From Myxococcota bacterium (GTDB lineage Bacteria > Myxococcota_A > Bradymonadia > UBA7976 > UBA1532): DNA of 64,000 nucleotides. Of the stretch, positions 1-64,000 are shown piece by piece. Every line of letters starts with the position of its first letter. Within the stretch, counting starts at the first letter, position 1. Under the pieces are notes generated by a model. That model was given only the letters and a program-made list of their open reading frames with translations. It searched no databases and was not told the DNA's origin. The position numbers and the translations under genes are program-made. The stretch is taken from positions 184,711-248,710 of the forward strand of contig CAUJDF010000042.1 in the NCBI GenBank assembly GCA_963169045.1, read 5' to 3'.

Positions 1-2438
1 CGCGCGTTGTCGAGCAGGTTGCCGAGCACCTGCAGCACGCGGTCGCGATCGGCGAGCACCGGCGGCAGCGCGTCCTCCACCTCGGTCGCGAAGTGCAGCG
101 ACGCCTTCTCGGCCTGGGCGCGGAAGAGGGCGGCCGCGTCCTCGACCAGGCGGCGCGCGTCGGCCGCCGCCGGCTCCACCTTCAGGTGCCCCGCCTCGGC
201 CCTCGCGACGTCGAGCAGGTCGCCGATGAGCCGCTGCGCGCGCTCCGTCGAGCGCACGATCAGGCGGATGTCCTCCGGCGCCACCGCGCCCTGCTCGTCC
301 ATCGCCGTCGCCGCCAGCGAGATGTTGGTGAGCGGCCCGCGCAGGTCGTGCGCCACGATGCGCAGCACCTCGTCGCGCATGCGCGTGGCCTCGCGCGCCT
401 CGCGGTACAGACGCGCGTTGTCGATCGCCAGCGCCGCGCGCCCCGCCAGGTCGGCGGCGAGCTGCAGCTCCTCGTCTCCGTAGCGCCGTTGGGCGCGCGC
501 AGAACCGAAGGTCGCCGCCCCGACGACGCGGCCCCGCACGCACAGCGGCACGATCATCACCGACCGCGGGTCGAGGCGCTGCCACGCCTCGTAGTCGTCG
601 TCGGACCGGCTCACGCCGCGCAGCCACGCGGCGCTGACCTCCGTCACGAGCTCCGGCTCGCCGCTGCGCAGCACCTGGGAGGGCCCGATCGGGCGGTCGT
701 CGGAGGGCGGGAAGGCGGCGAGCGCATCGAGCGCCCGCTGACCCTCCTCGTCGGCGTGCACCAGCGCCGCGCGCCGCGCGCCCCCGTCCTCGACCATGTC
801 GACCACGCACCAGTCCGCGCAGCGCGGCACCATCTGGCGCGCGAACGAGCGCACGATGTCGTCGAGGTCGAGGGAGCCGGCCAGCACCCGGCTCGCCTCC
901 GACAGGAAACGCAGGGTGTCTTCGTTCGCGCGGCGCTCGCTGATGTCGCGCAGGATGGTCGACAGGGAGGCCACCGAGCCGTCCTGCTCGCGGTGGGCGA
1001 CGAGCACCTGCGAGACGGGGAGCTCGCGGCCGTCGCGGTCGACGATGGCGCACTCGCCGCGCCAGACGCCGTCGTGCAGGGCGGCGGGGACGCCCTCGCG
1101 CAGCATGGTGCCGCCCTCCCGGCGCGACAGGAAGTCGGTGAAGCTGAAGCGGGTGACGTCGCCCTCGATGCCGAGGAGGCGGCGGCCCGCCTCGTTCACG
1201 TAGTGGACGCGGCCCTCGGTGTCCGTGCTCACCACGATGTCGGGCGTCGCCTCGAGGATGGCCGTCAGGCGCGCCTGCGTCTCCTCGGCGATCTTGCGCT
1301 CGGTCACGTCCTCGATCATGGCCAGCGCCAGCGGACCGTTGCCCGGCGCGCCGGTCACCCGCGTCACGTGCCCGCGCACCCACACCACGTGTCCCGCCCG
1401 GTGCAGCAGGCGCGTGGTCAGGCTGTAGGTCTCGAGCTCGCCGCGGATGACCGCGCGGAAGCGCGCCTCCTCGTCGCCGACGTCGGCGGCGTGGGTGATC
1501 TCGGTGAGGCTCAGCGCCCGCAGCTCCTCGTCGCCGTAACCGAGCATCCGCTGCAGCGCCGGGTTGACCTCGACGGGGTGCGCGTGTCCGTCGCACAGCG
1601 CCATGCCGATGCCCGCGCGCTCGAAGATCAGCCGGAAGCGCTCGCGGCTCTCGCGCACCTGCCGCTCGGTGCGCTTGCGCTCCGAGATGTCCTCGTAGAT
1701 CGCGAGCGCGCCCCGCCACCGCCCCTGGGCGTCGTAGAGCGGGCCCGCCGACACGCCCACCTCGACCCGCACGCCGTTCTTGCGCTCGCGCACGATCTCG
1801 AGGCCGGTGACCGTCTCGCCGGCCCGGATGCGCGCGTGCAGGGCATCGCTGGCCGCGCGCCCGTCGGGCGGGATGTGCGGCAGCGGCCGCCCGATGGCCT
1901 CCTCGCGCGTCCAGCCGAACAGGGCCTCCGAGGCGGCGTTCCAGAGCGTCACGCGCCACTCCTCGTCGACGGCGAGGGTGGCGAGCGGCGAGGCGCCGAC
2001 GAGGCGCTCGAGCGTGTCCTTGGCCTCGTAGAGCGAGTCGAGCAGGCGCCGCCGCTCCGTCGTGTCGCGCAGCGTTCCCGCGAAGTGCGTCAGGCGCCCC
2101 TGGGCGTCGCGCAGCGGCGCCACGTCGACTTCGACGAAGAACGGGGTGCCGTCCTTGCGGTAGTTGAGCAGCTCGATGCGCGCCGGCACGCCGCGCTTCA
2201 GGGCGTCGCGGAAGCGCGCCCGCGCCCGCGGATCGGTGCCCTGCCCCTGCAGAAAGCGCGGATCGCGGCCGATCGCTTCCTCGCGCGAGTAGCCGGTCAG
2301 CCGCTCGAACGCGTCGCTCAGGAAGACGATGCGCGGGCCGGGCGCGTCGAGGGGCTCCGCTTCGGTGATCATCATGGCATCACCGACGTGCGCGATGGCA
2401 TCTTCGACGAGACGTCGCTGCTCCTCCTGGTCCCGCAC
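1..2438 (-). CDS. Multi-PAS / GAF sensor histidine kinase, C-terminus cut by window edge
   Basis: Minus-strand reading from GTG ~2438: VRDQEEQRRLVEDAIAHVGDAMMITEAEPLDAPGPRIVFLSDAFERLTGYSREEAIGRDPRFLQGQGTDP (PAS), further PAS repeats, then AIDNARLYREAREATRMRDEVLRIVAHDLRGPLTNISLA (GAF end + HisKA) and VLADRDRVLQVLGNLLDNA (HATPase) running off the edge. Start uncertain. Confidence 0.88.
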   Translation of the reverse strand, partial: MRDQEEQRRLVEDAIAHVGDAMMITEAEPLDAPGPRIVFLSDAFERLTGYSREEAIGRDPRFLQGQGTDPRARARFRDALKRGVPARIELLNYRKDGTPFFVEVDVAPLRDAQGRLTHFAGTLRDTTERRRLLDSLYEAKDTLERLVGASPLATLAVDEEWRVTLWNAASEALFGWTREEAIGRPLPHIPPDGRAASDALHARIRAGETVTGLEIVRERKNGVRVEVGVSAGPLYDAQGRWRGALAIYEDISERKRTERQVRESRERFRLIFERAGIGMALCDGHAHPVEVNPALQRMLGYGDEELRALSLTEITHAADVGDEEARFRAVIRGELETYSLTTRLLHRAGHVVWVRGHVTRVTGAPGNGPLALAMIEDVTERKIAEETQARLTAILEATPDIVVSTDTEGRVHYVNEAGRRLLGIEGDVTRFSFTDFLSRREGGTMLREGVPAALHDGVWRGECAIVDRDGRELPVSQVLVAHREQDGSVASLSTILRDISERRANEDTLRFLSEASRVLAGSLDLDDIVRSFARQMVPRCADWCVVDMVEDGGARRAALVHADEEGQRALDALAAFPPSDDRPIGPSQVLRSGEPELVTEVSAAWLRGVSRSDDDYEAWQRLDPRSVMIVPLCVRGRVVGAATFGSARAQRRYGDEELQLAADLAGRAALAIDNARLYREAREATRMRDEVLRIVAHDLRGPLTNISLAATAMDEQGAVAPEDIRLIVRSTERAQRLIGDLLDVARAEAGHLKVEPAAADARRLVEDAAALFRAQAEKASLHFATEVEDALPPVLADRDRVLQVLGNLLDNA

Positions 2439-2608
2439 GGAGCTCCCCCACCCGAATGCCCGACCGCAAGCCGATCCACCGGCCGGCGAAAGGTCGCGCC
2501 GCCCGATGGCACCCGAAAAAAGTCCACGATTCCGACCACCTGCCGGCGCGCTCGGATCGACCCGATGGCACGCGCCATGGAAGACGAAGGGGGCAAGGAG
2601 GTGCCGCG

Positions 2609-2815
2609 ATGGTGGACATCATCGCCTTTTTCGTGCTCGGCCTGCTGTTCTTCACGCTCCTGGTCATGATGGCGCTCGGCAAGAGTCGGGAGGTCCATGT
2701 CGGGCGTTACCGGGCGGGCCCCGAGGGGCGCAACCGGCCCGTGCCGCCCGCCGACGATGCGGGACATCGGGGCTCGCACACTCGGCCGCCGGACGTACAG
2801 CCAGGCCCGGAATGA
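2609..2815 (+). CDS. Small single-TM protein, 68 aa
   Basis: AAGGAGGTG Shine-Dalgarno just before ATG; MVDIIAFFVLGLLFFTLLVMMALGKSREVHVGRYRAGPEGRNRP. Confidence 0.5.
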   Translation: MVDIIAFFVLGLLFFTLLVMMALGKSREVHVGRYRAGPEGRNRPVPPADDAGHRGSHTRPPDVQPGPE

Positions 2816-2980
2816 CCGCCCGAAGGGTGACCGTCGGCGCCTTTCGCCCCCGGCGCGTCGGGCCCCGTGGCAAAGCTCCCCGTCGCCTGGACGCGGGAGA
2901 CACGGCCCCTCGCGCCGCGTCGCGTGGCACGGGCGTCGCAATCCGCCGCCTCCGCCAACGGAGGATGGGGACGCACGTTC

Positions 2981-3082
2981 ATGGCGCAGACGGTCTTGAT
3001 CACCGGCGGTGACGGCTTCATCGGCTCGCATGCCGGCGACGCCCGGATTGGGGCGGGCGACCGGCAGGACGGGAGCCGCTGA
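2981..3082 (+). pseudogene. Remnant of NAD-dependent epimerase/dehydratase (33 aa)
   Basis: MAQTVLITGGDGFIGSHAGDARIGAGDRQDGSR: Rossmann TGGxGFIGSH N-terminus followed by an immediate short tail; stop overlaps the next ATG (TGATG). Confidence 0.7.
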
Positions 3083-4191
3083 TGCGCGTCCTCATGACGG
3101 CCGACACGGTCGGCGGGGTGTTCACCTACGCGCTCGACCTGGCCTCGGCGCTCGCGACCCGCGGCGTGCACGTCGACCTCGCCACGATGGGCGCTCCGGC
3201 GCAGCCGGACCAGCGGCGCGCCGCCGCGATGGTCCCCGGCCTGCGCATGCTCGAGAGCGCCCACCGGCTCGAGTGGATGGACGACCCCTGGGCCGACGTC
3301 GACGCCGCCGGCGAGTGGCTGCTGAAGCTCGAGCGCGAGTTGCGCCCCGACGTGGTGCACCTCAACGGCTACGCCCACGGCGCGCTCCCCTTCCAGGCGC
3401 CGCGCCTGGTCGTCGGCCACGCGTGCGTCGCCTCGTGGTGGCGCGCGGTGCACGGCTGCGACATGCCGCCGAGCTACGACACCTACCGCGCTCGCGTCCG
3501 CGCGGGTCTGCTGGCGGCGGACCGCGTCGTCGCGCCGACGACGACGATGGGGCAGGACCTTCGGGCGCACTACGACCTGCCGCACGAGCCGATGGTCATC
3601 GCCCACGGCATCCCGCGCCGGCGTCGCGGTCCGAACCGCAAGGCGCCGTTCGTGCTGGCGGCGGGGCGCCTGTGGGATCCGGCGAAGAACCTGGCCGCGC
3701 TGAACGAGGCAGCGGGGCACGTGCCCTGGCCCATCCGCGTCGCGGGGGACGCCTCGAGCCCCGACGGCCGCTCGCACGCGGCCGGGGGCGTGGAGATGCT
3801 CGGCCGCCTGCCGCGGATGGCGCTCGCCGGCTGGATGTCCCACGCCGCGATCTTCGCGCACCCCGCGCGCTACGAGCCGTTCGGCCTGGCGCCGCTCGAG
3901 GCCGCCGCGTCGGGATGCGCGCTGGTGCTGGGCGACATCCCGAGCCTGCGCGAGGTGTGGGGCGACGCCGCGGTGTTCGTCTCGCCCGACGATCCGCAGG
4001 CGCTGGCCCGTGGCATCCGCGAGCTCGCCGCCGATCCCGCGCGCCGCGCCGACTACGCCCTGCGCGCGCGCCGACGCGCCGCGCGCTACGACGTGGAGAG
4101 CCAGGCCGAGGCCTATCTGCGCGTCTACGCGGACGTCATGCTCGACGTCCGCCAGGAAGAGACGACGACGCCGGCCATGGGACAGGCATGA
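3082..4191 (+). CDS. Glycosyltransferase family 4
   Basis: 369 aa; MRVLMTADTVGGVFTYALDLASALATRGVHVDLATMG ... FAHPARYEPFGLAPLEAAASGCALVLGD. Confidence 0.9.
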   Translation: MRVLMTADTVGGVFTYALDLASALATRGVHVDLATMGAPAQPDQRRAAAMVPGLRMLESAHRLEWMDDPWADVDAAGEWLLKLERELRPDVVHLNGYAHGALPFQAPRLVVGHACVASWWRAVHGCDMPPSYDTYRARVRAGLLAADRVVAPTTTMGQDLRAHYDLPHEPMVIAHGIPRRRRGPNRKAPFVLAAGRLWDPAKNLAALNEAAGHVPWPIRVAGDASSPDGRSHAAGGVEMLGRLPRMALAGWMSHAAIFAHPARYEPFGLAPLEAAASGCALVLGDIPSLREVWGDAAVFVSPDDPQALARGIRELAADPARRADYALRARRRAARYDVESQAEAYLRVYADVMLDVRQEETTTPAMGQA

Positions 4192-5309
4192 TGCGGGTCG
4201 CACTCTTCTGCCACTCTCTGTTGTCCGACTGGAACCACGGCAACGCCCACTTCCTGCGCGGCGTGGTCACCGAGCTGCAGGCCCGCGGCCACGGCGTGCG
4301 TGTCTACGAGCCGAGCGACGCCTGGAGCGTGCGCAACCTCGAGGCCGACCACGGCGCGCTGCCCTTGGCCGAGCTCGCGCGCTCCTATCCCAGCCTCGAG
4401 GTGACGCGCTACGACCGGCAACGTCTGGACCTCGACCAGGCGCTCGAGCACGTGGAGCTCGTGCTGGTGCACGAGTGGAACGATCCCGCGCTCGTGGCCG
4501 ATATCGGCCGCCACCACGCGCGCCACGGCCACTACACGCTGCTCTTCCACGACACGCACCACCGATCGGTCAGCGATCCCACGGCGATGCGACGCGACGA
4601 TCTGTCGGCGTACGACGGCGTGCTCGCGTTCGGCGAAGCGGTGCGCGCGGTCTACGTGCGCGCCGGTTGGGGTCGCCGCGTGTGGACGTGGCACCAGGCG
4701 GCCGATGTGCGCGTCTTCTTCCCGCGCGCGTCGAACCGCGTCGAGGGCGACCTCGTGTGGATCGGCAATTGGGGCGACGACGAGCGCGCCGAGGAGCTGA
4801 CGGAGTTCCTGCTCGAGCCGGCGCGCGCGCTCGCCCTGCGCGCGCGCCTCCACGGCGCGCGCTACCCGGAGCACGCGCGCGCCGCGCTCGCCGCCGCCGG
4901 CGTCGAATACGCCGGCTGGCTGCCGAACTTCCGCGCGCCCGAGGTCTACTCGCGGTTCCGCGCGACGGTGCACGTGCCCCGGCGCTTCTACGTGAAGTCG
5001 CTGCCGGGCGTCCCCACCATCCGCCTCTTCGAGGCGCTCGCGTGCGGCATCCCCCTCGTGTGCAGCCCGTGGGACGACTGCGAAGGTCTGTTCCGCGCGG
5101 GGACCGACTACCTGCTCGCGAGGGACGGCGAAGCCATGAAGCGCAAGCTGCGCGCCGTCCTCTCGGACACGGCGCTCGCCACCACCCTCGCCCGGAACGG
5201 CCGCGAGCGCATCATCGCCCGACACACGTGCGCCCACCGCGTCGACGAGCTGCTCGCCATCCACCGCGGCCTCCAGGCCGAGGCCGCGCCGCGCCGGGAG
5301 GTGGCCTGA
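4188..5309 (+). CDS. CgeB-like glycosyltransferase (1)
   Basis: MMRVALFCHSLLSDWNHGNAHFLRGVVTELQARGHGVRVYEPSDAWS ... TIRLFEALACGIPLVCSPWDDCEGLFRAGTDYLLARDG; ATGATGA overlap with upstream stop. Confidence 0.85.
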   Translation: MMRVALFCHSLLSDWNHGNAHFLRGVVTELQARGHGVRVYEPSDAWSVRNLEADHGALPLAELARSYPSLEVTRYDRQRLDLDQALEHVELVLVHEWNDPALVADIGRHHARHGHYTLLFHDTHHRSVSDPTAMRRDDLSAYDGVLAFGEAVRAVYVRAGWGRRVWTWHQAADVRVFFPRASNRVEGDLVWIGNWGDDERAEELTEFLLEPARALALRARLHGARYPEHARAALAAAGVEYAGWLPNFRAPEVYSRFRATVHVPRRFYVKSLPGVPTIRLFEALACGIPLVCSPWDDCEGLFRAGTDYLLARDGEAMKRKLRAVLSDTALATTLARNGRERIIARHTCAHRVDELLAIHRGLQAEAAPRREVA

Positions 5310-6398
5310 ATGTCGCTGCGCATCGCCTTCTTCGGGTCCAGCCTCGTGTCGGCCTACTGGAACGGCGCCGCGACGTACTACCGCGGCCTCATCCGCGCGC
5401 TGCACGCCCGCGGGCACCGCGTGACGTTCTACGAGCCCGACGCCTGGGACCGTCAGAAGCACCGCGACATGGAGGATCCGCCGTGGTGCCGCGTCGTCGT
5501 CTACGACGCGAAGGGCGAGGCCGACGTGCGCAGGGCCCTACGGAGCGCGCAGGAGGCGGATCTCGTCGTCAAGGCGAGCGGCGTCGGCGTGTTCGACGAC
5601 CTGCTCGAGGAGGCCGTCCTCGAGCTCAAGCAGCCGGACCGAAAGGTGGTCTTCTGGGACGTGGACGCGCCGGCCACGCTGGCGCGTCTCCGCGAGGACC
5701 CGAGCGATCCCTTCCACGCGCTCATCCCCGTGTACGACCTCGTGTTCACCTACGGCGGCGGCCCGCCCGTCGTGCATGCATACGAGGAGCTCGGCGCCCG
5801 GCGCTGCGTGCCGATCTACTACGCGGTCGATCCCGAGACACACCGCCCCGTGCCGCCCGACCCGCGCTTCGACGCCGACCTGGCGTTCCAGGGCCACCGG
5901 CTGCCGGACCGCGAGGCCCGCGCGGAGGAGTTCTTCTTCAAGGTGGCGCGCGCGCTGCCCGACCGGCGCTTCGTGCTCGGCGGCTGCGGCTGGGACGACA
6001 AGCCGCTCCCGCACAACGTGCGGTGGATCGGCCACGTCGGCACGAACGACCACAACGTCTTCAACTGCAGCGCCAAGGCCGTCCTCAACGTCAACCGCGC
6101 CAGCATGGCGAGCACCGGCTGGTCGCCGCCCCCGCGTGTGTTCGAGGTCGCCGGCGCCGGCGCGTGTCTCATCACCGATGCCTGGGAAGGCATCGAGCAG
6201 TTCCTCGAGCCCGGCCGTGAGGTGCTCGTGGCGCGCGACGGCGACGAGGTGGCCGCGCACCTGCGCCGCCTCGACAAGCGGTCGCGCTGGGCCATCGGCG
6301 ACGCGGCGCGGCGTCGCGTGCTGGCGGAGCACACCTACGCGCACCGCGCTGCGCGCGTCGAGGCGGCGCTGCACGACTTCGGTGGAGGGCTCGGATGA
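5310..6398 (+). CDS. CgeB-like glycosyltransferase (2)
   Basis: 362 aa; MSLRIAFFGSSLVSAYWNGAATYYRGLIRALHARGHRVTFYEPDAWDRQKHRDMEDPPW ... VFEVAGAGACLITDAWEGIEQFLEPGREVLVARDGDEV. Confidence 0.85.
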   Translation: MSLRIAFFGSSLVSAYWNGAATYYRGLIRALHARGHRVTFYEPDAWDRQKHRDMEDPPWCRVVVYDAKGEADVRRALRSAQEADLVVKASGVGVFDDLLEEAVLELKQPDRKVVFWDVDAPATLARLREDPSDPFHALIPVYDLVFTYGGGPPVVHAYEELGARRCVPIYYAVDPETHRPVPPDPRFDADLAFQGHRLPDREARAEEFFFKVARALPDRRFVLGGCGWDDKPLPHNVRWIGHVGTNDHNVFNCSAKAVLNVNRASMASTGWSPPPRVFEVAGAGACLITDAWEGIEQFLEPGREVLVARDGDEVAAHLRRLDKRSRWAIGDAARRRVLAEHTYAHRAARVEAALHDFGGGLG

Positions 6399-7528
6399 CG
6401 GAGCAGCCGCTGCGCATCGTCATCTGCGGGCTGTCGATCACCTCGTCCTGGGGCAACGGCCACGCGGTGACCTATCGCGGCCTCGTGCGCGAGCTCGCCC
6501 GCCGCGGCCACGACGTGCTCTTCCTCGAGCGCGACGTCCCCTGGTACGCCGACAACCGCGACGACCCCGAGCCCGAGGGCTGCCGCACCGCGCTGTACCG
6601 CTCGCGCGCCGAGCTCGAGCGCCGCTTCGGCAGCGCCGTCCGCGAAGCCGACGCGGTGATCGTCGGCTCGTACGTGCCCGAGGGCGTCGCCATCTCGCGC
6701 TGGGTCACCGACGTCGCGCGCGGCGTCACCGCCTTCTACGACATCGACACGCCGGTGACGCTGGCCCGCCTCGAGCGCGGCGACGGGGAGTATCTGTCGC
6801 CGGACCTCGTGCCCCGCTTCGATCTGTATCTGTCGTTCACCGGCGGTCCCACCCTCGATCGCCTGGAGAAACGCTTCGGCGCCCGGCGCGCGCTGCCGCT
6901 GTACTGCGCCGTCGATCCGCAGCAGTACCGCCCCGTCGACGGCCCCATGTTCTGGGACCTCGGCTACCTCGGCACCTTCAGCCCCGACCGTCAGCCGACG
7001 CTCGAGCGGCTCCTGGTCGAGGTGGCGCGCATCGCGCCGCGGCGCCGTTTCATCGTCGCCGGCCCCGGCTACCCCGCCGAGGCGCGCTGGCCGGCCAACG
7101 TCGAGCGGCGCGACCACGTCGCGCCCGGCGAGCACCCCGCGTTCTACTGCGCCCAGCGCTTCACGCTCAACGTGACGCGGGCGGACATGGTGCGCGCGGG
7201 CTGGTCGCCGAGCATCCGCCTGTTCGAGGCGGCGGCCTGCGGTGTCCCGGTGATCAGCGACGTGTGGGATGGCATCGCCGACTTCTTCGCGCCGGGACGC
7301 GAGATCCTGCTGGCGCGGGGCCCCGAGGACGTGCGCGCGGCGCTGTTCGACATGGACGAGGCCGAGCGGCGCGCCCTCGGCGAGGCGGCGCGGCGTCGCG
7401 CGCTCGAGGCGCACACCGCCGCCCACCGCGCGGCCCAGCTCGAGGGCTACCTGCGGGGCCGGACGGAGGCGGCGCGCTCGCCGGCGGAGACCGCCCCCGC
7501 CGCGGCCTCCGCACCGCCGAGGACGTGA
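6395..7528 (+). CDS. CgeB-like glycosyltransferase (3)
   Basis: 377 aa; ITSSWGNGHAVTYRGLVRELARRGHDVLFLERDVPWYADNRDDPEPEGC ... RLFEAAACGVPVISDVWDGIADFFAPGREILLARGPEDV. Confidence 0.85.
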   Translation: MTEQPLRIVICGLSITSSWGNGHAVTYRGLVRELARRGHDVLFLERDVPWYADNRDDPEPEGCRTALYRSRAELERRFGSAVREADAVIVGSYVPEGVAISRWVTDVARGVTAFYDIDTPVTLARLERGDGEYLSPDLVPRFDLYLSFTGGPTLDRLEKRFGARRALPLYCAVDPQQYRPVDGPMFWDLGYLGTFSPDRQPTLERLLVEVARIAPRRRFIVAGPGYPAEARWPANVERRDHVAPGEHPAFYCAQRFTLNVTRADMVRAGWSPSIRLFEAAACGVPVISDVWDGIADFFAPGREILLARGPEDVRAALFDMDEAERRALGEAARRRALEAHTAAHRAAQLEGYLRGRTEAARSPAETAPAAASAPPRT

Positions 7529-7633
7529 ACGGGACGTCGAACCTGGCGACAGCGACGGCCCGGGCGGTCGACCGGCTGGAACCATCGTTCCACAGCCTGC
7601 ACCTGCCCGACGGGCGATGCTTCGAGTGATCGA

Positions 7634-7650
7634 GCCCGGCCCGCCCGGGC
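7634..7650. terminator. Short GC hairpin downstream of the CgeB cluster
   Basis: GCCCGG-CCCGC-CCGGGC perfect 6-bp stem; no U-tract. Confidence 0.3.
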
Positions 7651-7810
7651 AGCAGGCCGACGAGCAGCGCTGATCCCGCTTCGGGGCGCCACCGCGCGGC
7701 GCGTGGCCCCTGCCGCGAATTCGCGCGACCCCGCACTTCCCCGATGCATCCACACGGGAACGCACCTCCGTGCGCGATGTCGCCCCCGAACTGGCGAAGA
7801 AAGGACGCCG

Positions 7811-9277
7811 ATGTCCGAAGCGGGACCCCTGCTGAGCACCGGAATCGAAGGGTTGGACGCCATCCTGAGCGGCGGCCTGCCGGCGAGGCGCATGTACCTC
7901 GTCGAGGGCCAGCCGGGCGTGGGCAAGACGACGCTCGCGCTCCAGTTCCTGCTCGAGGGCAGGCGCCTCGGCGAGCCGACCCTGTACGTGACCCTGTCGG
8001 AGACGAGCGAGGAGCTGCGGGCGATCGCCGCGTCGCACGGCTGGTCGCTCGAGGGCGTGGCGCTCTACGAAATGGCGACCGGCGACCCCGTCGACACCTT
8101 CGGCGACGAGGAGAACACGCTCTACTTCCCCGCCGAGGTCGAGCTCGGCGAGCGCATGCGCGCGCTGCTCGCCGAGGTCGAGCGCGTGAGACCGCGGCGC
8201 CTCGTCCTCGACTCGAGCACGGAGCTGCGCCTGCTCGCGCAGACGCCGCTGCGCTTCCGCCGCCAGGTGCTCGCGCTCAAGCAGCAGCTCGTCCACCGCG
8301 ACTGCACCGTCCTGATGCTCGAGAACCCGATCGAGCCCGAGGGCGACGTGCTGCTGCAGAGCCTCGTGCACGGCGTGCTGCACATGGAGCTGCTCTCGCC
8401 GGCGTACGGCGCGGAGCGCCGACGGCTGCGCGTCACGAAGCTGCGGCAGGTGAAGTTCCGCGGCGGCTACCACGACTGCTCCGTCGTGCGCGGTGGCCTC
8501 GTGGTGTTCCCGCGACTCGTCGCCGCCGAGCACCACCAGGAGTTCCCGCGGGAGACGGTGTCGAGCGGCGTCGGGGGCCTCGACGCGCTGCTCGGCGGCG
8601 GCCTCGACCGCGGCACCGGCACGCTGATCGTCGGCCCCGCCGGTTCGGGCAAGTCGGCGCTCGCGAGCAGCTACGTGCACGCCGCCGCCGAGCGCGGCGA
8701 GCACGCCTCGGTCTTCACCTTCGACGAGGGGCTCGGGACCTTCTTCCAGCGCGCCGCGGCGCTCGGCATGGACCTGCGCGGCCACGTCGAGAGCAGGCGC
8801 GTTACCGTCCAGCAGGTGGACCCCGCCGAGCTGTCCCCCGGCGAGTTCGTGCACGCGGTCCGGCACGCGGTCGAGTCGCGCGAGGCGAGGATCGTGGTCG
8901 TCGACAGCCTCAACGGCCTCCTGCATGCCATGCCCGAGGAACAGTACATGCTCCTGCAGCTTCACGAGCTGATGAGCTACCTGCGCCAGCGGGGCGTGGT
9001 GACGATCCTCGTGCTCGCGCAGAGCGGGATGTTGGGCGCGATGACATCGCCCGTCGACGTGAGCTACCTCGCCGACACCGTCGTGGTGCTGCGCTACTTC
9101 GAGGCGCTCGGGCGCGTCGGCAAGGCGGTCTCGGTGCTGAAGAAGCGGTCCGGCGAGCACGAGGATGCCATCCGCGAGCTCACGCTCGGCCCCGGCGGCC
9201 CGAAGATCGGCGCGCCCCTCGACCACCTGCAGGGCGTGATGAACGGCGTGCCGCGCCTGGATGTCCGCGGTGACTGA
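7811..9277 (+). CDS. KaiC-like double RecA-domain ATPase
   Basis: MSEAGPLLSTGIEGLDAILSGGLPARRMYLVEGQPGVGKTTLALQFLLEG and a second Walker A VGGLDALLGGGLDRGTGTLIVGPAGSGKSALASSYVHAAAERGE. Confidence 0.9.
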   Translation: MSEAGPLLSTGIEGLDAILSGGLPARRMYLVEGQPGVGKTTLALQFLLEGRRLGEPTLYVTLSETSEELRAIAASHGWSLEGVALYEMATGDPVDTFGDEENTLYFPAEVELGERMRALLAEVERVRPRRLVLDSSTELRLLAQTPLRFRRQVLALKQQLVHRDCTVLMLENPIEPEGDVLLQSLVHGVLHMELLSPAYGAERRRLRVTKLRQVKFRGGYHDCSVVRGGLVVFPRLVAAEHHQEFPRETVSSGVGGLDALLGGGLDRGTGTLIVGPAGSGKSALASSYVHAAAERGEHASVFTFDEGLGTFFQRAAALGMDLRGHVESRRVTVQQVDPAELSPGEFVHAVRHAVESREARIVVVDSLNGLLHAMPEEQYMLLQLHELMSYLRQRGVVTILVLAQSGMLGAMTSPVDVSYLADTVVVLRYFEALGRVGKAVSVLKKRSGEHEDAIRELTLGPGGPKIGAPLDHLQGVMNGVPRLDVRGD

Positions 9278-10805
9278 CGAGGCGCCCCTCGAGCAACGTC
9301 TGCTGGTGCTGGCGCCCACCGGCCGCGACGGCGCGCTCACGCGCACGCTGCTCGTCCGCGCCGGTCTCGCCGCCGAGGTGTGCCCCGACATGGCCGCGCT
9401 GTGCGTCGAGGCGGAGCGCGGCGCGGCGGGCCTGCTCGTCGCCGACGAGACGCTGACCCCCGCGGGCGTCCGCCGGCTCGTCGCGCTCCTCGCTCGGCAG
9501 CCGCCCTGGTCGGACCTGCCGATCGTGGTGTTCGCCGGGCAGCGCGTCGCGACCCCGGCCCGCGAGCCGCCCGGGGGCGTGCTGGCGTCGCTCGGCAACG
9601 TCACGCTGCTCGACCGGCCGGTGCGCCCCGAGACGATGCTCAGCGCCGCGCGCGCCGCCCTGCGCGCGCGCCGGCGGCAGTACGACGCCCGCGAGGAGCT
9701 CGTCCGGCAGCAGCAGGCGGTGCGCCAGCGCGACCAGTTCCTCGCCATGCTCGGTCACGAGCTGCGCAACCCGCTCGGGGTCATCCTGCTCGCCGCGGAG
9801 ATGCTCGAGATGGGCGCGCAGGCGGACCGTCAGAGCGAGATCATCCGCCGGCAGGGCCGTCACCTCGCGCGGCTCGTCGACGACCTGCTCGACGTGTCGC
9901 GCGTGACGACGGGCAAGGTGATCCTGCAGCGGCAGCCGGTGGACGTGGTCGCGGTGGTCGCGCGCTGCGTGCAGTCGGCGCGGCCCGCCCTCGACGCGCA
10001 GCGGCTGCGCCTCTCGTTCGACGAGGGCCGCGCGCCGCTCCTCGTCGACGGGGATCCGGTGCGCCTCGAGCAGGTCTTCGTGAACCTGGTCACGAACGCC
10101 ATCAAGTACACGCCGCCCGGCGGCGCCGTCGCGGTGCGCGTCGAGCGCGAAGGCGAGGCGGCGGTGGTGCGCGTGCGCGACACGGGCGTCGGCATCGCCC
10201 GCGAGATGCTGCCGCGCATCTTCGATCTGTTCACTCAGGTCGCAGGCACCCTCGACCGCAGCCAGGGCGGTCTCGGCATCGGCCTGACGCTGGTGCGCAG
10301 TCTGGTGGAGCTGCACAGCGGCACCGTCGAAGCCCACAGCGAGGGCGCCGGCCGGGGCAGCGAGTTCGTCGTGCGACTGCCGCTCGCCGTGGCGAGCCGC
10401 GACGCGCCGACGACGACCGCCGACGAGGCGGGCGCGGGTCCGGGACGACGCGTGCTGCTCATCGAAGACAACCCCGACACGCGCGAGCTCCTGACGCTGC
10501 TGCTCGAGGCGCGCGGCCACGAGGTCCATGCCGCCGCCGACGGCCCGCAGGGCGTCGAGCGGGCGCTCGCGCTGTCGCCCGATGCGCTCATCATCGACAT
10601 CGGCCTGCCCGGCCTCGACGGGTACGGCGTGGCTCGCCGGCTGCGCGCGCACTTCGGCGGGCGCGTGCTCCTGGTGGCGCTCACCGGCTACGGCCAGCCC
10701 GAGGACGAGCGGCGCGCGCTCGACGCCGGCTTCGACGCGCACTGCACCAAGCCCGTCGATCCCGCGCGCCTCGACCGCCTCCTCGCGGCGTCCCCCTCGA
10801 ACTGA
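9261..10805 (+). CDS. Hybrid histidine kinase (N-terminal receiver-like, HisKA, HATPase, C-terminal REC)
   Basis: [23 protein letters not shown] (H box), [16 protein letters not shown] (N box), [70 protein letters not shown]. Confidence 0.92.
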
Positions 10806-11031
10806 TCGCGCCTGCATCGTGCGGCGAGGCCCCCGCAGCGCTCGGGCTGCGTGCCGGCGCCGCACGGCGCCCGACCGCCGCGGCACGACGGTTGCTGAAG
10901 CGGCGGGGGGGGTCGCCGCGAGGCGGCGTGGACGCGGCGCGTCGGCGCCGATCGAGACGGCGCGACCACGGGGACGCGGCGGTGTTCGAGACGCCGAGGA
11001 CACACGTTGCAGGGACGCGAGGGGGCGGGTC

Positions 11032-12438
11032 GTGGACGAGCGACAATGGTGCGGCGCGGGGCTGTTGGCGCTGGGGCTCCTGGTGGTGGGGTGCGCGCCG
11101 GAGGACGAGGGACCGCCTCGGGAGGCGCCGTGCGAGTCGGCGCCGTGCGCGCCCGCGCAGGGCGAGGCCGACGCCGCGCAGGGCGGGGCCGACGCCGCGC
11201 ACCGCGAGACCGACGCCGCGCACCGCGAGACCGACGCCGCGCAGGGCGGGGCCGACGCCGCGCAGGACACCCTCGAGACCGGCGATGCCGCCGCCGGCGG
11301 CGCGACCGCGGACGCCGCCGCGCCGCCCGACGACGCGCCGGCGCCGGCGGACGACGCATCCGCGCCGCCCGAAGACGCGGATCCGGTCCAAGACCGCGGC
11401 GACGCGCCCGCCGCCGAGCGCCCGCGCCGCGACGGCGTGAGCTTCGCGACGGACGCGAGCGAGCGACGCCTCGGCGTCCGCATCCGCGACCGCCAGCGCA
11501 CGCACCCCGCGATCATCTACTCGGTGCGTCTGCGCGACCTCGACGCCGACGAGCGCCTGCGCTTGCGCGGCGAGGTGGCGCTGTCGCGCTGCAATCGCAA
11601 GGACATCGCCGGTGAGTCGGGCGACGCCGACCAGACGCCATGCACGAGCCGCCAGATGCGGCAGAGCCCGTACGGCTATGCCCCGCGGTTCGCGGCGGCG
11701 TTCGTCCTCGGCGACGGGCCGGACGACGCGGGCGGCCGCCGCGTCGGTCCCTGGCGCGACACACTCTGCTGGGAGGAGAAGCACCACTGCGCGCTCGCGC
11801 TGCCGGAGGTCGAGGTCGACGACGTCCCCGCCGGCGGCGACAGATGGGTCCACCTCGTCGTCGCCGCCGACGCCAACGGCCACCCGGCCCGGGAGTGGCA
11901 CGTGATGGAGGTGGAGCAGGGCAAGGGCCGCCTCGCGGTCACGCGGCTCGGACGGGACGCGGCGCGCGTCGCCAACGAGCGGACGGAGCGCCTGCGCTCC
12001 CGCGGCTCGATGGGCGTCGACCAGACCGAGGACGAGGGCGACGACACCCAGGTCAAGCGCCTCGTCTTCAGCCAGCGCCTCGACGGCCTGCGCGCGGGCG
12101 ACGTGGTCTCGGCCGACGCGCGCATGCGCGCCGTCCTCGGCCGCTACGACTGCCACCCGCTCATCACGAGCCAGATCTTCCTCACCCGCCGCGAGGACGC
12201 CCGCGACCCACAGTCCGCCGTGAAGGTGCTCACCCAGAAGAACGGCTTCAACTGCACCGTCCACGGCGGCGACGGGTGCGTCTACGAGAAGTCGGGCGCC
12301 GCCGAGGTGCCCCGTGGCGAGGGCGGCACGCTGTACGTGAACTACGTCGCGACGGCGCTGCGCTCGTGCGCCGCGCCGAACGGCGGCGACCGCTGGGAGA
12401 TCCGCGGCGGCTTCCTCTCCGTCGCCGTCCACCGCTGA
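11032..12438 (+). CDS. Asp/Ala-rich lipoprotein of unknown function
   Basis: GTG start; GLLALGLLVVGC lipobox, 21-bp-repeat-encoded linker, then a globular Cys-containing domain. Confidence 0.7.
   Translation: MDERQWCGAGLLALGLLVVGCAPEDEGPPREAPCESAPCAPAQGEADAAQGGADAAHRETDAAHRETDAAQGGADAAQDTLETGDAAAGGATADAAAPPDDAPAPADDASAPPEDADPVQDRGDAPAAERPRRDGVSFATDASERRLGVRIRDRQRTHPAIIYSVRLRDLDADERLRLRGEVALSRCNRKDIAGESGDADQTPCTSRQMRQSPYGYAPRFAAAFVLGDGPDDAGGRRVGPWRDTLCWEEKHHCALALPEVEVDDVPAGGDRWVHLVVAADANGHPAREWHVMEVEQGKGRLAVTRLGRDAARVANERTERLRSRGSMGVDQTEDEGDDTQVKRLVFSQRLDGLRAGDVVSADARMRAVLGRYDCHPLITSQIFLTRREDARDPQSAVKVLTQKNGFNCTVHGGDGCVYEKSGAAEVPRGEGGTLYVNYVATALRSCAAPNGGDRWEIRGGFLSVAVHR
11170..11267 (+). repeat. 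21-bp in-frame tandem repeat, 5 copies
   Basis: gacgccgcgca at 11170, 11191, 11212, 11233, 11254; encodes GADAAQG/ETDAAHR units. Confidence 0.9.
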
Positions 12439-12450
12439 ACGCGGCTCTGA

Positions 12451-12627
12451 CTCGAGTTTCGCCATCTTCGGCTGCCTGCGGCCGGCCCCGACCGGCCGCC
12501 GCCGTGTTGCTCACCGAGTTTCGGTCTCGACGTGCATCAAGCACGCCTTCGACCGACATCCGCCTCGCTCCCGGCGGCGACTCGGTCGTTGCTCGGCCTC
12601 GTCGACGCCGCAATGGCGAAACTCGAG
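12451..12627. other. Highly structured intergenic element closed by a 15-bp perfect inverted repeat
   Basis: CTCGAGTTTCGCCAT (12451-12465) is the exact reverse complement of ATGGCGAAACTCGAG (12613-12627); interior contains GCGGCCGG-CCCCGA-CCGGCCGC (12478-12499), ACCGA-GTT-TCGGT (12513-12525), CGTGC-ATCAA-GCACG (12531-12545), CGACCGA...TCGGTCG (12550-12588) enclosing CCGCC...GGCGG. Confidence 0.65.
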
Positions 12628-12829
12628 CGGACCGATGCGCTGTCGGCGCGAGCGCCCCTCGGCGTCGCTCTCCTGTCCCGCTGAGCTCGACGTGGAGGCA
12701 GCCGATTCGCGCTGGTGGGCGCCGCCGCCCTCGCGGGAGCGGCAGGTCGAGTCGCCACGGCACGCAAGTCGCCGCAAGGCTTCGCCAACGGCCCGGCCCG
12801 TGCAAGGGCGGCGCGCCGGAGGTCCACCG

Positions 12830-14290
12830 ATGCGCGCCCGTGCTCTCGTCCTCGCCCTGCTCGCCGCCTGCGGCTCGCCCGACGAAGCCGCCCCCGAGGC
12901 CGGCGCCGAGCCCACCCGCGGTCCCCTGCTCGGCCAGGCGGACGGCACGGACGCGTCGGACCGCGCCTGCCGCGTCGTCCTGCGCGACGCCGGCCGGCGC
13001 CCGGACGGCCGCGGCGGCTACGAGACGCGCGACGGCGGCTGGCTCTGGGCGGGTACGATCGACGTGGCCGAGGGCGACGCGGCGGACGCGCGCCCCGCCG
13101 TCCTGTACCGCTCGACGATGGAACCCGGGACGTGGTGGTCCATCGAGGCTACCGCCGCCGACGGCGCCCCCGACGGCTACCGCCGTTTCACGTTCGAGCT
13201 CGCCGCGCACCTGCCCGGCCCGGGCTTGAGCGGCACCGCGCTGTCCCGCGCGCAGGTCGAGCTCATTCCGGTGCTGCTCGGCGCCCGCGGCGAGCGCCTC
13301 TTCGACCACAACCGCCTCCCCGGCGACCTCGACAACTACCGGCTCGACGCGGGCAACGGCTGGTCCGTCGGGCCCGCGCCCGAGGTCTGCCCCGCCACGA
13401 AGAACGACGCGCACGCGACGCTCTCCTTCGCGGCCGACCGCTCCATCGCCCAGGACGGCGCGCTCGTCGCCGGCGGGCAGGTCACGATCGAGTACGCGCT
13501 CGAGCGCCTCTCCGGTTGCCACTCGACGCACAACGGCCACCCCGCGTGGGACCTGCGCGCCTTCGTGCGCTTCTTCGACGCCGCCGGCCGCGCCTCCGAG
13601 CCGCGCGCCGCCAGCGTGCGCCGGTTCGAGGCGCCGATGGGCGTCCCGCACAACGTCGCGCACCCGGTGCCGGCGACGTTCGCCATCCCGGCCAGCGCGG
13701 TGGCCATGGAGGCCTGGTTCGTCCAGGAGGGCTTCGGCTCGGGCACCCCCTGCCGCGCCTACGACTCCAACGACAGCCGCAACTACCGGTTCGACGTGCT
13801 CACGCCGCCCGGCTGGATGGGCAACGCGGTGGTGAAGATCTCGCGCGCCGGCGGCGACGCGTGCGACGGCGGCACCGCGCTCGGCGACGGCTTCACCTAT
13901 GACTCGTGGGGCCGCACGCGCGCGGTCCTGGGCAACGTCTGCTTCTCGGTCTGGAAGCAGGGCGTCACCGACCGCGACGACCCGGACCTGTGGCGCAAGC
14001 TCGACGTCCGGGTGCACCACCGCTTCGGCAGCGACGGCGATTTCATCAGCGATTACGTGCCCTTCGCGAGCCGCACCGGGAACGACGCGCGCTTCGCCTG
14101 GGACGTACGCGCGCTCGATCCCTTCCGCGCGCACCAATGCCCCGCGACGGACGTCTCGACCGGCGCGGCCCGCCTCGAGTTCTTCTTCACCGTGAACGGC
14201 GCCGCCCTCCGTGCGGACGACGGGCGACCCTTCGTCGGCACCTACGTCGGCGAGGGCGAGGATCCCTGGCGCGCCGCGAACTGCGACTGA
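12830..14290 (+). CDS. Lipoprotein, possibly DUF6209-like
   Basis: GGAGGT SD; MRARALVLALLAACGSPDEAAPEAGAEP lipobox; LVAGGQVTIEYALERLSGCHSTHNGHPAWDLRAFVRFFDAAGR ... MEAWFVQEGFGSGTPCRAYDSNDSRNYRFDV. Family assignment from memory. Confidence 0.7.
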   Translation: MRARALVLALLAACGSPDEAAPEAGAEPTRGPLLGQADGTDASDRACRVVLRDAGRRPDGRGGYETRDGGWLWAGTIDVAEGDAADARPAVLYRSTMEPGTWWSIEATAADGAPDGYRRFTFELAAHLPGPGLSGTALSRAQVELIPVLLGARGERLFDHNRLPGDLDNYRLDAGNGWSVGPAPEVCPATKNDAHATLSFAADRSIAQDGALVAGGQVTIEYALERLSGCHSTHNGHPAWDLRAFVRFFDAAGRASEPRAASVRRFEAPMGVPHNVAHPVPATFAIPASAVAMEAWFVQEGFGSGTPCRAYDSNDSRNYRFDVLTPPGWMGNAVVKISRAGGDACDGGTALGDGFTYDSWGRTRAVLGNVCFSVWKQGVTDRDDPDLWRKLDVRVHHRFGSDGDFISDYVPFASRTGNDARFAWDVRALDPFRAHQCPATDVSTGAARLEFFFTVNGAALRADDGRPFVGTYVGEGEDPWRAANCD

Positions 14291-14357
14291 CAGCGGCGGC
14301 CGTCCGAGTTGACTGCGCCTCGCTCGTCCCTTCGTCGACGGGGGCGGCCGCCGCTGT
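14290..14357. terminator. Long inverted repeat between convergent genes, probable bidirectional terminator
   Basis: ACAGCGGCGGCCG (14290-14302) exactly complementary to CGGCCGCCGCTGT (14345-14357). Confidence 0.55.
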
Positions 14358-14360
14358 GAC

Positions 14361-15626
14361 TCACCTGCAGGCGGCGGCGCGCGCGAGGAGCAGCGCGCGC
14401 TCCCGCGCGTTCTTCGTGAGGGACGCGGCGCGCTCGAGCTCCGCCCGCGCCTCGTCGCGTCGGCCGAGCTTCAGCAGCAGATCGCCGCGCACGCTCGGCA
14501 ACAGATGGTAGCCGGCGAGGGCGTCGGTCAGCGTGTCGGCGATGGCGAGGCCGGCGGCCGGTCCGAGCGCCATCGCGACGGCGACGGCGCGGTTCAGCTC
14601 GACGACGGGTGACGGGGCCGCCCGCGCGAGCTCGCCGTAGAGCGAAGCGATGCGCCCCCAGTCGGTGTCCTCGGCGCGCAGCGCCCGCGCATGGCACGCC
14701 GCGATCTGCGCCTGCAACACATACGGCCCCGGCGCGAGGCCGAGCGCCGCCACGCGATCCAACGCCGCGAGGCCGCGCCCGATCAACAGACGGTCCCAGA
14801 GCGCGCGGTTCTGCTCGAGCAACAGGATCGGCGCCCCGTCCGGACCCGTGCGCGCCCTCGCCCGCGACGCCTGGATCTCCATGAGCGCCACGAGGCCGAG
14901 CACCTCGGGCTCGCCGGGCGTCAGCGCCGCCAGGATGCGTCCGAGGCGCAGCGCCTCCTCGCAGAGGGCGGGCCGCATCCAATCGTCGCCGCTGGTCGCC
15001 GCGTAGCCTTCGTTGAAGACGAGGTAGACCACCTGCAGCACCGACGACAGCCGCTCGAGGCGGTCGTCGCCGCGCGGCAGCTCGAACGGCACGTTCGCCT
15101 CGGCGAGCGTGCGTTTGGCGCGGACGATGCGCTGCGCGACGGTCGGCTCCGGCACGAGGAAGGCGCGCGCGATCTCGTCGGTCGTCAGGCCGCCGAGGAG
15201 GCGCAGCGTCAGCGCGACGCGCGCCTCCATCGAGAGGATGGGATGGCAGGCAGTGAAGACGAGGCGCAGCAGGTCGTCACCCACGTCGTCGTCGAGCGCT
15301 GCCTCGAGGTCCGGGCTCTCGGAGGGAGGCATCTCGTGGGCGATCTGTTCGTGCTTGCGGTCGATGAGCCGTCCGCGGCGCAGGGCGTCGATGGCGCGGC
15401 GCTTCGCGGTGGCCATGAGCCAGGCGCCCGGGTTGTGGGGGATGCCCGACGCCGGCCAGCGTTCGAGCGCCGCGACGAGCGCGTCCTGCGCGAGCTCCTC
15501 GGCCAGGCCGACATCGCGGACCATGCGGGCGAGGCCGGCGATGAGCCGGGCGGACTCGATTCTCCAGACCGCGTGGATGGCGCGGTGGGTGTCGTGTGTG
15601 CTCACGGCGCCGGATGAAACCACCAC
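14361..15626 (-). CDS. ECF sigma factor, ECF42-like (long C-terminal TPR/DUF6596-type extension)
   Basis: 421 aa; LARMVRDVGLAEELAQDALVAALERWPASGIPHNPGAWLMATAKRRAIDALRR ... LTTDEIARAFLVPEPTVAQRIVRAKRTLAEANVPFELP; adjacent DGPF protein. Alternative GTG start at 15605. Confidence 0.88.
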   Translation of the reverse strand: MVVSSGAVSTHDTHRAIHAVWRIESARLIAGLARMVRDVGLAEELAQDALVAALERWPASGIPHNPGAWLMATAKRRAIDALRRGRLIDRKHEQIAHEMPPSESPDLEAALDDDVGDDLLRLVFTACHPILSMEARVALTLRLLGGLTTDEIARAFLVPEPTVAQRIVRAKRTLAEANVPFELPRGDDRLERLSSVLQVVYLVFNEGYAATSGDDWMRPALCEEALRLGRILAALTPGEPEVLGLVALMEIQASRARARTGPDGAPILLLEQNRALWDRLLIGRGLAALDRVAALGLAPGPYVLQAQIAACHARALRAEDTDWGRIASLYGELARAAPSPVVELNRAVAVAMALGPAAGLAIADTLTDALAGYHLLPSVRGDLLLKLGRRDEARAELERAASLTKNARERALLLARAAACR

Positions 15627-15675
15627 CGCCCGCGACGGCGCGACTCCTCGAGCGTCACGAGGCGCGCCGCGGCGC

Positions 15676-16104
15676 TCACACCTTCCCTTCGAGGCGTTCG
15701 CGCAGGCGCTCTTCGGCCTCGCGGATCTCCCCGGTGGGATCCTGCTCGGCGAAGTCTTCGGTCTCGAAGACGCGGCGGATCTCGATCTCCGAGACGCCCT
15801 GCATGGGGTTCGGGCAGCGCTTCACCCACTCGATGGCCTCCTCCATCGACTTGACCTGCCAGAGCCAGAAGCCGGCGATCAGCTCCTTCGTCTCGGCGAA
15901 CGGCCCGTCCACCACCGCGCGCTCCTTGCCCGCGAAGCGCACGCGCGCGCCCTTCGACGAAGGCTGCAGCCCCTCGCCGGCCAGCATGATGCCCGCGTTC
16001 ACCAGCTCCTCGTTGTACTTGCCCATCGCCTCGAGCAGCTCCGTGCTCGGCATCACGCCCGCCTCGGAGTCCGCCGTCGCCTTCACGATCACCATCACGC
16101 GCAT
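15676..16104 (-). CDS. YCII-related (DGPF) domain protein
   Basis: MRVMVIVKATADSEAGVMPSTELLEAMGKYNEELVNAGIMLAGEGLQPSSKGARVRFAGKERAVVDGPFAETKELIAGFWLWQVKSMEEAIEW. Confidence 0.92.
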   Translation of the reverse strand: MRVMVIVKATADSEAGVMPSTELLEAMGKYNEELVNAGIMLAGEGLQPSSKGARVRFAGKERAVVDGPFAETKELIAGFWLWQVKSMEEAIEWVKRCPNPMQGVSEIEIRRVFETEDFAEQDPTGEIREAEERLRERLEGKV

Positions 16105-16155
16105 CTCGTCACTCCCGCGTTCGAGGGCGGGTCCATCCCGCGCCTTCACCCTGGC

Positions 16156-16182
16156 GACGAACGAGGCTCGCCGAGATCGACA
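16156..16182 (-). promoter_or_regulatory. Candidate ECF42 promoter
   Basis: Minus strand TGTCGA (16182-16177), 17-nt spacer, CGTC (16159-16156), about 50 nt before the DGPF gene ATG. Confidence 0.6.
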
Positions 16183-16215
16183 CGCCCCGAACATTTTTTT
16201 TCGAGAACGGCGAGC

Positions 16216-17058
16216 TCAGAGCATCGCGATGCCGGGCCGGCGCGGCCCGCGCGGGAAAGCCTCGTCGAGGCGACGCAGCTCTTCCGGGGCGAGCTTCAGG
16301 TCGCCCGCGCGGGCGTTCTCCCAGACGTGGTCGAGCCGCGCGGCCTTGGGGATGGTGAACGTGCCGTCGAGGCGCGTCAGGAAGGCGAGCGCGACCTGGT
16401 GGGGTGTGGCGCCGCGGGCGCGGGCGACGTCGGCGAGCACGTCGTAGCCGGGCGCCGTCTCCGCCGGGAACCTGCCGGAGCCGAACGGGCTGTAACCGAC
16501 CACGGCGATGTCGTTCTCGACGCAGAACGGGATGACGCCGTGCTCGATGTTGCGCTCGCGCAGGTGGTAGAGCACCTGGTTGCAGGCGCAGCGGCCCGGC
16601 GCGATACGCACCACCTCGCGCATCAGCTCCTCGTCGAAGTTGCTGACGCCCCACATCCGGACCTGCCCCGAGTCGACGAGCGTCTCGAATGCGCGGATCG
16701 TGTCCTCGAGCGGGTGGTCGCCCGCCCAGTGCAGCATGTAGAGGTCGATGTAGTTCGTGCGCAGGCGCGTGAGGCTGCGCTCGCACGCGTTGAGCACGCC
16801 CTCGAAGCTGGCGTGCTCCGGCAGCACCTTGCTGGCGAGGAAGACGCGCTCGCGGATGCCCTCGAGCGCAAAGCCGAGCAGGTTCTCCACCTCGCCGCCG
16901 CCGTAGAGCTCCGCCGTGTCGATGTGCGTCATGCCCGCCTCGACCGCGCGGTAGATCGCCTCGATGGCGGCGTTGCGGTCCGTCAGCTCGAGGTGCCAGG
17001 TGCCGAAGCCGATCACCGGGACGTTCAGGCGGTCGGGACCGAAGGGGCGGGCGCGCAT
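16216..17058 (-). CDS. Aldo/keto reductase
   Basis: MRARPFGPDRLNVPVIGFGTWHLE ... MTHIDTAELYGGGEVENLLGFALEGIRERVFLASKVLP ... VRMWGVSNFDEELM. ORF extends to 17085. Confidence 0.93.
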   Translation of the reverse strand: MRARPFGPDRLNVPVIGFGTWHLELTDRNAAIEAIYRAVEAGMTHIDTAELYGGGEVENLLGFALEGIRERVFLASKVLPEHASFEGVLNACERSLTRLRTNYIDLYMLHWAGDHPLEDTIRAFETLVDSGQVRMWGVSNFDEELMREVVRIAPGRCACNQVLYHLRERNIEHGVIPFCVENDIAVVGYSPFGSGRFPAETAPGYDVLADVARARGATPHQVALAFLTRLDGTFTIPKAARLDHVWENARAGDLKLAPEELRRLDEAFPRGPRRPGIAML

Positions 17059-17185
17059 GACGGGCCTCCAACGAAGCGGAACCATTGCTGCTTACAGAGC
17101 AAGCGACGGGCCGGTGGCGCGGCTCGACCGTGGCATGACCGCTGCACTCCCGGGGGATGCCACTACCCCCCCGAGGAGGAAGGCC

Positions 17186-17620
17186 ATGAAGGCCCGCGAG
17201 ATCATGACTCCCGATCCCTTCTTCGTGACGCCGGACCAGAGCCTCATCCAGGCCGCGAAGATCATGCGCGAGCACGACGTCGGCATCGTGCCGGTCGTCC
17301 AGGATCAAACGAACCACCGCCTCATCGGTGTGGTGACCGACCGCGACATCACGGTGCGGCATGTGGCGGAAGGCCACGAGGGTGATTGCCTCGTCCGCGA
17401 GGCCATGAGCGAGCACCTCGTCACCGCGCGCCCCGACGAGGACCTCGACTCGATCATGAAGAAGATGCAGGACCGCCAGATCCGCCGGATCCCGGTCGTC
17501 GAGAACAACGAGCTCATCGGCATCATCGCCCAGGCCGACGTCGCCGTTCACTGCGACCAGCCGGAGGGCGTGAAGAAGACGGTGGAAGGCATCTCGAACC
17601 CGGCGCACCCGAAGCGCTGA
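17186..17620 (+). CDS. Tandem CBS-domain protein
   Basis: MKAREIMTPDPFFVTPDQSLIQAAKIMREHDVGIVPVVQDQTNHRLIGVVTDRDITVRHVAEG ... IRRIPVVENNELIGIIAQADVAV. Confidence 0.93.
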   Translation: MKAREIMTPDPFFVTPDQSLIQAAKIMREHDVGIVPVVQDQTNHRLIGVVTDRDITVRHVAEGHEGDCLVREAMSEHLVTARPDEDLDSIMKKMQDRQIRRIPVVENNELIGIIAQADVAVHCDQPEGVKKTVEGISNPAHPKR

Positions 17621-17624
17621 GCCG

Positions 17625-17636
17625 GGGCGGCCGCCC
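17625..17636. terminator. 12-bp palindrome between convergent CBS and pirin genes
   Basis: GGGCGGCCGCCC perfect palindrome. Confidence 0.3.
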
Positions 17637-18764
17637 TCACGCGGGCCGCTCGACCGTGCCGTCGGCGCGGCGGGCGAAGCGGACGCCTTCGGGGCCGTGC
17701 ACCGGGTCGTGGCTCGGCCAGGGCCAGCCGCCGAAGCGCGTGCGCTGGTAGTCGAGGACCGTCTGGCGGATCTCCTCGCGCGTGTTCATCACGAACGGCC
17801 CGTGCTGCACCACCGGCTCGGCGATGGGCCGCGCCTGCAGCAGCAGCAGCTCCGCCTCGTCGGCGCCGTTCTCGAGCGTCACGGCCACGTCCGGCCGCAG
17901 CTCGAGGCCGCGGGAGGCCGGGATGTCGCGGCCGCCCAGCTTCAGGCCCGCCCCGCGGAAGAAGTAGAGCGTGCGGTTCGTGCCCGTCAGCGCCGCCGGC
18001 AGCGTCCAACGCGCGCCCGGCGCCATCTTGATCGTCCAGATCGCGAAGTCGGTGTCGGGCCGCGACGCCCAGGACTTCGGCGGCGGCGACGGCGCCTTCG
18101 CGTCGTCGAGCCGGCCGGCGATCACCGCGATCTCGGTGGGCCGCCCGGCCTCGTCCTTCGCCACGACGCGCGGGATGTCGTCGTTCCAGAGCATGGAGAA
18201 GTGCGGCGCCGCCATCTTGTCGGCGCGGGGCAGGTTCACCCAAATCTGGAACAATTCCACGGGGTTGGGGCCACCTCTGTCGAGCAGCGGGAACATCTCC
18301 GCGTGCTGGATGCCGGCGCCGGCGGTCAGCCACTGCACGTCGCCGCGGCCGTAGCGCGCGGCGGCGCCGAGCGAGTCGGAGTGGTCGAGCAGGCCGCGCC
18401 GCACGACGGTCACGGTCTCGAAGCCGCGGTGCGGGTGGCTCGGGAAGCCGGGCACCACCTCGCCGTGGTACATGCGCCAGCCGTCGAGACCGGCGAAGTC
18501 CTGCCCGAGGTCGCGCCCGGCCAGCGACGCCGCCGGCCCGAAGCGCTCGTTGCCCGCGGGGTAGGCGTCGTCGTGGTGCACGCAGAACAGGAACGGGTCG
18601 CGCGTGGGCCACTGAAAGCCGAGCGGGAACATGCCGCGCACGGCGTTCTCGGCCGGGGTGACGAGGGTCATGGTCTTCTCCTGCTTGGGGCCTTCGACCG
18701 CGCACCCGGCCACGGTCGCGGCGGCGATCACCTTCAGCGCGTCACGGCGGGGCATGTCGGTCAT
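17637..18764 (-). CDS. Pirin family protein with an N-terminal twin-Arg/lipobox-like leader
   Basis: MTDMPRRDALKVIAAATVAGCAVEG then pirin body YHGEVVPGFPSHPHRGFETVTVVRRGLLDHSDSLGAAARYGRGDVQWLTAGAGIQHAEMFP. Confidence 0.88.
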   Translation of the reverse strand: MTDMPRRDALKVIAAATVAGCAVEGPKQEKTMTLVTPAENAVRGMFPLGFQWPTRDPFLFCVHHDDAYPAGNERFGPAASLAGRDLGQDFAGLDGWRMYHGEVVPGFPSHPHRGFETVTVVRRGLLDHSDSLGAAARYGRGDVQWLTAGAGIQHAEMFPLLDRGGPNPVELFQIWVNLPRADKMAAPHFSMLWNDDIPRVVAKDEAGRPTEIAVIAGRLDDAKAPSPPPKSWASRPDTDFAIWTIKMAPGARWTLPAALTGTNRTLYFFRGAGLKLGGRDIPASRGLELRPDVAVTLENGADEAELLLLQARPIAEPVVQHGPFVMNTREEIRQTVLDYQRTRFGGWPWPSHDPVHGPEGVRFARRADGTVERPA

Positions 18765-18857
18765 GGCGGTGGCCTCCTTACGCCGCTCAACCTAGCGACG
18801 CCCGCGCCCCGGCACCAGCCCCCGCCCCCGGAACGCATCGTCACCAGAGGGAAACAA

Positions 18858-19136
18858 TCACTGTGGCAGGAAGCCCGTCGTTCGACGGAGGAAGACGTCG
18901 GTCGCCGCGATGCCGAAGAGCACGACGTACATCACGAGGCCGCTCAGCGCGAAGAGGCGCTCCCCGGCGGGCGCGTGGCGCAGGTGCATGAAGTACACGG
19001 CGACGAGGCCGACCTTCACCGTGGCGATCGCCATCGCCACCGGCATCTCGGCCCCGCCCAGGTCGAGGCGCGACACGCCGTAGCTCAGGAGCGTCAGCGC
19101 GAGCAGCGCCGCGCCGGTGATCGCGTAGGTCCTCAC
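18858..19136 (-). CDS. Cytochrome c oxidase subunit IV (caa3 type)
   Basis: VRTYAITGAALLALTLLSYGVSRLDLGGAEMPVAMAIATVKVGLVAVYFMHLRHAP; position after subunit III. Confidence 0.85.
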   Translation of the reverse strand: MRTYAITGAALLALTLLSYGVSRLDLGGAEMPVAMAIATVKVGLVAVYFMHLRHAPAGERLFALSGLVMYVVLFGIAATDVFLRRTTGFLPQ

Positions 19137-19765
19137 TTCGGCGCGCCTCCGGTCAGGTAATAGAGCGGCCACAGGAAGATCCAGATGGCATCGACGAGGT
19201 GCCAGTACAGCGCGCCGAGCTCGAGCTGCGCGGCGCGCAGCGTCCCCCGGCGGATGCGCCAGGCCATCACGAGCAGCACGCCGGCGCCCACCGTCACGTG
19301 GATCGCGTGCAACCCCGTCGTCAGCCAGTAGAGCGTGAAGAAGGCCGCCTCGCCCGGCAGCGCCCCCTCCGCGAAGTAGCGTCCCCGGCCGCCGGGCAGG
19401 ATGCCTTCGTCGATGTGGACGCCATACTCGGTGAGCTTCACGACGAGGAAGAGACCCGCCAGCAGGACGGTGGTCGCGACGAGCCGGAACGCCGCCCTCG
19501 GCGCGCCGTGCTGCAGCTTGCGCAGGCCCATTGCCACCGTGATGCTCGCGGTGATGAGCACGATCGTGTTCACCGTGCCGAGCAGCGCGTGGTTGTGCCC
19601 GACGCCGCTCGCGAAGGCCGCCGGCCAGTACAGGCGGTAGCACATGTAGAGGAAGAACAGACCGGCGAACAGCAGCAGCTCGCTCGCGAGGAACACCCAC
19701 ATGGCGAAGCGCGCCGCCGTCTGTTGGCGCGCGAGGCTCTCGAAGTGGGCGGCGTGCTCGGCCAT
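19133..19765 (-). CDS. ctaE: Cytochrome c oxidase subunit III
   Basis: RFAMWVFLASELLLFAGLFFLYMCYRLYWPAAFASGVGHNH ... FFTLYWLTTGLHAIHVTVGAGVLLVMAWRI ... LYWHLVDAIWIFLWPLYYL. Confidence 0.95.
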   Translation of the reverse strand: MAEHAAHFESLARQQTAARFAMWVFLASELLLFAGLFFLYMCYRLYWPAAFASGVGHNHALLGTVNTIVLITASITVAMGLRKLQHGAPRAAFRLVATTVLLAGLFLVVKLTEYGVHIDEGILPGGRGRYFAEGALPGEAAFFTLYWLTTGLHAIHVTVGAGVLLVMAWRIRRGTLRAAQLELGALYWHLVDAIWIFLWPLYYLTGGAPK

Positions 19766-19772
19766 GGTTCCC

Positions 19773-21404
19773 TCAGGGCAGCGCGGCGGGGCCCTCGGGC
19801 GGCTCTTGCCCCGTGTAGTCGTAGGCGCCGCGGTGCAAGGCCGGCGACCCCGGGAAGTTGTACGGCGGCGGCGGCGAGGCGGTGCGCCACTCGAAGCCGG
19901 CCGAGTGCCACGGGTTGTCGGTGGCGACGGCGCCGTGCCGCAGCGACCAGGCCAGGTACAGCACGGTCGTGAGCAGCGCGATGCCGAGCAGCCACGAGCC
20001 GCCGGTGCTGATCACGTGCAGCCACTGCATGGACTCTGGGTAGTCGTAGTAGCGGCGCGGCATGCCGAGGTTGCCGAGGAGGAACTGCGGCACGAACGTG
20101 ACGTTGAAGCCGATGAACACGAGCACCGCCATCGCCACGCCCCAGGTCTCGGGGTAGTTGCGCCCGGTGACCTTCGGGAACCAGTAGTGCACCGCGGCGA
20201 GGAAGGCCGTGAGCGTCCCGCCCACCATGATGAAGTGGAAGTGCGCCACGACGAAGTAGGTGTCGTGCCAGTGGACGTCGAGGCTCATCGTGGCCACGGC
20301 GACGCCGGTCATGCCGCCGAAGACGAACAGAAAGAGGAACGCCAGCACATACAGCAGCGGTGCCTTCAGCGAGATCGATCCCTGGTAGAGCGTGCCCGTC
20401 CAGGTGAACACCTTGATGGCCGAGAAGATGGCCACCACCATCGAAAGGATGCCGAAGCTGCCGGCGGCGAACGTCGACATGCCCGCCGTGAACATGTGAT
20501 GGCCCCAGGCGAGGAAGCCGAAGAACGTGATGCCGACGGTGGCGATGACGATCGCCTGGTACGACAGCGGGTTCTTGCGGCTGAAGGCGCACACGACCTC
20601 GCTGATCACGCCCATGGCCGGCAGGACCATGATGTAGACCGCCGGGTGCGAGTAGAACCAGAACAGATGCTGGAAGATGACCGGGTCGCCCCCGCGCCGT
20701 GGATCGAAGATGCCCCAGTCGAACAGGTGTTCCATGCCGATGAGCAGCAGCACCAGGCCCAGGACGGGCGTCGCGAGCACCTGGATGACGCTCGTGCCGT
20801 AGATGGCCCAGACGAACAGCGGCATCTGCATCCACTGCAGGCCCTTGGCGCGCATCGTGTGCACCGTGGCGATGAAGTTCACGCCGGTCACGATCGAAGA
20901 CCAGCCGAGGATGAACACGCCGATGAGGACGGGCACGACCGCCGTCGCCGTCTGGGCGCTGTACGGCACGTAGAACGTCCAGCCGGTGTCGGCGCCGCCC
21001 ATGAACAGACCGAACAGCGCGACGACGGCGCCCGCCACGTAGATGTAGAAGCTCGCGAGGTTGAGCCGCGGGAAGGCGACGTCGTTGGCGCCGATCATGA
21101 GCGGCAGCAGGAAGTTCCCGAAACCGCTGGGGATGGCGGGGATCATGAACAGCCAGACCATGACCACGCCGTGCGCGGTGAACATGCGGTTGTAGGTCAT
21201 GGGTCCCATGAGGGTCTCGCGCGGCGCCAGCAGCTCGAGGCGCAGCAGCAGCGCGAACAGACCACCGACGAACAGGAAGAGGCTCGTCGCGATGAGGAAC
21301 ATCAGGCCGATGCGCTTGTGGTCGCGCGTCGTCAGCCACGATCGCAGCGTCCGCTCTCCGCCCAGGTAGCTCTCGCCCGCGTGGCGCTCGGTGGTCGGGG
21401 TCAT
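19773..21404 (-). CDS. ctaD: Cytochrome c oxidase subunit I
   Basis: RTLRSWLTTRDHKRIGLMFLIATSLFLF ... FWFYSHPAVYIMVLPAMGVISEVV ... WGHHMFTAGM ... HFHFIMVGGTLTAFLAAVHYWFPKVTGR. Confidence 0.98.
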   Translation of the reverse strand: MTPTTERHAGESYLGGERTLRSWLTTRDHKRIGLMFLIATSLFLFVGGLFALLLRLELLAPRETLMGPMTYNRMFTAHGVVMVWLFMIPAIPSGFGNFLLPLMIGANDVAFPRLNLASFYIYVAGAVVALFGLFMGGADTGWTFYVPYSAQTATAVVPVLIGVFILGWSSIVTGVNFIATVHTMRAKGLQWMQMPLFVWAIYGTSVIQVLATPVLGLVLLLIGMEHLFDWGIFDPRRGGDPVIFQHLFWFYSHPAVYIMVLPAMGVISEVVCAFSRKNPLSYQAIVIATVGITFFGFLAWGHHMFTAGMSTFAAGSFGILSMVVAIFSAIKVFTWTGTLYQGSISLKAPLLYVLAFLFLFVFGGMTGVAVATMSLDVHWHDTYFVVAHFHFIMVGGTLTAFLAAVHYWFPKVTGRNYPETWGVAMAVLVFIGFNVTFVPQFLLGNLGMPRRYYDYPESMQWLHVISTGGSWLLGIALLTTVLYLAWSLRHGAVATDNPWHSAGFEWRTASPPPPYNFPGSPALHRGAYDYTGQEPPEGPAALP

Positions 21405-22438
21405 GGCGCGCGCCCCGCGTCGTGCCGCAGCGACTTGATGTACTCGACGATGGCGGCGACGTCCGCCGGCTCCATCTGTCCCTGGTAGGTCGGCATCACT
21501 GGCGGGTAGCCGGCGACGAGGTCCTCCATGGGACGCATCATCGACTGCGTCAGGTAGGCGGCGTCGGCGACGAGACGCTGGCCGGTGACCAGCACGCGCT
21601 CGCTGCCGAACAGACCGCGCCACGTCGGGCCGATGTGCGGCTGCCCGTCGACGGTGTGGCACGCCAGGCAGCCATAGCGGGCCGCCTGCTGCTCGCCGCG
21701 CTGCGCGATCGAGATCGCCTCGCGCTCGCCGAGCCGCCCGCCGGCGATGTCGGCGTTGCCGCCGGCCTCGCCGACCGCCGGCGGGACGGCCCCCTCGAGC
21801 CAGCGCTGGTACTCTTCCGGCGGGAGCGCCACGAGCGTCGCCCACATGCGCGAGTGCGACAGACCGCAATACTCGGCGCAGTACACCGGGAAGCTGCCCG
21901 GGCGGTCGATGGTGAACGACAACGACGTGTAGCGGCCGGGGATGGCATCCTGCTTCACGCGCAACGCCGGCACGAAGAACGAGTGGACGACGTCGCGCGC
22001 CGTGATGAGCAGGCGCACCGGCCGCGCCGCCGGCACCACGAGCACGCCCACCGTGTCGGGGCCGTCGGCGCTGGCGAACTTCCACATCCACTGCTTGCCG
22101 GTGACATAGATCTCGAGCGCGCCCTCGGGCGCCCGCTGGAGGGCGATCATCTGTCGATAGCCGACGAACCACCACGCGAGGAACAGACCGAGCAGCAGGC
22201 CGGCCATCGCGAGCTCGTACTTCACGGGCAGCGCGATGAAGCGGGTCGGCCGCGGACGGTCGCCCATGCGGCGGTACTTCACGAGGAAGACGAGCGCCGT
22301 CAGGCCGACCGCCAGCGCGCCGAGCATGGTCGCCGAGATCACCCAGAAGTGCAGCGCGTCGATGTCGCGCGCCTGCCGCGAGGCGGCCTCCGGCAGGAAG
22401 AGCACGTCGCGCATCAGATCGGCCGACGCGGGGATCAT
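21401..22438 (-). CDS. ctaC: Cytochrome c oxidase subunit II with C-terminal cytochrome c domain
   Basis: CuA motif CAEYCGLSHSRM; haem motif CLACHTVDGQPHIGPTWRGLFG. Confidence 0.97.
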   Translation of the reverse strand: MIPASADLMRDVLFLPEAASRQARDIDALHFWVISATMLGALAVGLTALVFLVKYRRMGDRPRPTRFIALPVKYELAMAGLLLGLFLAWWFVGYRQMIALQRAPEGALEIYVTGKQWMWKFASADGPDTVGVLVVPAARPVRLLITARDVVHSFFVPALRVKQDAIPGRYTSLSFTIDRPGSFPVYCAEYCGLSHSRMWATLVALPPEEYQRWLEGAVPPAVGEAGGNADIAGGRLGEREAISIAQRGEQQAARYGCLACHTVDGQPHIGPTWRGLFGSERVLVTGQRLVADAAYLTQSMMRPMEDLVAGYPPVMPTYQGQMEPADVAAIVEYIKSLRHDAGRAP

Positions 22439-22797
22439 GGCGGCGCCCCCGCCCTCAGGGCCATGTCGATGGCGGCGTCGATGGGGACGTGGACGACGCC
22501 GCGCTCGCGGTCGACCCAGCCGTAGGACTCGAGGGCGCGCCGCTCCGCGGCGTGGCGGCGCTCGCCGTCGGCGGTGTCGCGGATCGAGTCGTAGTAGATG
22601 CCGAGCTTCGCCGCGTCGGGCGGCAGCGGCGGGTCGTGCTCGTCGTAGTCATGGAAGCCGCCGCCGAGCCGGGGCAGGAGCCACGCCGCCGCGGCGATCG
22701 AGGCGACGGTCACGCCGACGGACGCGACCAGCATCCGGAACACACGCCGGAACGGCAGCTCGCTGTCTTCATGTCGCACCTCGCCCGGGATGTGCAT
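22435..22797 (-). CDS. Single-TM protein between ActF and CoxB, possible respiratory accessory subunit
   Basis: 120 aa; MHIPGEVRHEDSELPFRRVFRMLVASVGVTVASIAAAAWLLPRLGGGFHDYDEHDPPLPPDAAKLGIYYDSIRDTADGERRHAAERRALESYGWVDRERGVVHVPIDAAIDMALRAGAPP; 4-nt overlap with coxB. Confidence 0.75.
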   Translation of the reverse strand: MHIPGEVRHEDSELPFRRVFRMLVASVGVTVASIAAAAWLLPRLGGGFHDYDEHDPPLPPDAAKLGIYYDSIRDTADGERRHAAERRALESYGWVDRERGVVHVPIDAAIDMALRAGAPP

Positions 22798-22805
22798 CGC
22801 CCCCC

Positions 22806-23954
22806 CTACCCCGGCTCGCCTTTGTAGCGCAGCCCCTCCGCCAGCGCCGGATCGCCGACCGGCATTGAGGCGCCATGGCGCGCGCGCAAGGCCCCGAAGG
22901 CCACGCACGCCCCCGACACCGCGACGAGCGCCGACAGATCGAGCCAGTGCGGCGCGAAGGCCTCCGGGTGCAGCTCGGGCAGCACCAGGTAGTAGTGGTC
23001 CATGACATGGGCCGGCAGGATGACGGCGCCGACCCCTGCCAGCGCGCGCGGGCGCATCTTCAGCGGCTGGGAGAGGAGCAGCGCGAAAGGCAGCGCGAAG
23101 TGCGCGACGAGGAGCGCCACGCCGAAGCCCTGCCAGCCGCCCGCCCAGCGGTCGAGGTACCAGGTGACCTCGTCGGGCAGGTCCACGAGCCAGACGAGCA
23201 TCGTCTGGGCGAAGCCGATGTACATCCAGAAGATCGTGAAGGCGAGCATCAGTCGGCCCACGGCGAACGAGTGGCCGGAGCCGAGCGGCGCGCCAGCGCA
23301 GGCGATCCTCCATGCCACGAGCGAGAGCGCGGCGACGAATCCGCCGCCGAAGTAATAGACGCCGTACACGTTCGAGAACCAGGCCGGGTTGAGGGACATG
23401 ACCCAGTCCCAGGCGGCGAAAGACACGAGGAAGGCGACGACGGTCAGCGCCACCGCGCTGAAGCCGACCATGCGGGCGCGCAGGCGCTCGGCGTCCTGGC
23501 GGTCCTGCCGGCGGGACCAGCGGCGGAGCGCCTCGGCGACGGCGCCGAGCGCGACGACATAGGACAGAGCGCGCGCGGTGAAGAAGGGCCGGTTCAGCCA
23601 CCCCAGCTTCTTCTCGACGAGGTGGGCCTCGGCGGGCGGCAGGGCGTGCACGTCGCCGGCCCAGGGATACAGATGGCCGAGCGAGAGCAGGATCGGCAAC
23701 AACAGGACGAGGAACAGCGGCAGGACGGCGACGACATCCTCGGCGAACCGGCGCAGCGGCACGAACCAGCGGGCGTTGCTGGCGTTGCCGATGAGCACGA
23801 GGAAGAGCATGCCGGCGACGAGCGAGAAGCACGTGCTGAACGCGAACAGATACGCGTGGCTCGCCTGCGCCGGTTCGACGGCCCAGCCGATCGCGGTGGG
23901 GAGGCCGCCGGCGAGCAGCGCGGCGAGGCCGCCCCTCAGGAGCGCGCGGTTCAC
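22806..23954 (-). CDS. actF: Alternative Complex III membrane subunit ActF-like
   Basis: Polytopic; SFAAWDWVMSLNPAWFSNVYGVYYFGGGFVAALSLVAWRI ... MLAFTIFWMYIGFAQTMLVWLVDLPDEVTWYLDR; operon position. Confidence 0.88.
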   Translation of the reverse strand: MNRALLRGGLAALLAGGLPTAIGWAVEPAQASHAYLFAFSTCFSLVAGMLFLVLIGNASNARWFVPLRRFAEDVVAVLPLFLVLLLPILLSLGHLYPWAGDVHALPPAEAHLVEKKLGWLNRPFFTARALSYVVALGAVAEALRRWSRRQDRQDAERLRARMVGFSAVALTVVAFLVSFAAWDWVMSLNPAWFSNVYGVYYFGGGFVAALSLVAWRIACAGAPLGSGHSFAVGRLMLAFTIFWMYIGFAQTMLVWLVDLPDEVTWYLDRWAGGWQGFGVALLVAHFALPFALLLSQPLKMRPRALAGVGAVILPAHVMDHYYLVLPELHPEAFAPHWLDLSALVAVSGACVAFGALRARHGASMPVGDPALAEGLRYKGEPG

Positions 23955-24553
23955 GGCGTCCCTCCCGACCGCCCCGGGGGCGGCGCGCGTTCGAGGGCCT
24001 CGCGCTGCGCCGCGTCGAGCTGCGCCAAGGGCACGTCCTGGCTGCGCTGCAGGACGCGCAGGTACGCGACGACGGCCCAGCGGTCGTCGGGATCCAGCTG
24101 CGCCTCGTAGCCGGGCATCAGGCCGTAGCCGTGGCGGACGATCCGATAGACGTCGCCCGGCGGCAGCTGGCGGATGCGCGGCTGGTGGAGCGACGGCGGC
24201 GGTCGCAGCCGCATGCGCTCGGCGACGGGCGTTCGGGCCGTGCCGCGCACGCCGTGACACGGCGCGCAGAACGTGTCGAAGCGATGGCGACCGCGCACCA
24301 GCAGTTCGCGGCTCAGCGGCACCGGGATCGAGGTGAGCGCGTTGCCGGCCTCGTCGAGGCCCTCGTGCAGGCGGCGGTCGCGCGGCGCCGGGCGGAAGGT
24401 GCGCGTGCCTTCGGGCGGCGGCTGCATGGCGCCGGGCTCGTACGGATCGAGGCGCGGCTGCTCGGCCATGCGGTTGAGATCGAAGTCGGGCGCGAACCAG
24501 ACGTCGTCGGTGCGGCAGCCGGCGAGCAGCAACGCGAGGGCGACCAGCCTCAT
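23951..24553 (-). CDS. actE: Alternative Complex III monohaem cytochrome c lipoprotein ActE-like
   Basis: MRLVALALLLAGC lipobox; RGRHRFDTFCAPCHGVRG CXXCH; LMPGYEAQLDPDDRWAVVAYLRVLQRSQ. Confidence 0.9.
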   Translation of the reverse strand: MRLVALALLLAGCRTDDVWFAPDFDLNRMAEQPRLDPYEPGAMQPPPEGTRTFRPAPRDRRLHEGLDEAGNALTSIPVPLSRELLVRGRHRFDTFCAPCHGVRGTARTPVAERMRLRPPPSLHQPRIRQLPPGDVYRIVRHGYGLMPGYEAQLDPDDRWAVVAYLRVLQRSQDVPLAQLDAAQREALERAPPPGRSGGTP

Positions 24554-25085
24554 GCGGGCGCCTCCTCGCCGACGCGCAGGACGCGGCGCGCGCCGAGCGC
24601 CGTCAGACGTCGCATGCTGACGTCCGCCGCGTAGCGCGGGTCGCGGGCGTCGACGGCGAGGAAGTAGCCGTCGATCGAGGCCCGCTCGAAGCCCTCGATC
24701 TCGAATACGGGATGCCACAGCCGCGGCAGGCGACACAGCCACGCCCAGCCGAAGAAGGCGGCGAGTCCGGCGAAGAGCACCGTCAGCTCGAACGTGATGG
24801 GGATGAACGCCGGCATGGCATGGGCCGGCCGCGATCCGATGTTCAGCGGGTAGTCGACGGCGTTCGTCCACCACATGCCGACGTAGGCGACGGTGGCGCC
24901 GAGCAGGCCGCCGCCGAGGACGAACCACGCGAGCGGCGACTTCGGCAACGCCAGCGCCTCCTCGACCGCGCGGTGCGGCAGCGGCAGGTAGGCGTCGAGA
25001 CGACGGTAGCCCTCGTCGCGCAGCGCGCGGATGGCCGCGGCGAGCGCGTCGGGTCCCTGGAACTCGGCCATGAGCCCGCGACGCA

Positions 25086-25086
<1 letters not shown>
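24550..25086 (-). CDS. actD: Alternative Complex III subunit ActD (DUF3341)
   Basis: LMAEFQGPDALAAAIRALRDEGYRRLDAYLPLPHRAVEEAL ... PAFIPITFELTVLFAGLAAFFGWAWLCRLPRLWHPVFEIEGFERASIDGYFLAVDA. Confidence 0.92.
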
Positions 25087-26413
<1,327 letters not shown>

Positions 26414-26417
<4 letters not shown>

Positions 26418-29193
26418 GACCGCAGGTCCGGGTTGGGGTTCTCGATGCGCGCGAGGTGTCGCGTGCGCGGGAAGGTGCCGACCTCGTTCAGCACGGCGTA
26501 CGCGTGCAGCTCGGCGCGGCGCTTCGACACCTCCGCGCCGGGATCGCTCACGAGGCCGAAGACGAGCGCGCCCGTGGGGCACGTCTGGGCGCAGGCGGTC
26601 GTCACCGGGACGGCCTCGATGGGACGGCCGCCCGTGCGCGCCTCGATCTCGGCGCCGCGCAGGCGCTGCACGCAGTAGGTGCACTTCTCCATCACGCCGC
26701 GCGCCCGCACCGTCACGTCCGGGTTGGCGTGCATGCGCAACACGTCCTCGTCGCCGCGGTGCCACTCGAGCCAGTTGAAGCGCCGCACCTTGTACGGGCA
26801 GTTGTTGGAGCAGTAGCGCGTGCCGACGCAGCGGTTGTAGGTCATCTCGTTGATGCCATCGTGGCTGTGCGACGTGGCATTGACGGGACAGACGTACTCG
26901 CAGGGCGCCTTCTCGCAGTGCACGCACATCATCGGCTGGAACGCCGGCCCGCGCGCGCCGTCGTACACGTCGATGCGCAGCCAGTGCATCTCGCGGCCGA
27001 GCCGGACCTGCGCCTTGCCGACCATCGGGATGTTGTTCTCGGCGACACACGCGACGACACACGCGCTGCAGCCGGTACACAACGTCTGGTCGACGACCAT
27101 GCCCCACTGCTGCGTCCGTGGCACGTCACTGCGGTTCGGCAGCAGCGAGGGGGGCGGCGTGTTCTGGGCGACGGCGAACTGCGGATCGGCGCGCCAGTCG
27201 GCCAGCGTCCTCCTGAGCAGGATCGGGCGCCCGTGCGGGTCGCGGTGCGGCTGCGTGGTGGCGAGCGCGTGTCGCTCGCCGGTGGCGCGCACCTCGACGC
27301 CGGGCACGATCCAGGGCTCGCGGCCCGTGCGCAGCGGCGACACGTCGACGCCGTGCTGCGGGGCGAGCGCGCCGCCGGCGCGGCGACCGTAGCCCGTCCA
27401 CACGGCGACGGCGCCCTCGGCCTGGCCCGCGAGGACCCACACGGGGAGCCGGATGGCCGCGTCCCCGCGTCGGATCTCGACGACGTCCTCGTTCGCGACG
27501 CCCAGGCGCGCCGCGGTCGCGGGCGCGAGGACGGCGGCGTTGTCGTAGACCAGCTTCGTCACGGGCTCGGGCAGCTCGCGCAGCCAGACGTTGTGGGCGC
27601 GGCGGCCGTCGTCCGTGCGCGGGTCGCGCACGAGGTCGAGCACGAGGCCGGCGTCGGCGGCGGGCGACGGGAGCGCGCGGGCGACGGCGTCCCAGTCGAC
27701 GTCGCGGCGTGGCGCGGGCGCGGCGGCGGTGTCGTCGAAGACGCCGCGCGGCAGAGCCGCCTCGAGCCGCTCGCCCCACCGCCTCGCGAGGCGGTCGCGC
27801 AGGTCGGGGGCGCGGTCGCCGGCGAGCATCGCCAGCACGCCGTCGGGCGTGTGACCGGCGACGAGCGGCCGGACGAGCGGCTGCACGGGGGCCGCCGTCC
27901 CGTCGTAGGCGCGGGTGTCGCCCCAGCGCTCGAAGTCGTGCAGCGCCGGCAGGAGCCACGTCGCCGATTCCGCAGTCTCGTCGGGCAGATAGGCGAGGTG
28001 GACGCGCTCGCGGGCCTTCGCCGCCGCCGTCGCCCAGCCGAGGTCGGGCGAGAGCTCGAAGGCCGGGTTGGTCTCGAGCGTGACGAGGGTGTCGACGGCG
28101 CCGCCGCGGAGCGCGTCGACGAGGGCAGCGGCGTCGAACGCGGCGGTGCCCGCGCCGAGGAGGGGCGACGGCGCCCACGTCACCGGGCCCCCGAGCGCCG
28201 CGTTCAGCGCGATGCCGACGAGGTGCGCCGCGACGGGCTGGCGGCGGCCGACGAACACGGCGACCTCGCCGCGGCAGGCGACGAGGTCGCGGGCCACCGC
28301 CTCCGCCCAGGCGCGGTGCGCGCTGCGCTCGAGGGAGGCGCGGGCCGCGATCGGGACGGGGAGCCCCGCCTGTGCGAGGGCGCCGAGCAGCGCCGCGCCC
28401 ACGTGCACCACCTCGTTGCCCGGCACGGCCAGGCGGTGGTCGGCGGCCACGCCGGTGGGCGTGACGAAGCTCTCGACGACGTAGGTGCGGCTCATCTCGC
28501 CGTCGGGGCCGTGCACGCGGCGCCGCACGGCCCAGTCGCGCGACCAGCGGATCCAGTTCGGCTCGTCGGCGAGGAAGTCGGCGTCGAGCGAGACGATGCG
28601 CGTTGCGCGCGTGAGGTCGTAGCGCGGCTCGAGCGGCTCGCCGAAGGCCTGGCGCGCTGCCTCCCAGCGGGCGACGTCGCCGCCGGAGAAGCGCACGGAC
28701 GCCCGCGGATACAGCGCCAGCAGCTCCTCGATCAGCCTCGCGCGCAGCGGCGAGGCGGTCGGCGCCAGCAACAGGCAGAGGCCCTCGCCGGCGCGGCGGA
28801 CCCAGGGCGCGTCGCCGCGCGCACCGAAGCGGGCCAGGAACGCGTCCCAGGCGGCGGGCCGGCCGTCGTGGAGCAGCGCGCGCAGGCGGTCCCGATCGTA
28901 CAGGTCGAGGATGCGCGCCTGCTCCGCCGCGCCGAGCGCGCCCAGGCTGGCCGGGTGCAGCGGGTTGCCTTCGAGCTTCGTGGGATGTCCGGTGTGGCAC
29001 TCTCCCAGCACGCCCACGCCGTAGCCGTCCACCTCGACGCTCGTGGCGTAGGTGTCGGCGCGGCCCGGCACCGACTCGGGCGGGCGGCGCACATACGGCA
29101 CGATCTGTCCCTTGTCGACCTGAAGGCACCCCTCGAGGCCCCAGGCGGCGGCCGCCGCCGAGAGCGTGCGCAGGAAGTCGCGGCGCGTGGGTC

Positions 29194-29197
<4 letters not shown>
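26414..29197 (-). CDS. actB: Alternative Complex III Fe-S / molybdopterin-like subunit ActB, Tat-type leader
   Basis: MRPTRRDFLRTLSAAAAAWGLEGC; CTGCSACVVACVAENNIPMVGKAQVRLGREMHWLRIDVY ... CVHCEKAPCEYVCPVNATSHSHDGINEMTYNRCVGTRYCSNNCPYKVRRFNW. Confidence 0.95.
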
Positions 29198-29832
<635 letters not shown>

Positions 29833-29873
29833 CGATGGGGGGATGAGAGCGACCTCGCGCAGGTCGCCCGGAT

Positions 29874-32009
29874 TCAGCGCGGGGGCGCGTCCAGCGGAAT
29901 GCGGCCGTCGAAGCCGACACCCGAGTCGATGAGACGTCCGCTGCCGTCGACGTGCACGAAGGCGGGGGTGGAACGCACGGCGAAGAGCTGATGGGCCTGG
30001 TCGGCGAGGTCGAGGGCGATGGGGAACGGGAAGGGCCGGCCGCCGAGGCGGAACTTCGCGTGGAAGGCGGCGACGTCGGCGGCGGGCTCGTTGGTGATGG
30101 CGACGACCTGGGCGTTGTGGCTGATGGCCCAGCGCTTGAGCGCCGGCAGCGCGCGCTTGCAGGGGCCGCAGTGGGTCGCCCAGAAGAAGAGGACGGTGGG
30201 GCGGTCCTCGGAGAGCTTCGGCAGCGGCGGGGCGCCCTCGAGGGCGCCGAGCTCCAGGGCGGGCACGGCGTCGCCCGGCTCGAGGGGCCGCAGCGGCAGC
30301 GGCATGGGGACGAGGCGGACGGGCACCACCTCGGTGCCGCCGTCGCGCAGGACGGTGATCCGGGCGGTGTGTCCCGCGCCGGCGAGGGCGACGTGGGCGC
30401 GCAGCTCGCCGGTCGCGTTCAGGGGCGCGTCGTCGAACTTCACGAGCACATCGCCGGCGCGCAGGCCCGCGGCGCCGCCGGGGCCGTCGGCGCGCACGTC
30501 CTTGACCTTGGCGCCCGCGGGGCCCTCGTCGTAGGTCACGCCGAGGTACGCGGGGCGCAGCTCGGCCACGCCGGCGACGAGTGTGTCGACGGGCGGCAGC
30601 GGCTCCATCGCCGGCGGCTCGTCCTTCGGGCGTGGCGCGGCGCCGGCCAGCGTGACCGGGGGCAGGAGCGGCGCCTCCTCGCAGGCGCGCAGCTGCTCGA
30701 GCTGGTCGCGCGCGGGCGCCGAGAGGAGCGGCGGCGCGGCGAGGCGCGCGTAGAGGTACGCGATGCGCAGCGCGGCGGCCTCCTGCAGCTCGAGGCGCTC
30801 GCTCAGCTCGTCGCCGCGGCGGACGCGCGCGTTGACGGCGGCGAGGCGCGCGTCGAGCGCGGGGTGCTCGACGAGCGACGCCTTGAGCTGCTTCACGATG
30901 CCGCGGCGCGCGTTGACGCGCGCGTCGCGCGGGGCGGCGCGCGCGAGCTGGACGGTGAACGGCTCGGCGAGGCGCGCGCGGTCGGCGCCGATCACGGCGT
31001 CCCAGCGGTCGGACCACTCGTCGAGGGCGAAGAGGGCGGCGTCGACGCGGCGGCGGACCTGCTCGGTGGCGGCGAAGGTCGACACGTCGCCGAGGCCGTA
31101 CTGGCGCGCGATGCGCTGCGCGAGCCGGCGGGCGGGCGCGTCGGCGGGGACCTGCGCGAGCCGCGCGTCGACGAGCGCGGCCACCGTCTGCCCGCGGCGC
31201 TCGGCCTCCTCGGCCAGCGTCCGGTACAGGAAGGCGTCGCTCGTCAGGTGCGGCGTGTCGGGCGTGTCGTCGGTGAGCATTGCCTCGTCGGTGGCGGCGG
31301 CGACGGTGCCGTGCCGCTGCAACCCCGCGAGAAACTTCTGGAAATGGCCGATGTCCTGCCGCTCGGCGAGCTCGGGGAAGCACCCGTAGGCCGGCCGGTC
31401 GGGCATGGCTGCGAAGCTGCCGCAGAGGTTCTCGCGCTCGAGGTGCAGGCCGGCGAAGCCGCCGCCGTAGCACTGGGACATCCAGAGCACGACGCGCACC
31501 CCTTCGGGGACGGGGCGCAGATCGGCGGCCAGCTCCTGCGTCGTCCAGCTCTCGCCCCAGAGCGAGATGCGCGTGTCCCACTCGCCCTTCGGGTCGGGCT
31601 GGCCGTGGTCGGTGACGGCGAGCAGCAGCGTGTCGCCCGGTTGCAGGCGGCCGCCCTCGCGGGCGAGCCAGGCCTTGAGGGCGCGGCGCTTGGCGGGGCG
31701 CGGCTCGTAGCCCGGGAAGGTCGTGTCCTCGAGCGCCGGGCCGACGCGGGTGGCCTCGTCGAGGCGCGTCCCGTGGAGCAGCCAGTCGTCGCGGACGGCG
31801 TCCTCGGGCCGGACGACGGCGCGGTCCGCTCCGGGCGCGGCGCCGTCGGCCCAGAACACGGCGATGTCCGCCTTCGGGATGCCGCGCGCCTCGGCGGCCT
31901 CGACGAGGGCCCGCACGTGGACGGCGTGGCTGTTGTAGTTCTCGGCCGCCTCGCCCCCTCCGGCGAGGACGAGCACCTTGAGCGCGGCGAGGAGAAGCGG
32001 AGAGCCCAT
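29874..32009 (-). CDS. Clan-CD (C13/caspase-like) cysteine peptidase - PDZ - thioredoxin-like fusion, 711 aa
   Basis: LLLAVTDHGQPD (His motif) and VVLWMSQCYGGGFAG (Cys motif); PDZ PAYLGVTYDEGPAGAKVKDVRADGPGGAAGLRAGDVLVKFDD; thioredoxin TVLFFWATHCGPCKRALPALKRWA. Only this part of the 2977-aa ORF is real. Confidence 0.85.
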   Translation of the reverse strand: MGSPLLLAALKVLVLAGGGEAAENYNSHAVHVRALVEAAEARGIPKADIAVFWADGAAPGADRAVVRPEDAVRDDWLLHGTRLDEATRVGPALEDTTFPGYEPRPAKRRALKAWLAREGGRLQPGDTLLLAVTDHGQPDPKGEWDTRISLWGESWTTQELAADLRPVPEGVRVVLWMSQCYGGGFAGLHLERENLCGSFAAMPDRPAYGCFPELAERQDIGHFQKFLAGLQRHGTVAAATDEAMLTDDTPDTPHLTSDAFLYRTLAEEAERRGQTVAALVDARLAQVPADAPARRLAQRIARQYGLGDVSTFAATEQVRRRVDAALFALDEWSDRWDAVIGADRARLAEPFTVQLARAAPRDARVNARRGIVKQLKASLVEHPALDARLAAVNARVRRGDELSERLELQEAAALRIAYLYARLAAPPLLSAPARDQLEQLRACEEAPLLPPVTLAGAAPRPKDEPPAMEPLPPVDTLVAGVAELRPAYLGVTYDEGPAGAKVKDVRADGPGGAAGLRAGDVLVKFDDAPLNATGELRAHVALAGAGHTARITVLRDGGTEVVPVRLVPMPLPLRPLEPGDAVPALELGALEGAPPLPKLSEDRPTVLFFWATHCGPCKRALPALKRWAISHNAQVVAITNEPAADVAAFHAKFRLGGRPFPFPIALDLADQAHQLFAVRSTPAFVHVDGSGRLIDSGVGFDGRIPLDAPPR

Positions 32010-32015
32010 GCCGAG

Positions 32016-32021
32016 ATGATA
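32016..32021 (-). promoter_or_regulatory. Candidate -10 box (TATCAT) 6 nt from ATG of the peptidase-PDZ-Trx gene
   Basis: Minus strand TATCAT-CTCGGC-ATG; -35 weak. Confidence 0.4.
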
Positions 32022-32022
32022 C

Positions 32023-32047
32023 GTGGCGCGCCGCGAAGACGCGCCAC
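32023..32047 (-). terminator. Hairpin after the sigma-54 activator gene
   Basis: GTGGCGCG (32023-32030) / CGCGCCAC (32040-32047), 8-bp perfect stem, 9-nt loop. Confidence 0.5.
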
Positions 32048-32050
32048 GAC

Positions 32051-33586
32051 TCACGCGCGACGGACGCCGAGCTTCTGCATGCGCGACTGCAGGGTGGTCG
32101 GCTTGAGGCCGAGCAGATCGGCGGCGCCGCCGGGGCCGTAGACGCGGCCGTTCGTGCGCGTCAGGACGGCCTCGATGTGCAGGCGCTGCACCTCGTCGAG
32201 CGTGCGCACGGGCGCGTCCTCCGGGGGCGGAGGCGCGGCCCGGCGGACGTTGCCCGGCGCCTCGAAGAGCGAGGGCTCGAGGTCCCCCTCCGGCTGCAGG
32301 ATGGTGGCGCGCTCGAGGGCGTTGACGAGCTGGCGGACGTTGCCCGGCCAGGGCAGCGCGCGCAGGCGTTCGGCGGTGGCGCGCGGCAGCGTCCAGGGCC
32401 CGCGGCCGGTGCGCAGCGCGAGGCCGCGCAGGACGTCCTCGGCGATCGGCACCACGTCCTCGGGGCGGTCGCGCAGCGGCGGCAGGCGCAGCGGGAAGAC
32501 GTCGAGGCGATAGAGCAGGTCCTCGCGGAAGCGCCCGTCGCGCACGGCGGCGGCGAGATCGACGTTCGTCGCGGCGAGGATGCGGACGTCGACGCGCACC
32601 GTCTGGTCCGCGCCGACCGGCTCGAACGTGCCCTCCTGCAGCACGCGCAGCAGCTTGGCCTGCGCGCCCGCCGGCAGGTCGCCCACCTCGTCGAGCAGGA
32701 GCGTGCCGCCGTTGGCGGTGAGGAAGCGCCCGGGGCGCGCCCCGGTCGCGCCGGAGAAGGCGCCCTTCACGTGGCCGAAGAGCTCGGATTCGACGAGGTT
32801 TTCGGGCAGCGCGGCGCAGTTGATCTTCACGAACGGCTGATCGCGGCGGCGGCTCCAGTCGTGGAGGGCCTGGGCGAGGACCTCCTTGCCGGCGCCGGTC
32901 TCGCCGAGGAGGAGGACCGGCGTGTCGGTGACCGCCACCTGGCGGGCCTGGCGGGCGAGGCGCTGCACGACGGGCGAGCGGCTGTGCTCGAAGCGGGCGG
33001 TCGCGTCGGTGGGGCGGCCGGCCTCCTCCGCGAGCAGGCGGCTGTGCTCCTGCAGGCGCAGGCGGTAGCGGTCGAGCAGGCGCGCCTGCTCCGCGTGCAG
33101 AAAGGCGAGCGCCACGATCTGCCCGTAGACGCCGGCGAGGCCGACCATCTCCGGCGCGTAGGGCCGACAGACGCCGCGGTCGAGCGTGATGACACCGAGC
33201 GTGCGGTCGCCGGCGAAGAGGGGCACGACCATGCAGGCGTGCCCCGCGGGCAGGTCGAGCACGCCGTCGTACGGGTCGCCCTCGTCGGAGGCGTGGTGGT
33301 GCTCGAGCATGGCGATCGGCTGCCGCGTCTCGAGGGCGCGTCGCACGGTGGGGTAACGTCGCAGGGTGATCCGGTGACGGTGCACCTCGGGGCGCGCGAG
33401 CGGCCCGCGGGCGGCGCGAACACTGAGCTCGTCGCCGTGCAGCTCGAGGACGGCCGCGAGGTCGTAGGGCACGAGGGCCGCGAGCGAGTCGAGCGCGCGC
33501 CCGAGGACGTCGTCGAGCGAGTCCGGATGTCCGGCGAGGCGGGCGATCTCCCGCAGGTCGGCGGTGTAATCGACGATGTCCGGCAT
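32051..33586 (-). CDS. Sigma-54-dependent transcriptional activator (GAF - AAA+ - Fis HTH)
   Basis: [81 protein letters not shown] (GAFTGA-like GAFSGA); N-terminal GAF; C-terminal [22 protein letters not shown]. Confidence 0.97.
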
Positions 33587-33601
33587 GGCGCGCTCCGTGT
33601 G

Positions 33602-33656
33602 ACGAGATTTCGTTGGATGCACCGACATTTCGGTGCGTCGCGCAACGAAATTTCGT
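33602..33656. promoter_or_regulatory. Three inverted-repeat operator/UAS sites
   Basis: ACGAGATTTCGT (33602-33613), GCACCGA-CATT-TCGGTGC (33619-33636), ACGAAATTTCGT (33645-33656, perfect palindrome); centres 20 and 23 bp apart; shared ATTTCG core. Confidence 0.75.
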
Positions 33657-33688
33657 CGACGGCGGCGGAAAACGCCGCGGCGCCGGGT

Positions 33689-33704
33689 TGGCACGGCGCC
33701 TGCT
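33689..33704 (+). promoter_or_regulatory. Sigma-54 (-24/-12) promoter of the peroxiredoxin operon
   Basis: TGGCAC-GGCGC-CTGCT versus consensus TGGCAC-N5-TTGCW; about 55 nt upstream of the ahpC-like ATG and 30-90 bp downstream of the inverted repeats. Confidence 0.75.
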
Positions 33705-33758
33705 CAAGGGGCACGGCGTGGCGGCAACGACGCCGCCCCAACCCCCGAGGAGAGAGCC

Positions 33759-34289
33759 ATGTTGACGATCGGCGACCGCCTTCCGAACTTCGACCTGACC
33801 GCCGTGGTGAGCCGCGACAAGAACGAGGCCTTCAAGCAGATCCACCAGGACAGCTTCCCCGGCAAGTGGAAGGTCCTGTTCTTCTGGCCGATGGACTTCA
33901 CGTTCATCTGCCCGACGGAGATCGCGGCCTTCGGCAAGCGCAACCGCGACTTCAACGACCGCGACGCGGTCATCCTCGGCGCCAGCACCGACACGCACTA
34001 CGTGCACCTCGCCTGGCGCAACGACCACCCGGACCTGAAGGACCTGCCCTACCCGATGCTCGCCGACACCAAGCGCGAGCTGGCGACGGCGCTGGGCATC
34101 CTGCACAAGACCGACGGCGTCGCGCTGCGCGCCACGTTCATCGTCGACCCGGACAACGTCATCCGCTGGGTGAGCGTGAACGACCTGTCGGTGGGCCGCA
34201 GCGTGGACGAGACGCTCCGCGTGCTCGACGCGCTCCAGACCGACGAGCTCTGCCCCTGCAACTGGCAGAAGGGCGACCCCACTCTCTGA
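33759..34289 (+). CDS. ahpC: AhpC/TSA peroxiredoxin
   Basis: MLTIGDRLPNFDLTAVVSRDKNEAFKQIHQDSFPGKWKVLFFWPMDFTFICPTEIAAFGKRNRDFNDRDAVILGASTDTHYVHLAWR; C-terminal ELCPCNWQKG. Confidence 0.96.
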   Translation: MLTIGDRLPNFDLTAVVSRDKNEAFKQIHQDSFPGKWKVLFFWPMDFTFICPTEIAAFGKRNRDFNDRDAVILGASTDTHYVHLAWRNDHPDLKDLPYPMLADTKRELATALGILHKTDGVALRATFIVDPDNVIRWVSVNDLSVGRSVDETLRVLDALQTDELCPCNWQKGDPTL

Positions 34290-34325
34290 AACGACGCGCT
34301 GACGACGATTCGACAGGAGGAAACC

Positions 34326-34850
34326 GTGAACGCGATCGACGCCCTGCGGGACCGGATCCCCGACCCGGCCCGCGACATCTCCGTGAACCTGCAGTCGGTG
34401 CTGACGCAAGGGTCGCTGAGCGAGGCGCAGCGCTGGGGCGTCGCGCTCGCGGTGGCCCTCGCGTCGGGCAACGCCGACCTGGCCCGCGCCATCGCCGCCG
34501 ACGGGGCGGGCGCGGGCCCGGCGGTGGCCGACGACGCCCGCGCCGCGGCCGCGCTGATGGCGATGAACAACGTGTACTACCGCTTCCGACATCAGATCGG
34601 GAAGGCGACGTACACCGAGAAGCCGGCGCGCCTGCGCATGCAGCGGATCGTGAAACCGCTGACGAACAAAGCGGATTTCGAGCTGATGTGCCTCGCGGTG
34701 AGCGCGGTGAACGGCTGCGAGGCGTGCGTGCGCGCCCACGAGCGCTCCGTGCTCGAGCTGGGCCTGACCGAGGAGCACGTCCACGACGCGGTGCGCGTCG
34801 CGGCGGTGGTCCGCGCCGCCGCCGTGACGCTGTCGATGCCGGCGATCTGA
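34326..34850 (+). CDS. ahpD: AhpD-family alkylhydroperoxidase
   Basis: LCLAVSAVNGCEACVRAHERSVLELGLTEEHVHDAVRVAAVVRAAAVTLS (CxxC + downstream His). Confidence 0.93.
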   Translation: MNAIDALRDRIPDPARDISVNLQSVLTQGSLSEAQRWGVALAVALASGNADLARAIAADGAGAGPAVADDARAAAALMAMNNVYYRFRHQIGKATYTEKPARLRMQRIVKPLTNKADFELMCLAVSAVNGCEACVRAHERSVLELGLTEEHVHDAVRVAAVVRAAAVTLSMPAI

Positions 34851-34910
34851 ACGCGACCGACGGCCCGCGGGGGACGTCGGTTCGAGACACTCCGGGAGCG
34901 AGGTGATCTC

Positions 34911-35390
34911 ATGAAGGGCAACAAGAACGGCGGCGTCGGCATCGCGCCCGAGCACCGCAAGCGCATCGCCGGCGATCTCGGTCGCCTGTTGGCGGACACC
35001 TACCTGCTGCAGCTCAAGACGCAGAACTACCACTGGAACGTGACGGGGCCGATGTTCGTCCAGCTGCACGCGCTGTTCGAGACACAGTACGAGCAGCTCT
35101 CCGAGGCGGTGGACGAGCTGGCCGAACGCATCCGGGCGCTGGGCGAGCCGGCGCCGGGCACCTTCCGGCAATTCAAGGACCTGGCCTCGGTGAAGGAGGA
35201 CGACTCGCTGCCCGAGGCGAAGGAGATGGTGCGGCTGCTGGCGGAGTGCCACGAGGTGTGCGCCCGCAACACGCGCCAGGTCATCCCGCGCGCCGACGAG
35301 GCCGGCGACGACGTCACCGCCGACCTGCTGACCGAGCGCCTGGCCGCGCACGAGAAGAGCGTCTGGATGCTGCGCGCGATTCTCGGCTGA
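34911..35390 (+). CDS. dps: Dps family ferritin-like protein
   Basis: LLADTYLLQLKTQNYHWNVTGPMFVQLHALFETQYEQLSEAVDELAERIRALGEPAPGTFRQF. Confidence 0.95.
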   Translation: MKGNKNGGVGIAPEHRKRIAGDLGRLLADTYLLQLKTQNYHWNVTGPMFVQLHALFETQYEQLSEAVDELAERIRALGEPAPGTFRQFKDLASVKEDDSLPEAKEMVRLLAECHEVCARNTRQVIPRADEAGDDVTADLLTERLAAHEKSVWMLRAILG

Positions 35391-35420
35391 AGCGCGAGGG
35401 CATTCCCCGATACTCCCCGA

Positions 35421-35426
35421 TATCAT
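35421..35426 (+). promoter_or_regulatory. Candidate -10 box (TATCAT) 7 nt before ATG
   Basis: TATCAT-CGCGGGC-ATG; -35 not convincing. Confidence 0.35.
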
Positions 35427-35433
35427 CGCGGGC

Positions 35434-38400
35434 ATGATGAAGCGTCGTGCCCTCCCCTGGCTCGTCCTCGTCCTCGCCGCCTGCACCGAAGAGAACCCGG
35501 ATCGCGTGACGTTACCCGCCGACGCGCCCGACGCCGCCGCGTGCGTGGACGGCGCGGCTTGCGACGACGGCGATCCGTGCACCGCGGGCGATCGATGCGA
35601 GCGCGGCGCGTGCCGCGGCGAGCCGCGGATCTGCGACGACGACGATCCGTGCACCGTCGACCGCTGCGACCCGACGAGCGGCATGTGCTTCGGCGAGGCC
35701 ATGCCGGTGCAGGGGCGCGAGGGCGAGCCGGGCGACGCCCGCTGCGGCGACGGCGTCGACGGCGACTGCGACGGGCTCGTCGACGGTGCGGACGCGGACT
35801 GCCGGCGCTGTGCGGACGACGCGGAGTGCGTCGACGCGAACCCGTGCACCCGCGAGCGCTGCGCCCGCGGACGCTGCGAGTCGGTGAACGCCGACGACGG
35901 CGTCGCGTGCGACGACGGCGACGCCTGCACCGAAGGCGACACGTGCGGCGGCGGGCGCTGCGGCGGGGCGCCGCGCGCCTGCCCGCCCGTCGAAGGCGCG
36001 TGCATGGCGCCGGCGTGCGCCGAAGGCGAGTGCGGCGCGGCGCCCCTCCCCGACGGGACGGCCTGCGACGACGGGGACCCATGCACGACGGAAGACGCTT
36101 GCGTTTCGGGCACTTGCGACGGCAAGCCCCGCGACTGCGGCGAGCTCGACGGGCCTTGCGTCCGCGGCGTGTGCGCCGAAGGCGGCTGCCGCGCGGCGCC
36201 GCGCGTCGACGGCACGCCGTGCGACGACGGCCTCTGCCAGCCCGACGCCATCTGCGTCGCCGGCGAGTGCGCCGGCGATCGCGTCGACTGCTCGCGGCTC
36301 GACGGCGTGTGCCGCGTCGGCGTCTGCGATCCCGACACCGGCGGGTGCGGCGCGGCGGCGGCTCCCGCGGGCACCGCGTGCGACGATGGCGATCCGTGCA
36401 CCACGGACGACGCGTGCGGGGAAGGCGGATGCCGGGGCACGCCGCGGGCCTGCGACGGCGGCCCCTGCGGTGTGGGCCGCTGCGACGCGGCCACCGGCGC
36501 GTGCGTCGTCGACCCGGCGCCGAACGGGACGCCCTGCGACGACGGCGAAGGCTGCACCGAGGGCGACCGCTGCGTGGACGGCGCGTGTCTCGGCGCCGAG
36601 CGCGCCTGCCCCGCGCCCGACGCGCCATGCCGGGTGGCCGCCTGCGACCCGCGCACGGGCGAGTGCGGGCGCGCGCCGGCGCCCGACGGGACGGCCTGCG
36701 ACGACGGCGACCGCTGCACCACGGGCGACGCCTGCACGGCGGGGCGCTGCGAGGGGGCGGCCCCGGCCTGCGACGATGGCGACGCGTGCACGGTGGACCG
36801 CTGCGATCCGGTGAGCGGGGCCTGCGTCCACCCCTTGCAGCCAGGCGACGGGCGCGAGGGCGCACCCGGCGACCCCGCGTGCGCCAACGGGCGCGACGAC
36901 GACTGCGACGGCCTCGCCGACGCCGCCGACGCGGACTGCCGCCGCTGCGCCGCGGACGCCGACTGCGACGACGGCGATCCCTGCACGGAATTCTCTTGCG
37001 ATGCGGGGACTTGCGTAGCCCGCCCCAGCGCGGCGGACGGACGCGCTTGCGACGACGGCGACGCCTGCACCCAGGGCGACACGTGCCGCGCCGAGCGCTG
37101 CGAGGGCGCCGCCGTCGACTGCTCCGGGCTCGACGGACCGTGCGCGCGCGGCGTGTGCGCCCTGGGCGCGTGCGTGCCGCGGCCGGTCGGCGACGGCGCG
37201 GCCTGCGACGACGGCGACGCCTGCACCCAGGGCGACGCGTGCCGCGAGGGCTCGTGCGCCGGACGCCCGCGCGACTGCTCGGCGCTCGACGACGAGTGCC
37301 GGGTGGGCCGCTGCGCCGAGGGCGGCTGCCGCGCCGAGCCGCGCCCGGCGGCGACGCCCTGCAACGACGGGCAGCCGTGCACCGTCCGCGACGCCTGCGA
37401 GGCCGGCGAGTGCCGCGGCGCGCCCGCCGACTGCGGCGCGTTCGATGGCGCATGCGTGGTCGGCCAGTGCGATCCGACGAGCGGCGACTGCGCGCCGGTC
37501 CGCCTGCCCGACGGGAGCGGGTGCGACGACGGCGATCCGTGCACCGTCGACGACGCGTGCACCCTCGGCGCCTGCGCCGGGCGCCCGCGCGACTGCGCCG
37601 CGCTCGACGGGGCGTGCGTGGTCGGGCGGTGCGACGAGGGCGCGTGCCGCGCGGTGCCGAGGCGCGACGGGACGCCCTGCGACGACGGCAGCGCGTGCAC
37701 CGCGGAGGACGCATGCGGCGGCGGCGAATGCCGCGGCGCGGCGCGTGATTGCGCCGCGCTCGACGGCCCGTGCGTCGTCGGCGCGTGCGATCCGGCGACG
37801 GGGCGCTGCGTCGCGGTGCCCGCCGGCGACGGCGCCCCCTGCGACGACGGCCTCCGCTGCACCGCCGACGACCGCTGCGCCGAGGGCGGCTGTGTCGGGG
37901 CGCCCGTGGACTGCCGCCGCCTGGACGGCCCGTGCGCGACGGGGGCGTGTGATCCCGCGACCGGCGCCTGCGTCGCCCGCCCGCTGCCCGACGACACCGC
38001 GTGCGACGACGGCCAGGCCTGCACCGACGGCGATGCGTGCCGCGACGGCGCATGCCGCGGCGACGGCCTCGATTGCGGCGGGCTGAACGACGCGTGTGTC
38101 GTCGGCGTCTGCGACCCGGCGGCGGGCGACTGCCGCGCCGAGCCGCTGGCCGACGGATCTCCCTGTGATCCCGGGGACTTGTGCACGGTGGGCGCCACGT
38201 GCGAGCGCGGCGCCTGCGTGGGCGCGCCGCGCGACTGCAGCGCGCTCGACGGGCCGTGCGTCACCGGCGCGTGCGATCCGGCGACCGGCGCGTGCGTGGC
38301 GGAGCGCGCGGCGGAGGGGACCGCCTGCGAAGACGGCAATCCGTGTACGGTCGAGGAGCGCTGCGAGGCGGGCCGCTGCCTCGGCGGCGCCCGGAGCTGT

Positions 38401-39057
38401 GCGCACCTCGACGGCCCGTGCACCGTCGGCCGGTGTGACGCGCAGCAGGGCTGCGTCGCCGTGCCGCGCGCCGACGGCGCCGCCTGCGACACCGGCAACC
38501 CCTGCCTGACGGAGGAGGCCTGCCGCGCCGGCGTCTGTACCGGGACGCCGATCGCCTGCGTCGACGCGGACCCGAACCCGTGCCGCGCCGCCGCGTGCAA
38601 TCCGGCCACCGGGCGATGCGAGCCGGCGGACGTGGCCGACGGCACCGCCTGCGACGACGGCGCGTTCTGCACGACGGGGGACGCGTGCCGCGCCGGCCAG
38701 TGCCGCGGCGCGGCCCGCGACTGCAACCCGCCCGGCGAGCCGTGCCGTGTCGGCACCTGCGACGAGCGTCGCGACCGGTGCGACGTCGGCAACCGGCCGA
38801 ACGGCACCGCCTGCGACGATGGTCAGTTCTGCAGCGTGGGCGACCGCTGCTACAGCGGCACCTGTCGGCCCACGGGCAGCCGCGACTGCCCCGACGCGAA
38901 CGCCGGGTGCGCGCGCGGCGTGTGCGACGAGCAGGGCGACCGCTGCACGCAGGTGGCGGCGCCCGAGGGCACCCTGTGCTTCGACGGGAACCCCTGCACC
39001 TTGGGCGACACCTGCCGCGGCGGTGACTGCGCCGCCGGCCGCGACATCTGCCCCTGA
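35434..39057 (+). CDS. 1207-aa Cys-rich repeat lipoprotein with two MopE-like Asp-rich motifs
   Basis: Lipobox LVLVLAAC; about 23 repeats of the type (A/P)CDDGxxCTxxDxCxxGxCxGxxxxC; GDGVDGDCDGLVDGADADC and NGRDDDCDGLADAADADC. Confidence 0.9.
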   Translation: MMKRRALPWLVLVLAACTEENPDRVTLPADAPDAAACVDGAACDDGDPCTAGDRCERGACRGEPRICDDDDPCTVDRCDPTSGMCFGEAMPVQGREGEPGDARCGDGVDGDCDGLVDGADADCRRCADDAECVDANPCTRERCARGRCESVNADDGVACDDGDACTEGDTCGGGRCGGAPRACPPVEGACMAPACAEGECGAAPLPDGTACDDGDPCTTEDACVSGTCDGKPRDCGELDGPCVRGVCAEGGCRAAPRVDGTPCDDGLCQPDAICVAGECAGDRVDCSRLDGVCRVGVCDPDTGGCGAAAAPAGTACDDGDPCTTDDACGEGGCRGTPRACDGGPCGVGRCDAATGACVVDPAPNGTPCDDGEGCTEGDRCVDGACLGAERACPAPDAPCRVAACDPRTGECGRAPAPDGTACDDGDRCTTGDACTAGRCEGAAPACDDGDACTVDRCDPVSGACVHPLQPGDGREGAPGDPACANGRDDDCDGLADAADADCRRCAADADCDDGDPCTEFSCDAGTCVARPSAADGRACDDGDACTQGDTCRAERCEGAAVDCSGLDGPCARGVCALGACVPRPVGDGAACDDGDACTQGDACREGSCAGRPRDCSALDDECRVGRCAEGGCRAEPRPAATPCNDGQPCTVRDACEAGECRGAPADCGAFDGACVVGQCDPTSGDCAPVRLPDGSGCDDGDPCTVDDACTLGACAGRPRDCAALDGACVVGRCDEGACRAVPRRDGTPCDDGSACTAEDACGGGECRGAARDCAALDGPCVVGACDPATGRCVAVPAGDGAPCDDGLRCTADDRCAEGGCVGAPVDCRRLDGPCATGACDPATGACVARPLPDDTACDDGQACTDGDACRDGACRGDGLDCGGLNDACVVGVCDPAAGDCRAEPLADGSPCDPGDLCTVGATCERGACVGAPRDCSALDGPCVTGACDPATGACVAERAAEGTACEDGNPCTVEERCEAGRCLGGARSCAHLDGPCTVGRCDAQQGCVAVPRADGAACDTGNPCLTEEACRAGVCTGTPIACVDADPNPCRAAACNPATGRCEPADVADGTACDDGAFCTTGDACRAGQCRGAARDCNPPGEPCRVGTCDERRDRCDVGNRPNGTACDDGQFCSVGDRCYSGTCRPTGSRDCPDANAGCARGVCDEQGDRCTQVAAPEGTLCFDGNPCTLGDTCRGGDCAAGRDICP
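35560..39050 (+). repeat. Degenerate ~40-45 aa Cys-rich repeat array
   Basis: Repeated tgcgacgacggc...tgcacc cores through the gene. Confidence 0.85.
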
Positions 39058-39157
39058 CCGACGATCCGCCGTCCACTTTGCGGCGTACCGCCTCTCGAGC
39101 CCGCCGCGCACGGACCCGCGCGCGGGGGCCACGACCGCGTCGGGCCTCCGCGCCCGA

Positions 39158-39186
39158 TTGACGGCCGATCGGCCCCTTGCTAGCGT
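39158..39186 (+). promoter_or_regulatory. Candidate sigma-A promoter upstream of ECF sigma gene
   Basis: TTGACG (39158) - N17 - TAGCGT (39181-39186). Confidence 0.5.
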
Positions 39187-39221
39187 CCGCCGCGTCGTGG
39201 GAGGGGGGTGGACGACAGCCC

Positions 39222-39785
39222 ATGGCGCCGAACGACAACGAGGTGGACGTCCTGCTCGTCCAGGCGATGGCCGACGGCGACGCGGAGTCGCTCGGCCGCC
39301 TGTACGACCGGCACGCGCCGCGCCTGATCGCGCTCGGGCTGCGCGTGCTGGGCCACCGCGACGAGGCCGAGGACCTGGTGCACGACGTGCTGCTCGAGGC
39401 GTGGCGCAGCGCCCCCGACTTCGATCCGGCGCGGGGCAGCGTGCGCACGTGGCTGGCGATGCGGTACCGCAGCCGCGCGCTCGACCGCCTGCGCTCGGCC
39501 GGCCGCGCCCGGGCGGTCTCGCTCGAGGACGCCGGCGTGCCGGAGCGCGCCGCGCCCGAGGGCGAGGATCCGGCGCTCGGCGCGGACCGCGAGCGCCTGG
39601 GCCGTGCGCTGGCGTCGCTGCCCGAAGCGCAGCGCCGCGTCCTCGAGCTCGGCTACTTCGAGGGCCTCTCCTCGTCGGAGATCGCCGAGCGCCTGGCGGT
39701 CCCCGTCGGCACCGTCAAGTCCCGCGTGGCGGCCGCGCTCGCCAAGCTGCGCGGCTTCCTGCAGGCGCCGGCCGAGGGCCCGTGA
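39222..39785 (+). CDS. ECF RNA polymerase sigma factor
   Basis: RLYDRHAPRLIALGLRVLGHRDEAEDLVHDVLLEAWRSAPDFDPARGSVRTWLAMRYRSRALDRLR ... LPEAQRRVLELGYFEGLSSSEIAERLAVPVGTVKSRVAAALAKLR. Confidence 0.95.
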   Translation: MAPNDNEVDVLLVQAMADGDAESLGRLYDRHAPRLIALGLRVLGHRDEAEDLVHDVLLEAWRSAPDFDPARGSVRTWLAMRYRSRALDRLRSAGRARAVSLEDAGVPERAAPEGEDPALGADRERLGRALASLPEAQRRVLELGYFEGLSSSEIAERLAVPVGTVKSRVAAALAKLRGFLQAPAEGP

Positions 39786-40210
39786 GGGCGGGGCGCCGCC
39801 GCCTGCTGGCCGCCGCCCCGCCCCGCCCGCGCTTCGAACGCTTCACCGAACGGCTCGCGCGCCTGCTCGGCGTCGGGCCCGATCGCATCCGCGCGCTGCT
39901 GCAGGGCGTCGACGACGAGCGCCGCTGGGTGCCGGGCGTGGTGCGCGTCTGCCCGGTCGACGGCGGGCGGCTCGTCCGCGTCGGTCCCGGCGTGCGCTTT
40001 GCCTACGCGGGCCGCGTCGCCGAGCGCGTGCTGGTGCTCCAGGGCGCCTGCCGACCGTCCGCCGGCGACCGGGCGCTGCGGCCGGGCGACGAGCAGATCG
40101 TCGGGTGTCCGTGCGAGCTCGTCGCCTCGCCCGGTCCGGACCTCATCTACGCCGCCGCGCCGCTTCGCCCGGAGCCGGCGCAGGACGCCGTCGCGACCGA
40201 CCCGCGCTGA
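39782..40210 (+). CDS. Putative cognate anti-sigma, ChrR-cupin-like
   Basis: GTGA overlap with sigma stop; RFERFTERLARLLGVGPDRIRALLQGVDDERRWVPGVVRVCPVDGGRLVRVGPGVRFAYAGRVAERVLVLQGACRPSAGDRALRPGDEQIVGCPCELVASPGPDLIYA. Confidence 0.6.
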   Translation: MRAGRRRLLAAAPPRPRFERFTERLARLLGVGPDRIRALLQGVDDERRWVPGVVRVCPVDGGRLVRVGPGVRFAYAGRVAERVLVLQGACRPSAGDRALRPGDEQIVGCPCELVASPGPDLIYAAAPLRPEPAQDAVATDPR

Positions 40211-40247
40211 CGGGCATCAGGTCCATTCCCGACCCGCGGACGGCCAG

Positions 40248-40277
40248 TTGACAGCGCCGCAGGGTTGACTCCATATA
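40248..40277 (+). promoter_or_regulatory. Candidate sigma-A promoter of the FYDLN gene
   Basis: TTGACA (40248-40253) - N18 - CATATA (40272-40277). Confidence 0.45.
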
Positions 40278-40311
40278 CGCGGCCACCAACCCAAGGGAGC
40301 ATCGAACCGCG

Positions 40312-40665
40312 ATGAGTGAGAGCACCGTGACCCTCGGGTCCAAGTACGCCTGCAGCGCTTGCGGCATCAAGTACTACGACCTCGGCCGCGAGGACGTCCG
40401 GTGTCCTCGCTGTGGCGCCCCGCCGGAGCCCATCGGCATCACGAGCATCGCCGCCAAGAAGAAGGGCGGCGCCAAGAAGGGCAAGAAGGCGGACATGTAC
40501 GAGCCGCGGCTCGGCGAAGAGGCCGACGAGGAGATCCTCGACGAGGAGGAGTTCGACGAGGCGGCCTTCGGCGACGAGGAGTTCGGCGAAGAGCTGCCCG
40601 ACGACGAAGAGGTCCTCGACGAGGACGAGGGCGACGAGGGCGGCGAGTCCGAAGACGAAGACTGA
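40312..40665 (+). CDS. FYDLN_acid / TIGR02300-like zinc-ribbon protein with acidic tail
   Basis: LGSKYACSACGIKYYDLGREDVRCPRCGAPPEP, Lys-rich linker, then EEADEEILDEEEFDEAAFGDEEFGEELPDDEEVLDEDEGDE. Confidence 0.85.
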   Translation: MSESTVTLGSKYACSACGIKYYDLGREDVRCPRCGAPPEPIGITSIAAKKKGGAKKGKKADMYEPRLGEEADEEILDEEEFDEAAFGDEEFGEELPDDEEVLDEDEGDEGGESEDED

Positions 40666-40674
40666 TGGGCACCC

Positions 40675-40760
40675 GCACTCGGGCTCCTGCCCGAGTGCTC
40701 TCGCGACGGGCGGGTGAACCGCCCTCCGCTCTGGTTCGCCGTCCGGGCCTCCTGGCCCGG
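40675..40760. terminator. Three-hairpin bidirectional terminator region
   Basis: GCACTCGGGC-TCCT-GCCCGAGTGC (40675-40698), GGGCGG-GTGAA-CCGCCC (40708-40724), CCGGGCC-TCCT-GGCCCGG (40743-40760) between convergent genes. Confidence 0.75.
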
Positions 40761-40761
40761 G

Positions 40762-41751
40762 TCAGCGGGTGGCCTGCCGGACGGCGTCGCGGCGCAGGCA
40801 GGCCACCGCGTGCCCGGCCTCCTCGGCCTCGAGCTCCGGCAGCTTCTCCCCACACGCCTCGGTCGCGAAATCACAGCGATTTCGGAAGCGACAGCCCGAC
40901 GGGAAGTCGGTGGCGCTCGGCACCATGCCGCGGATGACCGCGAGGCGCTCGAGGTCCTGCTCGATGGAGGGCAGCGAGCGGAAGAGGCCCAGCGTGTAGG
41001 GGTGCCGCGGCCCGTCGAAGAGCTTGTCGACGGTGGCCTGCTCGGCTACCCGCCCGCCGTACATCACGACCACGCGGTGCGCCATCTCGGCGACGACGCC
41101 GAGGTCGTGGGTGATCAGCAGGATGGCCATGCCGATCTCCTTCTGCAGGTCGCGAAGGAGATCGAGGATCTGCGCCTGAATCGTCACGTCGAGCGCCGTG
41201 GTGGGCTCGTCGGCGATGAGCACCTTCGGGTTGCAGGCGAGCGCCATGGCGATCATGACGCGCTGCTTCATGCCGCCCGAGAGCTGGTGCGGGAAGTCGT
41301 CGACGCGCTTCGACGGATCGGGGATGCCGACGCGCTCGAGCAGGCGGATGGCCTCGTTGTGGGCCTCGGCCTTCGACATGCCCTTGTGGTGCCGCAGCGG
41401 CTCGCTGATCTGGGTGCCCACCCGGAAGATCGGGTTCAGGCTCGTCATCGGCTCCTGGAAGATCATCGCGATCTCGGAGCCGCGCACCCGGCGCCACTCG
41501 CGCTCGGTCATCTTCAGCAGGTCGCGTCCGCCGAACCGGATCTCGCCGCTCGGGTGGTAGCCGGGCGGCTTCGGCACCAGGCCCATCACCGACAGGCTCG
41601 TCACCGACTTGCCGCAGCCGCTCTCGCCGACGACCGCCAGGGTCTCGCCGGCGTGCACGTCGAAGGACACGTCGTCGACGGCCTTCGCGATGCCGCCCTG
41701 GGTGCGGAACCACGTCCGCAGGTTGCGCACGCTGAGGATCGGGTCGGCCAT
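40762..41751 (-). CDS. oppD: Oligopeptide/dipeptide ABC transporter ATP-binding protein
   Basis: [21 protein letters not shown] ... [44 protein letters not shown] ... C-terminal [15 protein letters not shown]. Confidence 0.96.
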
Positions 41752-41756
41752 GCGCG

Positions 41757-42839
41757 CTACTCGAGGCTGCGGGGATCGGCCGCGTCGCGCAGGCCGTCGC
41801 CGAGGAAGTTGAACGCCATCACCGCCACGAAGATGAAGAAGCCGGGTGTGATCACCCAGGCGTAGTCGGTCAGGTAACGCACGTTCTGCGCATCCTTGAG
41901 CATGTTGCCCCAGGACGCCTCCGGCTCCTGGATGCCGACGCCGAGGAAAGACAGCGCGACCTCGCCCAGGATGTAGTACGGCACGTACAGCGTGGCCGTG
42001 ACGATCACGAACGAGAACGTGTTCGGCAGGATGTGCTTCACGATGATGCGCAGGCGGCTCGCGCCGAGCGCCTCCGCCGCGGTCACGTACTCGTTCTCCT
42101 TGATCGCGAGCACCATCCCGCGGATCACGCGCGCGTTCGCCGCCCACCCGATGAAGGCGAGCACCAGGATGACCACGAAGTAGGTCTGCGAGCTGGACAT
42201 GCCTTCGCCGAAGACCTGGCGCAGCGTGAGGATCAGATACAGGCCCGGGATGGCCAGGATCACCTCGATCACGCGCATGATCGCGAAGTCCCACCGCCCG
42301 CCGAAGTAGCCGGCGACCCCGCCGATGAGCATGCCGAGCGAGATGCTGATCAAGATGCCCACGATGCCCACCGACAGGCTGATCTGGCTGCCGTAGAGCA
42401 CGCGGCTCAAGATGTCGCGCCCATACATGTCGGTGCCGAACAGGAACAGCCCGTCGCCGGAGCTCTCTGGCCCGAACAAGTGCGTCGTCGTCTCGAAGAG
42501 GCCCAGAAGCTTGTAGGGATCGCCCTGCACGAAGAAGCCGATGGGTACGATCCTCGTGCGATCCTCTTCGTACTCGGCGATCAGCGGGTCGATGCGCTTC
42601 GTGCCGTACACGAAGAGCCCCTGGAACTCGCCGGCGTCGTCCCACAGGTGGAGGTCGTCGATCTGCGGCGGATGCCAGTTCTGCTCGCGGTTCTGCGTGC
42701 CGTAGTGGTACGGCGCGAGGAAGCCCGAGAACAGCATCATGGCGTAGAGGATGCCGATCACCCACAGGCCGATCATGGCCGTGCGGTTGCCGCGCAGCTT
42801 CGCCCAGATGATCTGACGGGGCGTGCGGACCTTCTTCAC
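41757..42839 (-). CDS. oppC: Oligopeptide ABC transporter permease (OppC type)
   Basis: FGTDMYGRDILSRVLYGSQISLSVGIVGILISISLGMLIGGVAGYFGG ... EALGASRLRIIVKHILPNTFSFVIV. Confidence 0.95.
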   Translation of the reverse strand: MKKVRTPRQIIWAKLRGNRTAMIGLWVIGILYAMMLFSGFLAPYHYGTQNREQNWHPPQIDDLHLWDDAGEFQGLFVYGTKRIDPLIAEYEEDRTRIVPIGFFVQGDPYKLLGLFETTTHLFGPESSGDGLFLFGTDMYGRDILSRVLYGSQISLSVGIVGILISISLGMLIGGVAGYFGGRWDFAIMRVIEVILAIPGLYLILTLRQVFGEGMSSSQTYFVVILVLAFIGWAANARVIRGMVLAIKENEYVTAAEALGASRLRIIVKHILPNTFSFVIVTATLYVPYYILGEVALSFLGVGIQEPEASWGNMLKDAQNVRYLTDYAWVITPGFFIFVAVMAFNFLGDGLRDAADPRSLE

Positions 42840-42846
42840 TGCGCCT

Positions 42847-43815
42847 CTACTCCAGCCGGATGCGCGGATCGATCGACGCCAGCATCACGTCGGCGACCAT
42901 GTTGCCGACCACGAGCATGCAGGTCGCCATCACGACCGAGGCCATCACGAGCGGTTCGTCCTGAGCGAAGACCGCGTCGACGGTCAGGCGGGCCATACCC
43001 GGCCACGAGAACACCACTTCGACGAGGAAGCTGCCCGTGAGCAGCGCCGCCAGGCTGTACCCGAACAGCGTGACGAGCGGGTTCACCGCGTTGCCGAACG
43101 CGTGCTTCACGACGATCTGCCAGCCTGCCAGGCCCTTGGAGCGCGCGGTCCGGACGAAGTCCTTGCCGAGCGTCTCGACCATCTCGGCGCGCATCTGCCG
43201 CATGTGCGACGCCATCTCGGTCGTCGCGATGACGAACACCGGCAGCACGAGGTGGTGGCAGACGTCGACGAACTTCTCCCAGCCGGTGAAGTCGTCCCAA
43301 TAGATCTGGTCGCGCATGCCACCCGTCGGGAACCAGCCCGTCACGGCGGCGAACATCACCATCAGCAGCGCGAAGAACACCTTCGGGATCGAGAGGCCCA
43401 GGAACGAGACGAAGCCCGCCACCCGGTCGACGATGGTGCCCTTGTACACCCCGGCGATGACGCCCAGCGGGAGCGAGAGTCCCCAGGCGGCGATCATCGA
43501 CGTGCCGGTGAGCAGCAGCGTGTTGCCGAGGCGCTCGCCGATGAGCGAGAAGACCGGCGTGTCGAAGCGGAAGCTGTGGCCGAAGTCGAACGTCAGCGCG
43601 TTGAGCAGCCACTTCCAGTAGCGCCACAACAAGCCGCCGTCGAGGCCGTGCTGGGCCCGCAGCTGCGCCATGTATTCGGCGGTGACCGACGGGTCCTCGG
43701 CGAGGCGCGTGAAGTAGTCACCCGGCGCCGCATAGAGCAGGCAATGAGTCAGGAAGCTGACGGCCAACAGCAGCGGGGGGACGGCGATGAGGCGGCGGAG
43801 CAGAAACGTCCACAT
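42847..43815 (-). CDS. oppB: Oligopeptide ABC transporter permease (OppB type)
   Basis: MWTFLLRRLIAVPPLLLAVSFLTHCLLYAAPGDYF ... FVRTARSKGLAGWQIVVKHAFGNAVNPLVTLFGYSLAALLTGSFLVEVVFSWPGMARL. Confidence 0.95.
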   Translation of the reverse strand: MWTFLLRRLIAVPPLLLAVSFLTHCLLYAAPGDYFTRLAEDPSVTAEYMAQLRAQHGLDGGLLWRYWKWLLNALTFDFGHSFRFDTPVFSLIGERLGNTLLLTGTSMIAAWGLSLPLGVIAGVYKGTIVDRVAGFVSFLGLSIPKVFFALLMVMFAAVTGWFPTGGMRDQIYWDDFTGWEKFVDVCHHLVLPVFVIATTEMASHMRQMRAEMVETLGKDFVRTARSKGLAGWQIVVKHAFGNAVNPLVTLFGYSLAALLTGSFLVEVVFSWPGMARLTVDAVFAQDEPLVMASVVMATCMLVVGNMVADVMLASIDPRIRLE

Positions 43816-43830
43816 GGAACGCGTGGCCCC

Positions 43831-45687
43831 TCAGCCCTTCTTCGGATGCTTCAGGTACAACGACTCGAGATTCCAGTACAACACTGGACGAATCGGAGAC
43901 GGCTTGAAGTTGCCCAGATAGTTGCGGCCGGCGGCGTAGGCGTTGGCCACCACCAGCTGAATCTGCGGCTGCTCGTCGCTGAAGATGTAGTAGAGCTCGT
44001 CGATGAGCTTCTTGCGCTCGGCGTGGTCGAAGGCTTCGCCCTGCAGCTTCATGATCTCGTCGATGCGGGCCTCCCACGGCGTGACCGGCTTCTCCTGCGC
44101 CGGGTACCAGCCATGGTTGCGGCCGCTGCTGAGCAGCGCGTTCTTCGAGAGCGCCGGATCGGGGGGCACGCCCGTCGCCCAGCCGAGGACGAGGCCCTCG
44201 AAGTTGCGAGCGTCGTTGAGCGCGGTCACGACGTCGTTGAACGGCACGGGCCGCACGTTGACGCTGACGCCGAGCTTCGCGAGGTCGTCCTTGAGCACGT
44301 TGATGAGCGCGATGCGCGTGGAGTTCTCGGAGTTGGTCATGACCGAGAACTCGACCTTGTTGCCCTGCGCGTCGTACAGGCCGTCGTCCTTCTTCACGAA
44401 GCCGTCGGCCTTCAGCAGCTCCCCGGCCTTGACGAGGTCGTAGGCGTACTGCTCGACCTTGGTGGGATACCACTTCTTGTTTGCCTGGCTGACGTAGGCC
44501 CACAACGGCGAACCGCGGCCATGCAGGACGGTGCGGACGATGCCCTCGCGGTCGAGCGCGTGGCTCACCGCCTTGCGGAAGTTCTTGCTCTTGAACCAGG
44601 CGAGCTTGTGCGGGGCGACGTAGGGCTTGCCGTCCTTGTCCTTGCGGTCGTCGAGGTTGAACATGAGGTAGTTCGTGTTGAACGAAGGCCCCATGTCGAC
44701 GATGGAGTAGCCGCCCTTCTGCTCCTCGCGCTTGAGCAGGTCGTAGTGTTCGGGGCGGACCTCGAGCACGTCGGTCTCGCCCTCACGGAACTTCAGGAAC
44801 GCCACGTTGAAGTCGGGGACGCTCACGAAGATGACACGGTCGAGGTACGGCAGGCGGTTGCCCGCCTTGTCGACCTTCCAGTAGTACGGGTTGCGCTCGA
44901 TGACGACGCGCTCCGCCGCCGCGTAGGTCTTGATGCGGAACGGGCCGCTGCTGACGATCTTCTCGGGCGGCGTCTGCAGCTGCATCGTGCTGTTGAACTT
45001 GCCCGCCTTGAAGTCCTCTTCCCACACGTGCTTGGGCACGACGGTCAGAGAGCCCACCGAGAAGTGGAAGAGCACGTCCTTCTGGATCAGCTTCAAGCGG
45101 AAGGTACGCCCATCGACCTTCTCGAAGGTCGGGAAGCGGTCCTTCCCCGCCTCGTCCTTGCCCTGGCGGAACAGGTCCTTCTGCGAGCTGGCGACGTTCG
45201 CATCGGTGACGACCTGGTACGTGAACTCGAAGTCGTCGGTGGTCAGCGGCTTGCCGTCAGACCAGAGCAGGCCCTCCCGCAGCGTGAAGGTGTAGGTGAG
45301 GCCGTCCTCGGAGCGGTCGTACTTCTCGCAGAGGCCGGGCTCGTCCTCCTGGGTGCCGTTGTTGAAGTCCCAGCAGGTCTCGAAGACCGGGCCGTTGGTG
45401 ATCTCGGTGGTCGAGGTCTCGTTGGCGAGCACCGGGTTGAAGCTCTTCGGGTCGCCGGGCGTGGCGATCACGAGCGTGCCGCCGTACTTGCCGACCTCGA
45501 ACTCCTCGATCTTCTGCGCGCCCGTCGGCACCTCGCCCTGGAACGGCGGGTTGGGCTTGCCGATGCCGGTCTCGGCGGAGGGTCCGCCCCCCTTGGCGCC
45601 GCCGCCGGCCTGGCCGCCCTTCTCGCCGGAGCACGCGGACAGCGCCGCTACGGTCAGGAGCGAGGAGAGGATCGCGCGCGCTCGCAT
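43831..45687 (-). CDS. oppA: ABC transporter substrate-binding lipoprotein (SBP_bac_5)
   Basis: LLTVAALSACSGEKGG lipobox; YGGTLVIATPGDPKSFNPVLANETSTTEI ... LREGLLWSDGKPLTTDDFEFTYQVV ... NFRKAVSHALDREGIV. Confidence 0.95.
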   Translation of the reverse strand: MRARAILSSLLTVAALSACSGEKGGQAGGGAKGGGPSAETGIGKPNPPFQGEVPTGAQKIEEFEVGKYGGTLVIATPGDPKSFNPVLANETSTTEITNGPVFETCWDFNNGTQEDEPGLCEKYDRSEDGLTYTFTLREGLLWSDGKPLTTDDFEFTYQVVTDANVASSQKDLFRQGKDEAGKDRFPTFEKVDGRTFRLKLIQKDVLFHFSVGSLTVVPKHVWEEDFKAGKFNSTMQLQTPPEKIVSSGPFRIKTYAAAERVVIERNPYYWKVDKAGNRLPYLDRVIFVSVPDFNVAFLKFREGETDVLEVRPEHYDLLKREEQKGGYSIVDMGPSFNTNYLMFNLDDRKDKDGKPYVAPHKLAWFKSKNFRKAVSHALDREGIVRTVLHGRGSPLWAYVSQANKKWYPTKVEQYAYDLVKAGELLKADGFVKKDDGLYDAQGNKVEFSVMTNSENSTRIALINVLKDDLAKLGVSVNVRPVPFNDVVTALNDARNFEGLVLGWATGVPPDPALSKNALLSSGRNHGWYPAQEKPVTPWEARIDEIMKLQGEAFDHAERKKLIDELYYIFSDEQPQIQLVVANAYAAGRNYLGNFKPSPIRPVLYWNLESLYLKHPKKG

Positions 45688-45719
45688 TTTTCTACCTCCG
45701 GCAGCCCAGTCGGGGCCGC

Positions 45720-45749
45720 AGGCTAGCCCGCGCCGTCGACGAGTGTCAA
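45720..45749 (-). promoter_or_regulatory. Sigma-A promoter of the opp operon
   Basis: Minus strand TTGACA (45749-45744) - N18 - TAGCCT (45725-45720). Confidence 0.6.
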
Positions 45750-45830
45750 CCGAGCCCCCCCTTGAACCGGGCCCCTTGCGTGGGCGAGAACACTCGGCCA
45801 GCATCGGGCGTTCGCCGAGACCGGAGGTGG

Positions 45831-46298
45831 GTGCGTTTGCGGCACTGGCTGATGAAGAGCGAGCCGGACGTCTATTCGATCGACGACCTGGAGCGCGACC
45901 GCCGCACGACGTGGGAAGGCGTGCGCAACTATCAGGCCCGCAACTTCCTTCGCGACGACATGAAGGTGGGTGACCTGGTGCTGTTCTATCACTCCAACGC
46001 CGAGCCGGCGGGCGTGGCGGGGGTGGCGCGGGTCTGTCGGGAGGCATACGCCGATCCCACCCAGTTCGATCCGCAGAGCGCGTATCACGATCCCGGCGCG
46101 AAGCCCGAGGCGCCGCGCTGGCTGATGGTCGACGTGGAGTTCGTGCGCAAGCTGCCGGCGCTCGTCGCGCTCGACGCGCTCAAGGCGGACCCGTCGCTCG
46201 AGGGCATGTACGTCATCCGGCGTGGGATGCGTCTGTCGGTGCAGCCGGTGACGCCGGCGCACTTCGCCCACGTGCTGCGGATGGGAGGCGCGGCGTGA
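45831..46298 (+). CDS. EVE domain protein (modified-base reader fold)
   Basis: GGAGGT SD, GTG start; HWLMKSEPDVYSIDDLERDRRTTWEGVRNYQARNFLRDDMKVGDLVLFYHSNAEPAGVAGVARVCREAYADPTQFD ... PRWLMVDVEFVRKL. Confidence 0.96.
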   Translation: MRLRHWLMKSEPDVYSIDDLERDRRTTWEGVRNYQARNFLRDDMKVGDLVLFYHSNAEPAGVAGVARVCREAYADPTQFDPQSAYHDPGAKPEAPRWLMVDVEFVRKLPALVALDALKADPSLEGMYVIRRGMRLSVQPVTPAHFAHVLRMGGAA

Positions 46299-47107
46299 AC
46301 GCGCCGGTCCCGCGGCTCGACCTGGGGCCGCTCGCGGCGGCCGTGGAAGGCTTCTCGCCGGAGCCGGCGGCCGGCGAGGTGGATCCGACCGCGGTGCTCG
46401 CCGATCTGATCGATCTCCGAGGCGGCGTGGTGCTCGCCGAACGCCTGGCCCTCCTCGACGAGGTGCAGGAGACGGGCGACCCGTCGCTGGCGCCGCAGGC
46501 GCGCCGCCGGCTGTCCGAGGGCGTGGGCGAGATCGAGCGCCGATTGCACGACGCGTTCGACAACGCGCTCAAGCCGCGCTACCGCCTGCCGACGGCGCAC
46601 CGGGCGCTGCTCATCCTGCAACAGTCGGGGGCGCTCGAGGCGCGCAAGGGGGCGCCGTTGCGCAGCGCCATCCGCAATCTTTGGGCGCCGATCAACGAGT
46701 TCGTCGAGCTCAACCTCAAGCGGTCGCGGTTCGCGCTGGCGGAGCTGCGGGCGGCCCTCGGCGAGGACCTGCGCGCCCTCGGCGGCGACGCGGCCCGCCT
46801 CGAGCGGCTCGACGCGGCGCTCGAGGCGGCGACGAAGCACGAGGTGGAGCGGCTGTTCCGGCGCATCCCGCAGGCGTGCGAGGCCTCGTTCGACGCGGCG
46901 CTGCGGCGCGCGGTGGCGGCGCTGCCGGCGGAGGCCACCGCCGCCGACCTCGCCGAGGGCTTCAGCGCGTGGGGCTGGCTGCCGGACGAGATCGAGCGCG
47001 CTCGCGGCCTGGTCGGCGGGGTCGTCACGCGCGAGCGGCGCCGGCTCGAGGCGCTCGTCGAGGCCGCCTGCGACGCGGTCGCCCGCCGGGGGTCCGGTTT
47101 GCGTTGA
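46295..47107 (+). CDS. DUF3348-like protein
   Basis: GTGA overlap with EVE gene; LRGGVVLAERLALLDEVQETGDPSLAPQARRRLSEGVGEIERRLHDAFDNALKPRYRLPTAHRALLILQQSGALEARKGAPLRSAIRNLWAPINEFVELNLKRSRFALAELR; family named from memory of DUF3348-DUF802-OmpA-DUF2894 neighbourhoods. Confidence 0.7.
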   Translation: MNAPVPRLDLGPLAAAVEGFSPEPAAGEVDPTAVLADLIDLRGGVVLAERLALLDEVQETGDPSLAPQARRRLSEGVGEIERRLHDAFDNALKPRYRLPTAHRALLILQQSGALEARKGAPLRSAIRNLWAPINEFVELNLKRSRFALAELRAALGEDLRALGGDAARLERLDAALEAATKHEVERLFRRIPQACEASFDAALRRAVAALPAEATAADLAEGFSAWGWLPDEIERARGLVGGVVTRERRRLEALVEAACDAVARRGSGLR

Positions 47108-47171
47108 CACCGGGTGCGGCTTGGGTGATGAGCTTGCTCCGACATTCGGAAGCGATGGGGCGGAACGAAGC

Positions 47172-49682
47172 ATGACGCGGGCCGGGGTCCTGGTCGCGGG
47201 GGGCGTCGGCACGGCGCTCGTGGTCCGGGCGGGCGCCGCCTACCAGGGCACCGATCCGGTGGCGCTGCTCGTCGTGGCGGCCATTGGCGCCGTGCTGATC
47301 TGCGGCTTCGCGGAGCAGTGGCTGCGCGCGGGGCGCGTCCGGCGCGACGTGCGCGCGCTCGAGGCGGCGCCGCCACCCGATGCCCTCGACGACCTCCCGG
47401 CGTCACTGCGGCTGCGCCTGCAGTCGCTGGCCGGCGGCCGCGGCGACATACCGCCGTCGGCGGGCTTCACCCCGTACCTGGTCGGCCTCGCGGTGATGCT
47501 GGGCGTGCTGGGCACGTTCCTGGGCCTCGTCGACACGCTCGGGGGCGTGCGCGAGGCCCTGACGGCGGGCGCCGATCCCGCGGCGCTGCGCAAGGCGCTC
47601 GGCGGCCCGATGGCCGGCATGACGCGCGCGTTCGGCACGTCGGTGGCCGGCGTGGCGACGTCCGCGACGCTCGGGCTCGCGGCGGCGCTGGTGCGGCGCG
47701 CGGAGGCCGGGCTGACGGCGCGCGTCGCGGCCTATGCGGCGCGGACGCTGGCGCCCGCCACCCCCGCGGCGCGGTCGCTGGCCGCGCTGGATCGCCTCGT
47801 CGACCAGGGCGCGGCCCTGCCCGCAGCGGCCGAGGCGCTCGGCGGCGTGGTGGCGCGGCTCGACCGGCTCGCGGCGGACGTGGCGGGGGCCCAGGCGAAG
47901 GTCGGCGACCGGCTGGCCGAGGGCCTGGACCGCGTCGCGCGCGAGGGCGTGGCGGCGCAGACCGCGGCGGCGCGCGCGCTCGAGGCGCGGTTCGAGGCGC
48001 TGGGCGGCGCCATCGCCGAGGGGCAGCTGGCGGCGGCGCGGGAGAGCGCGGCGGCGCTTTGGGCGGCGGCGGCAGAGGCGGCGGAGGCGACGCGCACGTC
48101 CGTGGCCACGCTCGTCGGCGAGGCGGTGGGGCGCGCGGGTGCCGTCGCCGGCGAGCACCTGCACTCGCTCGATGGGCGGCTGACGGCCGAGGCGACGACG
48201 CGGCGCGAGGCGGAGGCGCGGATGCTCGCGGCGCTCGAGGCGCGCATCGCCGAGGCGGCGGAACGGCTGGCGGCGGGCGAAGCGGCGCGCCTCAACGCGT
48301 TCGAAGAGCGCTTGTCGGCGATCGCCGCCGAGGTGGCGGGCGCAAGCGAGCGGCTGGCGGCGGCCGAGCAGGCCCGCGCCGCGGCCTTCTCCGAGCGGCT
48401 CGACGCGGTGGTCGGGCGGGTCGAGGCCGCTGGCGAGCGACTGGCCGAGGCCGAGCAGGCCCGCGCCGCGGCGCTCGCCGAAGGGCTGCACGACGCGGCG
48501 GCGCGGCTCGCCGAGGCCGAGCGGGTCCGGGCCGATGCGTTGCACGGCAGCCTGGCGGGCGTGGCCGAGGCCGCGACCCGGGCTGCGGAGCGCGTCGCCG
48601 GCGCAGCCGGAGAGCGCGCGGTCGCCCTCGACGCCCGGCTCGGGGCGATCGCCGAGGCCACTTCCGCGGCCGCGGACCGCCTCGCGGTCCGGGAACAGAC
48701 GCGCGCGGAGCAGCTCGACGGCCGCCTCGCCGATGTGGTCGCCGCCGCCGAGCGCGCCGCCGCGAAGCTCTCCGACGCCGAGCAGGCCCGCGCCGCCGCC
48801 CTCGACGCCCGCCTCGCCGACGTCGTCGCCGCCACCGAGCGCGCCGCCGCGAAGCTCTCCGACGCCGAGCAGGCCCGCGCCGCCGCCCTCGACGCCCGCC
48901 TCGCCGACGTCGTCGCCGCCGCCGAAGGCGCCGCCGCGAAGCTCGCTCTGGCCGAGCAGGCCCGCGCGGCGACGCTGCGCGATCGCCTCGACGAGGTCGC
49001 CGCGCGCTTCGAGGCCACCGGCGACCGCTTCGCGGAGGCCGAGCGCGGCCGGGCCGACGCGGACACGGTCCGCTCGGCGCGGCTCGAGTCGCTGGTGGAG
49101 CGCCTGGCGGCGGCCTTCGACGCCTCCGCCGCCCAGGCCGCGCGGCAGGCGGCGTCGCTCGACGCCTTCGCCGCCGCCGGCGAGCGCCGCGCGACCGAAG
49201 CCCAGGCGCAGGCCGAGGCGCGCATCGCGCACCTGTCGACCCTCTTCGAGCAGGCCCTGGCCCGCCAGGCCGAGCGCCTCGCCGACTTCGAGAGCCACGT
49301 GGCCGAGGCGCGCGCCGAGTCGGCCGGGGCGCTGGCGTCGACGCTGGCCGAGCACGCGCGCGGCCTCGCCGCCGACCTCGCCGCCACGGGGACCGTCGTC
49401 CGCGAGGCTGCCGGCCTGCTGCACTCCGGCGGCGCCGAGCTGACGGCCGTGGCCGAGATGTTCACCGGCGCCGTCGATCGCTACCGCGAAGGCTCGGAGC
49501 GCTGGCTGACCGCCCTCGGCGGCCTCGAGGAGGCGCTCGGCCGCGCCGGTCGCGAGGAGGCGGGCCGCCTGGTCGGCGAGTACCTCGACCAGACGCGCGA
49601 GGTGTTCGGCGACGCGTTGCGGTTCCAGCGCGAGCTCTTCTCCGAGCTGCGGGCGCTGCGCGGCGCCCAGGCGACGACCTGA
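47172..49682 (+). CDS. MotA/TolQ/ZorA-like channel protein with long Ala-rich coiled-coil tail (DUF802-like)
   Basis: TM helices near N-terminus; GFTPYLVGLAVMLGVLGTFLGLVDTLGGVREALTAG ... MAGMTRAFGTSVAGVATSATLGLAAALVRR (MotA/TolQ-type), then ~600 aa helical tail with 29-aa repeats. Confidence 0.8.
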   Translation: MTRAGVLVAGGVGTALVVRAGAAYQGTDPVALLVVAAIGAVLICGFAEQWLRAGRVRRDVRALEAAPPPDALDDLPASLRLRLQSLAGGRGDIPPSAGFTPYLVGLAVMLGVLGTFLGLVDTLGGVREALTAGADPAALRKALGGPMAGMTRAFGTSVAGVATSATLGLAAALVRRAEAGLTARVAAYAARTLAPATPAARSLAALDRLVDQGAALPAAAEALGGVVARLDRLAADVAGAQAKVGDRLAEGLDRVAREGVAAQTAAARALEARFEALGGAIAEGQLAAARESAAALWAAAAEAAEATRTSVATLVGEAVGRAGAVAGEHLHSLDGRLTAEATTRREAEARMLAALEARIAEAAERLAAGEAARLNAFEERLSAIAAEVAGASERLAAAEQARAAAFSERLDAVVGRVEAAGERLAEAEQARAAALAEGLHDAAARLAEAERVRADALHGSLAGVAEAATRAAERVAGAAGERAVALDARLGAIAEATSAAADRLAVREQTRAEQLDGRLADVVAAAERAAAKLSDAEQARAAALDARLADVVAATERAAAKLSDAEQARAAALDARLADVVAAAEGAAAKLALAEQARAATLRDRLDEVAARFEATGDRFAEAERGRADADTVRSARLESLVERLAAAFDASAAQAARQAASLDAFAAAGERRATEAQAQAEARIAHLSTLFEQALARQAERLADFESHVAEARAESAGALASTLAEHARGLAADLAATGTVVREAAGLLHSGGAELTAVAEMFTGAVDRYREGSERWLTALGGLEEALGRAGREEAGRLVGEYLDQTREVFGDALRFQRELFSELRALRGAQATT
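48722..48968 (+). repeat. 87-bp near-identical tandem repeat in coiled-coil region
   Basis: gctctccgacgccgagcaggcccgcgccgccgccctcgacgcccgcctcgccgacgtcgtcgccgcc repeats with spacing 87 (29 aa). Confidence 0.9.
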
Positions 49683-49684
49683 TC

Positions 49685-50314
49685 GTGTTCGAGGACCCGC
49701 CCGCCCCCGCCGAGGTCGAGTCGGGCACCGTCTGGACGGTGTTCGGCGATCTCATGGCCGGTCTGCTCGGCCTCGTGGTGCTGCTGCTGCTGTGGCTGGT
49801 CGCATGGCAGGTGGATCTGGCCACCGACCTGCAGAAGGAGCGGCAGGCGCGCACGCAGGAGTCCGATCGCCGCGCCCGGCTCGAACGCGCGCTCGCGGGG
49901 CCGCTCGCCGAGGGTCGCATCCAGTTCGTCGACGGTCGGATCGGCATCAGCGGCCGCGTGCTCTTCGATCTGAACTCGGCGGACCTGAAGCCCGAGGGCG
50001 CGGCGCTCCTGCGGGAACTGGCGGCGCCGCTCGCCGGTTATCTCGGTGGTTCCGAGGAGTTGGCCATGGTGAGCGGCTTCACCGACGACCTCGCGATCCA
50101 CGACGACAACCCGCGATTCGCCGACAACTGGGAGCTCTCGGCCCAGCGCGCGCTGACGGTGACGCGGGCGCTCGTCGGCGCCGGCATCGGCCCGTCGCAG
50201 GTGTTCGCCGCGGGCTTCGGCGAGCATCAGCCCGTCGCGCCCAACACGGACGAGGCGAGCCGCGCGCTCAACCGGCGCGTCGAGATCGTCCCCGTGCCGA
50301 GGCGCGGTCCGTGA
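49685..50314 (+). CDS. MotB/ZorB-like OmpA-family protein
   Basis: ESGTVWTVFGDLMAGLLGLVVLLLLWLVAWQVDLATD (Asp-containing single TM as in MotB) and OmpA domain GRVLFDLNSADLKPEGAALLRELAAPL ... NWELSAQRALTVTRALVGAGIGPSQVFAAGFGEHQPVAPN ... NRRVEIV. Confidence 0.9.
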   Translation: MFEDPPAPAEVESGTVWTVFGDLMAGLLGLVVLLLLWLVAWQVDLATDLQKERQARTQESDRRARLERALAGPLAEGRIQFVDGRIGISGRVLFDLNSADLKPEGAALLRELAAPLAGYLGGSEELAMVSGFTDDLAIHDDNPRFADNWELSAQRALTVTRALVGAGIGPSQVFAAGFGEHQPVAPNTDEASRALNRRVEIVPVPRRGP

Positions 50315-51048
50315 CGCCGCTGTTCGAGAGGCTCGAGGAGCTGCGCCGCATGGGCGCGCTCGGCTTCGACCGGCCCGGCTTCCGCTTCATCGAGACGCTG
50401 CTGCAGCGCTCGACGGAGCTGGACGGCGCCGCGGGCGAGCGCCTCGAGATGCGCGCGCGGCAGCGGCTGTCGGCGCTCGAGAGCGCGCTGCGGTCGGCGC
50501 GCGCCGAGGCGGAGGCGGCGCTGGCGACGGCGCGCGCCGCCGGCTGCGCCACGACCGAGCTCGGCGCCCTCTACGCGAAGGGCGACTTCCGCGAGGTGGT
50601 CCAGGGCGCGCGGCGCGCCCTGCTGGCGCTCGACCGTCTCGAGGGCGGCGGCGTGGACCGCCTGCGGCGCCTGCACCGGCGCGCGATGGCCCAGGGCCTG
50701 ACGCTGCCGGCGGCGACGGTGGCCGACATCGAGCGCCTGGTGCGTGACGGGGCGACGCTCGACGCCGACACCGAGGTGCTCGCGCGCGCCATCGGCGACG
50801 AACTCGCGCGGGCGCTCTTCCGCGACGCGGCCGCGCAGGCGCGCGCCGTCCTCGTCGTCGCGCGCGCCGCCGACCGCGTGCCCGACGACGTCGGGCCCTA
50901 CAACCCCCAGGCGCTCTCGGCCCAGACGCTCAGCCTCATCGAGTCGCTGGCGCCCGGCTACCTGCGCACCTGTCTCGCCGGCCTCGAGGACCTCGCGTCG
51001 CTCCGCCGCCTGCCCGAGCCGCCGAAGCGCCCCCGCCGCCGCCGATGA
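50311..51048 (+). CDS. DUF2894-like protein
   Basis: GTGA overlap; VTPLFERLEELRRMGALGFDRPGFRFIETLLQRSTELDGAAGERLEMRARQRLSALESAL ... DDVGPYNPQALSAQTLSLIESLAPGYLRTCLAGLEDLASLRRLPEPPKRPRRRR. Confidence 0.75.
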   Translation: MTPLFERLEELRRMGALGFDRPGFRFIETLLQRSTELDGAAGERLEMRARQRLSALESALRSARAEAEAALATARAAGCATTELGALYAKGDFREVVQGARRALLALDRLEGGGVDRLRRLHRRAMAQGLTLPAATVADIERLVRDGATLDADTEVLARAIGDELARALFRDAAAQARAVLVVARAADRVPDDVGPYNPQALSAQTLSLIESLAPGYLRTCLAGLEDLASLRRLPEPPKRPRRRR

Positions 51049-51902
51049 CGCTGCGCGACGAGCTGACCCGGCTCCTCGACGGGTTCGACTTCGCCCGTCA
51101 CCGCCGCAACGACCCGATCCGCTTCGTGTACGGCTACGACGACCCCGCCGACCGCGAGGTGGTCGCGCTGTTCGCGGCGCTCATGGCTTACGGGCGCGCC
51201 GACCTGATCGGCCGTGCCCTCGAGCGGCTCGTCGAGCGCCTCGGCCCCGCCCCCGCGTCCGCCGCTGACGACGAGGCCGCCGCGCTCGCCCGCTTCGACA
51301 CCTTCGTGTACCGGTTGACGCGCGGGCCCGACCTCGCGCGCATCTGGCTCGGGGTCGCGGCGCTGCGCCGGGAATTCGGCAGTCTCTTCGAGGCGTTCCG
51401 GGCGGGGGACGACGGCGCCGGCGACCTGCGCACCGCTGTGGTGGCCTTCCGCGACCGGCTGCTGGCGCCGACGGCGCACTTCCCGCGGCGGCAGGCGTTC
51501 GAGCACTTCTTCCCCGATCCGCGCCGCGGCAGCCCGTGCAAGCGCGTGTGCATGTGGCTGCGCTGGATGGTGCGCGGGCCCGACGCCGTCGACCTCGGGC
51601 TGTGGTCGGCGCTCGACCCTTCGCGGCTCACCATCCCGCTCGATACGCACGTGCACCGCCTCGGCCGCTACCTCGGCCTGACCGAGCGCCGCCAGGCCGA
51701 CTGGCGCACCGCCGCCGAGATCACCGCCGCCCTGCGCGCGCTCGACCCCGCCGACCCGCTCCGCTACGACTTCGCCCTGGCCCACATGGGCATCAGCGGC
51801 CAGTGCCCCACGCGACGCGTCGAGGCCGTCTGCGCGGCCTGCTCCATCCGGCGCGTCTGCCGCCTCGACGCCGAAGGCCGGGTCGCCTCGTCCCGGAGTT
51901 GA
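51045..51902 (+). CDS. TIGR02757/DUF2400 family protein, HhH-glycosylase-like with C-terminal 4-Cys motif
   Basis: ATGA overlap; FVYGYDDPADREVVALFAALMAYGRADLIGRALERLVERLG ... PRRGSPCKRVCMWLRWMVRGPDAVDLGLW ... SRLTIPLDTHVHRLGRYLGLTERRQADWRTAAEITAALRALDPADPLRYDFALAHMGISGQCPTRRVEAVCAACSIRRVC. Confidence 0.85.
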   Translation: MTLRDELTRLLDGFDFARHRRNDPIRFVYGYDDPADREVVALFAALMAYGRADLIGRALERLVERLGPAPASAADDEAAALARFDTFVYRLTRGPDLARIWLGVAALRREFGSLFEAFRAGDDGAGDLRTAVVAFRDRLLAPTAHFPRRQAFEHFFPDPRRGSPCKRVCMWLRWMVRGPDAVDLGLWSALDPSRLTIPLDTHVHRLGRYLGLTERRQADWRTAAEITAALRALDPADPLRYDFALAHMGISGQCPTRRVEAVCAACSIRRVCRLDAEGRVASSRS

Positions 51903-51946
51903 CGCTCGTGGCACAGTCGGACTCGTACGGCACGAGGAAATTGACC

Positions 51947-53362
51947 ATGCGCATGCTCTTTCTGGCGCTGGCGCTCGCGCTCGCCGGCTGCGACGACGGC
52001 GGACGCACGCGCGACAACCCCGACGAACCGGACGCGTCCGCCCCACCGGACGCCGCCGCGCCCGACGGCGACGGCGCGCGCCCGCCCGACAGCGGCCCGC
52101 CGACCGACGCCGCGGTCCCGGACGCGGCCCTCGACGGCGCCCCGCCGGACCCCGACGCCGCGCCCGTCCCCGAGCTCTGCGACGGGGACGACGACGACGG
52201 CGACGGGCGGATCGACGAGGGCGTCGCCAACATCTGCGGCGGCTGCGGCGGCCTGCCGCCCGAGGGCTGCCAGTCCTGGCGCGTGCAGCTGCTGCGCGAC
52301 GAGGCCGGCGAGACCGACACGAACCGCGTGATCGGCCTGTCCGCGGGCATCCTGGCCGTGTCGGAGCGCCGCCTCGAGGGCGCGGACTGCGAGTTCATCC
52401 GCGTGCCGGCCCAGCACCCGGACGCGCACCTCGGCCTCGTCAACGTCGACGCGCCGGAGGTCACGCTGAACCAGGTGCCGGACTACGACGAGCAGAGCGG
52501 CGCCCACCGCTACGGCAACTCCCCGGATCTCGGCCGCATCCGGCTCTACGGCGACGGCGACCCGCTGACGGTGCGCGCCGGCGGCGGGCGGCTGGTCGGG
52601 GCGTTTCGCGAGACGCTGGACGCGCCGGCCGGGCTCGCGGGTGTGTCCGGCGAGGACCTCGCGCCCTTCGCGGCGCGCGCGCGCGGCGAGGGCGATGGCC
52701 CGGCGACGCTGCGCTGGACGCCGGCCGCGGACGGCGGCGGCGAACTGCGCCTGTTCATCGGCGGCAGCGTCGGCCTGTTCAACCGAAACGTGTACCGTGC
52801 CATCCGCCACTACCAGCTCGACGGCGTCCTGCAGGACGACGGCGAGCTCTCGTTGCCGCCCGAGCTCTTCACGCCCGTCCCGCAGAGCGCGGTCTGGGTC
52901 CACCTGACGCGGCAGGCGCGCCTGCAGAAGCCGCTCGGACCGCACGGCGTCGAGATCCTCGCCGGCCAGCGCGTCGAGACGCGCATGAGCGGCGCCCTCG
53001 ACCTCGACACGACCGCGCCCTTCGACATCCTCGCGCCGTCGCCCAACGAGCGCCGCGTCACGCCGGGCGAGCCCCTCGAGATCCGGTGGAGCGACCCGCC
53101 CGCCGGCACCGGCCCGCTCGTGGTGACGCTGACGCTCGTCGACGGCACCAACCTCGAGGTGCGCCAGCTGTCTTGCACGGTCGACGATCCCGCGGCAGGC
53201 CGCCTTGTGCTGCCCGGCGACGCGACCGAGGCCTGGCCGATGGGCCAGGGCGACCTGCGCCAGCTCAGCATCAGTTACGCCCTCGCCGACGCCCCGCTGC
53301 CGCCGCCCGACCGCGGCAGCCTCACCCAGTCCGTCACCCTCCTCCTGCGCCTCGAGCCCTGA
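51947..53362 (+). CDS. Lipoprotein of unknown function with Asp/Pro/Ala linker and MopE-like motif
   Basis: MRMLFLALALALAGCDDGGRTRDNPDEPDASAPPDAAAPDGDGARPP; LCDGDDDDGDGRIDEGVANICGGCGG. Confidence 0.75.
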   Translation: MRMLFLALALALAGCDDGGRTRDNPDEPDASAPPDAAAPDGDGARPPDSGPPTDAAVPDAALDGAPPDPDAAPVPELCDGDDDDGDGRIDEGVANICGGCGGLPPEGCQSWRVQLLRDEAGETDTNRVIGLSAGILAVSERRLEGADCEFIRVPAQHPDAHLGLVNVDAPEVTLNQVPDYDEQSGAHRYGNSPDLGRIRLYGDGDPLTVRAGGGRLVGAFRETLDAPAGLAGVSGEDLAPFAARARGEGDGPATLRWTPAADGGGELRLFIGGSVGLFNRNVYRAIRHYQLDGVLQDDGELSLPPELFTPVPQSAVWVHLTRQARLQKPLGPHGVEILAGQRVETRMSGALDLDTTAPFDILAPSPNERRVTPGEPLEIRWSDPPAGTGPLVVTLTLVDGTNLEVRQLSCTVDDPAAGRLVLPGDATEAWPMGQGDLRQLSISYALADAPLPPPDRGSLTQSVTLLLRLEP

Positions 53363-53421
53363 CGCGAATCGCCGCGGCCCCGCCCTCCCTCTGATTCCAC
53401 GTTGGGGGATGGAGGTGGGCC

Positions 53422-54930
53422 ATGCTGCTGCTCCTCGAACATCTGTTGACCTCGAGCGACGCGGCTTCGGTCGACGAGCTCGGCTGGGACGTCGCCGTCA
53501 GCGGATACACCGCCCTCGTCGGCGCCCCCCGCGGCATTCAGCCGGGGTCGGCCTATGTCTTCGTCCGCGAAGGCGGGGGCTACACCGAGCAGGCCATCCT
53601 GAACCCTTCGCTGCCTGAGGGCTTCGACGCCTTCGGCATGGCCGTCGACATCGACGGGGACGTGGCCGTGGTGGGCGCGCGCTCGTCCGGCGCTTCGGGA
53701 CGGGTGTTCGTCTTCGAACGCACCGGCACCGCCTGGGAAGAGACCTCGTTCATCGACGCGGAGGACGTGCTCGTCGACCCCGACGAGTTCTCGTTCGGCA
53801 ACGCGGTGGCCGTGTCCGGGGACCGCATGCTCGTCACGTCCAGCGCACGTGTGTATGCGTTCGAGCGCGACGGTGATGGCTGGGCGCTCGATATCGAGCT
53901 CACGTCCCTCGGTGTCGCCGGCGGGGTGTGGAGCGTCGACCTGCGGGGCGACCGCGCCATCGTCGGCAGCCTGAACGACAACGCCTATGTGTACGAACGC
54001 CACGCCGGCGGATGGCAGTTCGCCGCCGTGCTCCTGACCGAAGAGTCGCAGGCCGGCACGGGCTTCGGCCGCGCCGTGGCGATCGACGGCAACCTGGCGG
54101 TCGTCGGCGCGCCCGAGGCGCCGAGCAACGACACCGAGGAGGGCGGCGCGGCCTACGCCTTCGTCCGCACCGCCGCCGGCTGGGTCTTCGACGAGAAGCT
54201 CGAGCCGCTGCCGCCCGACGTGCACGACATCCACGACTATGGCTGGTCCATCGCCCTCGGCGGCGGCCGTCTCGTCGTCGGCGACCCCTCGGACATGCAC
54301 GCCAACGCCGGCGCCGGCGCCGCCTGGCTCTACGAGCGGAGCGGCGGCGCCTGGATCTTCGACCAGCGCGTCGTCGCCAGCGACGCCGAGTCGTTCGATC
54401 GCTTCGCCTGGTCCGTCGATCTGTCGGCGTTCGCGCTGCTCGCGGGCGCGCCCGAAGCCAGCGAGAACCACTTCCGTGAGGGCCTCGCGTACGCCTACGA
54501 CCTGCCCTTCGACCCGCCGGTCGGCGGCAACGGCTGGCTGCTGGTCGCGCGCATCCTGTTCGGCCTGACGGGCGGCGGCGGCGGCGTCATCCTGCTGCCC
54601 GGCTCGGGTCCCGTCCCCATCGATCCCGACCCGTTCTTCGGCCGTCCGCTCTTCGCGTTGTTCGCCGACGACGCCGCCGAGCGCGATCTCCTGATCGACC
54701 AGGTGCGGCGGCTGTGGCCCGGCGAGCGCGTGGCCGTGGTCGACGACGCACGCAGCGCGCTCGCGCTGCCCGACACGCTCGCGCTCGTCACGCCCGGGCG
54801 CGAAGCGCTCACGCTCGTCGGCCTGCTGCTGCCGACGCGCGCTGCGCTCCGCCGCACCGCCCCGGTGGTCGTCTTCCTCGACGCCGACGGCCCGATGGCG
54901 CGCGTCCTTCGCCTGCTCGCGCGTCTCTGA
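53422..54930 (+). CDS. FG-GAP beta-propeller repeat protein
   Basis: GGAGGTG SD; repeated FGxAVxxxGDxAVVGAP...GxAYxFxR units (e.g. FGRAVAIDGNLAVVGAPEAPSNDTEEGGAAYAFVRTAAGWVFDEKL). Confidence 0.8.
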   Translation: MLLLLEHLLTSSDAASVDELGWDVAVSGYTALVGAPRGIQPGSAYVFVREGGGYTEQAILNPSLPEGFDAFGMAVDIDGDVAVVGARSSGASGRVFVFERTGTAWEETSFIDAEDVLVDPDEFSFGNAVAVSGDRMLVTSSARVYAFERDGDGWALDIELTSLGVAGGVWSVDLRGDRAIVGSLNDNAYVYERHAGGWQFAAVLLTEESQAGTGFGRAVAIDGNLAVVGAPEAPSNDTEEGGAAYAFVRTAAGWVFDEKLEPLPPDVHDIHDYGWSIALGGGRLVVGDPSDMHANAGAGAAWLYERSGGAWIFDQRVVASDAESFDRFAWSVDLSAFALLAGAPEASENHFREGLAYAYDLPFDPPVGGNGWLLVARILFGLTGGGGGVILLPGSGPVPIDPDPFFGRPLFALFADDAAERDLLIDQVRRLWPGERVAVVDDARSALALPDTLALVTPGREALTLVGLLLPTRAALRRTAPVVVFLDADGPMARVLRLLARL

Positions 54931-54982
54931 CGCCCGCGGCGCGACGCGCGCGAGCCTTCGCCGACTCGAACGCCCGCCGCCG

Positions 54983-55228
54983 TCAGTCGAACGCGGGCTC
55001 GGGATCGGCGGGCGGCTCGGGCGGGATGAGCTCCGGCGGGACGAGCGGCTGCGCGTCGAGCGGGCCGCGGAGCGCGGGCACGTCGCCGGCGACCTCTTCG
55101 GGCGACGCCTTGGGACCGGTCACTTCGACGGCCTTCGGCGCCGACTGCACGACACGCCCCTCGAGCTTCTTCGCGCCGCCGCACGCGCACAGCGCCAGCA
55201 GCAGCGCGGGGAGGACGAGCCACTTCAC
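54983..55228 (-). CDS. Small Pro-rich lipoprotein
   Basis: MKWLVLPALLLALCACGGAKKLEGRVVQSAPKAVEVTGPKASPEEVAGDVPALRG; ATGA overlap with upstream gene. Confidence 0.65.
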   Translation of the reverse strand: MKWLVLPALLLALCACGGAKKLEGRVVQSAPKAVEVTGPKASPEEVAGDVPALRGPLDAQPLVPPELIPPEPPADPEPAFD

Positions 55229-56475
55229 TTCCTGCCTCCCTTCTTCTTCTTGCCCGCCTTCGCCGGCGCCGGCTTCGTGCGGCCCTCGGGATCGGCCCGC
55301 TCGATCCAGCTCTCGACGTCGGGATCCCGCGGGTTGAGCTCGAGCACCTTGCGGAAGGCCCGCGCCGCGCCGAGCTTGTCGCCGAGGCGGTACAAGGTCG
55401 CGCCGCGATTATAGAAATCGTCCGCGCCGGCCGACGGCATGCCCGTCGCCATCAGGAACGCCTCCGACGCCTCGTCGTACTTGCCGGCGCGGTAGAGCGT
55501 GACCCCCAGGTTGTGGCGTGCCGGAACGAACTGCGCGTCGAGGTCCATGGCCTTGCGGAAGTACTTCTCCGCCCCCTCGAGGTCGCTCTTCCGGAAGGCG
55601 ACGACACCCTGGTTGAAGTGGAAGAGCGCGTGGTTGGGGCTGAAGACGCGGTGGTTCAGCCCCGCGCGCTCGAGGATGTACTCGGTGGGCTTCGCCACGT
55701 CCCAGGCGGCGGCGATGCCCGGGTTCATGTCCATCGAGCGGTGCAGGCGCAGCCAGTCGGCCGTCTCCTGGATGGTGAAGCCGGCGGTGACCGCGAGGAT
55801 GGCGAAGCGGACCGCATCGCGCGGCAGGCGGCCGCGGATCTGCCCGGCGGCGTCGCGCGACCAGGCCATCCACCGGGCGAGGCTCACGTCCTGGTTGTCG
55901 ACGAAGGTGTCGACGGCGAGCTGGCCGTCCTTGTCCTTGACGTAGCGAGAGACGCGCACGGCGTCCTCGGCCTCGAGGCGCTGGACGGTCCGCAGGACGG
56001 CGATGAGGCCGGGATCGTTCGAGCGCACGGCCTGCAGGGGCGTGCCCTCGGGGGGCGTCGGCTTGTCGGGCCAGATCGGGAGCGCCTCGAGCGCGAGCTC
56101 GGCCTCGGGCTGCTCGAGGACGAAGCGCTGGTTCGGCAGGGCGACGAAGTCGGCGCCGCCCGGGCCGCGGAAGACGATGCCCGCGTCGACCAGCAGCAGG
56201 CGCGGGCCGTCGCCGGGCCGCCGCACCTTGACCTTCAGGGTGTCGGCTTCGTTCGGCCCTTCGGCGTGGGTGCCCATCGCCACGGCGATCACGACCGCGC
56301 GCGCCGGGTCGTCGCCGGGCGGATCGAGCGGGCGGTAGTGCTCCGCGTCGGCCTGACCGCCGAGCGCGACGTCCAGCCGCGTCGACAACCGGTCGACGAG
56401 CGCGTGCAGCCCGCCTTCGGACGCGTGCGCCACGACGGGGAGCAGCGCCGCCAGCAACGCGGTGATCCTTCGCAC
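55225..56475 (-). CDS. Secreted TPR-repeat protein
   Basis: Signal peptide MRRITALLAALLPVVAHAS; HALFHFNQGVVAFRKSDLEGAEKYFRKAMDLDAQFVPARHNLGVTLYRAGKYDEASEAFLMATGMPSAGADDFYNRGATLYRLGDKLGAARAFRKVLELNP. Confidence 0.88.
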   Translation of the reverse strand: MRRITALLAALLPVVAHASEGGLHALVDRLSTRLDVALGGQADAEHYRPLDPPGDDPARAVVIAVAMGTHAEGPNEADTLKVKVRRPGDGPRLLLVDAGIVFRGPGGADFVALPNQRFVLEQPEAELALEALPIWPDKPTPPEGTPLQAVRSNDPGLIAVLRTVQRLEAEDAVRVSRYVKDKDGQLAVDTFVDNQDVSLARWMAWSRDAAGQIRGRLPRDAVRFAILAVTAGFTIQETADWLRLHRSMDMNPGIAAAWDVAKPTEYILERAGLNHRVFSPNHALFHFNQGVVAFRKSDLEGAEKYFRKAMDLDAQFVPARHNLGVTLYRAGKYDEASEAFLMATGMPSAGADDFYNRGATLYRLGDKLGAARAFRKVLELNPRDPDVESWIERADPEGRTKPAPAKAGKKKKGGRK

Positions 56476-56583
56476 CAGGGGCCCTCCGGTCCTGCGGTTC
56501 GCCGATCAATAGCACCGGCCCCCGCCGCCGTGCTTGCAAATTTCCACGCCGCCGATCCTGGACGGCGCCCCGCGCGGCCCGCA

Positions 56584-56589
56584 TAGAAT
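56584..56589 (+). promoter_or_regulatory. Candidate -10 box (TAGAAT) 5 nt before GTG start
   Basis: TAGAAT-GCGCC-GTG. Confidence 0.4.
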
Positions 56590-56594
56590 GCGCC

Positions 56595-57248
56595 GTGCGC
56601 CGCCTCACCCCGCTCTTCCTCCTGCTGCCGGCGTGTTCGTCGAACCGCGCGCCGGTGTTCGCGCCGCCGCCCGGCGATCGCGTGGTCACCGTCGGGCGCC
56701 TCGTCGAGTTCCCGGTGCACGCCATCGACCGCGACGGCGACGCGCTGCGCTACGCGGCCCGGGGGCTGCCCGTCGGCGCCCGCTTCGACGAGACGCGCGA
56801 TCCGCCGGTCTTCTCCTGGGTGCCGGTCGCCTCCGACGGCGCGGCCGCCGGGCGCCCCCACCCCGTCACGTTCGAGGCGAGCGACGACGGCGGCGGCAGC
56901 ACCGAGGCGCGCGTCGTCGTGACCGTCTTCTCGGGACACGCCGACCTGACCTTCACCTCGCCGTCGGCCTACGTGCTCGACCTCGCCGCGCAGCCGACCC
57001 TCGACGTGCTCGTCACCGTCCGCGACGACGACAGCACCCGCGTCGCCTTCGACCTCGTCGAGCAGCCGGAGGGCGCCACCATGGAGGCGCGCCCCAAGGC
57101 CGCGCGCCTCACCTGGACGCCGACGGCGGAGCAGGTCCGGCTGCGGCGCGTGCACGGCTTCATCCTGAACGCGCGCGGCGAGGACGACCCCCCCACGAAG
57201 TTCGTGCAGCAGCGGATCACCGTCGTCGTCGACGGCGATCCGCCATGA
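56595..57248 (+). CDS. Lipoprotein with putative Ig/cadherin-like domains
   Basis: MRRLTPLFLLLPACSSNRAPVFAPPPGDRVVTVGRLVEFPVHAIDRDGDALRYAARGLPVGARFDETRDPPVFSWVP. Confidence 0.75.
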   Translation: MRRLTPLFLLLPACSSNRAPVFAPPPGDRVVTVGRLVEFPVHAIDRDGDALRYAARGLPVGARFDETRDPPVFSWVPVASDGAAAGRPHPVTFEASDDGGGSTEARVVVTVFSGHADLTFTSPSAYVLDLAAQPTLDVLVTVRDDDSTRVAFDLVEQPEGATMEARPKAARLTWTPTAEQVRLRRVHGFILNARGEDDPPTKFVQQRITVVVDGDPP

Positions 57249-57258
57249 AGGGCCGCAT

Positions 57259-57288
57259 TTGAAGCGAATTCCGCGGCTTCCGTATGCT
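57259..57288 (+). promoter_or_regulatory. Candidate sigma-A promoter ending 6 nt before GTG 57295
   Basis: TTGAAG (57259-57264) - N18 - TATGCT (57283-57288). Confidence 0.5.
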
Positions 57289-57294
57289 TCGCGC

Positions 57295-59883
57295 GTGCTT
57301 CGTCCCCTCTTCATCGCGGCGCTGCTCGCGCTGGTGGCCTGCAACGACGCGCCGAGCGACGACGCCGACGACGCCGACGCGCCGGCGGACGCGGCGCCCG
57401 ACGTCTCGCTGCCCGATGTCTCGCCGCCCGAGGCCGACGCCGCCGCGAGGGACGCCGTGCCGCCCGATGCCGCCCCGGTCGCCCGCTGCGCCGCCGATCC
57501 CGACTGCCCCGAGGGCACCTGGTGCGACGAGGCGGGCCAGTGCCGGCCCGGCGCGACCGCGCTCTTCGTCGACCCGCCGAACGACGGCGTCACCCGGGCC
57601 GCCGCCGCCAGCTTCGACATCGCGCCGGCCTACCTCGAGCGCTGGACCGAGCGCGCCGGTCCCGAGTGTCCGGGCAACGTGCGCGGCCGCTTCGACGGCC
57701 GCGTCGACGTGCCCTCGCCCGCCGATCCGTGCGCCGACGGCTTCGAGGACGCCGACGGCGACGGGCACTTCGACGGCGTCTGGATGGGCGGCGGCGAGCT
57801 GGATCGCCCGGCGATGGGCGTCGACAACACCAACCCACCGGCCGGGCGCGTGCTCGTCTTCGTCCGCGACGACCTGCCCTACGTGCTCGTCACGCTCGAC
57901 GTCCACGCCATCGACCTGCCGCGCGCCCGCGACCTGGCGCGACACCTGCGCCTGCGCCTCGCCCTGCCCGAGGCGCGCGTCGCCGTCCACGCGACGGGCA
58001 ATCGCAACGGTCCCGACGCGGTCGGCGTCTTCGGACCGTCGCTGCTCGCCGCCGGCGGCCCCGCCGCCGAGGGCCTCCGCCAGCGCGGCCGCCGCGCCCT
58101 GGGCCTGCTGGCCAGCGTGCCCATCGCCAGTGGCGTCGCCGAGCCGTGGTGGGCGGAGACCCGGCGCCGCTGCGAGGCGGCCATCCGCCAGGCCGGCCAC
58201 CGTCTCGCGCCGGTGACCGTGCGCGCCGGCACCGTCGAGCTGCCGCTCGAGCCGGACGCGCCGGCCGACGTCGGCGCGGCGCTGCCCGACGCCGACGGGG
58301 ACGGCATCCTCAACGACGACCGCGATCTCGCGGCGTGGCGCGGGCGACCATGGCGCTTCTCGCGCGACCTGCGCCTGCCGCAGCAGCGCGACCGCCTGCT
58401 GCGCGTCGTCGCGCTGGACGCGGCGGCGGGCGGCGCGCCGGTGGCGGTGCTCGCGGGCTGGGGCGCGGTCCCGGCGACGCAGCCCGCCGCCGAGCCGATG
58501 CTCGGCGCCGACTTCCCCGGCGAGGTGCGCCGGCGGCTCGAGGCGGCCCTGCCGGGCGGCGTCGCGCTGTGGCTCGGCAGCGCGGCCGACGAAGGCGTGA
58601 TCGCCGATGAGTCCGTCTTCGTGCCCGAGGTGGACGCCGACGGGCGGCCCGTCGACGCGATGGGCGCTCCGGTCGACGACGTCGGCCAGGCCGCCCCCGC
58701 CCTCCAACGGACGCGCGCGCTCGGCGCGTACCTCGCGGCGCGGGCGCTCGACGCCCTCGACGACGTCGCGCCCGAGCCGGCGACCCTCGGCGTCGTCGGC
58801 CGCTTCGCCTGGGTCCCGCTCACGAACCCGCGGTTCGGCATCGCCGCGCGCCTCGGCATCCTGCGGCCGCTCGGCGACTGGCTCGCCGGCCGGGCCACGA
58901 CGCAGGCCTGGTCGAGCGGCACCGCGACGCCGGCGTGCGGCGGGCTCGGCTGCCTGCGCTACCGCCTCGACCGCGTCGACCTCGGCCCGATCACGCTGCT
59001 GACGACGCCGGGCGCGCTCGACGACGGCTACGTGCGCGGGCGCCCGCAGTCGAGCCTCCCCCTCGGCGACGCCCGCAACCTCGCCGATCTCGACGCCGAC
59101 GGCGTGCCGGACGCCGAGGACGCCGAGATCAAGGTCGACGCGAAGAGCCTGGGGCGCGAGATGCCCATCGTGCTGCCCGCGCCGATGAACCCGCAGCGTT
59201 TCGAGGCGATCGAAGGCCTCGCGCGGCCGCGCGTGTGGGTCGTCGGTCGGACGAACGGCGGCGTCGGCGGCCAGCGCCCGCGCGCCGAGGATGTCAACGT
59301 CTTCGAGGGCCAGCTCGACGCGCTCGCCGAGTTCGCCGCCCTCGAGGCCAACGGTGACCTCGACCTGTGCCGGGCGGGGTGGCCGTGCGACGGCGGCTTT
59401 GCGCTGGACCAGCTCGTCGCCGCGTCGCGCGACGCCCAGCCCGCTCGCCTCGCCGACATCCGCGGCGCCCACGAGCTCTGGCTGATGGGCGAGGCGGCGC
59501 CCGCGCCGGCGACGACCGGTCCCTGGCGCGTGGAGGCGCCCGACGGCACGGTCCGCGCGATGGGCGACAGCCTCGAGCTCGGCCCCGGCCAGAGCGCGTT
59601 CGATCTCGAGACCGACTTCGCCGACGTCGGCGTGGCCGCCGGTGACCGGCTGTGGGTCACCGTCGGCGAGGCCGAGGAGGCCACGTACACCGTGGGCGGG
59701 ATCGTGCCGGTCGTCCTCGCCGAGCACCCGAACCGCGGCGACGCCTGGACGGCCTCCGCCAGCGGCGGCGGCGACCTCGTCTACAACACCGCCTGCGAGC
59801 TGCTGCACGCCGGCGCCTGCCCGTCGCGGCGCCCCGTCCCCCAGGGCGAGGATCCGAACCAGGTCCTGCAGCGGACGCCCTGA
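57295..59883 (+). CDS. Large lipoprotein, weakly neutral-ceramidase-like
   Basis: VLRPLFIAALLALVACNDAPSDDADDADAPADAAPDVSLPD; RVLVFVRDDLPYVLVTLDVHAIDLPRARDLARHLR ... HATGNRNGPDAVGVFG. The ORF-track start (57259, TTG) overlaps the promoter. Confidence 0.65.
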   Translation: MLRPLFIAALLALVACNDAPSDDADDADAPADAAPDVSLPDVSPPEADAAARDAVPPDAAPVARCAADPDCPEGTWCDEAGQCRPGATALFVDPPNDGVTRAAAASFDIAPAYLERWTERAGPECPGNVRGRFDGRVDVPSPADPCADGFEDADGDGHFDGVWMGGGELDRPAMGVDNTNPPAGRVLVFVRDDLPYVLVTLDVHAIDLPRARDLARHLRLRLALPEARVAVHATGNRNGPDAVGVFGPSLLAAGGPAAEGLRQRGRRALGLLASVPIASGVAEPWWAETRRRCEAAIRQAGHRLAPVTVRAGTVELPLEPDAPADVGAALPDADGDGILNDDRDLAAWRGRPWRFSRDLRLPQQRDRLLRVVALDAAAGGAPVAVLAGWGAVPATQPAAEPMLGADFPGEVRRRLEAALPGGVALWLGSAADEGVIADESVFVPEVDADGRPVDAMGAPVDDVGQAAPALQRTRALGAYLAARALDALDDVAPEPATLGVVGRFAWVPLTNPRFGIAARLGILRPLGDWLAGRATTQAWSSGTATPACGGLGCLRYRLDRVDLGPITLLTTPGALDDGYVRGRPQSSLPLGDARNLADLDADGVPDAEDAEIKVDAKSLGREMPIVLPAPMNPQRFEAIEGLARPRVWVVGRTNGGVGGQRPRAEDVNVFEGQLDALAEFAALEANGDLDLCRAGWPCDGGFALDQLVAASRDAQPARLADIRGAHELWLMGEAAPAPATTGPWRVEAPDGTVRAMGDSLELGPGQSAFDLETDFADVGVAAGDRLWVTVGEAEEATYTVGGIVPVVLAEHPNRGDAWTASASGGGDLVYNTACELLHAGACPSRRPVPQGEDPNQVLQRTP

Positions 59884-59916
59884 CCCGGACAGTTTGCGCG
59901 CCTCCCGGGCACCGTC

Positions 59917-59922
59917 TATCGT
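59917..59922 (+). promoter_or_regulatory. Candidate -10 box of TTGCGC-N17-TATCGT promoter, 7 nt before ATG 59930
   Basis: TTGCGC (59894-59899), 17-nt spacer, TATCGT (59917-59922), then CGCCAAC-ATG. Confidence 0.5.
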
Positions 59923-59929
59923 CGCCAAC

Positions 59930-60271
59930 ATGGCGAAGCCAAAGAAGAAGAAGGTCTCCGCCGCGAAGAAGGCGGCCCCCGCGCGCAAGGGCGGCGCGAA
60001 GAATCCGCTCAAGGGCATGCTGATCGGCGCGGCCATCTTCGTGGCGATCGCGGCGTTCTTCATGCTGCGCGTGGGTGGCGCCACGCCGTTCGACCACCTG
60101 CGACGCGCTCTCGGCGGCGACGAGCCCGCCGCGACCGGGACGGGCGCCTCGGCCACGCCGCCGAAGCGGCCCGCGGTGGCGAAGGACGCGGCGAAGGCGG
60201 CGCCCATGGAGCAGCTCACCGCCCAGGACCAGGCCGACCTGACGAAGCTCATCGAGCAGCGCACGAAATGA
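59930..60271 (+). CDS. Lys/Ala-rich single-TM protein
   Basis: MAKPKKKKVSAAKKAAPARKGGAKNPLKGMLIGAAIFVAIAAFFMLRVGG. Confidence 0.7.
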   Translation: MAKPKKKKVSAAKKAAPARKGGAKNPLKGMLIGAAIFVAIAAFFMLRVGGATPFDHLRRALGGDEPAATGTGASATPPKRPAVAKDAAKAAPMEQLTAQDQADLTKLIEQRTK

Positions 60272-60645
60272 TCCGCGGGGCGCTCATCGGGGCGCTCGCC
60301 GTGGCCGCGCTCCTCGCCGTCACCCTGCTCGGCCGCCACTTCGACGCCCGCGACGTCGAGCGCGCGGTGGACATCGCGCGCGCCCACCAGTACGGCCCGA
60401 CGACCCGCGCCCGCGTCGACGCGTGGCTCGTCGCCGAGCAACTCGGCGAGCGCGCCGCCTGGACGGCCGAGATGGAGGACGCCCTCCGCGGCCGCGTCGT
60501 GGTCACGCTGACCGTGCGCGACGGGGAGGGCCCGCCGGTGGTCCGTCAGTGGAGGGTGGAGGTGCCGACGCGCGCGGTCGAGCCGCTCGACGAGCCGACG
60601 CGCGCCTTCACCGAGCAGCTGGCGCTCTGGGCGCGGGAGCCCTGA
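60268..60645 (+). CDS. Single-TM protein of unknown function
   Basis: MIRGALIGALAVAALLAVTLLGRHFDARDVERAVDIARAHQYGPTTRARVDAWLVAEQLGERAAW; ATGA overlap. Confidence 0.7.
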   Translation: MIRGALIGALAVAALLAVTLLGRHFDARDVERAVDIARAHQYGPTTRARVDAWLVAEQLGERAAWTAEMEDALRGRVVVTLTVRDGEGPPVVRQWRVEVPTRAVEPLDEPTRAFTEQLALWAREP

Positions 60646-60721
60646 CCGGCCCCCGCCGGTCCGCCGCGGAATGGCGCCGGCGGCGGCCGCTGTTGGCCGT
60701 CACGAGACGTTCGGGGGACCC

Positions 60722-62116
60722 ATGCGGACGAGACATCTGTCGACCCTGGCCCTGCTCCTCGCGACGACGGGCACCGCCGCCGCGCAACAGAAGTACTGGA
60801 CGGACGGGGTGATCGACACCGGTGTGAACGAGAACACGCCGGTCACCTACGGCGCCTTCAGCAAGCTGACGAAGCAGGCGGCGCCGGCGGTGGTGTCGAT
60901 CGAGACCGAGACGGCGCAATCGATGGGCGGCCTGCTCGGACACCCCTTCCTGCCGCCGATGGTGGCGCGCGGCGCCGGCTCCGGGTTCATCATCCGCAGC
61001 GACGGCTACATCCTCAGCAACAACCACGTGGTCGAGAACGCGCGCACCGTGAAGGTGCACCTGCTCGACGGCCGGAAGTTCACCGCCGAGGTCATCGGCA
61101 GCGATCCGGCGACCGACGTCTCGGTGCTGAAGATCGACGCCGGCGGGAAGCCGCTGCCCACCGTGCCGCTCGGCGACAGCGACGCGGTGCAGATCGCCGA
61201 GTGGGTCATCGCCATCGGCAACCCGCTCGGCCTGTCGCACACGGTCACCGCCGGCATCGTGAGCGCGAAGGGACGCCGGGAGGTCCAGCCCGACGGCCGA
61301 CTGCGCTACCGCGACTTCATCCAGACCGACGCGAGCATCAACCCCGGCAACAGCGGCGGCCCGCTCTTCAACCTGCGCGGCCAGGTGGTCGGCGTGAACA
61401 CCGCGGTCAGCGCCGAGGGCCAGGGCATCGGGTTCGCCATCCCGATCAACATGGTGAAGACGGTGCTGCCCTCGCTCATCGAGCGCGGCCGGGTGGAGCG
61501 GTCCTGGCTCGGCGTGCAGATCCAGCAGGTCGACGACGACCTCGCGAAGGCGCTGCGCCTCGACCACCCGCGCGGCGCGCTCGTGGCCGCGCTCGTCCCG
61601 GACGGCCCCGCGGCGCGCGCCGGCCTGCAGCGGGGCGACGTGATCGTGAACTTCGACGGGCAGCGCATCGAGAGCCACGACGATCTGCCGTGGCTCGCCA
61701 GCATCGCGGGCATCGGCCGGACGGTGGACGTCGGCGTGCTGCGCGAGGGCGCGACGCGCACCGTGAAGGTGAAGCTCGAGTCGATGCCCGACCCCTCCGC
61801 GCCGGCGCGACGCCTCCAGGGACGCCGCAGCGGGGGCGCGTCCTCGACGGTCGGCCTGACGCTCGAGACGCTCGCCGAAGACAGCGCGCGGCTTGCCGGG
61901 CTCGACGGCGGCGCGACGATCACCCGCGTCGATCCGGGCAGCCCCGCCGCCGCCGTCGGCCTGCGCCGCGGAGACATCGTCGTCGAGGTGGACGGCGCGC
62001 CGGTGGCCCGCGCCGACGAGGTCGCCCGCCGTCTCGACGCCGTGAAGAAGGGCGAAGTCATCCGTCTCCTGGTGCTCCGGGGAGAGACGCGCTCCCATGT
62101 CGCATTCCGGCGTTGA
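60722..62116 (+). CDS. DegP/HtrA-type serine protease with two PDZ domains
   Basis: Signal peptide; [22 protein letters not shown] (His), [12 protein letters not shown] (Asp), [27 protein letters not shown] (Ser); [25 protein letters not shown] and [22 protein letters not shown]. Confidence 0.96.
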
Positions 62117-62135
62117 CGAGACGCCTCGTTCCACT

Positions 62136-62164
62136 TTGCCTGAACACAATTGATCGGTTAGTTT
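62136..62164 (+). promoter_or_regulatory. Candidate sigma-A promoter of OmpA gene
   Basis: TTGCCT (62136-62141) - N17 - TAGTTT (62159-62164) in a locally AT-rich stretch. Confidence 0.45.
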
Positions 62165-62216
62165 CGGCGCCGAGTCGGTCCCGACCCGACAGCGGGAATC
62201 GAGGAGGAGCCAGATC

Positions 62217-64000
<1,784 letters not shown>

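Follow-up and report, generated by a model that had tools for sequence, protein, structure and literature searches.

What function could bring a caspase-like peptidase, a PDZ domain, and a thioredoxin domain together in a single bacterial polypeptide, encoded directly ahead of a respiratory gene? The question is raised by one gene in the window, namely, the 64,000 nucleotides of Myxococcota DNA analyzed here, for which a first-pass annotation had proposed a clan CD peptidase followed by a helical region, a PDZ domain, and a TlpA-like thioredoxin domain with a CxxC motif. The answer toward which the evidence points, with a probability of roughly 60%, is that the gene encodes a C13 (legumain-type) cysteine endopeptidase of Myxococcota that would act in protein processing or quality control and carry its own client-binding and thiol-active modules.

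Architecture and spread of the family

The open reading frame runs on the minus strand from an ATG at 32009 to 29874 and encodes 711 amino acids without internal stops; the His, Cys, and CGPCK motifs all lie in it where they had been placed, with the codons of the CGPC cysteines, Cys614 and Cys617, at about 30170-30159 (Table 1). The PDZ domain (PDZ_2, residues 488-564, E 4e-11) and the thioredoxin domain (AhpC-TSA/Redoxin, residues 578-701, E 1e-10) both score well above their Pfam cut-offs, and the proposed domain order is borne out.

Table 1. Positions in the window of the peptidase gene, its domains and key residues, and the flanking gaps
Feature	Position	Strand	Evidence
Gene for C13-like peptidase with helical, PDZ, and TlpA-like thioredoxin domains, 711 aa	29874..32009	-	ORF, Pfam, homologues
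C13 (legumain-type) peptidase domain, residues 1 to ~270	31200..32009	-	alignment, Pfam, model
Catalytic His135 (VTDHG)	31605..31607	-	homologue and legumain alignment
Catalytic Cys180 (MSQC)	31470..31472	-	homologue and legumain alignment
Asn24, aligned with legumain Asn42 (third C13 active-site residue)	31938..31940	-	alignment; PMC9604545
Invariant non-catalytic Cys196	31422..31424	-	alignments
Invariant non-catalytic Cys210 (AYGC, aligned with legumain YAC)	31380..31382	-	alignments
All-helical domain, about residues 271-445, with terminal invariant Cys443-Glu444	30675..31199	-	
PDZ domain, residues 488-564	30318..30548	-	Pfam
TlpA/ResA-like thioredoxin domain, residues 578-702, CGPC 614-617	29904..30278	-	Pfam
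Gap after upstream sigma-54 activator gene, 41 bases, strong hairpin (z -3.8), no U-tract	32010..32050	-	
Gap to actA, 41 bases, weaker hairpin (z -2.5), no U-tract	29833..29873	-	

A protein search of 96 relatives recovered the whole architecture at 15 further loci, with 30-49% identity, 14 of which align with the window protein over the full length or nearly so (30-48% identity); because the architecture recurs at so many loci, it represents a true gene fusion and neither a coincidence nor an artefact of the reading frame. Scanning 85,462 species genomes with two seed sequences, one of them the VTDHG stretch, yielded 49 loci, nearly all in Myxococcota or former Deltaproteobacteria assembled from metagenomes; a few lie in bins labeled Binatota, Acidobacteria, Planctomycetota, and Klebsiella (the last label is probably wrong). 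Among 284 sampled Myxococcota genomes, strong matches (E below 1e-70) occur in 21 and weaker ones in a further 30 or so, those read belonging to the sister family described below. The window protein is a real bacterial protein conserved in Myxococcota and, apparently, undescribed: as the first-pass annotation had surmised, no protein with this domain order was found in the literature searched, which consisted mostly of papers outside subscription journals, and NCBIfam has no model with this order. The main text of a 2012 survey of prokaryotic caspase homologues, which covers C14 and not C13, mentions neither PDZ nor thioredoxin (PMC3501461). Membership in a defense system was considered as well, and PADLOC gave no match.

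The legumain-type peptidase domain

The clan CD assignment holds and can be narrowed to family C13. On its own, the window protein remains below the Pfam cut-off, matching Peptidase_C13 over 124-212 with E 0.014 when the whole protein is searched and with E 0.0014 (18.7 bits vs a cut-off of 22.8) when the search is limited to the N-terminal 300 amino acids. When the family is taken together, its N-terminal domain belongs to C13: the Pfam profile (PF01650) matches 39 of 41 family domains at E<=0.1, with a best E of 1.5e-11. Compared with the PDB, the family profile aligns with human legumain across the domain (E 0.0018), starting at the first strand and extending beyond the catalytic Cys, placing TDHG on TDHG, MSQC on the legumain IEAC, and His135 and Cys180 on legumain His148 and Cys189; the His-Gly and then the Cys each follow a hydrophobic strand (LLLAVTDHG, VVLWMSQC). 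Modeled with AlphaFold, residues 1-450 (pLDDT 91.5, pTM 0.90) are predicted to take a caspase-hemoglobinase (clan CD) fold, and a Foldseek search with the model ranked legumain chains in places 1-23 (E as low as 7e-7), then plant metacaspase 9 and, lower still, the bacterial structure 3bij (all with probability 1.00).

The dyad is conserved in nearly all homologues. In the protein-based set, including the window protein, the His is present in 14 of 15 sequences and the Cys in all 15, and both residues are found in 42/42 intact, aligned homologues drawn from the species scan, a set in which conservation of the His is biased because one seed contained VTDHG. The single exception, L013 in genome G001, has Gln in place of the His (SSQG) and MSPC in place of MSQC, yet retains the PDZ and thioredoxin domains; judging by these substitutions, it is probably a pseudo-protease. 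A C13 profile and a conserved dyad, on which the first-pass annotation had staked its reading, were thus both recovered, with a sub-threshold score for the window member and one apparent pseudo-enzyme.

Metacaspases and orthocaspases of family C14 are characterized by a D-x-C motif, in which the Asp precedes the catalytic Cys by two residues, and by Arg/Lys specificity. Assignment to this group was rejected because an invariant Ser178 occupies the place of the Asp. The bacterial and plant metacaspase-like C14 peptidases and GSU0716 (3bij) share with the window protein the clan CD fold and the HG and C-SG motifs, but the structural match is weaker than that to legumain, and the window protein, besides missing the Asp, has Asn24. 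This residue is invariant across the 41 aligned domains and falls at the position of legumain Asn42, the third active-site residue of legumain, in place of which caspases, paracaspase, and metacaspases use a main-chain carbonyl (PMC9604545).

Legumain (MEROPS C13, PF01650) is the closest known system, with which the window protein shares the caspase-hemoglobinase fold, the order of His and then Cys, the TDHG motif, the Asn at the Asn42 position, and a C-terminal helical domain behind the peptidase domain, without a claim that the helical domains are related. It differs in the following: identity is 11-15%, Arg44 is not conserved, Pro and Ala occupy the positions of Ser215 and Ser216, the Glu190 brake is absent, with an aromatic residue instead, and the PDZ and thioredoxin domains have been added. 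Of the residues that form the S1 pocket of legumain, namely, Arg44, His45, Ser216, and Asp231 (PMC4357240), the sequence alignment of the family retains the His, shows no conservation of Arg44 and Ser216, and leaves Asp231 unplaceable; with the pocket only partly kept, specificity for asparagine is unsupported and should not be assumed. The same genome encodes a second C13 domain (L001, G000:C91:109402-110181, minus; E 7.9e-32) that sits behind an apparent periplasmic ligand-binding domain, possibly in a ligand-sensing protease.

Accessory domains and export

The stretch of residues 271-445 is helical, with an invariant Cys-Glu at its end; an identification of this domain with the legumain prodomain was rejected and no kinship is claimed, because the Foldseek alignments to prolegumain that extend into it have an rmsd near 20 A. 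For the PDZ domain, the nearest counterparts are those of DegP and DegQ. The HtrA/DegP/DegQ proteases likewise combine a protease with PDZ in an envelope setting, but their catalysis is trypsin-like, whereas here the peptidase is a cysteine enzyme and a thioredoxin domain follows PDZ. The thioredoxin domain finds ResA and DsbE-type structures among its best matches. PDZ and thioredoxin occur in one chain in secreted PDZ-TlpA proteins and in Trx7/PDZ (seleno)proteins (NF041199) also, but these have no peptidase domain, and NF041199 matches the window protein through PDZ only. Free-standing secreted PDZ-TlpA proteins are present in relatives, so the C-terminal half is a recognizable module.

This module is not uniformly retained. 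The CxxC is intact in 31 of 43 aligned rows, 11 proteins end after PDZ, and in L067, which represents the same locus as L017, the thioredoxin domain lacks the CxxC; with the domain lacking in several lineages and the CxxC in another, the core function does not depend on the thioredoxin domain. In a maximum-likelihood tree built from the core, its presence and absence require three changes, at least two of them forced by well-supported branches, and loss is the simpler reading, with the position of the root not fixed. A sister family (L139-L145) consists of C13-like and helical domains only, in proteins of about 500 residues, several with lipoprotein-type leaders; it aligns with the core over 427 columns (hhalign E 2.6e-32), shares with it the HG motif, the Cys motif, the two later cysteines, and the Cys-Glu at the end, and lacks PDZ and thioredoxin. 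The sole member tested escapes the Pfam C13 profile.

By eye and a hydropathy script, many homologues carry lipobox-like leaders (e.g., L055, L056, L058, L063, L069, L074, L079, and L081) and others conventional signal peptides or membrane anchors (L062, L068, L073, and L076). In the window protein, the first beta-strand begins at residue 10, which leaves a protein started at this ATG no space for a cleavable signal peptide; in its nearest relatives, the strand likewise begins within about 10 residues of the start, and L007 and L049 offer no start codon further upstream from which a signal could be gained. An upstream GTG that overlaps the stop of the regulator gene and would add 15 residues was rejected: the extended N-terminus does not convincingly resemble a signal peptide, and close homologues use the equivalent ATG. 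Among the inspected members from the order to which the window genome belongs, none has a recognizable signal peptide, and an envelope role in this order is accordingly doubtful. Its members have either turned cytoplasmic or are exported by an unrecognized route, and the long branch on which they sit in the maximum-likelihood tree would fit a changed role.

Genomic neighbourhood and function

The gene lies just upstream of actA, in the same direction (actA begins with an ATG at 29832, to the left), as the first-pass annotation had noted before inferring, as one option, an envelope quality-control or cytochrome maturation factor for the ACIII-caa3 complex. A role in the assembly of this complex or in the maturation of cytochromes has no support in the comparative data. 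The act genes and the other window neighbors are absent from all 14 extended homologous loci, and in no other genome examined is a homologue adjacent to actA: in the nearest relatives with both genes, these lie on different contigs, and in G272 they share a contig at a distance of 24 kb. Co-occurrence is at background level, with actA in 15 of the 21 genomes with a strong homologue vs 217 of 284 in the phylum sample overall, so there is no association between the two genes. An assembly or maturation factor co-transcribed with actA would account for the 41-bp spacing on the same strand and for the similarity of the TlpA-like domain to ResA and CcmG; however, in view of the above, of the hairpins in both intergenic gaps, of the missing signal peptide in the window member, and of a thioredoxin domain that is dispensable in the family, we consider such a factor highly improbable. 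The hairpins, which lack U-tracts, do not decide on read-through, and the adjacency, peculiar to this genome, says little about function. In the reading favored below, the peptidase is no dedicated factor of respiration. Two copies of actA, sharing about 50% identity, occur in the genome (window 29194-29832 and G000:C28:37551-38117), and the window copy is as distant from the genes of relatives as from its own paralogue. On the right, the neighbor is a GAF-sigma-54 activator, divergent from a cluster encoding a peroxiredoxin, an AhpD-like (CMD) protein, and a Dps-like protein with a ferritin fold (window 32051-35390), which together with the activator likely form a peroxide-response unit. Beyond it (window 35434-39057, plus strand) lies the gene for a 1207-aa, very cysteine-rich protein that begins like a lipoprotein (VLVLAACTEEN) and carries numerous DGDPCT-type repeats, a weak match to Dicty_CTDC repeats.

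The only conserved neighbors are lineage-specific and indicate no pathway: a KamA-family radical SAM gene downstream at eight loci of the window order and, at eight loci of another lineage (L054, L056, L057, L059, L060, L069, L085, and L093), a same-strand, mostly adjacent downstream gene for a secreted, CSLREA-like beta-helix protein, identified by eye and without a Pfam match. The beta-helix protein is a candidate client of the peptidase. It could also suggest a protein ligase or sorting transpeptidase, similar to GPI8 or the plant peptide asparaginyl ligases, which belong to C13, and in line with this, Pro206 falls at the legumain Ser215 position, which is variable in ligases (PMC9604545). 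Yet, by eye, the beta-helix proteins share no C-terminal sorting signal and the neighbor is confined to one lineage, which makes a ligase decidedly unlikely. A different possibility, a redox-regulated protease as also raised by the first-pass annotation, centers on the cysteines: residues 180, 196, 210, and 443 are invariant, and, leader peptides excluded, 35 of 43 proteins have no others besides the CxxC, a strong sign that these four are important, whether in disulfides, as a redox switch, or for metal. If oxidation trapped Cys180, or the loop containing Cys196, Cys210, and Cys443, in a disulfide and the thioredoxin domain reactivated the enzyme, proteolysis would be coupled to the redox state of the envelope. 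Such a switch would suit the location of Cys210, which aligns with a stretch beside the substrate pocket of legumain, and the retention of the same four cysteines in the sister family; however, the sister family and the 11 shorter homologues keep them without a thioredoxin domain, and in the window order, seemingly without export, there would be no oxidizing compartment, so that we rate the switch as rather doubtful. An elaboration, in which the four-cysteine core senses thiols, PDZ binds client ends, and the thioredoxin domain opens disulfides before the client is cleaved, appears quite unlikely as well; if true, it would amount to a self-contained, disulfide-aware degradation enzyme in one polypeptide, of a kind that we know of in no bacterium.

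The reading that we favor remains a C13 endopeptidase for processing or quality control. By alignment with legumain, the Cys180/His135 dyad would cut peptide bonds, with Asn24 orienting the His; the helical domain would be part of the enzyme core and might gate the active site; PDZ, by analogy with the HtrA proteases, would recruit protein ends or unfolded clients; and the TlpA-like domain would reduce or isomerize client disulfides or else maintain the enzyme's own cysteines. In most lineages, this would be an exported, often lipid-anchored envelope enzyme, the order of the window genome being the one without a recognizable signal.

The comparison across genomes corrects a tempting guilt-by-neighborhood tie to the respiratory chain. 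The bacterial C13 proteases are little studied, despite the importance of their eukaryotic relatives, legumain and GPI8, and the fusion with PDZ and thioredoxin, together with the strict four-cysteine signature, offers a cheap route to asking whether bacteria link proteolysis with disulfide chemistry.

Follow-up and report, generated by a model that had tools for sequence, protein, structure and literature searches.

The window, by which we mean the whole 64 kb stretch of myxococcotal DNA that was analysed, contains a gene for a sigma-54 activator (bEBP; 32051..33586, minus strand, 511 aa) that diverges from three genes of peroxide defence. Pfam and the alignment of orthologs divide the activator into a GAF sensor, an AAA+ domain (PF00158, 1e-66) with a GAFSGA loop and a Fis-type HTH (HTH_8), so that the sigma-54 interaction domain, the loop and the HTH expected of a bEBP are all present, in agreement with the GAF sensor and GAFSGA loop proposed by the first-pass annotation. 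Nearly all orthologs have either GAFSGA or GAFTGA as their loop, and GAFSGA is listed among the variants compatible with activation in the accessible text of one survey (PMC4641369). The best NCBIfam match of the protein is NorR, with a score of 361 bits that lies below the 476-bit cut-off of that model. The genome of the window has one rpoN gene, and a -24/-12 target is found in the promoter region described below. On the plus strand, Pfam and NCBIfam identify the peroxiredoxin gene ahpC (33759..34289, 176 aa), ahpD, which encodes a carboxymuconolactone-decarboxylase-type alkylhydroperoxidase (34326..34850, 174 aa), and a dps-type ferritin gene (34911..35390, 159 aa); since they are separated by gaps of 36 and 60 nt, they probably form one operon. 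The gene directly downstream of that of the bEBP, also on the minus strand (29874-32009), encodes a protein of 711 aa, which contains a PDZ domain and, at the C-terminus, an AhpC-TSA/thioredoxin-like domain; this gene may share the bEBP transcript. The gene that follows dps (35434-39057, plus strand) encodes a Cys-rich repeat protein of 1207 aa with a predicted lipoprotein-like start, the sole Pfam match of which is the Dictyostelium CTDC repeat.

Three palindromes, recovered as strandless motif matches, lie between the start codons of the divergent bEBP (33586) and ahpC (ATG 33759): ACGAGATTTCGT at 33602-33613, GCACCGACATTTCGGTGC at 33619-33636 (core CCGACATTTCGG, 33622-33633) and ACGAAATTTCGT at 33645-33656. 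Their cores start at 33602, 33622 and 33645, that is, 20 and 23 bp apart. They are followed, within the same interval, by the sigma-54 -24/-12 promoter TGGCACGGCGCCTGCT (33689-33704, plus strand), which was identified by sequence match and by its conserved position in orthologs, and from which ahpC transcription is predicted to start near 33714-33716. The three inverted repeats and the promoter that had been proposed for this region are therefore all in place, as is the single mismatch to the sigma-54 consensus, which is a CTGC instead of TTGC at the -12 element. In a motif model that was made from related loci and left out the window and its nearest relative, the palindromes obtain the best three scores of the 64 kb (22.2, 19.6 and 14.6 bits; the next one is 12.6). 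Three sites above 14 bits did not appear in any of 5,000 first-order Markov resamplings of the intergenic region, and an equally good sigma-54 element appeared in 0.02% of 5,000 such resamplings. Comparable sigma-54-like words also exist elsewhere in the window (TGGCACGGGCGTCGCA at 2925-2940 and TGGCATGACCGCTGCA at 17131-17146, both on the plus strand), so the word before ahpC would be unconvincing alone and it is its conserved position that convinces. The first-pass annotation also suggested a search of the genome for further palindromes. Across its 9.0 Mb, pairs of CGANATNTCG at a distance of 5-20 bp occur as two overlapping pairs here and in one other place, which is within a repetitive open frame; at this double-site stringency, the scan of the 9.0 Mb found no regulon members outside the locus. 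Palindromes at C28 and C108 of the same genome were discarded, as they are within open frames.

Orthologs of the bEBP are present in 42 of the 379 genomes of the same phylum (48-73% identity). The closest records that carry a name are metagenome-assembled genomes of Polyangia and Myxococcota, which makes Myxococcota the probable phylum. Their genomic neighbourhoods were studied in 43 ortholog loci, to which some named records (L002-L005) are additional. A peroxide-removing gene adjoins the bEBP in 32 of these 43 loci, and these genes belong to at least seven unrelated families (representatives of every neighbour enzyme class were verified by Pfam); by comparison, none of 95 control bEBP loci has a peroxide-removing gene within 1.5 kb. 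The most common neighbour is AhpC, generally accompanied by AhpD and in several cases also by Dps (window, L160, L168, L171, L174, L176-L182), including one locus in which Dps comes first (L118). Other neighbours are a peroxiredoxin-glutaredoxin fusion (L115, L116, L164, L191), the same fusion preceded by a flavin disulfide reductase (L161, L163, L165, L170 and also L002), the catalase KatA (L167, L183), KatG (L175, L185), rubrerythrin (L120, L187), a di-haem cytochrome c peroxidase (L173, L188-L190) and Dps (L172). One genome (G342) has two bEBP copies, one opposite a catalase and the other opposite ahpC-ahpD-dps. The other 11 of the 43 lack a peroxide gene next to the bEBP, two of them being at contig ends. 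In five loci (L117, L119, L162, L166, L184), neither the sites nor a peroxide neighbour was found, so that the peroxide role is not necessarily common to all the members of the clade. In the nearest relative of the window (L112, genome G008), the sites adjacent to the bEBP precede an FKBP gene and the catalase has sites elsewhere. As for the named records, a contig entitled Rhodobacterales (L004) is equal in length to L186, from a genome (G327) of the phylum of the window, and identical to it in site positions; both are apparently the same contig and the record title is probably wrong.

In most of the peroxide-linked ortholog loci, a -24/-12 element comes after two to four ACGAWATWTCGT palindromes. 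In many orthologs the palindromes preferentially precede the -24 element by about 106, 87 and 64 bp, and their spacings amount to about 19 and 23-24 bp; the corresponding distances in the window are 87, 67 and 44 bp, so that its array is closer to the promoter by around 20 bp, or approximately two helical turns. The sites and promoter are found 3' of the end of the bEBP gene in L115 and before the bEBP-containing operon in L168 and L191. The genomes that bear the bEBP were searched for unlinked sites, either palindromes in tandem or one palindrome with a promoter after it. Such sites were found with a good -24/-12 element before a catalase-ankyrin gene pair in G008 (L214), before both katG (L216) and a cytochrome c peroxidase gene (L217) in G228, where the linked target is ahpC, before a cytochrome c peroxidase gene in G327 (L218) and before a rubrerythrin gene in G072 (L238). 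The element is weaker but at the expected distance before the cytochrome c peroxidase gene of G246 (L215), and it was not found before the peroxiredoxin-glutaredoxin gene of G263 (L220). A single site followed by a promoter occurs in 17 of the 42 genomes with the bEBP versus 30 of the 337 without it (p=6e-7). This pattern is by itself unspecific for the regulon: many of its matches look like chance, so only those inspected by eye, with tandem palindromes and a peroxide gene next to them, were kept.

Some other occurrences of similar sites were observed. Two contigs (L231, G011:C518; L232, G005:C842) carry ACGAAATYTCGT sites and a -24/-12 promoter before an AhpD-type (CMD) gene, and both also hold a different, more distant bEBP (~45% identity); perhaps they represent a second type of activator with a similar operator. 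An arrangement of the CGAAATTTCGACA...TGGCACGG type exists seven times in G270 (L253 and L219 among them), and the two that were inspected precede secreted or lipoprotein-like genes. In L221 (G068:C15:78875), a second bEBP-type gene and an isochorismatase-like gene enclose two palindromes of the same type and a -24/-12-like element.

Altogether, it is very likely that the bEBP, the three sites, the sigma-54 promoter and the peroxide operon make up one regulatory unit. Judging from the conserved sites and neighbours, the regulon is clade-wide and its putative targets are unrelated peroxide-removing enzymes that extend beyond AhpC. The idea of a sigma-54 control of peroxide defence holds at the sequence level, as rpoN is present and the sites, the promoter and the peroxide targets recur across the phylum. 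In the mechanism that we favour, bEBP dimers would bind the three ACGAWATWTCGT palindromes, the reception of a signal by the GAF domain would lead to the assembly of the AAA+ ring, and this ring would remodel the sigma54-RNA polymerase at 33689-33704 and switch on ahpC-ahpD-dps. Since the target proteins are unrelated and what they share is peroxide as a substrate or threat, the signal that is most economical to assume is peroxide; that the activator responds to it, most likely in the form of hydrogen peroxide, seems probable.

How this signal would be perceived can be approached through the GAF domain. The bEBPs form a monophyletic clade (support = 0.99 including a Holophagaceae member, L005) outside NorR, but the tree does not show an exclusive sisterhood of both groups; the structural model of the GAF domain (mean pLDDT 87.7) resembles GAF domains generally. 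Mutants of NorR indicate that R75, Y98, D99, H111 and C113 are among the residues required for its iron centre, and R75 has been proposed as the ligand that NO displaces (PMC2941729). R75 is replaced in nearly all the clade members, which do not carry the NorR iron residues as a complete set including this arginine. The alignment shows that the equivalents of the NorR D96, Y/F98, D99, H111, C113 and D131 are kept as D104, Y/F106, D107, H116, C118 and D136 (D96 and D131 are residues that we take to be further members of the iron centre). D104, H116, C118 and D136 are found in 46 of 46 clade members and D107 in 42 of 46. Two residues are new in the clade, H98 (45/46) and C140 (46/46); the 15 NorR proteins that were compared have Leu at the place of H98 and mostly Pro or Ala at that of C140. 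These substitutions fit a NorR-like metal site that would have been retuned from NO to peroxide: the GAF domain may read H2O2 through a presumably iron-binding site made of D104, D107, H116, C118 and D136, altered by the loss of the NO-displaced arginine and the gain of H98 and C140. Direct sensing by such a NorR-like iron site is put forward here tentatively.

Several other scenarios may explain these data. The main alternative chemistry to the metal site is a C118-C140 disulfide, in which case the protein would be a thiol sensor of peroxide or disulfide stress and the metal would not be involved. The invariance of both cysteines in the 46 members and the absence of C140 from the 15 NorR proteins speak for this possibility, yet the acidic and histidine residues of the metal site, which would be superfluous in a pure thiol switch, are also kept; we regard this possibility as unlikely, albeit the best of the alternatives. 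Less probable still is a NorR-like sensing of NO (or peroxynitrite) by the bEBP, with the peroxidases guarding against nitrosative stress. AhpC-type enzymes are able to reduce peroxynitrite, NorR is the best NCBIfam match of the protein, most of the iron-centre residues are kept and the geometry of the enhancer equals that of norVW. Nevertheless, catalase, KatG, di-haem cytochrome c peroxidase and rubrerythrin, which have H2O2 as a substrate in common, are among the targets, neither NO reductase nor flavohaemoglobin nor hcp was seen as an adjacent gene in the ortholog loci, and the arginine for which displacement by NO has been proposed is lost. Finally, it is highly improbable that the palindromes serve only the autoregulation of the bEBP (or another protein) and that the sigma-54 word before ahpC arose by chance: autoregulation is possible, given that the sites start 16 bp upstream of the start codon of the bEBP, and chance sigma-54-like words do occur in this G+C-rich window, but the site-to-promoter spacing is repeated in many loci, the sites and promoter also occur 3' of the bEBP, before bEBP-containing operons and before unlinked peroxide genes, and a sigma-70-like site was looked for and not found.

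The reading of the locus as a peroxide-responsive sigma-54 unit has to be placed in the context of the known regulators. The bacterial response to H2O2 has been described mainly through OxyR and PerR, whose regulons share ahpC, katA/katG and dps with the targets found here (PMC8115020). The difference resides in the regulators themselves, which are LysR-type or Fur-type in those systems and a sigma-54 activator with a GAF sensor in this one. The E. coli-based OxyR model remains below its cut-off in every genome of the phylum, so an E-value limit (E <=1e-60) was used instead to define OxyR-like genes. These are present in 3 of the 42 genomes with the bEBP versus 88 of the 337 without it (Fisher p=0.006, uncorrected for relatedness). 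The first-pass annotation had contrasted the locus with the usual OxyR/PerR control. No OxyR-like gene was found in the genome of the window at 1e-60; a control by PerR may exist, as this genome has one Fur-family gene that may be Fur or PerR, two proteins with no reliable distinction from sequence (PMC8115020).

The regulons of bEBPs have been predicted by comparative approaches similar to ours in Desulfovibrio vulgaris (PMC4641369) and in several phyla (PMC12316311). In the accessible text of the former, peroxide, rubrerythrin and superoxide are unmentioned, as are peroxide, catalase and ahpC in that of the latter, and a dedicated peroxide bEBP was found in neither of these texts. According to a report cited in PMC12316311, Myxococcus xanthus needs sigma-54 for its viability. 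Similarly, no description of a sigma-54 activator of peroxide genes was found in open-access papers, which were the scope of the literature search. The arrangement points to a putative, undescribed way of switching on peroxide defence, in which conserved sites tie a sigma-54 activator carrying a NorR-type sensor to peroxide-removing proteins from at least seven unrelated families. If true, this would explain the regulation of peroxide defence in bacteria without a recognisable OxyR and would allow a NO sensor to be compared directly with a probable peroxide sensor, both being based on one GAF metal site; an operator, a promoter and a set of residues are now defined and open to direct testing. 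Taken as a whole, the locus likely comprises a NorR-type sigma-54 enhancer and promoter under the control of a peroxide-regulator clade of bEBPs, which would perhaps replace OxyR in part of the phylum. The broader proposal that this clade is a further dedicated class of H2O2 sensors besides OxyR and PerR, with a rebuilt NorR-like GAF site, many peroxidases under its control and a role as OxyR stand-in, is conceivable but more speculative.

The closest known system is that of E. coli NorR-norVW, in which a GAF-AAA+-HTH activator is also divergent from its target. Measured on the E. coli locus (L137), the norVW sites are 21 and 24 bp apart and the last one lies 66 bp before TGGCACG. Both systems have three tandem enhancer sites with nearly equal spacing and distance to the promoter, a likeness to NorR-type layouts that had been noticed from the window alone and that the norVW measurements corroborate. 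When the spacings and distances of the ortholog loci are compared to those of norVW, the geometry is close to that of a NorR enhancer and the sequence of the operator is different, namely ACGAWATWTCGT here and GT-N7-AC in NorR (PMC1274295). The predicted targets also differ, being peroxide-removing genes here and NO-detoxifying genes in NorR. Most of the NorR non-haem iron residues are conserved in the bEBP clade, which is distinguished from NorR by the loss of R75, the gain of His98 and Cys140, a score below the model cut-off and its separate position in the tree. As far as these features indicate, the working mode of the activator is NorR-like, yet model cut-off, operator, targets and R75 place it outside NorR itself.
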